DNA of 35,387 bases from Desulfobacterales bacterium (lineage in GTDB: Bacteria > Desulfobacterota > Desulfobacteria > Desulfobacterales > JAAELO01), in contig JAAELO010000765.1 in the NCBI GenBank assembly GCA_024226555.1, positions 1-35,387 of the forward strand, in the 5' to 3' direction. The notes beneath the pieces were generated by a model, which searched no databases, was not told where the DNA came from, and saw nothing but the letters and a program-made list of their open reading frames with translations. Every line of letters starts with the position of its first letter. Position 1 is the stretch's first letter. Below, piece by piece: positions 1 through 35,387 of the stretch. The position numbers and the translations under genes are program-made.

Positions 1-59
1 ACAGTTTTTTTTGGTAATAACGAAGTATTTCGCAAAAAGAGCAGTTATTAGAGATTCCC
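1..59. mobile_element. Right part of a MITE-like inverted-repeat element, cut by the window edge
   Basis: The first 59 bases match, with few changes, the right half of the complete element at 9618-9746: the same T-run, the GGTAATAACGAAGTATT-like core, and the end TTATTAGAGATTCCC. The left half lies outside the window. The end is 14 bp before the ribosome binding site of the small ORF at 83. Confidence 0.85.
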
Positions 60-82
60 ATATGAAATAAATAGAGGTAGTC

Positions 83-199
83 ATGAAAAATTTAATTATT
101 CGTTTTTTAAAATGGATAGAACAAGGCAATAAGAAAAGTCCAGTATGTAGTAATTGAGTTAAAGGTAAATCATCCACTGGAAGTGGAAAAAAACGTTAG
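83..199 (+). CDS. Candidate 38-residue selenoprotein with a Cys-x-x-Sec motif (UGA read-through)
   Basis: ATG at 83 follows an AGAGG ribosome binding site at about 73-77. Read with normal stops it is a 24-residue peptide ending in TGA at 155-157. If the TGA is read as selenocysteine, the frame continues 13 codons to TAG at 197-199. The product has an amphipathic N-terminal helix (Phe8, Leu9, Trp11, Ile12), a basic stretch, then Cys22-Ser-Asn-Sec25, the redox CxxU arrangement, and a basic Gly/Ser/Lys tail. A 6-bp stem with a GGA loop (173-187) starts 15 nt after the UGA and puts a G first in the loop 21 nt after it, as bacterial SECIS elements do. The hairpin lacks a T-run on either strand, so it is not a terminator. 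No selenocysteine machinery is visible in the window. I do not recognise the family. The alternative is a 24-residue peptide or a chance ORF. Confidence 0.45.
173..187 (+). promoter_or_regulatory. Candidate bacterial SECIS hairpin
   Basis: TCCACT-GGA-AGTGGA forms a perfect 6-bp stem with a 3-nt loop beginning with G, inside the read-through frame and at the usual distance downstream of the in-frame TGA (155-157). This is inferred from geometry only. Confidence 0.4.
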
Positions 200-220
200 T
201 AGAAATGAAAACTCAGTATA

Positions 221-235
221 GGGAACCTCTAATAA
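221..235. repeat. Solo left end of the MITE-like repeat
   Basis: GGGAACCTCTAATAA is the canonical terminal sequence of the repeat family, but the bases after it do not continue the consensus. It lies 24 bp beyond the stop of the MFS gene and faces a decayed right end at 1743-1774 on the other side of that gene. Confidence 0.7.
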
Positions 236-259
236 GACTTTTATACTTAAATATTTTTA

Positions 260-1663
260 TTAAACCCTTTTGATTTTACCACCTCTAAGCCATGAAATAA
301 TTATTCCCACCATAGCTATCAAACAACCTGTTAAAACAGAACACTTGAATGCAGTAAAAAAAGCATTTTCTAAAAAAGGGTTATAATTTTCAAGTACTTT
401 CCCGGAACTTTTAATAAAAAAGACATGGTTAAAAACTGTACCACCAATGGTTACGCCAAGAACCATTCCAAGATTTCTTGCAGTCGCAACAATTCCTCCT
501 GCAACACCCCTTTCATTTGGTGAAACTGATTCCATAACTGTTACAGTATTAGGTGAACTAAAAAGGGCTATTCCTATACCCAAAAGAGACATTCCAGCAG
601 CTATATTATAATAACTGGAACTAATATTTAATTGAGAAATCATATATAAAGACAAGGTTATGATAAACATACCTGTTGTGCATAATATTTTTGACCCTTT
701 TTTTCCTGCTAAGGTTCCTGAATATGGAGATATAACAAACATAAAAAAGAATGGTATAACCATGAAAAAACCAGCTTTGCCTGGAGAGAATTTCATTGGA
801 TACATCAAATAGAAAGGCATTAGAAATATTGTGATAAAAAGACATGTAAATAACAATACTGCAGATATTATGGGAAGAGTAAACAATTTGTTTCGAAACA
901 TCATTGTATTCAGGACCGGATACATATTTTGATTTTCAAATCTGATTAATGCATAAACTGATAAAACAAATATGATTAAAAGTACTCCTCCTTTTATATT
1001 AATTCCCTGTAATAAATTGCTTTTTGTTATAAAAAGAATGAAGAGAATGAGTGATAAAGTTATTAGTATTGATCCCTTAAAATCAAAAGGTTCCTCTTGC
1101 TTGCTATCAGTTTTACTCCCCTTAAGTTTAGTAAAAACTAAAAAAGCTGTTATTAAACCAATTGGTACATTAATATAAAAAATTAATCTCCATGAGAAGT
1201 AATGAAGAATAAGACCTCCTAAGGCAGGTCCGGCAGTTAAGCCAGACGCTACTGTAGCACCAATCATCCCAAGTGCTTTCCCTCTCTCTTCAACAGGAAA
1301 TGTATCGACAATTAATGCAGGAGTGCAGGCCATTACCATCGCAGCTCCAAGCCCTTGTATTGATCTTGAAAAAATAAGGAATTCAGCACTTGGTGATATG
1401 CCACAAAAAAATGAGCCTAACGAAAAAAATATAAGTCCTGTACTATATACTACTCTTCGCCCCTTAATATCACTTAATCTTCCAAAACTTAAAAGTAGAG
1501 AAGAAACAGTTAGGAGATATATTGCTATAACCCACTCAATTACAGGAACAGATGTTTTTAAATCTTTCATAATGGAAGGGAGAGCAATATTCACAATACT
1601 ACCATCTAAAGTGGACATAAAGACGCCAGTTGCAACAAGAATAAAAACAACCCATTTGTTCAA
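260..1663 (-). CDS. MFS multidrug exporter, DHA2 (EmrB/QacA-like, 14-helix) family
   Basis: This 467-residue protein has the hallmarks of the drug:H+ antiporter-2 family. Helix 1 carries the D1-type motif around residues 20-33 (LDGSIVNIALPSI), motif A GRLSDIKGRR lies near residues 61-70, and a motif C-like stretch rich in Gly and Pro (TVASGLTAGPALGG) near residues 137-150. The length and about 14 hydrophobic segments fit the family. It would export lipophilic drugs or toxic metabolites across the inner membrane using the proton gradient; the substrate cannot be told. The start is a TTG codon at 1661-1663, supported by an AGGGGG ribosome binding site six bases upstream. No periplasmic adaptor or outer-membrane partner gene is next to it. 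The gene lies between a left end (221) and a decayed right end (1743-1774) of the repeat family. Confidence 0.9.
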   Translation of the reverse strand: MNKWVVFILVATGVFMSTLDGSIVNIALPSIMKDLKTSVPVIEWVIAIYLLTVSSLLLSFGRLSDIKGRRVVYSTGLIFFSLGSFFCGISPSAEFLIFSRSIQGLGAAMVMACTPALIVDTFPVEERGKALGMIGATVASGLTAGPALGGLILHYFSWRLIFYINVPIGLITAFLVFTKLKGSKTDSKQEEPFDFKGSILITLSLILFILFITKSNLLQGINIKGGVLLIIFVLSVYALIRFENQNMYPVLNTMMFRNKLFTLPIISAVLLFTCLFITIFLMPFYLMYPMKFSPGKAGFFMVIPFFFMFVISPYSGTLAGKKGSKILCTTGMFIITLSLYMISQLNISSSYYNIAAGMSLLGIGIALFSSPNTVTVMESVSPNERGVAGGIVATARNLGMVLGVTIGGTVFNHVFFIKSSGKVLENYNPFLENAFFTAFKCSVLTGCLIAMVGIIISWLRGGKIKRV

Positions 1664-1742
1664 AAATAACCCCCTGATAAAGCTTTGGCAATCTCTATTA
1701 ACTAAAAAAACTATAAGATTTTTTACGTAAATTTCATAAATG

Positions 1743-1774
1743 TTTCTATCAAAATCCTATTATTTGAAGCTACC
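1743..1774. repeat. Decayed right end of the MITE-like repeat
   Basis: TTTCTATCAAAATCCTATTA and the following TTTGAAGCTACC align with the right-end consensus TTTCAATCAAAATTCTAATT / ATTAGAGGTTCC with about six changes and one gap. It is inverted relative to the end at 221, with the MFS gene between them. Confidence 0.5.
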
Positions 1775-1777
1775 TTT

Positions 1778-2122
1778 CTATTTCAATACATAATCTGTAA
1801 CTACAACATCTACAACTTTTTTTGATCTGCTTTCAATAATTATTTTTATAAGTTTTTCTAATTTTTTTTTGTTTGGAATCTGTTTTGCTAATAAAACTTT
1901 AAATTTCATCTTTAAAGCCTGCTTAGTTTTTTTGACTCTTCTTTTGAGAAATTTTATCTCCTTTTTCGTTTTAGCAAAAACAGTAGCCTTGAAACTTATG
2001 TATGTATGATCTTTAAGATTTGTTGACATTTTGAAAGAAAATGAATGTTTGGGTGTTTCTGTTTCACTTGAGCAGGAAAATAAAAAAATTGATAGAAATA
2101 AAAAAATCAGAATTTTTTTCAC
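1778..2122 (-). CDS. FliL-like lipoprotein
   Basis: This small protein of 114 residues starts with a lipoprotein signal peptide: Lys-Lys, a hydrophobic stretch, then the lipobox LFSC with Cys17. The C-terminal half resembles the end of the flagellar basal-body protein FliL, with a charged helical segment, a short basic helix, then a terminal strand of the form KVVDVVVTDYVLK, like the conserved V-T-D-F/Y-V-x end of FliL. FliL is normally anchored by one inner-membrane helix and tunes the stator; a lipid anchor would be unusual. The start is GTG at 2120-2122 with a strong AAGGAGGG ribosome binding site. It is divergent from the cheY-like gene at 2461, which supports a motility or chemotaxis link. 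The assignment rests on the C-terminal pattern only. Confidence 0.5.
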   Translation of the reverse strand: MKKILIFLFLSIFLFSCSSETETPKHSFSFKMSTNLKDHTYISFKATVFAKTKKEIKFLKRRVKKTKQALKMKFKVLLAKQIPNKKKLEKLIKIIIESRSKKVVDVVVTDYVLK

Positions 2123-2460
2123 TGTACCCTCCTTGAAGGAATTTATTTAGTAAAGATTAAAGACAGATTTTTAGTATGATTAATTAGTTATAGTCGGATT
2201 ATAACTCAATTTCATTGTTAATACCATTAAAATCAATAAATTATAAAAAAGGGTTAAATGGCATATTAATTGCTGTTTTTATATTTAAAAAGTGATAAAA
2301 TAGAAAAGTATAAATTATTTTAAGAAACGATAGTAAATTATTTTTTTATCTGACTTTAATTTATTGTAAAGAAATTTTGACAAGAGGTTTAAACTCATAT
2401 AATAAAAGTCAAATTCCAATAAAAAAATAAATATGGTTTTGAAATATTCAGGGAGATGTG
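2123..2460. other. Divergent intergenic region, no gene seen
   Basis: This AT-rich spacer between the FliL-like gene (minus) and cheY (plus) must hold both promoters. I see no repeat element, no clear palindrome and no sigma-54 site in it. Confidence 0.5.
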
Positions 2461-2832
2461 ATGCAAGGCAAAACGGTTTTATGTGTCGATGATTCAGCAA
2501 CAATTAGAAGAATTATTGTAACATTCCTAAAAAATCAAGGATGTAAGGATATCATGCAAGCAAGTGATGGTTTAAAAGCTATCGCAAAAATGGAGGAGAA
2601 GAAACCCGACCTGATTATCTCTGACTGGAATATGCCGAATTTAAATGGCCTGGAGTTTTTGAAGATCGTTCGTGGAACTGATGAATATAAAGACATTCCT
2701 TTTCTTATGTTGACTGCTGAAGCCCAAAAGAAGAATGTTATGGAAGCTGTTCAAGCTGGTGTTTCAAACTATGTTATTAAGCCTTTTACAGATGATGAAT
2801 TAAGAAAAAAGGTTAAAATGACCCTTTCATAA
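2461..2832 (+). CDS. cheY: CheY-type single-domain response regulator
   Basis: A stand-alone receiver domain of 123 residues. The acidic pocket is Asp10-Asp11, the phosphoacceptor is Asp55 in the SDWNMP motif typical of chemotaxis CheY, the conserved Thr is in MLTAEA (about residue 83) and the conserved Lys is in VIKPF (about residue 105). There is no output domain, so phospho-CheY should act by binding a partner, most likely the flagellar switch. An in-frame GTG just before the ATG is possible, but ATG at 2461 has a GGGAG ribosome binding site five bases upstream and is preferred. No CheA, CheW or CheB gene lies in the window; a chemoreceptor gene is at 33 kb. Confidence 0.9.
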   Translation: MQGKTVLCVDDSATIRRIIVTFLKNQGCKDIMQASDGLKAIAKMEEKKPDLIISDWNMPNLNGLEFLKIVRGTDEYKDIPFLMLTAEAQKKNVMEAVQAGVSNYVIKPFTDDELRKKVKMTLS

Positions 2833-2896
2833 AAAATCAATTTTCATGCCCGTCATTTAATCTTAAGAAACATGAAACTGTGTTTTTGTATCTTAA

Positions 2897-3051
2897 GGGA
2901 GTATCTTCATAAAAAAACTGTAAAACTTTATAAAATAAAAGCCTTTTATAAACGAATCGGCTCGTTACTTTTTTTCACGCAGAGATTTTATAAAACAAAA
3001 GCTTTTATAAACGTTGAATTTCAAACAAAATTCGAGTTATTAGAGGTTCCC
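2897..3051. mobile_element. MITE-like inverted-repeat element, about 155 bp
   Basis: The right end is canonical (TTTCAAACAAAATTCGAG then TTATTAGAGGTTCCC). The left end is eroded (GGGAGTATCT). Internal modules recur in other copies: TTTATAAAACAAAAGCTTTT, ATCGGCTCGTTA (reverse of TAACGAGCCGAT) and a T-run. The flanking bases are TAA on both sides, a possible short target duplication. It separates cheY from the end of the amino-acid exporter gene. Confidence 0.75.
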
Positions 3052-3096
3052 TAAATACAATCTATTTCTTAACCAGTAACTCAGACAATAATGTTT

Positions 3097-4344
3097 TTAA
3101 GTTGCATTTTTCAGTAGGCCTTTAATATAAGGTAATCTCCTCCTGTTTACAATTACTGCCATTGCAAAAAGTACAGTGAGAACCGTTTTTGATGAAAAGG
3201 AAAGTATAATAACAAAGAAAATTGCAAGAACACCAGTCAGGAGTTTCAAAATACTGTTTTCGATAAGCTTATAAGCTGCTAAAATTCCCAAGAGAGCATT
3301 AGATATAAAAAAACCATCTGCTAAAGCAATAAGGCTTTTAACATCGTAAAAACCGTAATATGAGGAGGTTAAAAATATTCCATGTATCAAACCAAGCATA
3401 AGAAGTGCTGCAACCGGAGATCCGTTTTTTAATCTTATTGATAGAAAATGTGGAAATATTTTATCTTTAGACAATGAATTTATTAGTCTTGCAACTCCAC
3501 CAACAAACAGAAGAAATGTGGTAATACATAGGGCAATTACAAGAAATGACATAAAATACTCACCCTTGCTACCAAACATTGTAAAAAGTAGTAGTGATAC
3601 AGATAATTTTTTATCTCCAACAATAGAAGGGTCTAACCATTGAATACTTGCTGAAACTGCAATGCTTACTGCAGCGATTACAATGGCACTAATAATAACA
3701 GCTTTTTTTATCGTTTTTTCTGGTTTTTCCACATCCCTGCTGTAATTTCCCATAATTTCCCAGCCAACAATTGTCCAGAACAGAAGGAGCAGGCTGTAAC
3801 CAAAGGCTGATGGGTCAAACTCAGATAGAACCATAACCTCTTTTCTGCTATAAACAAGAGTTGATATCCCTCCTGTAAAAAGAGTAACAGCAGATATTGA
3901 TGAAAGTATAAAAGCTGCTTTACCAATAAAAGAGATCTCTCTTGTTAGAATTAACAGATTAAATATCAAAATTATAAAACCTGCAAAAAAAGGATCGATA
4001 TTTGGGTTAATGTAACTTATATATCTCCCTGCAGTAATGAGTACAGCTACAGGTCCAAAGCACACAGCTCCAATAAGGTAAAAAGAGGTTAATCTTTTAA
4101 ACTCTTCGCCAAAAGTAAATTTTACTGCATCTGAGACTCCGGCATCCCCGGGAAATTTGATACTTAGAAAACCAAAAATATATGCAAAAAGAAAGCTGAC
4201 ACATATCATTAGAATCCATGCAAGGAAAGACCAACTGCCTGCAATTTCATATATAGCTGGAGGCAGTATTATTATTCCTGAACCAAGAACCGGTCCAACG
4301 ATTAAACCACTGAGAAGTAACGAATTAAGTTTTTTTGTTTTCAT
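3097..4344 (-). CDS. APC-superfamily amino-acid exporter, YjeH-like
   Basis: This 415-residue integral membrane protein has about 12 hydrophobic segments. The N-terminus carries the APC helix-1 signature, a Gly-rich GPVLGSGIIILPP around residues 17-29, followed by a GDAGVSDAVKFTFG stretch near residues 66-79. The length and the layout of the second half (GVARLINSLSKDKIFP, residues about 280-295) match the E. coli YjeH group, which exports methionine and branched-chain amino acids. Substrate specificity is inferred from this resemblance only. It starts at ATG 4344 after an AGGAAAGGA ribosome binding site. It diverges from a LysR-type regulator at 4540 with a palindromic operator candidate between them, the usual arrangement for a metabolite exporter controlled by its own sensor. 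Confidence 0.75.
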   Translation of the reverse strand: MKTKKLNSLLLSGLIVGPVLGSGIIILPPAIYEIAGSWSFLAWILMICVSFLFAYIFGFLSIKFPGDAGVSDAVKFTFGEEFKRLTSFYLIGAVCFGPVAVLITAGRYISYINPNIDPFFAGFIILIFNLLILTREISFIGKAAFILSSISAVTLFTGGISTLVYSRKEVMVLSEFDPSAFGYSLLLLFWTIVGWEIMGNYSRDVEKPEKTIKKAVIISAIVIAAVSIAVSASIQWLDPSIVGDKKLSVSLLLFTMFGSKGEYFMSFLVIALCITTFLLFVGGVARLINSLSKDKIFPHFLSIRLKNGSPVAALLMLGLIHGIFLTSSYYGFYDVKSLIALADGFFISNALLGILAAYKLIENSILKLLTGVLAIFFVIILSFSSKTVLTVLFAMAVIVNRRRLPYIKGLLKNAT

Positions 4345-4448
4345 ATTTTTTTCCTTTCCTTTTTATTTAGTACATTCTTTTTTGAAAATCTAATTTTATA
4401 ATTTGCACAACTCGATCGATTTGGTCGAACGCATGCTCTGGAGAGTCT

Positions 4449-4467
4449 TGTTCGGTTCAATCGAACA
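4449..4467. promoter_or_regulatory. Candidate LysR-type operator between exporter and regulator
   Basis: TGTTCG-GTTCAAT-CGAACA is a perfect 6-bp inverted repeat with a 7-bp centre, matching the T-N11-A form bound by LysR regulators. A further CGAAC half-site (GGTCGAAC) lies at 4423-4430, about 25 bp away. The position between divergent genes 3097-4344 and 4540-5421 supports the assignment. Confidence 0.6.
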
Positions 4468-4539
4468 TTAATTCCAATTTTTTTATATAATAAATGTTTG
4501 ACTGATGTTATATAGGACTAAAATAATTAAGGAAATTTT

Positions 4540-5421
4540 ATGGAAATATATCAGTTAAGATCATTTATCAAAATTGCTGAGGTTAAAAACCTTACTAAGT
4601 CAGCAGGTGCTTTAAACATTAGTCAATCTGCTCTTAGTTCACAAATAAAGTCCCTTGAAGACGAGTTCCAGATCTCTCTTTTTAACAGAACTCCTAAAGG
4701 AATGTTTCTTACAGAGCATGGAGAGTCACTTTTAAAGCATGCTAAAATTATAGCTTCATCAGCTGAAAATATGACAGAAGCAGCATCTCTTTTAAAAAAC
4801 AAGATATCCGGTAATCTGAAAATTGGTATAAATACAGACCCTGAATTTTTGAATATATCTAAAATCAAAAGAAAAATTACAATGGCAATGCCAGATATAA
4901 GGCTTAGTTTTGTGAGTTCACAGTCCTTTGAAACCCATCAGATTCTTAAGAGGCTTGATATAGATGCTGGATTTCATTATGGAGTTATCGACTCTCCTGA
5001 GATATTTACCATAGATTTAATTGATGTAGTAATAAGAGTTGTGATCCCAAAAGAGTTCATTAATAATGATATTAATGAACTAACAACAGATGATGTTGTA
5101 TCTCTTCCATGGATATGGACAAGTTGTCAGTGCCCCTTCCATATCACTTTCCAAAAAGAACTTGATAAACACGGGTTAAAGGTTAACAAAACATCCGATG
5201 CTGTTGATGAAAATATAGTTAGAGAACTTGTTAAAGCAGGAACAGGAGTCGCTATAATGAGGCAGGATGAAGCTTGTTATCTTGAAAAGAAAGGTTTTAT
5301 AAAGGTATGGGATGGAATTAAGTTCACAGTACCGATGAAAATATCATGCCTTAAAGAAAGAAAAGAGGAAAAGAAAATACAGGAAGTTTTTGCAATGATT
5401 TCAAAAATTTTCCTCTCATAA
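4540..5421 (+). CDS. LysR-family transcriptional regulator
   Basis: A typical 293-residue LysR protein. Residues 1-60 form the winged helix-turn-helix (LRSFIKIAEVKNLTKSAGAL, then SQSALSSQIKSLE and LFNRTPKGMFLTEHG). A linker helix follows, and residues from about 90 form the periplasmic-binding-protein-like effector domain. It should bind the palindrome at 4449-4467 and control the divergent YjeH-like exporter, sensing the exported amino acid or a related metabolite; this is inferred from position. It starts at ATG 4540 after AAGGAA. The next gene, at 5447, is in the same direction 25 bp downstream and may be cotranscribed. Confidence 0.9.
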   Translation: MEIYQLRSFIKIAEVKNLTKSAGALNISQSALSSQIKSLEDEFQISLFNRTPKGMFLTEHGESLLKHAKIIASSAENMTEAASLLKNKISGNLKIGINTDPEFLNISKIKRKITMAMPDIRLSFVSSQSFETHQILKRLDIDAGFHYGVIDSPEIFTIDLIDVVIRVVIPKEFINNDINELTTDDVVSLPWIWTSCQCPFHITFQKELDKHGLKVNKTSDAVDENIVRELVKAGTGVAIMRQDEACYLEKKGFIKVWDGIKFTVPMKISCLKERKEEKKIQEVFAMISKIFLS

Positions 5422-5446
5422 AAATCATATTGTAAAGTGAAGTATA

Positions 5447-5881
5447 ATGAAAAGAAAAGTTTCAGGTATTCTGTCAAATGTTATTTTTTTAGTAGCAGTA
5501 GCGTATTCAATTATATCGATTAGAGATTATTACAGTAGATCTTTGAGTATTTATTATCTCATTGGATCTGTTTTCTCAGTAAATTTAATTATATATTTTT
5601 ATTGTGGCAAATGCAGTTGCAGAGATAGTGATTGCGCTCATGTTATACCAGGATATCTCACACGATTTCTTCCTAAAAGAGAGGATGGGCCGTATAGCAT
5701 ATTTGATTACACAATAACTGTTTTTTCACTTATTTTTATGATTGGAATGCCCAATTATATTTTTTGGGGTAATTACGAACAATTAGGTATTTTTAACGGA
5801 TTAATTTTTCTAACTTTTTTGATAATATACAAATTTGTATGCTTAGGTTGCGAAAACAAGCGCTGCACATTAACAAGATAG
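5447..5881 (+). CDS. Small Cys-rich integral membrane protein of unknown function
   Basis: I do not recognise this 144-residue protein. It has about four hydrophobic helices (residues 9-24, 36-52, 88-107, 115-132). Two Cys clusters sit at membrane boundaries: C53-x2-C56-x-C58-x4-C63 with a nearby His65 after helix 2, and C132-x2-C135-x4-C140 at the C-terminus. If both clusters face the same side they could jointly bind a metal ion or an Fe-S cluster; this is inference. It follows the LysR gene by 25 bp on the same strand, with only a weak ribosome binding site before ATG 5447. The stop is followed within 7 bp by a repeat-element end at 5888. Confidence 0.6.
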   Translation: MKRKVSGILSNVIFLVAVAYSIISIRDYYSRSLSIYYLIGSVFSVNLIIYFYCGKCSCRDSDCAHVIPGYLTRFLPKREDGPYSIFDYTITVFSLIFMIGMPNYIFWGNYEQLGIFNGLIFLTFLIIYKFVCLGCENKRCTLTR

Positions 5882-5887
5882 ATTATT

Positions 5888-5995
5888 GGGAACCTCTAAT
5901 AATTAGAATTTTTGATGAAAATACAAGACATGATCAAAAATAACGAGCTGATTTTATGACAGTTTTTTTTAAAATTCTGTTGTTCTGTTTTTTTT
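5888..5995. mobile_element. MITE-like element with eroded right end
   Basis: A canonical left end (GGGAACCTCTAATAATTAG, then AATTTTTGATGAAAATACAAG) is followed by the conserved core TAACGAGCTGATTTTATGAC and a T-run. No clean right end is visible before the diguanylate cyclase gene, so the end coordinate is approximate. A matching inverted end lies beyond that gene at 7258-7270. Confidence 0.7.
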
Positions 5996-6000
5996 GTACA

Positions 6001-6018
6001 AGCTGTTCGTCAACAGCT
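6001..6018. other. Hairpin at the 3' end of the diguanylate cyclase gene
   Basis: AGCTGTT-CGTC-AACAGCT is a perfect 7-bp stem overlapping the stop codon of the minus-strand gene (6010-6012). It is not followed by a T-run on the minus strand, so a terminator role is unproven. Confidence 0.35.
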
Positions 6019-7272
6019 TTCAGGATGGAGGTAAACTATATTTCGCCCTTGGTTTTTAGCTTCGTAAAGAGCTATATCAGCAAGTTGAATCAGATCTAAA
6101 AACGTCTTTTCATCTGAGGGCAATAATGTAGCAACCCCAAGACTTATAGTTATCAAGTTGACCCCATCAGAGAACTCATGTGGTATTTTAAGTTCTTCTA
6201 TCGCACCTCTTATTTCTTCTGCCAGCTGCATGGTTCCTGTTGTATCTGTTTCAGGAATCAGAACAACAAACTCCTCTCCACCATACCTTGCAAGAATATC
6301 TCTGGGTCTTTTGACATTCATACATAATTGCTTTGCAACCTTCTGCAAGCATTCATCGCCTTTTTGGTGACCATAATTGTCATTATAGTTTTTAAAGAAG
6401 TCAATATCGATAAAAATCAAAGAAAGATTTTTTTGAGAACGACGGCAGGCCTTCCATTCTTTTTCAAGTGAAATATCAAAATGTCGTCTGTTTGTAAGTC
6501 CGGTCAAAGCATCTGTTATGGCAATGTTTTTCAGTTTTTTGTTTGACTCTTTCAGCTTTGCAGCATTAATACGTCTCAATAGAGAGTTTAGATAAGTAAA
6601 TCTGTTTTCATTTTCAATCTGATAATTGCCAATCAATGTAAAGCAGGCAACAGTAAATAAAACCAGAATACTGTTATTTACGGTCTCCTGATTCATTAAC
6701 GGAATGTTATGAACTGTAAGCACAAATAGAAAGAATATTAAGAGCGTATAAAAAACTGCATATCTGAACCGAAGTCTAAGAACAATATTGGCAACAACTA
6801 CTGATATAATAAGACCTGTGTGGTAATTATTTACATTTGGGCTGTTTGAAATCAATAGAAAATACATAATACTGACAGAGGCAAAAAGGATTATAGCACC
6901 TGCTATAAGATCTACAAACCTGGCAATTTTTTTGATAAATAATCCTGCAATAGAGAGAAGAATCAAGGGCGTGACAATAAAGACCCGTGTTATAGATGCT
7001 TCAATAAAGATGTCCGGAAGCATTGCTTTATCGCTCATTAAAAAAAGATTGTAAAAAATCAACCCGATAACACCTAACCAGGCAAACCGTTTAATTCTTG
7101 ATTTGCGGTAGTGTCGCAGGTACATTTTTTCAAGTCTGTTCGGAAATGCATGCAGCTTTATACCTTGATCAAGACATTTATAGATCTGATCTTCAAACTC
7201 AGAATCAAGACTAATTTCATTAACTTCTTTCGGCTCACCCATCAGTACACCCGCTGATATTAGAGGTTCCAT
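6010..7272 (-). CDS. Membrane-bound diguanylate cyclase (6-helix N-terminus + GGDEF)
   Basis: A 420-residue enzyme predicted to make c-di-GMP from two GTP. Residues about 60-215 hold six hydrophobic helices forming a membrane sensor domain I cannot name. A short coiled linker leads to the GGDEF domain (about 250-415), with the substrate motif DALTGLTNRR (254-263), metal-binding DIDFFK, an intact active site GGEEF (331-335) and an inhibitory I-site RPRD (322-325), so it should be active and product-inhibited. The first codons lie in the end of a repeat element (7258-7270) and have no ribosome binding site. An internal ATG at 7240-7242 (residue 11) is an alternative start, also with only a weak binding site. 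Likely effectors in the window include the PilZ protein at 18.3 kb. Confidence 0.9.
   Translation of the reverse strand: MEPLISAGVLMGEPKEVNEISLDSEFEDQIYKCLDQGIKLHAFPNRLEKMYLRHYRKSRIKRFAWLGVIGLIFYNLFLMSDKAMLPDIFIEASITRVFIVTPLILLSIAGLFIKKIARFVDLIAGAIILFASVSIMYFLLISNSPNVNNYHTGLIISVVVANIVLRLRFRYAVFYTLLIFFLFVLTVHNIPLMNQETVNNSILVLFTVACFTLIGNYQIENENRFTYLNSLLRRINAAKLKESNKKLKNIAITDALTGLTNRRHFDISLEKEWKACRRSQKNLSLIFIDIDFFKNYNDNYGHQKGDECLQKVAKQLCMNVKRPRDILARYGGEEFVVLIPETDTTGTMQLAEEIRGAIEELKIPHEFSDGVNLITISLGVATLLPSDEKTFLDLIQLADIALYEAKNQGRNIVYLHPESC
7258..7270. repeat. Right end of the MITE-like repeat, overlapping a gene start
   Basis: TATTAGAGGTTCC matches the terminal 13 bp of the family. It overlaps the first codons of the diguanylate cyclase gene, whose start codon (7270-7272) begins at its last base. 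It is inverted relative to the end at 5888. Confidence 0.6.
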
Positions 7273-7724
7273 ATAATAATTTTTTAGAAAGTTTTAAATA
7301 TATCATTTTTTTTTGCAAACATACAGCATTGATACACAAACAGGTTTTACCGTTCAGGTCCCTATTTGTTCTTTGCTACCTTTACAAGGGCATTTAGGGA
7401 GTGTCCTACATCTTTTTATGATCTTATTATTGAAGGTGAAGAGTCGGGTTTATGTAATGAAGTGAACTTTTGGGGGAGCACCGAAACTGATGCAATTCCC
7501 AAAAAGAATTGCAATCAATATTAGTTTGATTCAAAAAAGCTAAACATAAACTGAGTCACTGGATGAGAACAGAAAATTTTTCTATTTGATATCACAGCTA
7601 CATTAGTTATACATACTGATTTACAATTGTAACTGCAATAATTTCACATACAGCCTTAATCTCAGGCAGTCAGGTTGACTGCCTGAGATTTAGCTGATTT
7701 TAAAAATCCTGATAGATAATCTAA
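7273..7724. other. Intergenic region of 452 bp with two hairpins, no gene seen
   Basis: No convincing ORF or repeat element is visible. It contains a small hairpin TGCAATTC / GAATTGCA (7491-7513) and the strong hairpin at 7658-7690. The promoter of the diguanylate cyclase gene should lie near 7273-7380. Confidence 0.5.
7658..7690. terminator. Perfect 15-bp hairpin downstream of an acyl-CoA dehydrogenase gene
   Basis: AATCTCAGGCAGTCA and its exact reverse complement are separated by the 3-nt loop GGT. It lies 35 bp beyond the stop of the minus-strand gene 7725-9428. There is no good T-run on the minus strand, so it may stop transcription weakly, protect the mRNA 3' end, or serve another role. 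Confidence 0.5.
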
Positions 7725-9428
7725 TTAAAAATCCTGATCTCTCATTTTATAAGCATCTTTATACTCATAAACTTCTCCCCAAACTCTTCCAAAAAGCTCG
7801 GCATCCGGGTTCGGGCTTCTTAAAATGTCTTTAGCAAGTTCTCTTTGTTTATCAGAGTTACTTGGCTTCATCATTAACTCTGTTGCAAACTTTGAAAAGT
7901 CACTAACGAGAAAATTAAAAATTGTTTCGATCAGATCATCACTTACGTCCATATGTTCCTTATTCTCCAGAATAAGCTGTCCATAAGGAATAAGGCAGAA
8001 AATATCACCAATGCTAAGAAGGTAATCAATGTCTTTTGACTGCTTTTTATCAGGTGTTGCCTTTGTTAAAAACTCTTTGAATGCAAGGATCTGTTCCTTG
8101 AAGATAGTAACATTCGGAGTATCCATGCTGTCATAAGCAATGTTGTAATCATGAAACTGAACTTTTCCAAGGCCTCTTGTTGGTCCCTGATTGAAAAGAA
8201 AATCGTCATTTTCAGTCTGGTGCATTTTGCCTATTTCAGGGAATTCACCTGGATTGAACAGGAAGTTATTCATGAACTTAACAATTAGAGCAATATTAAC
8301 ATGAACTGTTCCTTCAAGTTTTGGAAGCATTGGAAGTTCATTAACCGCAACTTCAAAAAATGGCTCCGCTTCAAATCCTTTTGCAGCAATTACATCCCAT
8401 AAATCCTGAACGGCTTTTTCACCTTCACGGGTCACTTTCATTTTTACCATTGGGTTGAAAAGAAGGTATCTTCTATCATTTTCATTTGCAGAGCGCATGT
8501 AATCTACTGCTCTTTCAGCAAAGACCTTCATAGCAACAATACGTGAATAGGACTCAACAAAAATTCTTTTAACATGTGGAAAATCTGTAACATGTTTTCC
8601 ATAAAGATTTCTTCCTGCTGCATGGGAAATTGATTCATAAAATGCATGTGTAGCAAGACCTATTGATCCCCAACCGAGGTTAAATTTGCAAACATTAATT
8701 GTATTAAGCATGTTGTCCCATGCATCGGGACCTTCTTCCATAATATCAGATTTGGTAATTGGATAGTCATGGAGACGGTATTCAGCAACATAGTTTTGAT
8801 GACTCACAGTGTTTTTAACGCACTCATATTTCTCATGTTTGCTGTCTACTGCAAAAAAAACATATTCCCCGGAATCGTTCATTTTAGCAAATGTTGAAAC
8901 AAGGGCTGCTTCATTACCGTTACCGATGTAATATTTATCTCCATTTGCTTTGTATGCTCCATCATCTTGTGGATAAAGCATCATATCTGAAGAATAAATA
9001 TCTGCACCATGCTCTTTTTCAGAAAGACCAAAGGCAAAAACCCCACCATCCTGAAGAAGTTTGGCTGTTTTTTGTTTCACCTCTTCATTGGAACCCATCC
9101 ATACAGGGCAAAGTCCAAGCATGGAAACCTGGAATGTGTACCAGTATGTAATTCCATAAAAAGCAGTGATTTCAGCAAACATGACGTTTCTGTGTGTATC
9201 CCATCTGGAATCCTCAGCACCATATCCTGCAGGTGTCATAAGAGTTGCCATTACCTGGTTTTCTTTCATGAATTCTACAAACTCGTAGTTCCAGGTCTTT
9301 TCATGCCAGTCCTTTTTTATGGATTCCAATCCTTTTTCTTCAAAATGATCGATAACTTTCTGCATCATATCGCGTGTTTTGTCATCACCATATTTGATAT
9401 TATGTTCTTTGGGGTTAAAAAGAATCAT
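7725..9428 (-). CDS. Acyl-CoA dehydrogenase, long (C-terminally extended) type
   Basis: This flavoprotein should oxidise an acyl-CoA to the 2,3-enoyl-CoA and pass electrons to electron-transfer flavoprotein. At 567 residues it is about 180 longer than classical enzymes. The family core is clear: FAFGLSEKEHGADI (131-144) corresponds to the FAD/substrate-binding motif of middle-domain strands, and LEGT (371-374) holds the expected catalytic base Glu372. The extra C-terminal region (about 410-560) is like that of long enzymes such as the DmdC/ACAD group; the substrate chain length is unknown. It starts at ATG 9428 with an AAGGAGA ribosome binding site. It is a paralogue of the enzyme at 11428-13137. 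Two TTGTATACAA palindromes sit just upstream. Confidence 0.92.
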   Translation of the reverse strand: MILFNPKEHNIKYGDDKTRDMMQKVIDHFEEKGLESIKKDWHEKTWNYEFVEFMKENQVMATLMTPAGYGAEDSRWDTHRNVMFAEITAFYGITYWYTFQVSMLGLCPVWMGSNEEVKQKTAKLLQDGGVFAFGLSEKEHGADIYSSDMMLYPQDDGAYKANGDKYYIGNGNEAALVSTFAKMNDSGEYVFFAVDSKHEKYECVKNTVSHQNYVAEYRLHDYPITKSDIMEEGPDAWDNMLNTINVCKFNLGWGSIGLATHAFYESISHAAGRNLYGKHVTDFPHVKRIFVESYSRIVAMKVFAERAVDYMRSANENDRRYLLFNPMVKMKVTREGEKAVQDLWDVIAAKGFEAEPFFEVAVNELPMLPKLEGTVHVNIALIVKFMNNFLFNPGEFPEIGKMHQTENDDFLFNQGPTRGLGKVQFHDYNIAYDSMDTPNVTIFKEQILAFKEFLTKATPDKKQSKDIDYLLSIGDIFCLIPYGQLILENKEHMDVSDDLIETIFNFLVSDFSKFATELMMKPSNSDKQRELAKDILRSPNPDAELFGRVWGEVYEYKDAYKMRDQDF

Positions 9429-9471
9429 TATTTATATCTCCTTGTTATTATTTGCATGTCTAAAATATAGC

Positions 9472-9504
9472 TTGTATACAACATAAATAATAACTTGTAT
9501 ACAA
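9472..9504. promoter_or_regulatory. Paired TTGTATACAA operators upstream of the first acyl-CoA dehydrogenase gene
   Basis: Two identical perfect 10-bp palindromes TTGTATACAA lie at 9472-9481 and 9495-9504, spaced 23 bp, about two helical turns. A related site, TTGTATGCAA, precedes the second acyl-CoA dehydrogenase gene at 11369-11378. A TTGACCAA half-site at 9511-9518 also matches part of the palindrome before the GntR gene. Both genes are probably controlled by one regulator. Confidence 0.6.
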
Positions 9505-9602
9505 TATATATTGACCAAAAAGCAATAAGTAAGTTAAATCGAGTGTTTAACGTTTTTCCATCCCAACCTTTGAAGTGTTTTTTCATAAAGTGGTTAAATT
9601 TA

Positions 9603-9617
9603 GGGAATATCTAATAA
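9603..9617. repeat. Older repeat end interrupted by a newer element
   Basis: GGGAATATCTAATAA is a variant left end. The complete element at 9618-9746 is inserted in it. Removing the insert and one ATAA copy restores GGGAATATCTAATAATTTAG, which matches the small palindromic copy at 19758-19783. Confidence 0.65.
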
Positions 9618-9746
9618 GGGAACCTCTAATAATTAATATTTTGGATGAAATACAAGGCATTTCCAAAAGTAACGAGCCGATTTTATTACAGTTTTTTTTG
9701 GAAATAACAAAGTATTACGCCAAAAGAGGAGTTATTAGAGATTCCC
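9618..9746. mobile_element. Complete MITE-like element, 129 bp, with ATAA direct repeats
   Basis: The element runs from GGGAACCTCTAATAATTAA to AGTTATTAGAGATTCCC, with the core AAGTAACGAGCCGATTTTAT, a T-run and GGAAATAAC. It is flanked on both sides by ATAA (9614-9617 and 9747-9750), a probable target duplication. The copy at 26312-26441 is the same element in reverse orientation. It carries no ORF. Confidence 0.85.
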
Positions 9747-9860
9747 ATAATTTAGTAGCAGGACTATATGGGATTACAAAAAAGTGCTTTTTAGAGATTT
9801 TTTTGATAATATTTAATTTTAGTATTTTGCGACCGTTTATTAAAAATGTTAGGAGGCAGA

Positions 9861-10304
9861 ATGAGAGTTTACGTCTGCATACTGATTCTTAGTCTGGTAT
9901 TTGGTGGTTGTAGCAGTGACTCCAGAGATCTCACCGAGTATGAACTTGACGAAGGCTCATTCGGTGCGGATACTATAGCCAAGATCGAGAAGGAATCCGG
10001 TATCGATATCGTTGATGGCGCAAAGGGGTTGAAATTTTACCACATACCACCAATTGACCCCATGATCTTTGCAAAGATCCAAATACCGGTTGAAAAAGGA
10101 GAGGTGATAGAAAAAAGGCTCAAAGATCTCACTGTTTTTTCATTTCCGAAAAGCTTTGCAGACGACAGGTGTAATTGGTGGCCATCCAGCCCAAAGAATG
10201 TAATATTCTCAAAATACACATTTAATAATGGATATTATATAGAGGCATATCTCATACAGGAGGAACAACAACTCATTCTTTACCTTAAGTATTTTACGAT
10301 ATAA
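9861..10304 (+). CDS. Putative lipoprotein of unknown family
   Basis: This protein of 147 residues starts at ATG 9861, chosen because AGGAGG lies four bases upstream (9851-9856). It has a signal peptide and lipobox FGGC with Cys17, so it is probably membrane-anchored on the periplasmic side. The mature part contains an acidic segment, a Lys/Glu helix, a short Cys-Asn-Trp-Trp-Pro motif and alternating strands near the end. I do not recognise the family. The base composition of the coding region is visibly richer in G+C than its neighbours, which suggests acquisition from elsewhere. It lies directly downstream of the nested repeat elements and converges with the GntR gene. Confidence 0.65.
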   Translation: MRVYVCILILSLVFGGCSSDSRDLTEYELDEGSFGADTIAKIEKESGIDIVDGAKGLKFYHIPPIDPMIFAKIQIPVEKGEVIEKRLKDLTVFSFPKSFADDRCNWWPSSPKNVIFSKYTFNNGYYIEAYLIQEEQQLILYLKYFTI

Positions 10305-10413
10305 CTCCAAATCAATGTATCAACAATGACAGCCTTTGGAAAAATGAAAGAATCAGATCTGCTTTTATCACTTTCTTAGCTTTCGGCAGAGGCTTTTTAC
10401 TTAGATTTATAAA

Positions 10414-11136
10414 TTATTCAGAATTAACTGTATTTTCATCAAATTGTAATTTTGCTTCTTTTATTCTGTTGATTCCGAACAAAATAAGTTTTTCCATTAT
10501 AAAGCCGCTAAGCTCCACATCCCGTTTTTCAAGTGCAGCGACAAGGTTGCGCTGAATATCAATAATGCTTTTTGAATCTGCATCCTTTAGTTTGTATAAT
10601 AAATTAAGGTAAGTTATGAATACTGGTTTCAGAGTATTAAAGAAAAGCTGAATTGCTAAACTGTCAGCCATTTGAAAGATATATTCATGAAATTTAAAGT
10701 CAGCTTCAGATAGGAAATCTGGTTTTTTCAGGTTCTTCAGTTTGTCATCCAGAATTGAATAGAGGAAACAGATATCTTCATCTCTTATTTGGTGAACCGC
10801 TTTTTTAACTGCAAAAACTTCACAAACAAGCCTGAAATCCATAAACGATGATAGAGCATCAACGCTTAAACCAAGGCTATTGTTAATATAGTGAATAAGA
10901 AGGGGCAGAGATGCCTCCTTTTTATAATCAGTAACATATGATCCACTCTGTGGGATTTTCTGTACAAGTTTCAGGTGATCAAGACGGCCCAGGGCATCAC
11001 GTATTGTATTTCTGCTGGCTTTGAATTTCTCAGACAGCTCTCGTTCTGAAGGCAACCTGCTCCCTATAGCATAGTGACCGTCGAAGATATCTTTCTGTAA
11101 TTTCTGAAAAACAGTTTCAGATATATTATTTGTCAT
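10414..11136 (-). CDS. GntR-family regulator, FadR/FCD subfamily
   Basis: A 240-residue regulator. Residues about 5-70 form the winged helix-turn-helix (GHYAIGSRLPSERELSEKF, then ASRNTIRDALGRL). Residues about 90-230 form the all-helical FCD effector domain, with acidic and His residues (Asp and His of the FHEYIF segment) that in this subfamily often bind a metal and a carboxylate or acyl ligand. The gene sits between two acyl-CoA dehydrogenase genes and is divergent from the second, so it probably controls acyl-CoA oxidation. A candidate auto-operator AATTGGTCAACCAATT is at 11205-11220. It starts at ATG 11136 with AAAAGG upstream. Confidence 0.88.
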   Translation of the reverse strand: MTNNISETVFQKLQKDIFDGHYAIGSRLPSERELSEKFKASRNTIRDALGRLDHLKLVQKIPQSGSYVTDYKKEASLPLLIHYINNSLGLSVDALSSFMDFRLVCEVFAVKKAVHQIRDEDICFLYSILDDKLKNLKKPDFLSEADFKFHEYIFQMADSLAIQLFFNTLKPVFITYLNLLYKLKDADSKSIIDIQRNLVAALEKRDVELSGFIMEKLILFGINRIKEAKLQFDENTVNSE

Positions 11137-11204
11137 TTAATAACCTTTTTACCAATCTGAAAAATACATAAAGTTTTTAATAATCTGGTTAATACAGAAT
11201 GGTT

Positions 11205-11220
11205 AATTGGTCAACCAATT
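11205..11220. promoter_or_regulatory. PdhR/FadR-like palindrome upstream of the GntR gene
   Basis: AATTGGT-CA-ACCAATT is a 7-bp inverted repeat with a 2-bp centre, very close to the ATTGGTNNNACCAAT type of site used by FCD-type GntR regulators. It lies about 70 bp upstream of the gene's start, as expected for autoregulation. Confidence 0.6.
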
Positions 11221-11344
11221 TAAAACTAAACACTAATAACAGGATTTATAAAAACATTCGCACATTGTAAAGGTCTTGATATAACAGGGGAATTAAATTC
11301 AAAAGATGTTTTTATTAAAAATAATTCTTGAATTTTTATCAAAC

Positions 11345-11378
11345 TGGTGCTACCAAAATGGATATATCTTGTATGCAA
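11345..11378. promoter_or_regulatory. Two operator-like palindromes before the second acyl-CoA dehydrogenase gene
   Basis: TGGTGCTACCA (11345-11355) fits the TGGT-N3-ACCA form of FadR/PdhR-type sites. TTGTATGCAA (11369-11378) differs by one base from the two palindromes before the first acyl-CoA dehydrogenase gene. Both lie 50-85 bp upstream of the start codon at 11428. Confidence 0.5.
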
Positions 11379-11427
11379 ACTAAATTTATATGTTTTTATA
11401 TTTATTCAATTTTTCAGGAGGAAACGG

Positions 11428-13137
11428 ATGGTACTTTTAAATCCAAAGAATTACAAAGACAGAAATTACCCAGATGAGCGATCTAAAGAGATCATGACTA
11501 AAACTATTGACTGGTTCGAAAAAAAAGGTCTTGCAGCAATTAAAAAAGACTACCACGAGCACACTTTCAACTCTGACTTTGCTGAATTTGTAAAAGAAGA
11601 AAGAATTTTCGAGACCCTTTTCCTTCCAGCTGGTTATGGAGATGATCCAAACCAGCACTACAGCACATACAAAATGTTTGAATACTCAGAAATCCTGGGA
11701 TTTTACAGTTCTGCATACTGGTACATGTTCCACGTATCCACACTTGGTCTTGATCCTGTTTTCCTTGGTGACAACGAAGATGCAAAGAAAACAGCAGCAG
11801 CAACACTTAAAGAGAACCCACTATGTGCTTTCGGTCTTTCTGAAAAAGAGCACGGAGCTGATATCTACTCTAGTGAAATGATGCTGTACCCTCAGGCAGA
11901 CGGTACTTACCTTGCAAAAGGTAACAAGTACTATATCGGTAACGGTAACGAAGCTGCTACTGTAACTGTTTTCGGAAAAATTGCTGATACTGACGAATAC
12001 GTATTCTTTGTTGTTGATTCTCAGCACGAAAAATATGAGTGCGTTAAAAACGTAATTGAGTGTGACCAGATGTACGTTGCAGAGTTTAATCTACACGACT
12101 ACCCAATAACAGATGCAGAGATTACAAGCCGTGGTAAAAAAGCATGGGATGATATGCTTAACACAATCAATATCTGTAAGTTCAACATCGGTTCTGCTGC
12201 TATCGGACTTAGTACACACTCTTTTTATGAAGGTCTGAATCATGCTGCACACAGAGGTATTTTTGGTCAGAAAGTAACTGACTTTGCTCACATAAAGCAA
12301 CTTTTCTTCGATTCTTACAACAGAATCGTAGCAATGAAGCTTTTCGGACTTCGAGCAACTGATTACATGAGAGCTGCAAATAGTGAAGATAAACGTTACC
12401 TTCTTTTTAATCCGCTTATGAAAATGAAAGTTGCAATTCAGGGCGAGATTGTTCACGAACTTATCTGGGATGTTACTGCTGCAAAAGGTTTTGAAAAAGA
12501 TCAGCATTTCGAGCACGCTGCCGTTCAGATTAAAGGTATGCCTAAGCTTGAAGGAACAAAGCACGTTAATATGGCTCTTATGGCGAAACTTATTCCAAAC
12601 TACATGTTCAACCCTAAAGAGTACGAAGAAGTTCTTAGACGTAACGGTGCTGAAAACGATGACTTCCTTTTCAACCAGGGACCTACTAAAGGTTATGGTA
12701 AAATTCAGTTCCACGATTACATGCCTGTACTTGAAAGTGCCAATGTTCCAAACTCTAAAGTATTTATTCAGCAGGTTGAACTATTCAAGCAACTGCTAAT
12801 GGAGTCTGGTGCAGACCTGATGAACCAGATGGCAAACTTCGACTTCCTTTACTCTCTTGGTGAAATTTTCTGCATGGTTCCATACGCACAGCTTGTAGTT
12901 GAGAGTGCAAAAATGGAAGGCATTGATGATGATGTTCTTGACTCAATCTTCGACGTTTTCGTTCGTGATATGTCAAAATATGCTCTTGACCTTGCAATGA
13001 AACCATCAAGTACTGAAAAGCAGCAGGAAATATGCAAGAACATGTGCATGAAGCCTGTCGTTGATCTTGAAAAGTACGACAGAGTGATCAATGATCACAT
13101 CTACTCTCTTGTAGATAGCTACGTGATGAATCCATAA
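11428..13137 (+). CDS. Acyl-CoA dehydrogenase, long type, probably highly expressed paralogue
   Basis: A 569-residue paralogue of the enzyme at 7725-9428, similar throughout. The FAD/substrate motif AFGLSEKEHGADI lies at about residues 134-146 and the expected catalytic base is Glu375 in LEGT (374-377). The C-terminal extension (about 415-565) is present. The start is ATG 11428, chosen for the AGGAGG five bases upstream; earlier in-frame codons have no binding site. Codons such as AAC, TAC, TTC, GGT and CTT are used far more consistently than in the paralogue, a sign of high expression. Operator-like palindromes precede it, and a strong intrinsic terminator follows at 13179-13207. The substrate is not known. 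Confidence 0.93.
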   Translation: MVLLNPKNYKDRNYPDERSKEIMTKTIDWFEKKGLAAIKKDYHEHTFNSDFAEFVKEERIFETLFLPAGYGDDPNQHYSTYKMFEYSEILGFYSSAYWYMFHVSTLGLDPVFLGDNEDAKKTAAATLKENPLCAFGLSEKEHGADIYSSEMMLYPQADGTYLAKGNKYYIGNGNEAATVTVFGKIADTDEYVFFVVDSQHEKYECVKNVIECDQMYVAEFNLHDYPITDAEITSRGKKAWDDMLNTINICKFNIGSAAIGLSTHSFYEGLNHAAHRGIFGQKVTDFAHIKQLFFDSYNRIVAMKLFGLRATDYMRAANSEDKRYLLFNPLMKMKVAIQGEIVHELIWDVTAAKGFEKDQHFEHAAVQIKGMPKLEGTKHVNMALMAKLIPNYMFNPKEYEEVLRRNGAENDDFLFNQGPTKGYGKIQFHDYMPVLESANVPNSKVFIQQVELFKQLLMESGADLMNQMANFDFLYSLGEIFCMVPYAQLVVESAKMEGIDDDVLDSIFDVFVRDMSKYALDLAMKPSSTEKQQEICKNMCMKPVVDLEKYDRVINDHIYSLVDSYVMNP

Positions 13138-13178
13138 CAGATTCCATGTTTTTGGTAATTGCTAAAACTTAAATAAAA

Positions 13179-13207
13179 GAAAACGGAGACACCTCCGTTT
13201 TCTTTTT
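13179..13207 (+). terminator. Rho-independent terminator of the second acyl-CoA dehydrogenase gene
   Basis: GAAAACGGAG / CTCCGTTTTC forms a perfect 10-bp stem with loop ACAC, followed by TTTTT. It begins 41 bp after the stop codon. Confidence 0.9.
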
Positions 13208-13214
13208 ATTTATA

Positions 13215-13803
13215 GAGAACCTCTAATAATTAAAATTTTGTATAATAAAAACCTATTTTTTTATTAGTCTTATTGAAATAATTTAATAAAATCTACAAAA
13301 GAAAATAACCTCCGATTTAAAGGCAGTTCTTTTTCAAAAAACCTAAACAAACAAAATTAAACTTTTTTGTTTTATTAGCAGTTCAGTCAAAACTAAAGCC
13401 TTTTGTGTGCAATAACTCATTTCTATCTGTTTTTTCGCAGCTTTATTCATATTTATAATTTTATCAGATTAAACTTCAGGAAACTTCTAATAATTAGAAT
13501 TTTTATTGAAATGCAATGGTTGTTTATATTAAACTTCTCTTTATGAGAAAATATAAACTAGATCGGAATCTCTAATAATTGTTTTTTGGTTGAAACGTTA
13601 ATAAAAGCTTTAGTTTTATAAAATCTCTACAAGGCGAGAAAATATAATGAGCCGATTCGTTTATAAATTTTTTTATAAAGTTTACAGTTCTTTTTTTGGA
13701 AATACTCTGTTGTTTTGTTAATATTTCTTTAAAACAACTTAAGAATTTCAGTCAAAACAAAATTGGAACCTTTTGTTTTATATACCACTTATTAGAAATT
13801 CCC
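13215..13803. mobile_element. Cluster of nested or tandem MITE-like elements (about 590 bp)
   Basis: At least three left ends are visible: GAGAACCTCTAATAATTAA (13215), GGAAACTTCTAATAATTAG (13479) and GGAATCTCTAATAATTG (13565). The last continues through the long-form core (AAAAGCTTTAGTTTTATAAA, then ATGAGCCGATTCGTTTATAA, a T-run and AAAACAACTTA) to the right end ATTAGAAATTCCC at 13803, a 239-bp element. The core of the first copy is strongly decayed (AACCTCCGATTTAAAGG). The region has no plausible gene. Confidence 0.75.
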
Positions 13804-13890
13804 TATCATAGGTCTTAGATCTACTATCTCATAATCAAATGTAATCTGAATTTTTACTAGCTTATTGATTTTTTTTGTATTCAAAATACA

Positions 13891-16110
13891 ATGGGGGCGG
13901 TCTTGTTTGTTTCAATAAAAGATTTTTTCCAAAAATTACCAATTCGTCACAAATTTATTATCACATTTACTTTTACAGTCTTACTGGCACTTGCTTTAGG
14001 CAGTATTATTATCTATTCCGTGGTCAGAAATACTCTAAAAAACAACATTGAAAGTGAACTTGAAGACACCACTCAAACAGTAGTAAATATGGTTAAATCT
14101 GCAACTGAGATCTCGATTAAAAACAGCTTACATGCGATTGCCGATAAAAATCGTGATATCGTTAAATATTATTATAAATTATATAAAAAGGGTCGACTCA
14201 CTGAAAAAGCAGCCAAAAAAAAAGCTGTTAAAATTCTTCTAAATGAGAAAATTGGAAAAAATGGTTATATATACTGTCTCAGCAGTAAGGGCACAATTAA
14301 GGTTCATCCGAAAGCAGAACTTATAAATAGCAATTTTATAGATTTCCAGTTTATAAGAGAACAGATATCAAGAAAAGAGGGATTTTTAGAATATAAATGG
14401 GCTAATCCAGAGGATATTGTGAGCAGACCTAAAGCTCTTTATATGACATATTTTAAAGAGTGGGACTGGATAATATCAGCGACCTCATACAGAGAGGAGT
14501 TTACTAAATTTATAAATATCGAGGATTTCCGTCCATATATCCAAACTTTATCCGTTGGAAAAAGTGGTTATGTCTATGTAATGAATAGTAAGGGATCACT
14601 TGTAATTCATCCGAACCTCCAGGGAAAAAATATTTACAATTCCGCCGATAAAAAAGGAAGAAAGTTCATAAAAGAGATCTGTGATAAAAAAAATGGGATC
14701 ACGACCTATCCCTGGAAAGCCCCCTGGGAAAAGAACTTTAAAGAGAGAATTGTCATGTTTCAGTATATACCTGAGCTTGACTGGATCGTAGCCTCTTCCG
14801 GATTTCTGGATGAACTGTATAAACCTCTACGGATTATCAGTTTTACAATTTTAATAACTGCCATTGTTATGCTTGGTTTTGTTTTTTTAATAACTTTAGG
14901 TTTGAGTTATGAAATAGCAAGACCGCTAAGTCTATTGATAAAGGGACTTGAAGCGGGTGCAGAAGGAGATTATACAACCAGAGTGGAAGATTCTGGTGAG
15001 GACGAATTTAAAAAAGTAAGAAATTACTTTAATATTTTTATGGATGCATTACAAACGGCACATTTAAAACTTTCCTCAAAGGTTCATGAGCTTGAAAAAA
15101 GAAACAGAGAAAGTTCATTGTTAAGGCGGATGAGTGAGATGATTCAGTCATGCAATACAAAAAAAGATGTTTATGGTGTGATTGGTCGATATATGGAAAA
15201 ATTTTTTCCAGAGGAGTCCGGACAGTTTTATATATTAAACCGAAAGAACAGTTTTTTTGAATCTGTTGTTTCATGGGGCCATGATAGAGAAGATATCTGG
15301 AAATTGGAATTTAGTGATTGTATGGCTTTAAGTCAGGGTAAGCCCTTTTTAAATGCTAATGAGAATAATGATATAGATTGTAAACATTGTGATAGAAAAA
15401 CAGGTTCCACTTTGTGTATGCCAATGATTATACAGGGCGAAACAGCAGGTCTTATTGTGCAACATTACCATGAAAAAAATTACCCTTTAAATAATGGAAA
15501 TATTGATAAGCAAATACATTATATTATGTTAATAATTGTTGAGCATCTATCACTTGCACTTACAAATATTAAATTGAGGGAAACACTGCACTTGCAATCT
15601 ATTGTGGACCCTCTCACAGGTCTGTACAACCGGAGATATCTTGAAGATAGGGTTAAGGAGGAATCTGGAAGGGTTGACAGGCATAAATTCCCTGTGGGAA
15701 TTTTAATGCTTGATGTGGATAATTTTAAAATTTTTAATGATACATATGGACATGAGTGTGGAGATATTGTTTTAAAAGAGCTTGGATACCAGTTAAAAAA
15801 GAACGTGAGGGTAGAGGATGTACTATGTCGTTATGGAGGGGAGGAATTTATTGCTATCCTTATTCTGAGTTCATATGAAGCGACATGTAAAAAAGCTGAA
15901 GAGTTATGTTCTATAGTACGAAATGATTTAAAGATAATTCATCAGGGTAAGGAATTGTCTGTAACTATCTCAATTGGAGTTGCTTCCTGTCCTGAGCATG
16001 GTAAAGATATTGAAAAAGCGATCCTTCTGGCTGACACTATGCTGTATAAGGCTAAATCAGAAGGTCGGGATCGTGTGGCAGTGTTGCCGGCAGATGGATA
16101 TGAGATGTAG
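13891..16110 (+). CDS. Cache-HAMP-GAF-GGDEF diguanylate cyclase
   Basis: A 739-residue membrane receptor predicted to make c-di-GMP in response to an extracellular ligand. Helix 1 spans residues 21-43. The periplasmic part (45-310) contains two Cache-like halves, each with a Gly-Tyr-x-Tyr strand followed by Ser-x-Gly and His-Pro (around 127-145 and 227-245). Helix 2 is at about 312-336, then HAMP (to about 388), a coiled coil, a GAF-like domain (about 405-560) with several Cys residues near 490-510, and the GGDEF domain. The catalytic GGEEF is intact at 649-653 and the I-site is RVED. ATG 13891 has no ribosome binding site; TTG at 13903 has GGGGG upstream and may be the true start. Repeat elements lie on both sides. 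Confidence 0.9.
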   Translation: MGAVLFVSIKDFFQKLPIRHKFIITFTFTVLLALALGSIIIYSVVRNTLKNNIESELEDTTQTVVNMVKSATEISIKNSLHAIADKNRDIVKYYYKLYKKGRLTEKAAKKKAVKILLNEKIGKNGYIYCLSSKGTIKVHPKAELINSNFIDFQFIREQISRKEGFLEYKWANPEDIVSRPKALYMTYFKEWDWIISATSYREEFTKFINIEDFRPYIQTLSVGKSGYVYVMNSKGSLVIHPNLQGKNIYNSADKKGRKFIKEICDKKNGITTYPWKAPWEKNFKERIVMFQYIPELDWIVASSGFLDELYKPLRIISFTILITAIVMLGFVFLITLGLSYEIARPLSLLIKGLEAGAEGDYTTRVEDSGEDEFKKVRNYFNIFMDALQTAHLKLSSKVHELEKRNRESSLLRRMSEMIQSCNTKKDVYGVIGRYMEKFFPEESGQFYILNRKNSFFESVVSWGHDREDIWKLEFSDCMALSQGKPFLNANENNDIDCKHCDRKTGSTLCMPMIIQGETAGLIVQHYHEKNYPLNNGNIDKQIHYIMLIIVEHLSLALTNIKLRETLHLQSIVDPLTGLYNRRYLEDRVKEESGRVDRHKFPVGILMLDVDNFKIFNDTYGHECGDIVLKELGYQLKKNVRVEDVLCRYGGEEFIAILILSSYEATCKKAEELCSIVRNDLKIIHQGKELSVTISIGVASCPEHGKDIEKAILLADTMLYKAKSEGRDRVAVLPADGYEM

Positions 16111-16137
16111 TATTTTTGTATGCCTTCCAGTTCATAT

Positions 16138-16151
16138 TTATTAGAGGTTCC
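16138..16151. repeat. Solo right end of the MITE-like repeat
   Basis: TTTATTAGAGGTTCC matches the family terminus; the sequence before it does not match the core. It is located just before the terminator at 16158-16193. Confidence 0.6.
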
Positions 16152-16157
16152 TTTTAA

Positions 16158-16193
16158 ACAAAAAACGCTATTCCCGATTAGGATATAGCGTTT
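16158..16193 (-). terminator. Rho-independent terminator of the first triple-repeat protein gene
   Basis: On the minus strand AAACGCTAT and ATAGCGTTT form a 9-bp stem and run into a T-stretch (the complement of A at 16158-16165). A second small hairpin, AATGAT / ATCATT, lies between the stop codon and this stem. Both hairpins recur, with small changes, at 18756-18821 beyond the paralogous gene. Confidence 0.8.
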
Positions 16194-16234
16194 AATGTAT
16201 CAAATGATAGGGGAATCATTCTGGTAGTCTTTTT

Positions 16235-16966
16235 TTACGACTGTGAGTTTTGGAAACCTCTATCGATTACCTGTCCATTTTTTATGATGAAGAAGTTGTA
16301 ACCAGTTTCAGCATCTTTTGAACCGAAAACCATTTTCTTCATTCCGTTTTTGTACTCTTTAACACTTACTGCTTTTCCATACTTTTGAGTTAAGAAAGCA
16401 ACGCTTTTTGGGTGGTTTTTGTACCATTTTGCCATGAATGGGCTTACCATAGGACCTTCAACTTCTATAGCATCTTCTATAAGAAGATTAGTCGTTCCCT
16501 GGTCAATAACGGTTCCATTTACTACTACAAATACGTTATATCCGACTACTGCATCTTTCGGTCCGAAAACGATTCTTTCCATACCGTTGTCATATGTACT
16601 CTTGTTAACCGGTTCACCGTATTTTGCTTTAAGGTCTGCTATAGTTGTGTTGTTTCCTTTGAAGTAAGAAGACATTAAACCGCTCATTTCGTGTTTGTTT
16701 GTTTTTACTTCTACCTTGTCAAGGTTTTGGATTGTACCACGATCCACAACTTCACCATCTTTAATAAGGAAGTAAAAATAACCAACTTCAACATCTTTTT
16801 CACCATAAATTCTTCTCTCTACTCCGCTTGCAAGTTCTTTAACGCTTTTAGGTGCTCCCCATTTAGTTTCAAGTGTTTTAAGGGATTCTGCTGATACGCT
16901 GTTTACGCCTAAGAAAATTACTGCTACTCCTGTCATTGCGATTACTGCATTTTTAAGAAAGTTCAT
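16235..16966 (-). CDS. Secreted triple-repeat protein (SmpA/BamE-like repeats), copy 1
   Basis: This protein of 243 residues has a clear signal peptide ending about ...SVSA at residue 26. The start ATG 16964-16966 is chosen for AGGAGA six bases upstream. The mature protein is three imperfect repeats of about 70 residues, each of the form L-x-x-K-Y/W-G-x-P ... NG-x-E/K-R-x-V/Y-G-x-KDA-x-x-GY-x-x-F-x-V/I-x-NG-x-V-ID-x-G. The Lys-Tyr-Gly-x-Pro helix end and NG hairpin resemble the BamE/SmpA fold; function is unknown. It probably works in the periplasm or is released. The gene has a sigma-54 promoter (17044-17059) with upstream palindromes, and is paralogous to 18997-19725. Confidence 0.75.
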   Translation of the reverse strand: MNFLKNAVIAMTGVAVIFLGVNSVSAESLKTLETKWGAPKSVKELASGVERRIYGEKDVEVGYFYFLIKDGEVVDRGTIQNLDKVEVKTNKHEMSGLMSSYFKGNNTTIADLKAKYGEPVNKSTYDNGMERIVFGPKDAVVGYNVFVVVNGTVIDQGTTNLLIEDAIEVEGPMVSPFMAKWYKNHPKSVAFLTQKYGKAVSVKEYKNGMKKMVFGSKDAETGYNFFIIKNGQVIDRGFQNSQS

Positions 16967-17043
16967 TTTGTTTCTCCTGTTTTTGTGAGTTTCTAATTTT
17001 ATTATGTAATTCTTTAAATTTTTCATTCTGGTTTTTATGTATT

Positions 17044-17059
17044 TGCAACTGGTGTGCCA
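17044..17059 (-). promoter_or_regulatory. Sigma-54 (-24/-12) promoter of triple-repeat gene copy 1
   Basis: On the minus strand TGGCAC-ACCAG-TTGCA matches the consensus TGGCACG-N4-TTGCW exactly in spacing and at all but one conserved base. The predicted transcript start is near 17033, giving a leader of about 67 nt. Confidence 0.85.
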
Positions 17060-17136
17060 TAATTAGAATGTAATTTGTATAGGCTTGTATAATAAGTCTT
17101 TGTATGATTTTTAGATTTTAGTTGAATGGGTTGGGA

Positions 17137-17189
17137 TTTCATAATGAAAAGTTTATAATTCATAATGAAATTGATGTTTCATTTAGAAA
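17137..17189. promoter_or_regulatory. Enhancer-like palindromes upstream of copy 1
   Basis: TTTCATAATGAAA (17137-17149), ATTCATAATGAAA (17158-17170) and TTTCATTTAGAAA (17177-17189) are spaced about 20-21 bp. They lie 104-156 bp upstream of the predicted sigma-54 start, as expected for a bacterial enhancer-binding protein. The same motif occurs before copy 2. Confidence 0.7.
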
Positions 17190-17385
17190 AGACTAAACAG
17201 TAAAGCATCTGATATTTAACATAAAACAAGGCTTCAATTTTGAATAGCTGACCAAATCATTGGATTTGATAAATTTTTATTATTTGATAGAAGTATTTAA
17301 AACCTGATATGAAAGAATACATGAAAACCAAAAATTATGTGAAATCAACTTTGTTTAAATGATTCAATGGATTATTATCAATATA

Positions 17386-17520
17386 GGGAACCTCTAATAA
17401 GAAAAATTATTGAATTACCAGATTTAAAGTATGGCCTTTTATTATTAATTTGTATAAAATCATCAATAAGTTTTACAGTTTTTTGGAACTTATCTTATAG
17501 ATTTGGGCGCTTAGGGAATA
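17386..17520. repeat. Decayed MITE-like element
   Basis: A perfect left end GGGAACCTCTAATAAG is followed by partial core matches (ACAGTTTTTTGGAAC) and a weak GGGAATATC sequence at about 17515. The right end is approximate. Confidence 0.55.
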
Positions 17521-17592
17521 TCACCCCTTATGTTCTTTGCCTAAAATAAAGTATTCATGAAATAAGAAATCTATTTCCGGGAGGATTCTTCA

Positions 17593-17955
17593 ATGAAGAA
17601 ATTATTGGAAATAACTTTGATTCTTGCATTTGGTCTGATTTTTGTTTTTTCATCATGTGGCAAACAAACTGTTGGAACTGTTAGAGGAAGGCCTGGAAGT
17701 TGGGTTGATAATAATACCTACAGGTTTAGAGCTTTAGGCGCCGCACCCTCTACACTGACAAATATCGCTCTAAGAAAACAAAGATCAAAAAAAGCAGCTC
17801 TTCTACAAGTTCAGTACAAAATTTTTCAATTATTCAAAAACTCCAGAATAAATGGTTCCGTGAGGAAGATTACCTGGGATACAGAACAAAATTGTGAAAT
17901 TATTTATGAAGTTAGAGCAAGAGATCTTAAGAAAAAAAATTCAGGAATAAAGTGA
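17593..17955 (+). CDS. Putative lipoprotein, LPP20-like
   Basis: This 120-residue protein begins with a lipoprotein signal peptide and the lipobox FSSC (Cys22). The mature part contains a strand ending in YRFRALGAAP, then a long helix rich in Ala, Lys and Gln (RKQRSKKAALLQVQYKIF) and a closing strand. That layout, an R-x-R-x-x-G-x-A-P strand followed by an Arg/Ala helix, is like LPP20-type lipoproteins; the match is by pattern only. The start ATG 17593 has GGGAGG upstream. It is alone between the two paralogous triple-repeat genes, on the opposite strand, and I see no link in function to them. Confidence 0.6.
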   Translation: MKKLLEITLILAFGLIFVFSSCGKQTVGTVRGRPGSWVDNNTYRFRALGAAPSTLTNIALRKQRSKKAALLQVQYKIFQLFKNSRINGSVRKITWDTEQNCEIIYEVRARDLKKKNSGIK

Positions 17956-18267
17956 GTAATTAATGAATTCAAATAGTCTTTGTGAAATTGACCGTTAAAA
18001 AATTGTTCTTCAGTATGGTAAAAAATAAATTAATAAGCCCATAAATTATAAAAAAAACTGAACTTTGTTATTGTGACAATGCTGAAACCTCAGATCAAAC
18101 TTGAAATTTTCATTTTTTATGATGCGATTTTACAATAAAATTTCGTAAAGCTATTGTATTAGTCATATGTAAAGATTCGGTAGGTTGTTAGAAAACGCAG
18201 ACTTTCTTTATAACTATATTTGTGAACTATTTCTTTTTTTGATGCAAGTTACCAATTTATATTGATG
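17956..18267. other. Intergenic region of 312 bp, nothing recognised
   Basis: This is a convergent gap between the LPP20-like gene and the PilZ gene. It is AT-rich; I see no repeat-family end, no strong hairpin and no ORF. Confidence 0.5.
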
Positions 18268-18552
18268 TTAAACGGCTGAGACTTCTTCAAGATATTGTAC
18301 ACCAACACCATATTTTACACCTGAAACATCTTTAAACCCAATACATCGCACCACTTTTGCACTAAAAGCAGATCTGTACCCGATCATTCTGACACAAATT
18401 TTGGTACCAGGAGCGACTTCATTTCTTGTGTTGAAAAACATTCCCCCTATACTGTAATTACTCATCATGGCATTATTATATAGGTCTTCACCAATTTCAG
18501 TATAGGCAACACAACCCACACTTTCATATCTCTTATGCTTTCTCTGATCCAT
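18268..18552 (-). CDS. PilZ-domain protein (c-di-GMP receptor)
   Basis: A stand-alone PilZ domain of 94 residues. The c-di-GMP motif is complete in outline: R4-K-H-K-R8 (RxxxR) near the N-terminus and N32-Y-S-I-G-G in place of D/NxSxxG, followed by alternating strands. It should bind c-di-GMP made by the two cyclases in this window or by others, and act by contacting a partner protein, often of motility or envelope systems. It starts at ATG 18552 with a strong AAGGAGG. No partner gene is adjacent. Confidence 0.88.
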   Translation of the reverse strand: MDQRKHKRYESVGCVAYTEIGEDLYNNAMMSNYSIGGMFFNTRNEVAPGTKICVRMIGYRSAFSAKVVRCIGFKDVSGVKYGVGVQYLEEVSAV

Positions 18553-18996
18553 GAAATCCTCCTTATTTTAATTATGAAAAACCTTCATTCGTAGCTGAAA
18601 AAAATCAGGACCGTGAACTCAAAAATAAAATGTACGAATAAATACATTTTAAAATAGTAGGGCCTGCTTTGTCAAAATAATAATATTCAATTATTATATA
18701 GAGTTGGACAGTTTTATTTAAAAAAAATTAGTGCTGCAGATCTTTTTGTCTAAAACAAAAAAACGCTATATCAGAATTAACGGACATAACGTTTTAATGT
18801 ATCAAATGATAGGGGAATCATTTTTAAGTTTTCATATTTAAAAAGGGAATCTCTTATTACCAATCACCTCAAATGGGTGAAAACATGACACCTTCTGGGA
18901 AGGTGCCACATTTATAAGACTAAAGAGTCTTCGCAATTATTAAGATCTTACTTTTTTATTTTATGACGCTATAACCCAGAAGTTGTCACATTTATT
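18553..18996. other. Intergenic region with a displaced duplicate 3' region
   Basis: 18756-18821 repeats the terminator and second hairpin found directly after copy 1 of the triple-repeat gene (16158-16221), including the 27-base stretch from AATGTATCAAATGATAGGGG to AATCATT. Here it lies about 175 bp beyond the stop codon of copy 2. The extra 175 bp contains a repeat-like end GGGAATCTCTTATTA (18845-18859) and a hairpin CACCTT / AAGGTG (near 18890-18905), and looks like an insertion. Confidence 0.6.
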
Positions 18997-19725
18997 TTAG
19001 GACTGAGAATCAGTGAAACCTCTATCGATTACCTGTCCATTTTTAATTATGAAGAAGTTGTAACCAGTTTCTGCATCTTTAGAACCGAAAACCATTTTTT
19101 TCATTCCGTTTTTGTACTCTTTAACACTTACAGGTTTTCCCCATTTTCTGTTTAGAAACGCAACACTTTTTGGGTGGTTCTTGTACCATTTTGCCATAAA
19201 TGGACTTATTGCTGGTCCCTCTGGTTCGATTGCATCTTTAATAAGAATGTTAGTAGTTCCCTGATCAACAACTCTTCCGTTCATTACAACAAAAACGTTG
19301 TATCCTGTTATTGCATCAGCTGGTCCGAAAACGATTCTTTCCATACCGTTATCATATGTGCTCTTATTAACAGGTTCTCCGTATTTTGCTTTAATATCTG
19401 CCACTTTTATATTGTTTTTTTTGTAGTAAGAAGACATTAAACCACTCATTTTATGAGTGTTTGTTTTTAATTCTATCTTGTCAAGATTTTCAATTGTACC
19501 ACGATCTACTACTTCACCATCTTTAATAAGGAAGTAGAAGTATCCTACTACTACATCTTTCTCACCGTAAATTCTTCTCTCTACGCCATTTGCAAGTTCT
19601 TTAACGCTTTTAGGTGTTCCCCATTTAGCCTCAAGTGTTTTAAGGGATTCTGCTGATGCGCTATTTACACCTAAAAAAATTACAGCTACTGTCATTGCTA
19701 CTATTGCTTTTTTGAGAAAATTCAT
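18997..19725 (-). CDS. Secreted triple-repeat protein (SmpA/BamE-like repeats), copy 2
   Basis: This protein of 242 residues is a close paralogue of 16235-16966. The signal peptide (ending ...SASA) and the three repeats of about 70 residues are shared nearly residue for residue; differences cluster in linkers between repeats. The start is ATG 19725 with an AGGAGA-like ribosome binding site. A sigma-54 promoter at 20022-20037 and palindromes at 20112-20145 match those of copy 1, so both genes answer to one activator. The leader here is about 280 nt, because a 183-bp repeat element and a small palindrome are inserted between promoter and gene. Function unknown. Confidence 0.75.
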   Translation of the reverse strand: MNFLKKAIVAMTVAVIFLGVNSASAESLKTLEAKWGTPKSVKELANGVERRIYGEKDVVVGYFYFLIKDGEVVDRGTIENLDKIELKTNTHKMSGLMSSYYKKNNIKVADIKAKYGEPVNKSTYDNGMERIVFGPADAITGYNVFVVMNGRVVDQGTTNILIKDAIEPEGPAISPFMAKWYKNHPKSVAFLNRKWGKPVSVKEYKNGMKKMVFGSKDAETGYNFFIIKNGQVIDRGFTDSQS

Positions 19726-19757
19726 TTTATTTCTCCTTTCGTTTTAGTGTTACTTAC

Positions 19758-19783
19758 GGAAATTTCTAATAATTTAGATTTCC
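19758..19783. repeat. Minimal palindromic copy of the repeat family
   Basis: GGAAATTTCT-AATAAT-TTAGATTTCC is 26 bp, essentially two ends joined without core. It lies within the leader of the copy 2 triple-repeat gene. Confidence 0.55.
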
Positions 19784-19817
19784 TATATATAGTTGAATTC
19801 GTAAATTTCTTTAAACT

Positions 19818-20000
19818 GGTAACCTCTAATAATTGATCTTTGACTGAAATACTCGTTCTCATTTATCAGCTTGCACGTGCTTCGCATTACCACTGTATTG
19901 TTCTAAAAAAAGAAGCTTAATTTTTCAGCCTTGTAGAGATTTTATAAAACTAAAGCTTTTATAAACGTTTCAGTCAAATTTCTAATCATTAGAAGTTACC
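19818..20000. mobile_element. MITE-like element, 183 bp, inserted in a transcript leader
   Basis: The ends GGTAACCTCTAATAATTGAT and ATCATTAGAAGTTACC are inverted, with matching GACTGAAA / TTTCAGTC inside them. The core includes GATTTTATAAAACTAAAGCT, shared with other copies. It sits between the sigma-54 promoter at 20022-20037 and the gene it serves. Confidence 0.8.
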
Positions 20001-20021
20001 TCATATTTTCTTATATTTTAT

Positions 20022-20037
20022 TGCAACCGATGTGCCA
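20022..20037 (-). promoter_or_regulatory. Sigma-54 (-24/-12) promoter of triple-repeat gene copy 2
   Basis: On the minus strand TGGCAC-ATCGG-TTGCA has consensus -24 and -12 boxes in exact spacing. The predicted start is near 20009. Confidence 0.85.
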
Positions 20038-20111
20038 CAATTTCAGCAGCTTACAAATCGTTGTATCCAGAGTGTTTACTAAATTTTCATTTTTTTACAC
20101 ACTAAGCATTG

Positions 20112-20145
20112 TTTCATTATGAAAAGTTTTCGTTTCAATATGAAA
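20112..20145. promoter_or_regulatory. Enhancer-like palindromes upstream of copy 2
   Basis: TTTCATTATGAAA (20112-20124) and TTTCAATATGAAA (20133-20145) are 21 bp apart and about 103-136 bp upstream of the predicted sigma-54 start, the same layout as before copy 1. Confidence 0.7.
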
Positions 20146-20222
20146 ATATAAATTGTAAAATAAAATTTAATATACTCCATTACATTCTGTATTACGCAGT
20201 TGATTCACCGGAATAAAAAAAC

Positions 20223-21686
20223 TTAAAAAGAGTACTTTATCCTGCTATAAACCCTGTCCTGATCCCTAAAGTTGTAAAATATTGAATCGCTGTTATCAGC
20301 TCCATAAAATATCGTTCCAAGTTCTATGTTTAAATTATCTATTATGTCGTAATTTGTGCTTAATCTTATTATGCCTCCTTTCCCTCTTTCAAAATATGTG
20401 CATAAAAGGTCTATTTCCATTGTTTCGTTTAAAAGACCATAAGTTGCTTGCAAATATGCTCTTTTGTCATTTCTGTCAGTAGCAAGACTACTTTCAAAAT
20501 CAAAGGTATGAACATTTTCAAGTTCAAGAGTCACTCTCAGGTCTGAAACTCCTGTGTATTCAATTCCCAAAATAGTTGTCAGCTGGTCTTTTGATTTGAA
20601 TGTTTCAAGCTCAGATGCTGTCATTCCAAAAGTTATGTTGTTTATAAAATCACCTCTCATGATCTTCTTCCCATCAATAAATGCTAATTCAAACTTATAC
20701 AGAACTGACCCTATTGCTTTCTTTCCAGTAACTCCATAAGTCTTAAAAGTATGATACTCAGGAGTGAGAGAAAGCATACTTAGATTCGGGCCTGAAAATT
20801 CAATATTTGTTGCTTTTAAAACAGGAAGATCATCAAAGGTTTTAGATATATAAAAGGATATATCGCCACCATTGAATAACTTTGTTGTTTTAATAGCAAA
20901 ACCTGTGTTTTTAAATGTGTTTTCGGGGTTATCCTCATTAGCAATTGAAACTACCGGCAATCTTAAAGATGTGTAATAGTCAAAATCTGATCCATAACTA
21001 CTTATGGAACTTCCAGGATGTTCATGTATTGTAACAAATTCGGTTGCAAAACTGCCTGATTCATAGGTCAATCTTATAGCTGAAGTTGGAAGCCTTGCAT
21101 CCTCAAGATTTGTCAGCCCCGGCCCTCTCAAATCCCTCGGATTGATAACATCTGTAACTCTTGAATAATCTGATTCTCCCCAGGCTACTACCTGTCTACC
21201 AAATTTCAACATGAAATGGTCATCGATTTTCCAGTCAAAGAAGAGCTCTCTTAACGAGACCTCAGACTCATTGTCATCAAGGACCTCCCTTGCATAATCT
21301 CCTCTTCCATCTATCTCATATGCTGAATCGTAAAAACCCATACCTGATATTTTGAATTTGAAATCTTCTGTTAAGTTGTAACTGCTTTCAAGACTCAGAA
21401 TAGATTTTACTTTCGATAGTTTTCTATCTGTTCTGTCATAACCATACTCAATCTCCTGTTTTAAAAATCCACCAATATAGAAGTCAGTTGAATCCTTACC
21501 TTCCTCTTTTTCAATGGAATCCATATCTACTTCAGGAATATCATCCGGCTCCTCTTCATCAAAATCATCCTCAAACTCCTGGGCATAGGATATTATGTCT
21601 GGTGAGGAATAAATAAGAGGAGTTACCAGTATTAAAACTATCGCTACAAAAAGATAGACAAACAGTATGTTATACTTTCTGATCAT
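20223..21686 (-). CDS. Outer-membrane beta-barrel protein, DUF1302-like
   Basis: This protein of 487 residues has an N-terminal membrane/signal segment (about 5-30), an acidic stretch rich in Asp, Glu and Pro (about 36-65), then many alternating amphipathic strands, and ends YSRIKYSF with the terminal Phe that marks outer-membrane barrels. The motif KFGRQVVAWGESD, followed by DVINPRDL (about residues 160-190), is characteristic of DUF1302-type barrels. It begins directly after the stop of the LolA-like gene (no gap) and is the last gene of an RND - LolA-like - barrel operon. Barrels in such operons are thought to carry a hydrophobic substrate through the outer membrane; the substrate here is unknown. 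Confidence 0.75.
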   Translation of the reverse strand: MIRKYNILFVYLFVAIVLILVTPLIYSSPDIISYAQEFEDDFDEEEPDDIPEVDMDSIEKEEGKDSTDFYIGGFLKQEIEYGYDRTDRKLSKVKSILSLESSYNLTEDFKFKISGMGFYDSAYEIDGRGDYAREVLDDNESEVSLRELFFDWKIDDHFMLKFGRQVVAWGESDYSRVTDVINPRDLRGPGLTNLEDARLPTSAIRLTYESGSFATEFVTIHEHPGSSISSYGSDFDYYTSLRLPVVSIANEDNPENTFKNTGFAIKTTKLFNGGDISFYISKTFDDLPVLKATNIEFSGPNLSMLSLTPEYHTFKTYGVTGKKAIGSVLYKFELAFIDGKKIMRGDFINNITFGMTASELETFKSKDQLTTILGIEYTGVSDLRVTLELENVHTFDFESSLATDRNDKRAYLQATYGLLNETMEIDLLCTYFERGKGGIIRLSTNYDIIDNLNIELGTIFYGADNSDSIFYNFRDQDRVYSRIKYSF

Positions 21687-22508
21687 CTATAAACCTCTTT
21701 CCATCTTTCCTGTGGTAAAAAAGGAATCACTTATCTTTGTGTTATAAATGATATTGCTAATCTTAAGAAAAGATGAGTGAAGTACTTTTCCTTTTTTAGT
21801 TGTTATCATTGAAAGCTTTGTTGCGGTCCAGATATTATCTATCTTTTTGATACCATCTGCCTTGAAATACTTTATCTTTTTACCTTTTTTGACCCAGTAC
21901 TTGCCCTTGATCAGCATGAAGTTATCTTTTCTGATCCACAGATTATTCTTCACATATCCTGTTTCATCAATAACTTTTGATCTCTTCTCCTTTTTAGGCC
22001 TTCCCTCAACAACCCAGGTATCAACACCATTTACGATTGCGCTTTTTTTCCTGAACTTGTACTTCCAATTCTCTATCTCCATTCCGTTTATGTCCGAATA
22101 TGTAAAATCACTTCCCATAAAGGAACCGGATTGATCTGAAGATGCTATTCTTTTTATCTTTTTAAGGGCAGGGAGATAGAGCCACGAATCGTCCTCTTTA
22201 TCTTCATTATCCCAGTCATAAGACATATATGTTGTGTTCCGAACATCAGCAGGGCTTAAAAAAAAGATTAATCCTTTACTATCTTTTCCATAATCCTTTC
22301 TTATGTTTTTAATTTTTCTAATACGCTTGTTTTTACTACTATCCATCAGGACCATTAGAGTATCAGACTTAACTGTATCTCCATCGTTTAGTTCATCCAT
22401 CTTTTTAACTACTTCATAAGCAGTTAAAGTTTCCTGGGCAAATAAAACACCAGATACAAGAAGTAAAGATATTATAGTTATTGTTAGTTTTAATATTGTT
22501 TTGTTCAT
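21687..22508 (-). CDS. LolA-like outer-membrane lipoprotein-sorting family protein
   Basis: This periplasmic protein of 273 residues has a signal peptide ending about ...VLFAQ. The start ATG 22506-22508 is chosen for AGGAGA upstream; it lies 19 bp from the RND gene's stop. The mature domain fits the LolA-like family that accompanies RND/MMPL exporters: a helix (YEVVKKMDELNDGD), then long strands including DKEDDSWLYLPALKKIKRI and SSDQSGSFMGSDFTYSDI. The latter two are strongly conserved hallmarks of this subfamily. It probably ferries a lipid or other hydrophobic molecule between the inner-membrane exporter and the outer membrane. It is not the housekeeping LolA. Confidence 0.85.
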   Translation of the reverse strand: MNKTILKLTITIISLLLVSGVLFAQETLTAYEVVKKMDELNDGDTVKSDTLMVLMDSSKNKRIRKIKNIRKDYGKDSKGLIFFLSPADVRNTTYMSYDWDNEDKEDDSWLYLPALKKIKRIASSDQSGSFMGSDFTYSDINGMEIENWKYKFRKKSAIVNGVDTWVVEGRPKKEKRSKVIDETGYVKNNLWIRKDNFMLIKGKYWVKKGKKIKYFKADGIKKIDNIWTATKLSMITTKKGKVLHSSFLKISNIIYNTKISDSFFTTGKMERGL

Positions 22509-22527
22509 TTTATTTATCTCCTTTTTT

Positions 22528-25095
22528 TTATATTTTCTGGTAAACAAGCTTTCTTCTGCCTGTAATGCCTGATATTGGTCTGGTTGAAGTTTCTCCCATG
22601 CTCAGAATTGCAGGGATCAGAACCATTGTGCATACTGAACTGATAATCATGGTCAGACAGATCATCCAGCCCATGATTATTAATGGTGAAAGAACTGAAA
22701 ACATCAAAGCGCAAAAACCAAAGGCCACTGTTATTGTATTTGATACAATCGCTTTACCACTGTGCTTTGCTGTGTCTTCAATCGCTTTTTGGAATCCCAT
22801 TCCCTCTTTTCTGTTGTTCCGATATCTACTGATGTAGTGGATTCCATAATCAACACCAATTCCAATTACAATACTGCTTATTACTGCTGTTCCAATATCA
22901 AGGGGAATGTTGAAAAAGCCCATAATTCCGTAATTTACAGCAATCGTCATAATAAGGGGGACTAAAGCAATAAAAGAGAAGTAGAGTGATTGGAAAGTTA
23001 TAAGTAGCATAAGAAGAACAACTATAACTGATATGATCAGACTTGTGACCTGGCCTGAAACGATCTCTTCAGTTGCAGCAACAGCAACATTCGCAGAACC
23101 ACTAACACTTAGTAACATGTGGTCAGGGAGATTTTGTTCCGCATATTGTTTAACTATAGCGTTTAAAGCAAACATCTCTTTTGAGGAATTTGTTTGTAAA
23201 ACAACCGGGATGTTCAGTTTTTTGTAATTTGAATTGGTGTAGTCGGTTAAAACATCTCCACCTCCATTTTCATATAATAACAGAAGCTGGGATATTGTTT
23301 TTCTTCCTGTTGGGTCTTCAACAGAAGGTTTTGGGATAATATTATGTATTTTGTTTTCATCATTTAATACCAGATTTATCCTTTTCACCAACTCAGAAAG
23401 ACCAAGGACTTTACCCACATATTTTTGACTTTGAATAAAGGCTACAAAATTTTCTATGGTTTTAAGGTTTTTATAACTTTTAAAAGGCTCAGTTTCAGAA
23501 CCATTTATCTCTACCAGATAATTAATAACAGAACTTCCCGAAGCTTTGGCATTCAGTTTGTCTGCAGATATATATATATCTGAATCGTCCATAAAATATT
23601 TAACATTGTTATTGTCAACAATTACTTTGCTGCTTCCAATAATAGCAACAGCTAAAATTACTACAGATACAATTGCTGACTGGAGAGGTTTTTTCGTAAT
23701 AGACCTGGTTATAGAAGTCAGGACATTTGAATAGGCATTTTCTATTTTAGACTCTATCCTCTCTTTTTTGATCATTCTTTCAGGTAATATTAAAAGAAGT
23801 GCCGGAATAAAAAGAAGTGAGAAGAACATGGCAACAATCGTACCCACAGCTACAAAAATTCCAAAATGCTTTAACTGGACAATCTCAGTGAAGGAGATCG
23901 AGTAAAATGCTGCGGCTGTTGTAAAAGATGTCATAACTACTGGAACTGTCAGGTGTTTAAGGGTTTTTTTAACAGCTTCAACTTTATTCAGGCCTTTCAT
24001 TATCTGATCTCTGTATTCTGAAAACATATGAATACCATCAGCAACACCTATTGAGAGAATAAACACCGGAAGGGTGGTTGTTATAATGTTTAGTGGTATA
24101 TTAAAAACTGCTTTTAAAGCAAGGGTCACTATGAGCGAAAGAATAACAACGCTTAGGGGAACAACTATTCCTTTTATACTTCTAAATGTTATTAAAAGGC
24201 TTGCTATAACAATCATAATTACAATAGGAAATAGTTTATTGGTGTCCTCCTCCATTGTTATTCCCATTGCAGCAGATGTTACCGGCATACCGGCAATGTA
24301 AGATTTTTCCGAACCTGGTATCTCAACAAGTGTTCTTTTGATTTTTTCATATATCAGGAACCTGGCATCAACATCGTCATCTGTTAAGCCAAGCTCAATT
24401 ACTATTGTTGTAAATTTGTCGTCTGATGTGATTAGAACATTTTTGAAAAGGTTGTTTCCATGTACATTTTTCCTTATTTTATCAAGACCCTCTCTTGTTT
24501 CGGGAATATCTTCATAGACTGGATTAACATCAAGACCTCCATCTTTCCCCAGAATATTATCGGTATTTGATAGAGATGTGACTTCTTTAATTGGTGTGAG
24601 TTTTATAAATATCTGGTCAAGTGATTTAATTAAATTTGTATTTGATGGAAACTCACTTTCAGCAGTTTCTAAAATTTCTTCAAATATTTCCCAACTCTCT
24701 TCATTTATAGCTTCATTAGAGAAGAGAGAGAGTAGTTTACCTGTTTCACCTCCTGTTTTAGCACCCAGTTCTTTGATTTTCAGCATATCATCAGGTTCTA
24801 TGATATTTAGATTTTCAAATGCATCTGTAAGTTGTTGAACTCTTTTTAGGGTCTTTCCTTTAAAAACCGTGTCTTTTGCCTCAAGAAGAATAATGATTCC
24901 ATCATTGGCACCTGTGTAATTAGCTCTTAGTTTTGCGAGATTTACACGGCTTTCATGTTCAGGTGGTAAAAGATACGGTGTTGGATCTCTCGTCAACCCT
25001 CCAAGGGTTGTTACAGAAAGCACTGCAATAATTATAAAGAATGCTATTGTTATCTTAGGTCTTTCAACTGCTGTTTTTTTAATAAAATCGTACAT
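22528..25095 (-). CDS. RND/MMPL-superfamily exporter
   Basis: This inner-membrane transporter of 855 residues has the duplicated RND layout. One helix (about 16-36) and a large periplasmic domain are followed by a five- to six-helix block (about 285-430), then a second single helix (near 475), a second periplasmic domain and a final helix block (about 690-845). Each block carries the family signature: GVADGIHMFSEYRDQ (near 350) and GVDYGIHYISRYR (near 745). The two Asp-containing helices are expected to relay protons. It is the first gene of the operon with the LolA-like and barrel genes, suggesting lipid or hydrophobe export. It starts at ATG 25095 with AAGGA upstream. TetR-type operator candidates lie upstream, with a repeat element between them and the gene. 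Confidence 0.88.
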   Translation of the reverse strand: MYDFIKKTAVERPKITIAFFIIIAVLSVTTLGGLTRDPTPYLLPPEHESRVNLAKLRANYTGANDGIIILLEAKDTVFKGKTLKRVQQLTDAFENLNIIEPDDMLKIKELGAKTGGETGKLLSLFSNEAINEESWEIFEEILETAESEFPSNTNLIKSLDQIFIKLTPIKEVTSLSNTDNILGKDGGLDVNPVYEDIPETREGLDKIRKNVHGNNLFKNVLITSDDKFTTIVIELGLTDDDVDARFLIYEKIKRTLVEIPGSEKSYIAGMPVTSAAMGITMEEDTNKLFPIVIMIVIASLLITFRSIKGIVVPLSVVILSLIVTLALKAVFNIPLNIITTTLPVFILSIGVADGIHMFSEYRDQIMKGLNKVEAVKKTLKHLTVPVVMTSFTTAAAFYSISFTEIVQLKHFGIFVAVGTIVAMFFSLLFIPALLLILPERMIKKERIESKIENAYSNVLTSITRSITKKPLQSAIVSVVILAVAIIGSSKVIVDNNNVKYFMDDSDIYISADKLNAKASGSSVINYLVEINGSETEPFKSYKNLKTIENFVAFIQSQKYVGKVLGLSELVKRINLVLNDENKIHNIIPKPSVEDPTGRKTISQLLLLYENGGGDVLTDYTNSNYKKLNIPVVLQTNSSKEMFALNAIVKQYAEQNLPDHMLLSVSGSANVAVAATEEIVSGQVTSLIISVIVVLLMLLITFQSLYFSFIALVPLIMTIAVNYGIMGFFNIPLDIGTAVISSIVIGIGVDYGIHYISRYRNNRKEGMGFQKAIEDTAKHSGKAIVSNTITVAFGFCALMFSVLSPLIIMGWMICLTMIISSVCTMVLIPAILSMGETSTRPISGITGRRKLVYQKI

Positions 25096-25113
25096 GTCAT
25101 TAATCCTTTTTTA

Positions 25114-25300
25114 GGGAAATTTCTAATAACTGTCTATAAAACAAAAGGCTCTGGTTTTGTTGCTTTTACCTAACTACTGCGTTCTTCAAAAAAATAACTG
25201 TTTTAAAATCAGCTCGTTGTTTTTTTCAGGCAAAGATTTTATAAAAACTAAAGTTTTATAATCTGTATTTAAATCAAAATTCTAATTATTAGAGGTCTCC
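25114..25300. mobile_element. MITE-like element, 187 bp, in the leader of the RND operon
   Basis: The ends are GGGAAATTTCTAATAACTG and CTAATTATTAGAGGTCTCC, with the core GATTTTATAAAAACTAAAG and ATCAGCTCGTTG (reverse of the AACGAGCCGAT module). It separates the RND gene (start 25095) from the operator candidates at 25325 and 25468. Confidence 0.8.
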
Positions 25301-25324
25301 TTTGTTTGAACGTTAGTCTATATA

Positions 25325-25337
25325 TGACTCCCAGTCA
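25325..25337. promoter_or_regulatory. TGACTNNNNGTCA site upstream of the RND operon (1)
   Basis: TGACTCCCAGTCA is embedded in a larger perfect inverted repeat TATATGACT-CCC-AGTCATATA (25321-25341). It shares TGACTNNNNGTCA with the sites at 25468 and 26187, and the TetR gene lies next to it. Confidence 0.6.
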
Positions 25338-25467
25338 TATATCGGATGTAAAAGTACTTATAAATCAGTGCCCTTACAGCACTAAAATGCAGTTTATTAC
25401 CATTCTCAACGTGTTAGCGTTTTGAGAACTAAATTTGCTACCGAATAGACGACCATGATTCATGTTG

Positions 25468-25480
25468 TGACTGGTGGTCA
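25468..25480. promoter_or_regulatory. TGACTNNNNGTCA site upstream of the RND operon (2)
   Basis: TGACTGGTGGTCA differs by one base from the site in front of the TetR gene (TGACTGATGGTCA). It lies between the TetR stop codon and the RND operon. Confidence 0.55.
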
Positions 25481-25537
25481 TCTCAAGGTTCAAAAAAAAG
25501 CTCTATAAAGGAACTTTGAATAAAAACTATTTTTTTA

Positions 25538-26143
25538 TTATCTCAATCCCTTAAGAAGAACATCCTGAAAAAGGTTAAAAAGCTCTTCACTTGGTTCAAC
25601 TTCACCGTGGATTATCTGGTCTATAACTCCCTGGAAAAATCCGGTTGTAATAGCTGAAATATTTTCAATAGGTTCATCTTTAATAATCTCCTCCTCTATT
25701 GCTCTTTCAATCAGGAACAGAATAACCTTCTTCTTTTTTAAAAATAGAGCATTTACCTCTTCAGCAAGTTCAGGGTTAAGATCATCAACAGTAAGATAAG
25801 CTTCACAATGCCTTACAAATGCAAATGTTTTGATATCGCTAACAGCATTATCCCAAATCAGTCTTAAAATTTTCTTCATCTGTACAATAACCGGCAAAGA
25901 AGGATCTATCTCAAGCATTTCAGAAAGGGTTCTATTTCCGCTATTAAGAGCTAATCTGGCAAAGATTTCATTTTTACCTGCAAAATGTTTATAAACTGTA
26001 CCTTTCCCAACCTCAGCACGTTCAGCGATCATGTCTATAGTAACAGTATCTTGACCTTTTTCAACGAAAAGCTCAAAAGAGGCTTTTAAAATATCATCCT
26101 CTCTTCTTTGAAACTCTCTTGCTCTTCTGTCTGTTACTCCCAT
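25538..26143 (-). CDS. TetR-family transcriptional repressor
   Basis: A regulator of 201 residues. The helix-turn-helix occupies about residues 14-60 (ILKASFELFVEKGQDTVTID, then AERAEVGKGTVYKHFAGKNE), followed by an all-helical ligand domain. The start ATG 26141-26143 is preferred because GGAG lies six bases upstream; an in-frame ATG at 26200 lacks a binding site. It lies upstream of, and in the same direction as, the RND operon. TGACTNNNNGTCA sites precede both, so it probably represses itself and the exporter operon, with release by a hydrophobic ligand. The ligand is not known. Confidence 0.88.
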   Translation of the reverse strand: MGVTDRRAREFQRREDDILKASFELFVEKGQDTVTIDMIAERAEVGKGTVYKHFAGKNEIFARLALNSGNRTLSEMLEIDPSLPVIVQMKKILRLIWDNAVSDIKTFAFVRHCEAYLTVDDLNPELAEEVNALFLKKKKVILFLIERAIEEEIIKDEPIENISAITTGFFQGVIDQIIHGEVEPSEELFNLFQDVLLKGLR

Positions 26144-26186
26144 TTGAAACTCCATCTCAAAAAATAAACATCTAATTTTATTAACG

Positions 26187-26199
26187 TGACTGATGGTCA
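26187..26199. promoter_or_regulatory. TetR auto-operator candidate
   Basis: TGACTGATGGTCA, within GTGAC-TGATG-GTCAC (26186-26200), lies about 45 bp upstream of the preferred TetR start codon. It is the third TGACTNNNNGTCA site of the locus. Confidence 0.6.
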
Positions 26200-26311
26200 C
26201 ATAATAAATCCGATTTTAATTTTTGTCAATATCATAAATTAATAAAATAATAAATGGGAGGATATTTTTTCTTTGCAAGTGACGATCTTTAATGGTGTAA
26301 TCTTGATTACA

Positions 26312-26441
26312 GGGAATCTCTAATAACTGCCTTTTGGTCGAACTACAGTGTCATTCAAAAAAATAAAACTGTGTAAAATCGCCTCGTTATTTTTTTCTCA
26401 TCCTTGTATTTCAAACAAAATTCTAATTATTAGAGGTTCCC
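26312..26441. mobile_element. Complete MITE-like element, 130 bp, reverse orientation
   Basis: GGGAATCTCTAATAACTGCC to CTAATTATTAGAGGTTCCC. Its reverse complement aligns over its whole length with the element at 9618-9746, including the module TAACGAGGCGATTTTA. No exact flanking repeat is visible. From 26442 to 26663 I see nothing recognisable. Confidence 0.85.
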
Positions 26442-26663
26442 GTAAGTAAATAAAGTTCATACTATCTTAATTAACTATCTGTAGCAAATCATTTCATTTC
26501 TACTATCAGATTCTCTATATAAGGGTTGCAGATAATTTCAGATGTCAACACATCGACAACGATGTTTTTTTAAAAAAAGAAGTGAATAAAACCAATAATT
26601 AAAGAGAGGTATGAATACTTGAGGTTATTTATCTTTCGTCATATTTTTTATACAGCATAGGGT

Positions 26664-27488
26664 TTACCTGATTTCATAGAAAATACGCTCAAGACAAGTC
26701 CATAGTTCCTTTAACCAATCAATTGGAGCTGCACCTGACTTACCGCATATCTCATTCCAGAAAAGTTCGTATTGATAAATACAGCGAAATGAAAACTTAC
26801 TCAATTCAATTATATTTTCCAGAGGAATTATATCATTTTCATAGTTTCCAATCATCTTGCGGTAATACAGCTTACTTGCATCATGGTCATGCCCAAGAGT
26901 AAGCTCTTTTAATCCGGCTTCAGGCCATATTTCAGGAGATTCCATGTTGTTTTTAACTATTTCGTAATTAAAAAAGAAGTAACATATCATGGCATCTTCA
27001 AGTACTCGACGAAAACCATAGTGAAAAAAATTAGAATATGTAACAAATGAAAGGTCTTCAACACCTGGAATATTTCGTGCTATATGAAGAAGGGGTGCCA
27101 TCATATTGTGGTTAAACAACTCTTTTATAATATCACAAAGCTCTCCGCCAGCAGAAGATTTTATTTCGCTTCTGTTTTTATTCAACCATTTTTTCCATGA
27201 ATCTCCAGTCTGAAATTTTTTCAGCAATACAGAATTCACAGCGCTGTCAGGGTATAACTGTTTTATTGCATCAACTTCTGCTCTATTATATTTTTTGGAT
27301 TCCGTATCTGCAAATTCTGTAATGGTTTTTTTAAAACAAGAAAAGAAAAACACCAGTTTTTTATCTCTATCTGTTAAAGGGGAAGATAATTCAAAGGTTA
27401 AAAGCCTTTTCTCTTTTTTACTTTTCAATCTGTCTAATTCAATCAATACTTTCCATGGAAGATTATGGTTCTGATGACATGTTATCAT
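26664..27488 (-). CDS. Hypothetical protein, 274 residues
   Basis: I do not recognise this protein. It starts at ATG 27488 with a very strong AAAGGAGGAGG. It has no signal peptide and no long hydrophobic helix, so it is probably cytoplasmic. It is mostly helical by composition, with a Lys/Arg-rich first third, an aromatic-rich middle (FFHYGFRRVLEDAMICYFFF, about 160-180) and a GHDHDASKLYY segment (about 207-217) whose His and Asp residues could bind metal. The gene stands alone between repeat elements at 26312-26441 and 27536, and lies next to the integron cassette region. The isolated setting and lack of relatives I can name suggest an accessory gene. Confidence 0.55.
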   Translation of the reverse strand: MITCHQNHNLPWKVLIELDRLKSKKEKRLLTFELSSPLTDRDKKLVFFFSCFKKTITEFADTESKKYNRAEVDAIKQLYPDSAVNSVLLKKFQTGDSWKKWLNKNRSEIKSSAGGELCDIIKELFNHNMMAPLLHIARNIPGVEDLSFVTYSNFFHYGFRRVLEDAMICYFFFNYEIVKNNMESPEIWPEAGLKELTLGHDHDASKLYYRKMIGNYENDIIPLENIIELSKFSFRCIYQYELFWNEICGKSGAAPIDWLKELWTCLERIFYEIR

Positions 27489-28023
27489 TAATACCTCCTC
27501 CTTTTAAATAAGTTTTCTCTTTACCTTTTATTAAAGGGAACCTCTAATTATTCTGCCATTCGCTACTAATACTACTATAAAAAAGGTCGTTGCTATAGGC
27601 AAGACTAAAAAGTATTCGCCCTTTTTTCCCAAAACTTTTCATTTAAGGGAACCTCAGGTCATTTCTACCGTTGTGCGGTTCTTAAAAAAAAGACAAGAGG
27701 TCGCGTCTTCATTAGCCCTTTGCAAAGAGCAAATGATAATTTGACACCTCTCAATATTCTTTCGGGTCAACACCTTTTTTAGTATTTGTTTCCTCCATAT
27801 TGGAAAAAGAGGCAATTCCTTTTTTTCCTTCTTAATATTTCAGTTAGTTGAAAATAATTGATTTAACCTGAAATACGATATAAATAATATTTAGGGAACC
27901 TCTAATAACTGATCTTTTTGCGAAATATTGTTTTTTTCTCAGCCTTGTATTTCTTCAAAAATTCTAATTATTAGAGATTCCCTTTAATTAAATTCTTCAA
28001 TTATAACTATATTGCAGAATTTG
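27489..28023. other. Repeat-rich intergenic region without a gene
   Basis: It holds solo left ends GGGAACCTCTAATTATT (27536) and GGGAACCTC (27647) and the short complete element at 27894-27982. From 27657 to 27890 it contains small inverted repeats (for example around 27700-27720) but no ORF or feature I can name. Confidence 0.5.
27894..27982. mobile_element. Short complete MITE-like element, 89 bp, with TTTA direct repeats
   Basis: GGGAACCTCTAATAACTGAT to CTAATTATTAGAGATTCCC, with a much reduced core (TTGCGAAATATTG, a T-run, then CAGCCTTGTATTTC). It is flanked by TTTA on both sides (27890-27893 and 27983-27986), a probable 4-bp target duplication. Confidence 0.85.
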
Positions 28024-28024
28024 C

Positions 28025-28066
28025 TTAAATCGAGTTAAAAAAAAGTTACTGATTCAGGCGTTAAAT
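28025..28066 (+). other. Degenerate integron attC-like site (5' side of the GNAT cassette)
   Basis: GTTAAAT (28060-28066) fits the attC core GTTRRRY. It is preceded by spacer CAGGC and TGATT, like the attC at 28593-28653 (TGATTA, GCGAC, GTTGGGC). The left arm offers AATCGA, which pairs with TGATT with one extra base, but the expected RYYYAAC is not conserved. It may be a decayed attC. Confidence 0.35.
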
Positions 28067-28089
28067 TCAAATAACATTATGGAAATAAT

Positions 28090-28638
28090 ATGGAAATATT
28101 AGCGGCTAACTTGAAGGATTCAAAGAAAATTTTTAGTATCATTGAAAGGTGCAAGGAAAAATTAGTTTCTCAAGGAATTTACCAATGGGATGATGAATAC
28201 CCAAATTTAATAAATATACAGGAAGACATTAATACAGGTGCTCTATATGAAGGAGTATTAGAATCACAGATAGCCTCTATTATATCATTTAATGAAAACC
28301 AGGAAAAAGAATATTTAACTGTAAATTGGAGATACACGAATGGAATCATCTTGGTTATTCATAGATTGGCCGTTGATCCCGATTTTCAAGGATTAGGTCT
28401 TTCATCTATCTTAATGAAATATGTTGAAAACTATGCAATTGAAAATAGCTATTCTGCTATACGACTTGATGCATACACAGGCAATGAAATGATTTTGGAC
28501 TTCTACAGACGAAAAGGCTATCAAGAGGCTGGGGAATTTTACTTCCCTAGCCGAAGTCTTCCTTTCAAATGTTTTGAGAAATCAGTGCCAGAATTTAACA
28601 AGAGTAATTCATCCGATGCAAAAAAAATGCGCGGCTGA
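28090..28638 (+). CDS. GNAT-family N-acetyltransferase in an integron-type cassette
   Basis: An acetyl-CoA-dependent N-acetyltransferase of 182 residues. The signature motif A is clear at about residues 91-106 (HRLAVDPDFQGLGLSS, i.e. Q/RxxGxG/A with Q100-G-L-G-L), followed by an Asn-containing YTGNEMILDFYRRKGY segment that closes the acetyl-CoA fold. The acceptor (amine, drug or protein) cannot be told; GNATs are frequent cassette genes. It starts at ATG 28090, 24 bp after a GTTRRRY core, with only a weak binding site, and its stop codon lies inside an attC site (28593-28653), both typical of cassette genes. Confidence 0.85.
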   Translation: MEILAANLKDSKKIFSIIERCKEKLVSQGIYQWDDEYPNLINIQEDINTGALYEGVLESQIASIISFNENQEKEYLTVNWRYTNGIILVIHRLAVDPDFQGLGLSSILMKYVENYAIENSYSAIRLDAYTGNEMILDFYRRKGYQEAGEFYFPSRSLPFKCFEKSVPEFNKSNSSDAKKMRG

Positions 28639-28653
28639 TTAGCGACGTTGGGC
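28593..28653 (+). other. Integron attC recombination site
   Basis: The 61-bp site runs from ATTTAAC (RYYYAAC, 28593-28599) to GTTGGGC (GTTRRRY, 28647-28653). The arms pair in the attC manner: AAC with GTT, then a 5-nt unpaired spacer on each side (AAGAG / GCGAC), then TAATTCA with TGATTA with one extrahelical base, then CCG with CGG and GCA with TGC around an A-rich loop. It overlaps the end of the GNAT gene and lies 25 bp before the DUF3795 gene. No integrase gene is in the window. Confidence 0.75.
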
Positions 28654-28678
28654 TAAAATAAAATTGAATATTTAGATC

Positions 28679-29152
28679 ATGACAAAAAAAAATAAAAAAA
28701 AGACAACAACTATTCCTACAATTTTGATTGCGCCGTGTGGAATGAACTGCCGCCTTTGTTGGGGGTATATTCGAGAAAAGAATACATGTCCAGGTTGTCT
28801 TAGAATCGATAGTCAGGAAACTCAAAAATCAAAATGCCGGACTACATGCAAAATTAGAAACTGCGAACAAATCAACAAAAGTGAAACCAAGTATTGTTCC
28901 AATAGTTGTGATAATTTCCCCTGCACCAGTTTGAAACAATTGGATAAGCGATATAGAATTAAGTATGAAATGAGCATGATCGATAATCTCAAAATGATAA
29001 ATGAATTTGGGATCAGACATTTCATTCGGAATGAAAAACTAAAATGGATTTGTCCAGAATGTGGTGAAATTATTTGTGTCCATAAACCAAAATGTCTTTC
29101 TTGTGGCCATAAAAAAAAGAACATTGTCAAATTTTTAAATACCAAAAAATGA
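28679..29152 (+). CDS. DUF3795-type Cys-rich protein
   Basis: This 157-residue protein begins with a Lys-rich tail, then the DUF3795 signature APCGMNCRLCWGYI (about residues 18-31) and CPGC, followed by many Cys residues (CRTTCKIRNC, YCSNSCDNFPC) and, near the end, a rubredoxin-like pair CPECG ... CLSCG (about 125-142). It is probably a metal-binding protein of anaerobes; the function of the family is unknown. The start has no evident ribosome binding site and lies 25 bp after the attC core, so it may be a second cassette. I found no clear attC after its stop codon. Confidence 0.8.
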   Translation: MTKKNKKKTTTIPTILIAPCGMNCRLCWGYIREKNTCPGCLRIDSQETQKSKCRTTCKIRNCEQINKSETKYCSNSCDNFPCTSLKQLDKRYRIKYEMSMIDNLKMINEFGIRHFIRNEKLKWICPECGEIICVHKPKCLSCGHKKKNIVKFLNTKK

Positions 29153-29498
29153 AATGTTATTAGAAAGCTTTCATTGATTGCTATACTGGAATTTTTTTGT
29201 TAATATTTGTCTTACACTACCTTTTCCATTACAACTTTAACGTCAGCATTGCTGTATACCTATTGCATAAATACCTTTTTTATTTAGTCTCAAGATCCTT
29301 ACTTTACCCATCTGCTTATCCATTTAGAGATTAATACACAATAAATGCATTAAGATAGTAAATAACATTCATTTTTAAATTAATAGAAATGGCGTCACAA
29401 TTGCAAGTAAAATTTAGTGATGTGAAAACAATTGATAACAAGGTTATTCCATAAAACCTCAAACTTTATAAATTTATTTTTAATAAAAAAAAATACTT
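29153..29498. other. Intergenic region upstream of hcp, no gene seen
   Basis: AT-rich, with no repeat-family end and no attC-like GTTRRRY core that I could find. The hcp promoter lies at its right edge. Confidence 0.5.
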
Positions 29499-29547
29499 TT
29501 GACGTAAGTCAAAGAAAGTTTTTGTCCAAAGAGATAAGATTTAATCA
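29499..29547 (+). promoter_or_regulatory. hcp promoter with CRP/FNR-family (HcpR-like) site
   Basis: TTGAC-GTAA-GTCAA (29499-29512) is a perfect palindrome of the CRP/FNR class, like the sites of HcpR regulators of hcp genes. A -10 box TAAGAT lies at 29535-29540; with a start near 29547 the palindrome is centred at about -41.5, the class II activator position. Confidence 0.7.
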
Positions 29548-29594
29548 AAACTAAGAATTAATACTTTTCAAATTTTACTTTAGGAGGAAAAAAT

Positions 29595-31202
29595 ATGTTT
29601 TGTTACCAATGTGAGCAAACTGCAAAAGGAAAAGGTTGTGATAAAGTTGGAATATGTGGGAAGCAGCCGGATGTTGCAGCGCTACAGGATCTATTAATAC
29701 ATGGTGTTAAAGGTATGTCCTACCTTGCAAATGAAGCTGGAAAGAAGGGTTTTAAAGATGCACAAATGGACAAATTTTTATTTGAAGCTGTTTTTTCAAC
29801 ATTAACTAATGTTGATTTTGATCCTGCAAGATTTGAAATTCTGATTGCAAAGTGTTCTGAGTATTCGACTAAACTATCAAAGGAAACAGGAGTTAATAGT
29901 CCGGTTGATTGTAGTTGTTCTGGTAAAAACTTAGGTGAACTTGTTGCATTTGGAGAAAAAGTTGGTATTAATGCAGATGAAAACCTTAATGAAGATATAC
30001 GTTCTTTAAGAGAGTTATTAATATATGGCCTTAAGGGTCTTGCTGCTTATGCCGACCATGCAGGTATTTTAGGTCAGACAGATGAAGTTATTGCTTCTTT
30101 TATGTATGAAGGTTTTGCAGCAACTCTTGATGATTCACTTGGAGTCAATGAACTTGTTGGTCTTGTTCTAAAATGTGGTGAAATTAATATCAGAGCAATG
30201 GAATTACTTGATGCTGGTAATACTGGAACATATGGACACCCGATACCAACTGAGGTTCCTTTGGGAGCTAAGAAGGGTAAGGCTATTTTAGTTTCTGGTC
30301 ATGATCTTAAAGACCTTGCTATGTTGCTTGAGCAAACAGATGGCAAAGGAATTAATATCTATACACATGGTGAGATGCTTCCAACTCACGGTTACCCGGA
30401 ACTTAAGAAATATTCACATTTCCATGGTCATTATGGAACTGCATGGCAAAACCAGGTAAAAGAGTTCAAAGCATTCCCTGGTGCTATATTGATGACAACA
30501 AATTGTATTCAAAAGCCTAATGAATCTTACCAACCAAATATTTTTACAACAGGGCTTGTTGGATGGCCAGGAGTTACTCACATAGCTGATAAGGATTTCA
30601 CACCTGTTATAGAAAAAGCTCTATCATTACCAGGTTTTGATGCTGATACTGAAGGTAAAAAAGTTATGGTGGGTTTTGCAAGAAACTCAGTTCTTGGTGT
30701 TGCTGATAAAATTATTGAAGCTGTAAAAGGCGATGCTCTTAAACACTTCTTCCTTGTTGGTGGGTGTGATGGTGCAAAACCTGGAAGAAACTATTATACA
30801 GATTTTGTTGATCAGGTTCCACAGGATTGCGTCGTATTAACACTAGCATGTGGAAAATTCAGATTTTTTGATAAAGAGATGGGAGATATTGGTGGTATTC
30901 CAAGACTCCTTGATGTTGGACAGTGTAATGATGCTTATTCTGCTGTTCAGATTGCCCTTGCTTTAGCAAATGCCTTTGATTGTGGAGTTAATGATCTACC
31001 ACTTTCATTTATCCTTTCATGGTATGAGCAGAAAGCGGTTGTAATTCTTTTAAGTTTGCTGCATCTTGGAATAAAAAATATAAAGCTTGGACCATCTCTT
31101 CCTGCTTTTATCTCTCCGAATGTACTTAACGTACTTGTAGAGAACTTTAACATTGCACCAATCAGCACTGTTGAAGAAGATATGAAAGCGTGTTTAGGAT
31201 AG
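29595..31202 (+). CDS. hcp: Hybrid cluster protein (class I), NO-reducing / hydroxylamine reductase-like
   Basis: This 535-residue enzyme carries an N-terminal Fe-S motif C3-x2-C6-x8-C15-x5-C21, which marks class I proteins of strict anaerobes. Ligands of the hybrid 4Fe-2S-2O cluster appear in the expected places: GHDLKD (His), HGEMLPTHGYPE (Glu), TTNCIQKP (Cys), LVGGCDGAKPGR (the Cys that is persulfurated), and TLACGKFRF (Cys). It protects against nitric oxide, reducing it to nitrous oxide, and reduces hydroxylamine in vitro. It starts at ATG 29595 with AGGAGG upstream. It heads an operon with an HD-domain protein and a ferredoxin, and has a CRP/FNR-type activator site. Confidence 0.96.
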   Translation: MFCYQCEQTAKGKGCDKVGICGKQPDVAALQDLLIHGVKGMSYLANEAGKKGFKDAQMDKFLFEAVFSTLTNVDFDPARFEILIAKCSEYSTKLSKETGVNSPVDCSCSGKNLGELVAFGEKVGINADENLNEDIRSLRELLIYGLKGLAAYADHAGILGQTDEVIASFMYEGFAATLDDSLGVNELVGLVLKCGEINIRAMELLDAGNTGTYGHPIPTEVPLGAKKGKAILVSGHDLKDLAMLLEQTDGKGINIYTHGEMLPTHGYPELKKYSHFHGHYGTAWQNQVKEFKAFPGAILMTTNCIQKPNESYQPNIFTTGLVGWPGVTHIADKDFTPVIEKALSLPGFDADTEGKKVMVGFARNSVLGVADKIIEAVKGDALKHFFLVGGCDGAKPGRNYYTDFVDQVPQDCVVLTLACGKFRFFDKEMGDIGGIPRLLDVGQCNDAYSAVQIALALANAFDCGVNDLPLSFILSWYEQKAVVILLSLLHLGIKNIKLGPSLPAFISPNVLNVLVENFNIAPISTVEEDMKACLG

Positions 31203-31212
31203 AAAGATATAG

Positions 31213-31238
31213 ATGTCACCCCATTTTTGGGGTGGCAT
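31213..31238 (+). other. Intergenic hairpin in the hcp operon
   Basis: ATGTCACCCC and GGGGTGGCAT pair around ATTTTT (one internal mismatch) between the hcp stop and the next start. No strong T-run follows, so it may stabilise the hcp part of the mRNA or reduce read-through rather than end transcription. Confidence 0.5.
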
Positions 31239-31256
31239 TCATAAAGGAGGTAAACT

Positions 31257-31985
31257 ATGAAATGCCCCGGACAAGATACTCAATACTGGACAGATAACGC
31301 AATCTACGATGCAAAATGCCCTGAATGCGGGGATGCCGTAGAGTTTTTTAAAGATGACACAACAAGAAAATGCAGCGGTTGCGGACATAGATTTATTAAT
31401 CCAAGGATGGATTTTGGATGTGCCTCCTACTGTCAACATGCAGAACAATGCCTGGGAAACCTTCCTCCTGAACTACTTGCAGAAAGAGGTGACCTTTTAA
31501 AAGATCGCGTTGCAATTGAAATGAAAAGATACTTCAAAAGTGATTTTAAACGTATAAGCCATGCAACCAGGGTTGCAAGGTATGCTGACAGGATCGGAAA
31601 AGAGGAAGGTGGAAACCTTTCAGTAATAATCAGTGCAGCTTACCTTCATGATATTGGAATACATGAAGCGGAAAAGCAATATAACAGTACAGCGGCAAAG
31701 TATCAGGAAGAGTTAGGACCAGGAATTGCAAAAGAGATATTAAAAAAACTTGGTGCGATTGATGAGATGATAGATGAGGTGTGTGATATTATAGGTCATC
31801 ATCACCACCCAAGAGATGAGGAAACTGTTAACTTTAAAGCATTATATGATGCCGACCTTATTGCTAACATAGAAGACAATAAAAAAGACTCACCTATTGA
31901 TGAGAAAAAACTGGAAAAAATAATTAAAAAATCCTTTCTTACTGAAAGCGGTGGAATTGAAGCTAAAAAAGTACTTTTGGTATAG
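31257..31985 (+). CDS. HD-domain phosphohydrolase with Cys-rich N-terminus, hcp operon
   Basis: This protein of 242 residues has two parts. Residues 1-70 are Cys-rich, with a zinc-ribbon-like pair C21-x2-C24 and C39-x2-C42, and further Cys at 55, 59 and 65. Residues about 85-230 form an HD domain: His102 in SHATRV, His131-Asp132 in LHDIG, a His run near 180 (GHHHH) and Asp near 197 (YDADLIAN), which is enough for a metal-dependent phosphohydrolase. The substrate is unknown. The same pairing of hcp with such an HD protein is known in many anaerobes, so a role in nitrosative stress is likely. It starts at ATG 31257 with AAGGAGG upstream. Confidence 0.85.
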   Translation: MKCPGQDTQYWTDNAIYDAKCPECGDAVEFFKDDTTRKCSGCGHRFINPRMDFGCASYCQHAEQCLGNLPPELLAERGDLLKDRVAIEMKRYFKSDFKRISHATRVARYADRIGKEEGGNLSVIISAAYLHDIGIHEAEKQYNSTAAKYQEELGPGIAKEILKKLGAIDEMIDEVCDIIGHHHHPRDEETVNFKALYDADLIANIEDNKKDSPIDEKKLEKIIKKSFLTESGGIEAKKVLLV

Positions 31986-32038
31986 AAATAAAAATATACT
32001 AATAAATAACAGGTTATTTATTAGAAAAGGAGTATGAC

Positions 32039-32755
32039 ATGAAAGTAACAAGAAAAATAATAGAGATTGATGATGATAAGTGTGATGGATGTGGTAACTG
32101 CATATTGGCATGTGCTGAAGGTGCAATGGAAATAATTGATGGTAAAGCTAAGATTATTAAGGATCTTTTATGTGATGGGCTTGGTGCATGCATTGGCGAT
32201 TGCCCACAAGATGCTTTAAAAATAATTGAACGTGAAGCAGATGAGTTTGACGAAGAAGCTGTTCATGTTCATTTAGAAAATATGAAAAATGAGCAAAAAA
32301 ATGAAAAACAAGCTTGTGGGTGTCCTGGATCACATATTCAAAGTTTTCAGTCTTCTCCTTTTAAGCCATTAAATAATGCCCAGACCGGGTCCGCTTTAAC
32401 TCACTGGCCTGTACAGATTAAACTTGTTCCACCTACTGCTCCTTTTCTTAAAGGTTCGGATCTTTTAGTTGCGGCAGATTGTGTACCAGTTGCATACCCA
32501 TCTCTCCATCAGGAGTATTTGAAGGACAGGACTGTTATGATTGGTTGTCCGAAATTTGATGACCCTGATGAGTATGTTGAAAAATTTACTGATGTTTTTA
32601 AGCAATCAGGAGTAAAAAGTGTTACAGTTCTTTTAATGGAGGTTCCATGTTGTTCTGGACTTGCAGCTATTATTGAAAAAGCAATGGAACTTTCAGGTGC
32701 GAAGATTCCTGTCAATAATGTTTTGGTTGGAGTAAAAGGAAACATTATTAGCTAA
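32039..32755 (+). CDS. Hcp-associated ferredoxin-like electron-transfer protein
   Basis: This protein of 238 residues is the third gene of the hcp operon. The N-terminal ferredoxin part binds a first 4Fe-4S cluster through C15-x2-C18-x2-C21-x3-C25. The second motif, C45 ... C51-x3-C55-Pro, has Leu48 where a Cys is expected, so it either holds a 3Fe-4S cluster or shares ligands. After a linker with CGCPGS (about residues 92-97), the C-terminal domain has a Rossmann-like pattern with VAADCVPVAYP, MIGCPKFDDP and VPCCSG, each containing Cys. It should deliver electrons to Hcp. It starts at ATG 32039 with AAAGGAG. Confidence 0.85.
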   Translation: MKVTRKIIEIDDDKCDGCGNCILACAEGAMEIIDGKAKIIKDLLCDGLGACIGDCPQDALKIIEREADEFDEEAVHVHLENMKNEQKNEKQACGCPGSHIQSFQSSPFKPLNNAQTGSALTHWPVQIKLVPPTAPFLKGSDLLVAADCVPVAYPSLHQEYLKDRTVMIGCPKFDDPDEYVEKFTDVFKQSGVKSVTVLLMEVPCCSGLAAIIEKAMELSGAKIPVNNVLVGVKGNIIS

Positions 32756-32778
32756 AAATTTTTAATGTAATATATGAA

Positions 32779-32808
32779 GGGAATCTCTCTAACTTATTAG
32801 AGATTCCC
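32779..32808. repeat. Minimal 30-bp palindromic copy of the repeat family
   Basis: GGGAATCTCT-CTAACTT-ATTAGAGATTCCC consists of two ends without core. It lies 24 bp beyond the ferredoxin stop and could act as the terminator of the hcp operon. Confidence 0.7.
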
Positions 32809-33072
32809 TATTTGTTACAAATTATATAAAAAATAAAGAATTTATACCAAATAAAATATTCATTACAGCTTCAAAAAATCAATTACCCGCATATAGTGAC
32901 CCTCTAATATTATTATTAGAGAGGCGCCTATAATCACCAATAATATCTCAACTTTTAGCTATCACTTTTGTTTTACAACCTCTTTTATGTTATAATTTGT
33001 TTAAAATAACAAATTCATAAAAGAAGGTTTATCTTACTAATTTAATACTCTATACGTTTGCCTGGAGGATTA
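32809..33072. other. Upstream region of the chemoreceptor gene
   Basis: It contains an imperfect palindrome related to the repeat ends (CCTCTAATATTATTATTAGA then GAGG, 32901-32924) and an AT-rich hairpin AATTTGTTT / AAATAACAAATT near 32993-33015. The promoter is presumably here, but I cannot place it. No ORF. Confidence 0.4.
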
Positions 33073-34782
33073 ATGTCTTTTTTTAAAAATTTAACCATTC
33101 AAAAACGATTTCTTTTAACAACAGCAATTGTTGTTACTTTTTCAGCGATTATAACCACATCTTTTCTTATCTATAATGAATTCACACTGCTTAATCTGGT
33201 TTATACTGATGTATCCAAACTTGCAAAAAATATGAATTCTCAGCAAAATGTACACTTGAGAAAAGCTGAGACAAAGCAGAAAAAAGCAGCGACAGATGCA
33301 CTTAATGTTAAAGCCCATAACTTATTACAATTCATATCAAAAATAGCACCAACAGCTATGAAATCTGCAGATTATATGCTTTTAGATGAGTATATAGCAC
33401 AACTTTGTAAAGATCCTGATATAGTTCTATGCTATGCAAAAGATAATGATAATGAAATTGTATCCACCTATAGCAATGAAGCAAATCCTGTTATTAAAAA
33501 ATTAATGGACACACATAATGTCTATGGTATTCCAAGTGTGTCAAAACTTCTATCCAAAAAAAGTAATATTAAAGAACTCTCAAACAGTATTGAAAAGGAT
33601 GGTAAAAAGTTAGGCCAGATTATCATAATGGTTTCTAATGAAAGGCTTAACAAAGAGCTTAACGAAATGAGTTCTGGTTACTTTGTCTTAAAAGAAGGTA
33701 CGAAAATGACTTTTAAAGCGCTTCAGCTTAGGATGAAAAAACAGATTAAAGGCGCTTCAATTAAAAGTCTATGGATTGGTGGTATTGCTGGATTAATAAC
33801 TATTTTTGCTGCAGTCATTCTAACTTTTTTCATGGTTCGCGGTATTACAGAAACAATCAATCTTGTTGTTGATAATTTGAAGAAAAGCTCAGATCAGGTT
33901 GCATCTTCTTCAAGTCAGGTCTCATCAACAAGTCAGGAACTTTCAGATGGGGCGTCTGATCAAGCTGCATCCTTAGAGGAAACATCTGCATCACTTGAAG
34001 AGATGTCTGCGATGACAAAAAACAATGCCGGTAATGCAAATCAGGCTAATATTCTTATGAAAGATTCAAATAATGTTGTATTAGCTGCAAATATATCCGT
34101 TGAAGAGTTAATTACATCAATGGAAGAGATCAGAAAAGCAAGTGAGGAGACCTCCAAAATAATAAAAACAATTGATGAGATTGCGTTTCAAACTAATATT
34201 CTTGCGTTAAATGCTGCTGTCGAGGCTGCTAGGGCTGGTGAAGCTGGTGCTGGATTTGCAGTTGTTGCAGATGAAGTAAGAAACTTAGCAATGAGAGCGG
34301 CAGAAGCAGCAAAAAACACCGAAGAATTAATAAAAGCTACTGTTGAAAAAATAGGTGATGGTACTGTAATTGTGGAGAAATCAAACAATGCTTTTGCACA
34401 GGTAACCGTAAACACAAAAAAACTTGGAGAGTTACTTGATGAAATTTCAACCGCATCAAGTGAACAGGCAGATGGAATCGCCCAAATTAACAAAGCTATA
34501 TCTGAACTGGATCAGGGTGTACAGAAAAATGCAATAAATGCTAAGGAGTCTGCGTTGTTCTCTAAGGAGATGAATTCTCTTGCAGATCAAATGATATTTT
34601 CTGTTGAAAAACTTATGGTTCTGGTAGGTAAGAGAGAGACTATTGAAATAAGTTCAATCAAAGATTTAACTAACCCTTTACAGAAAAAACATAAATTTAA
34701 AAAGGCTCCGGAACAGCAAGGGAGAACTTTAATTAAACCGGATGAAATAATTCCACTTGATGATGATTTTAAAGATTTTTGA
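33073..34782 (+). CDS. Methyl-accepting chemotaxis protein
   Basis: A 569-residue chemoreceptor. The start ATG 33073 is preferred because TGGAGG lies just upstream; a TTG 15 bp earlier is less likely. Helix 1 is at about residues 10-32, a periplasmic sensor domain at 35-228, and helix 2 at about 232-254. A HAMP domain is not obvious; a short helical stretch leads straight into the cytoplasmic coiled coil (from about 270). The signalling tip [20 protein letters not shown] (residues about 366-385), followed by [19 protein letters not shown], is fully conserved, and Glu/Gln pairs before it are likely methylation sites. The ligand is unknown; it would act through CheA/CheW elsewhere and CheY such as the one at 2461. 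Confidence 0.95.
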
Positions 34783-34839
34783 TTTTAAAAGGGATCAATG
34801 CTTAAATATTTGAAGGATCTATAATTATAGGGAGGTTTT

Positions 34840-35106
34840 ATGATAAAATTTTTATTAATGTCAATTCATTGTGATTCAACGGTTAATGCTAAGGAAGAAT
34901 CAGAGAATTCATGTGGATGTAATCACGGAGGGGACAAAAGTAAAAAAACACCCTGCAATAGTGATCACTCAGGTGATTCATGCGGTTGCAAAAATGGAGA
35001 GAAGAACCACAGATGTGGTTCAAATAAAGAAGAGAAGAACCACAGATGTGGTTCAAATAAAAATAACGATATTTCAGGTTCATGTGGCTGTAACCACGAT
35101 AAATAA
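34840..35106 (+). CDS. Small Cys/His/Lys-rich, probably metal-binding protein
   Basis: This protein of 88 residues starts at ATG 34840, after GGGAGG at 34831-34836. After a short hydrophobic start it is hydrophilic, with nine Cys and several His residues, arranged as repeated SCGC blocks (near residues 25, 47 and 82) and two exact copies of an 11-residue unit EKNHRCGSNK-x. The Cys-Gly-Cys and His pattern suggests metal binding, perhaps like a small metallothionein, but the family is not one I recognise. The two repeat units come from a 33-bp DNA repeat that holds the palindrome GAACCACAGATGTGGTTC (35004-35021 and 35037-35054). It follows the chemoreceptor gene by 57 bp. Confidence 0.6.
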   Translation: MIKFLLMSIHCDSTVNAKEESENSCGCNHGGDKSKKTPCNSDHSGDSCGCKNGEKNHRCGSNKEEKNHRCGSNKNNDISGSCGCNHDK

Positions 35107-35196
35107 AGGTGACGACTAAAGTATTATTACGATTTTGTGTCCTACCATTTCAAAGGGCCTATCTGTATTTGGCCCAAACAAATTTCATTTTCTTAA

Positions 35197-35387
35197 GGGA
35201 ACTCTAATAATTAGAATTTTGATTGAAATGCAACGTTTATAAAAGCTTTCAGTTTTATAAAATCTCTGCCTGAGAAAAAAACAATGGGTTGATCCGTTTA
35301 TAAAACGCTTTAATTTATAAACATTACTACAGTTGTTTTTTTTGAAATACTCCGTTGTTTTGTTTTTATTTCATTTAAAACAACTTA
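35197..35387. mobile_element. Long-form MITE-like element, cut by the window edge
   Basis: It begins GGGAACTCTAATAATTAG (one base missing from the end), continues AATTTTGATTGAAATGCAAC and then the long-form core: GTTTATAAAAGCTTTCAGTT, TGCCTGAGAAAAAAACAATG, a T-run and CATTTAAAACAACTTA. It matches the last element of the cluster at 13565-13803 up to the window edge. Confidence 0.8.

Follow-up and report, generated by a model that had tools for sequence, protein, structure and literature searches.

A candidate 38-residue CxxU selenoprotein gene in Desulfobacterales and its family of relatives

Close to the left end of the window, as we call the whole 35,387-nt stretch of Desulfobacterales DNA analyzed here, an open reading frame of 24 codons ends in TGA and continues in the same frame to a TAG. 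This raises the question of whether the TGA is an ordinary stop or a codon for selenocysteine (Sec). The original prediction, made from the letters of the window, was that of a tiny selenoprotein having a ribosome-binding site, a Cys22-x-x-Sec25 motif and, 21 nt beyond the UGA, a 6-bp stem whose loop opens with a G. We found all of these features in the sequence (Table 1). The frame runs from ATG 83-85 through 23 further codons to TGA 155-157, and then through 13 sense codons to TAG 197-199. Read through the TGA, it gives the 38-residue microprotein MKNLIIRFLKWIEQGNKKSPVCSNUVKGKSSTGSGKKR. The hairpin consists of TCCACT (173-178), the loop GGA (179-181) with its G in the first position, and AGTGGA (182-187), and no T-run follows it on the 3' side. 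On the evidence of the sequence and its relatives, we consider it very likely that the UGA is decoded as Sec and, with slightly less assurance, likely that the frame is a genuine selenoprotein gene of a family found in no catalogue that was searched.

Table 1. Positions of the candidate gene, its parts and the surrounding elements in the window
Feature	Position	Strand	Basis
Right end of an approximately 129-bp MITE-like repeat, terminal repeats GGGAACCTCTAATAA ... TTATTAGAGATTCCC	1..59	+	Near-identical copies elsewhere in the genome
Ribosome-binding-site-like AGAGGT	73..78	+	Read from the sequence
Candidate tiny selenoprotein gene, 38 residues, stop TAG	83..199	+	Sequence and family of relatives
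Stretch encoding residues 2-18, the predicted N-terminal helix	86..136	+	AlphaFold2 model, mean pLDDT 66.5
CxxU motif, Cys22-Ser-Asn-Sec25 (Cys codon 146-148, TGA 155-157)	146..157	+	Cys and TGA in 122 of 122 member loci
bSECIS-like hairpin, 6-bp stem, loop GGA, loop start 21 nt past the UGA	173..187	+	Sequence and family covariation
Terminal part of another MITE-like repeat, GGGAACCTCTAATAAGA, bordering the gene on its 3' side	220..237	+	Repeat family D4
DHA2-type MFS efflux transporter gene, convergent neighbor outside the system	260..1663	-	TIGR00711, 226.3 bits
Other MITE-like repeats and related pieces	5883-5970, 9595-9749, 13210-13643, 17381-17419, 19818-19978, 25105-25320, 26304-26461, 27889-28002, 35191-35280

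Selenocysteine machinery and the setting of the window gene

The host genome (7.69 Mb in 904 contigs, the window being contig C764) contains SelB (335 bits, above the cut-off), tRNA-Sec, the product of selC (73.3 bits, anticodon TCA), and SelD. Its selD gene carries an in-frame TGA of its own, followed by the hairpin CCAGG-GGT-CCTGG, the loop of which begins 21 nt after the UGA, the same geometry as that of the window hairpin. We also surveyed the 63 genomes that carry the 64 loci of our first set of relatives (see below). A tRNA-Sec was found in 45 of these by a strict scan tallied by hand, and SelB scored over the cut-off in 12 of the remaining 18, giving 57 genomes with at least one of the two. 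In the other six, the strict scan gave no tRNA-Sec and SelB did not exceed the cut-off; their assemblies are fragmented (320 to 1270 contigs), and two of them are listed as at least 92% complete. Since tRNA-Sec is equally common in the order as a whole (297 of 389 genomes), its co-occurrence with the family shows no enrichment and adds no support.

The window gene is the sole match to the family in its own genome. It is flanked by the ends of short mobile repeats at 59 and 220, and lacks the purM-tsaD context seen in many relatives. The contig itself starts inside the upstream repeat, whose end is a new upstream border and lies outside the gene proper. The terminal 78 nt of another contig (C782) are shared with the start of the window, and an HpaB-family gene lies upstream on that contig. 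The convergent transporter gene scored slightly under the TIGR00711 cut-off of 230.2 bits. A phage collection gave no match, nor did a plasmid collection searched at the DNA level.

A family of relatives that keeps the UGA codon

When the read-through protein was used as the query, 73 of the 389 genomes of the order contained a match. This first order-wide search returned 74 places, of which 73 were read (that in G377 was left out), yielding 66 members with TGA, one locus with TAA and six that were rejected as members (L096, L099, L101, L102, L104 and L195). A profile of 35 sequences matched 178 of the 326 genomes in a sample of the class, all marked as belonging to the same order; this is a count of profile matches, of which a subset was read (the earlier sets and 40 further loci), most others being unread. 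The phylum-wide search gave matches, mostly weak, in 92 of 395 genomes. Thirteen of the weaker ones were read, three being accepted (L144, L148 and L149) and ten rejected (L141-L143, L145-L147 and L150-L153). A pattern search returned 34 matches, comprising 24 members and 10 without a plausible frame. Desulfonema magnum, Desulfosarcina widdelii and D. cetonica are named carriers of the family.

Reading of the loci gave 122 members, 119 of them distinct. A TGA stands three codons after a Cys in all 122, a conservation that is partly due to selection, as the loci were located by way of a TGA with a Cys three codons before it; unselected readings were also made. The next in-frame stop of the 119 distinct loci is mixed, being TAA in 52, TGA in 46 and TAG in 20, and lying off the contig in one. 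The TGA of the U column is kept in the homologues, with conservation on both sides that is strong before it and weaker in the first five codons after it. With selB and selC present and conservation passing beyond the TGA, the original prediction held on the two points on which it had made itself depend. The homologues with TGT or TGC in the TGA column for which it proposed a search did not turn up in convincing form among the loci read, although some weak, chance-like matches show CxxC. The nearest thing to a Cys homologue was L142 (G480), reading ...WIENPGQEKPPCGSCGPGQ, which has neither purM nor tsaD in its locus and was judged to be a chance resemblance.

One locus (L081 in G130), syntenic with the family between purM and the next gene of the operon, has TAA in place of TGA in the U column (positions 4061-4063) and keeps the hairpin. 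This may be a natural loss, an assembly error or a transition state. Because the tRNA-Sec of that genome has the anticodon TCA, decoding of UAA as Sec was rejected in favor of the likelier explanations, a recent loss or an error of assembly. As separate observations, two genomes carry two different paralogues each (L093 and L239 in G016; L133 and L234 in G317), and tiny CxxU selenoprotein genes with hairpins occur in family f121, outside the order (L269, L272 and L148, in G760, G489 and G652).

The members share a layout in which an N-terminal helix containing an invariant Trp is followed by a near-invariant Gly, CxxU and a short variable tail of Lys, Arg and Gly; Trp, Cys and U are invariant in the 35 aligned members. 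The 64 members of the first set are 29-63 residues long by the chosen starts, and all 64 have a net charge of +3 to +16. In 119 pairs at 70-95% identity, substitutions at the three codon positions were 169:114:467 in the 11 codons before U and 78:144:210 in codons +1 to +5 after it, the latter retaining a third-position excess, as compared with 239:200:243, without position bias, in codons +6 to +12. This pattern indicates protein-level constraint on the helix and CxxU, but none on the far tail. Beyond the first five codons after U, it is the RNA hairpin that is kept rather than the residues. The helix was amphipathic beyond shuffles in three of the four sequences tested, the exception being that of the purM-less subgroup. 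The AlphaFold2 model of the window protein has predicted helices at residues 2-18 and 23-26 and is flexible elsewhere. The protein has no match in Pfam or NCBIfam, and the low-confidence model, a helix plus tail, is not that of a thioredoxin-like fold. Four Pfam models that each hit one member (best E 0.00079, DUF6587), and PDB profile matches of four sequences (best E 0.0021, PRDM9 constructs), were judged to be chance.

The window hairpin taken alone is only mildly unusual. A hairpin as good by the bSECIS measure follows 26 of the 1464 TGA trinucleotides on both strands of the window, 7 of 2000 shuffles of the gene's own downstream sequence score as well, and the 61-nt fold is no better than shuffles (z -0.58). 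The joint presence of the features had been called unlikely by chance; this is borne out for the hairpin, not by itself, but because the frame, the TGA and CxxU recur in more than 100 relatives, most of which have a similar hairpin. Its 3-nt loop, 6 bp, GGA and distance of 21 nt lie within the published bSECIS ranges, namely an apical loop of 3-9 nt, a stem of 4-16 bp, a G in the first two loop positions and 16-37 nt from the UGA (PMC13188914, Fig. 2 legend). Its energy of -6.6 kcal/mol falls just short of the bSECIS limit of -7.5 kcal/mol or lower, which 105 of the 119 family sequences reach over the 50 nt from the UGA. We regard this limit as serving to filter searches and not as strictly required, because, according to the same review (PMC13188914), the elements of some selenoprotein genes do not conform to the model.

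Across the family, a hairpin score of at least 10 was obtained by 92 of 116 sequences, as compared with a mean of 11 and a maximum of 20 sequences in 200 dinucleotide shuffles; the other 24 scored under 10. In 58 of these 92 sequences, nt 21 or 22 after the UGA is the first of the loop. In 56 of the 64 first-set sequences, after alignment, 81.8% of cells paired, as compared with 62.0% when shuffled and 38.5-47.3% when slid, and covariation was 0.537 versus 0.186. This count leaves out eight sequences with the hairpin out of register or not found (L055, L074, L076, L088, L090, L105, L109 and L129), which favors structure, and hence a recount was made on all 116 distinct sequences without selection. 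Pairing was then 71.9%, as compared with 53.7% when shuffled (maximum 57.9) and 37.1-46.4% when slid, and covariation was 0.475 versus 0.190. The window hairpin itself is off the family's commonest register, with one of five consensus pairs forming at those columns. In 45 of 117 members, the protein ends within five codons past U, which places the hairpin level with the stop codon or past it, where it cannot be a by-product of coding; many of these still keep it.

Gene neighborhood and relation to known families

Of the 119 distinct loci, 115 have at least 700 nt of sequence upstream and 114 at least 700 nt downstream. On the same strand, purM lies within 600 nt upstream in 65 and tsaD within 2.6 kb downstream in 57; in 60 loci, the gene stands between purM on the upstream side and either tsaD or a glycosyltransferase-like fusion gene on the downstream side. 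For 37 loci of the first set, the median distance from the UGA to the start of tsaD is 150 nt. These commonest neighbors are housekeeping genes and tell little of function. A second lineage is followed by the gene of an unnamed protein of about 142 residues without a Pfam match (24 loci) and by a multihaem cytochrome (26 loci). Six loci, all of family f59 (L144, L223, L224 and L234-L236), have flavoproteins on both sides, a context seen in that family only. These were identified by clustering with proteins resembling CoA-disulfide reductase, and the three that were scanned all fell below the TIGR03385 cut-off. Such flavoproteins are possible reductase partners, not relatives, of the microprotein. 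An MntP-like gene lies further downstream in 11 loci of the first set, and no other conserved neighbor of the metal transporter or metal regulator kind was seen.

The family resembles bSECIS-dependent selenoproteins in having a UGA in frame, a hairpin after it whose loop begins with G, a CxxU motif and a genome with SelB and tRNA-Sec. It differs in that neither a thioredoxin-like fold nor a Cys homologue was found, whereas most characterized selenoproteins have that fold and nearly all have Cys homologues, as stated in a 2026 review (PMC13188914). Table 1 of that review lists 119 bacterial families and subfamilies, among them KCU-star (DUF466), UXX-star and SaoC, and none could be matched to ours by name, motif or NCBIfam model. 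Among the genomes scanned in the deep-Sep study (PMC12013277) were D. widdelii PP31 and D. ovata oXyS1; the new selenoproteins tabulated there, all of which had Cys homologues, include no such family by name. We found that D. widdelii carries the family, and D. ovata probably does too. Nor was a description seen in passages of PMC9312934 and PMC8318568. In the literature and catalogues searched, no description of the family was found.

Small selenoproteins with Sec close to the C-terminus are known in KCU-star (DUF466), UXX-star and SaoC, and the present family is like them in its size and in having Sec near the end. NCBIfam models of such short selenoproteins gave no match at E 0.05 in the 35 members scanned. 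The one model with some resemblance was NF040898 (CC_mini_metal, LDCC motif putative metal-binding protein), which matched 3 of the 35 members weakly (best E 0.0032) and the others not at all; the window protein gave no match at E 1. In the one member inspected, the match (16.2 bits, against a curated cut-off of 30 bits) lies in the helix, and hhalign of the two profiles gave a probability of 82.5% over 18 columns. Both have a short basic helix (consensus KGWWxRFLxRLAxAN) ending in a Cys motif. NF040898 proteins, however, bear a CC or CH tail behind a YHS-like domain, whereas our family is a CxxU protein with TGA and has no such C-terminal CC or CH. A search of the 395 phylum genomes with NF040898 found 13 loci. 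Eleven of these are tails that have CC or CH at or close to the end and no TGA there, judged by eye to lie behind a YHS-like domain; of three that were scanned, two were over the YHS cut-off and one was below it. The other two are the CxxU genes L269 and L272 from outside the order. L269 reached 32.2 bits with NF040898, being the only selenoprotein found with this model to pass the cut-off. From these sequence comparisons, a shared helix module, and not family membership, is probable.

Competing readings and a proposed role

One alternative is that translation simply stops at the UGA to yield a peptide of 24 residues, the hairpin after it being a terminator or chance. The 24-codon frame with its ribosome-binding site is complete by itself, the window hairpin alone is mildly unusual, and codons +6 to +12 show no position bias. 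Against this, the UGA column holds TGA in every member and TAA in one locus more, yet the second stop is mixed; the hairpin covaries at a preferred distance across the family, the T-run of a terminator is missing, codons +1 to +5 retain their third-position excess, and the genome has the Sec genes. We consider an ordinary stop highly improbable. For the 24-residue frame, a type I toxin peptide or an AgrD-like cyclic lactone had also been considered, and both were set aside when relatives with the read-through frame came to light. Scarcely more probable is a selenium-sensing leader, in which the UGA and SECIS would mainly regulate a downstream tsaD by Sec supply and the peptide would be secondary. 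The frequency and closeness of tsaD downstream speak for it, but elsewhere other genes follow (those of the 142-residue protein, the cytochrome and the flavoproteins), the gene next to that of the window is convergent, and the peptide itself is under purifying selection. That the window copy is a decaying stray of a real family is unlikely, if less so: it sits between two MITE ends away from purM and tsaD and its hairpin is weaker, but its frame, ribosome-binding site, Trp and Gly, CxxU and stop are intact, as is a correctly spaced 6-bp hairpin, and it is the only match in its genome.

A more serious alternative concerns function. The thiolate/selenolate pair might bind a soft metal, sulfide or selenide without redox cycling, like the C-terminal tails of YHS proteins. 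The NF040898 resemblances described above, including the score of L269 and the YHS domain over the cut-off in two of three carriers scanned, are in its favor. The helix, however, is the only part that can be aligned, the metal role of NF040898 is itself putative, and the distant MntP-like gene is the one metal-related neighbor. We hold metal, sulfide or selenide handling to be less likely than not, though a fair second choice; the most likely function is that of a basic helix-plus-CxxU redox microprotein, a redox role that we judge to be about evenly balanced between right and wrong.

For a selenoprotein with a redox role, we propose the following scheme. SelB and tRNA-Sec would decode UGA 155-157 as Sec, directed by the hairpin 21 nt downstream, and translation would end at UAG 197-199 to give a strongly basic microprotein of 38 residues. 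The Cys/Sec pair may switch between a selenenylsulfide and a reduced form, and the N-terminal helix may dock on a partner protein. The peptide would then be a small thiol/selenol redox carrier, either diffusible or docked to a protein, and its selenenylsulfide would probably be reduced by a flavin disulfide reductase. A broader hypothesis, which we offer tentatively and hold to be rather less probable than the redox role itself, is that this order-wide, seemingly Sec-only family of about 45 residues provides sulfate reducers of the Desulfobacterales with a mobile carrier of selenol/thiol type that serves flavin disulfide reductases, that it was missed as published methods lean on Cys homologues, and that it evolved from, or shares its helix module with, the YHS C-terminal tail.

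If correctly read, the gene represents a selenoprotein family that the catalogues searched do not contain and that may be one of the smallest known; its profile matches more than half of the genomes sampled from a class to which major sulfate reducers belong. That no Cys counterpart was seen suggests a bias of the catalogues toward families with Cys twins. As a natural CxxU peptide of very small size, it could also be used to ask what selenium alone contributes.

Some further observations were made on the same genomes. In four of them (G188, G047, G096 and G242), a divergent tRNA-Sec of about 51 bits with the anticodon TCA adjoins a divergent SelB gene (L190, L191, L192 and L189, respectively); this SelB is a second one in G188, G047 and G096 and the sole one found in G242. 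The MITE-like repeats of about 129 bp, together with related pieces, are numerous in the host genome and have apparent short target duplications. The window also contains a duplicated block, within 16191-16529 and 18793-19291, in which 30 bases are identical (16191-16220 and 18793-18822) and 300-nt copies are 82% alike (16230-16529 and 18992-19291).
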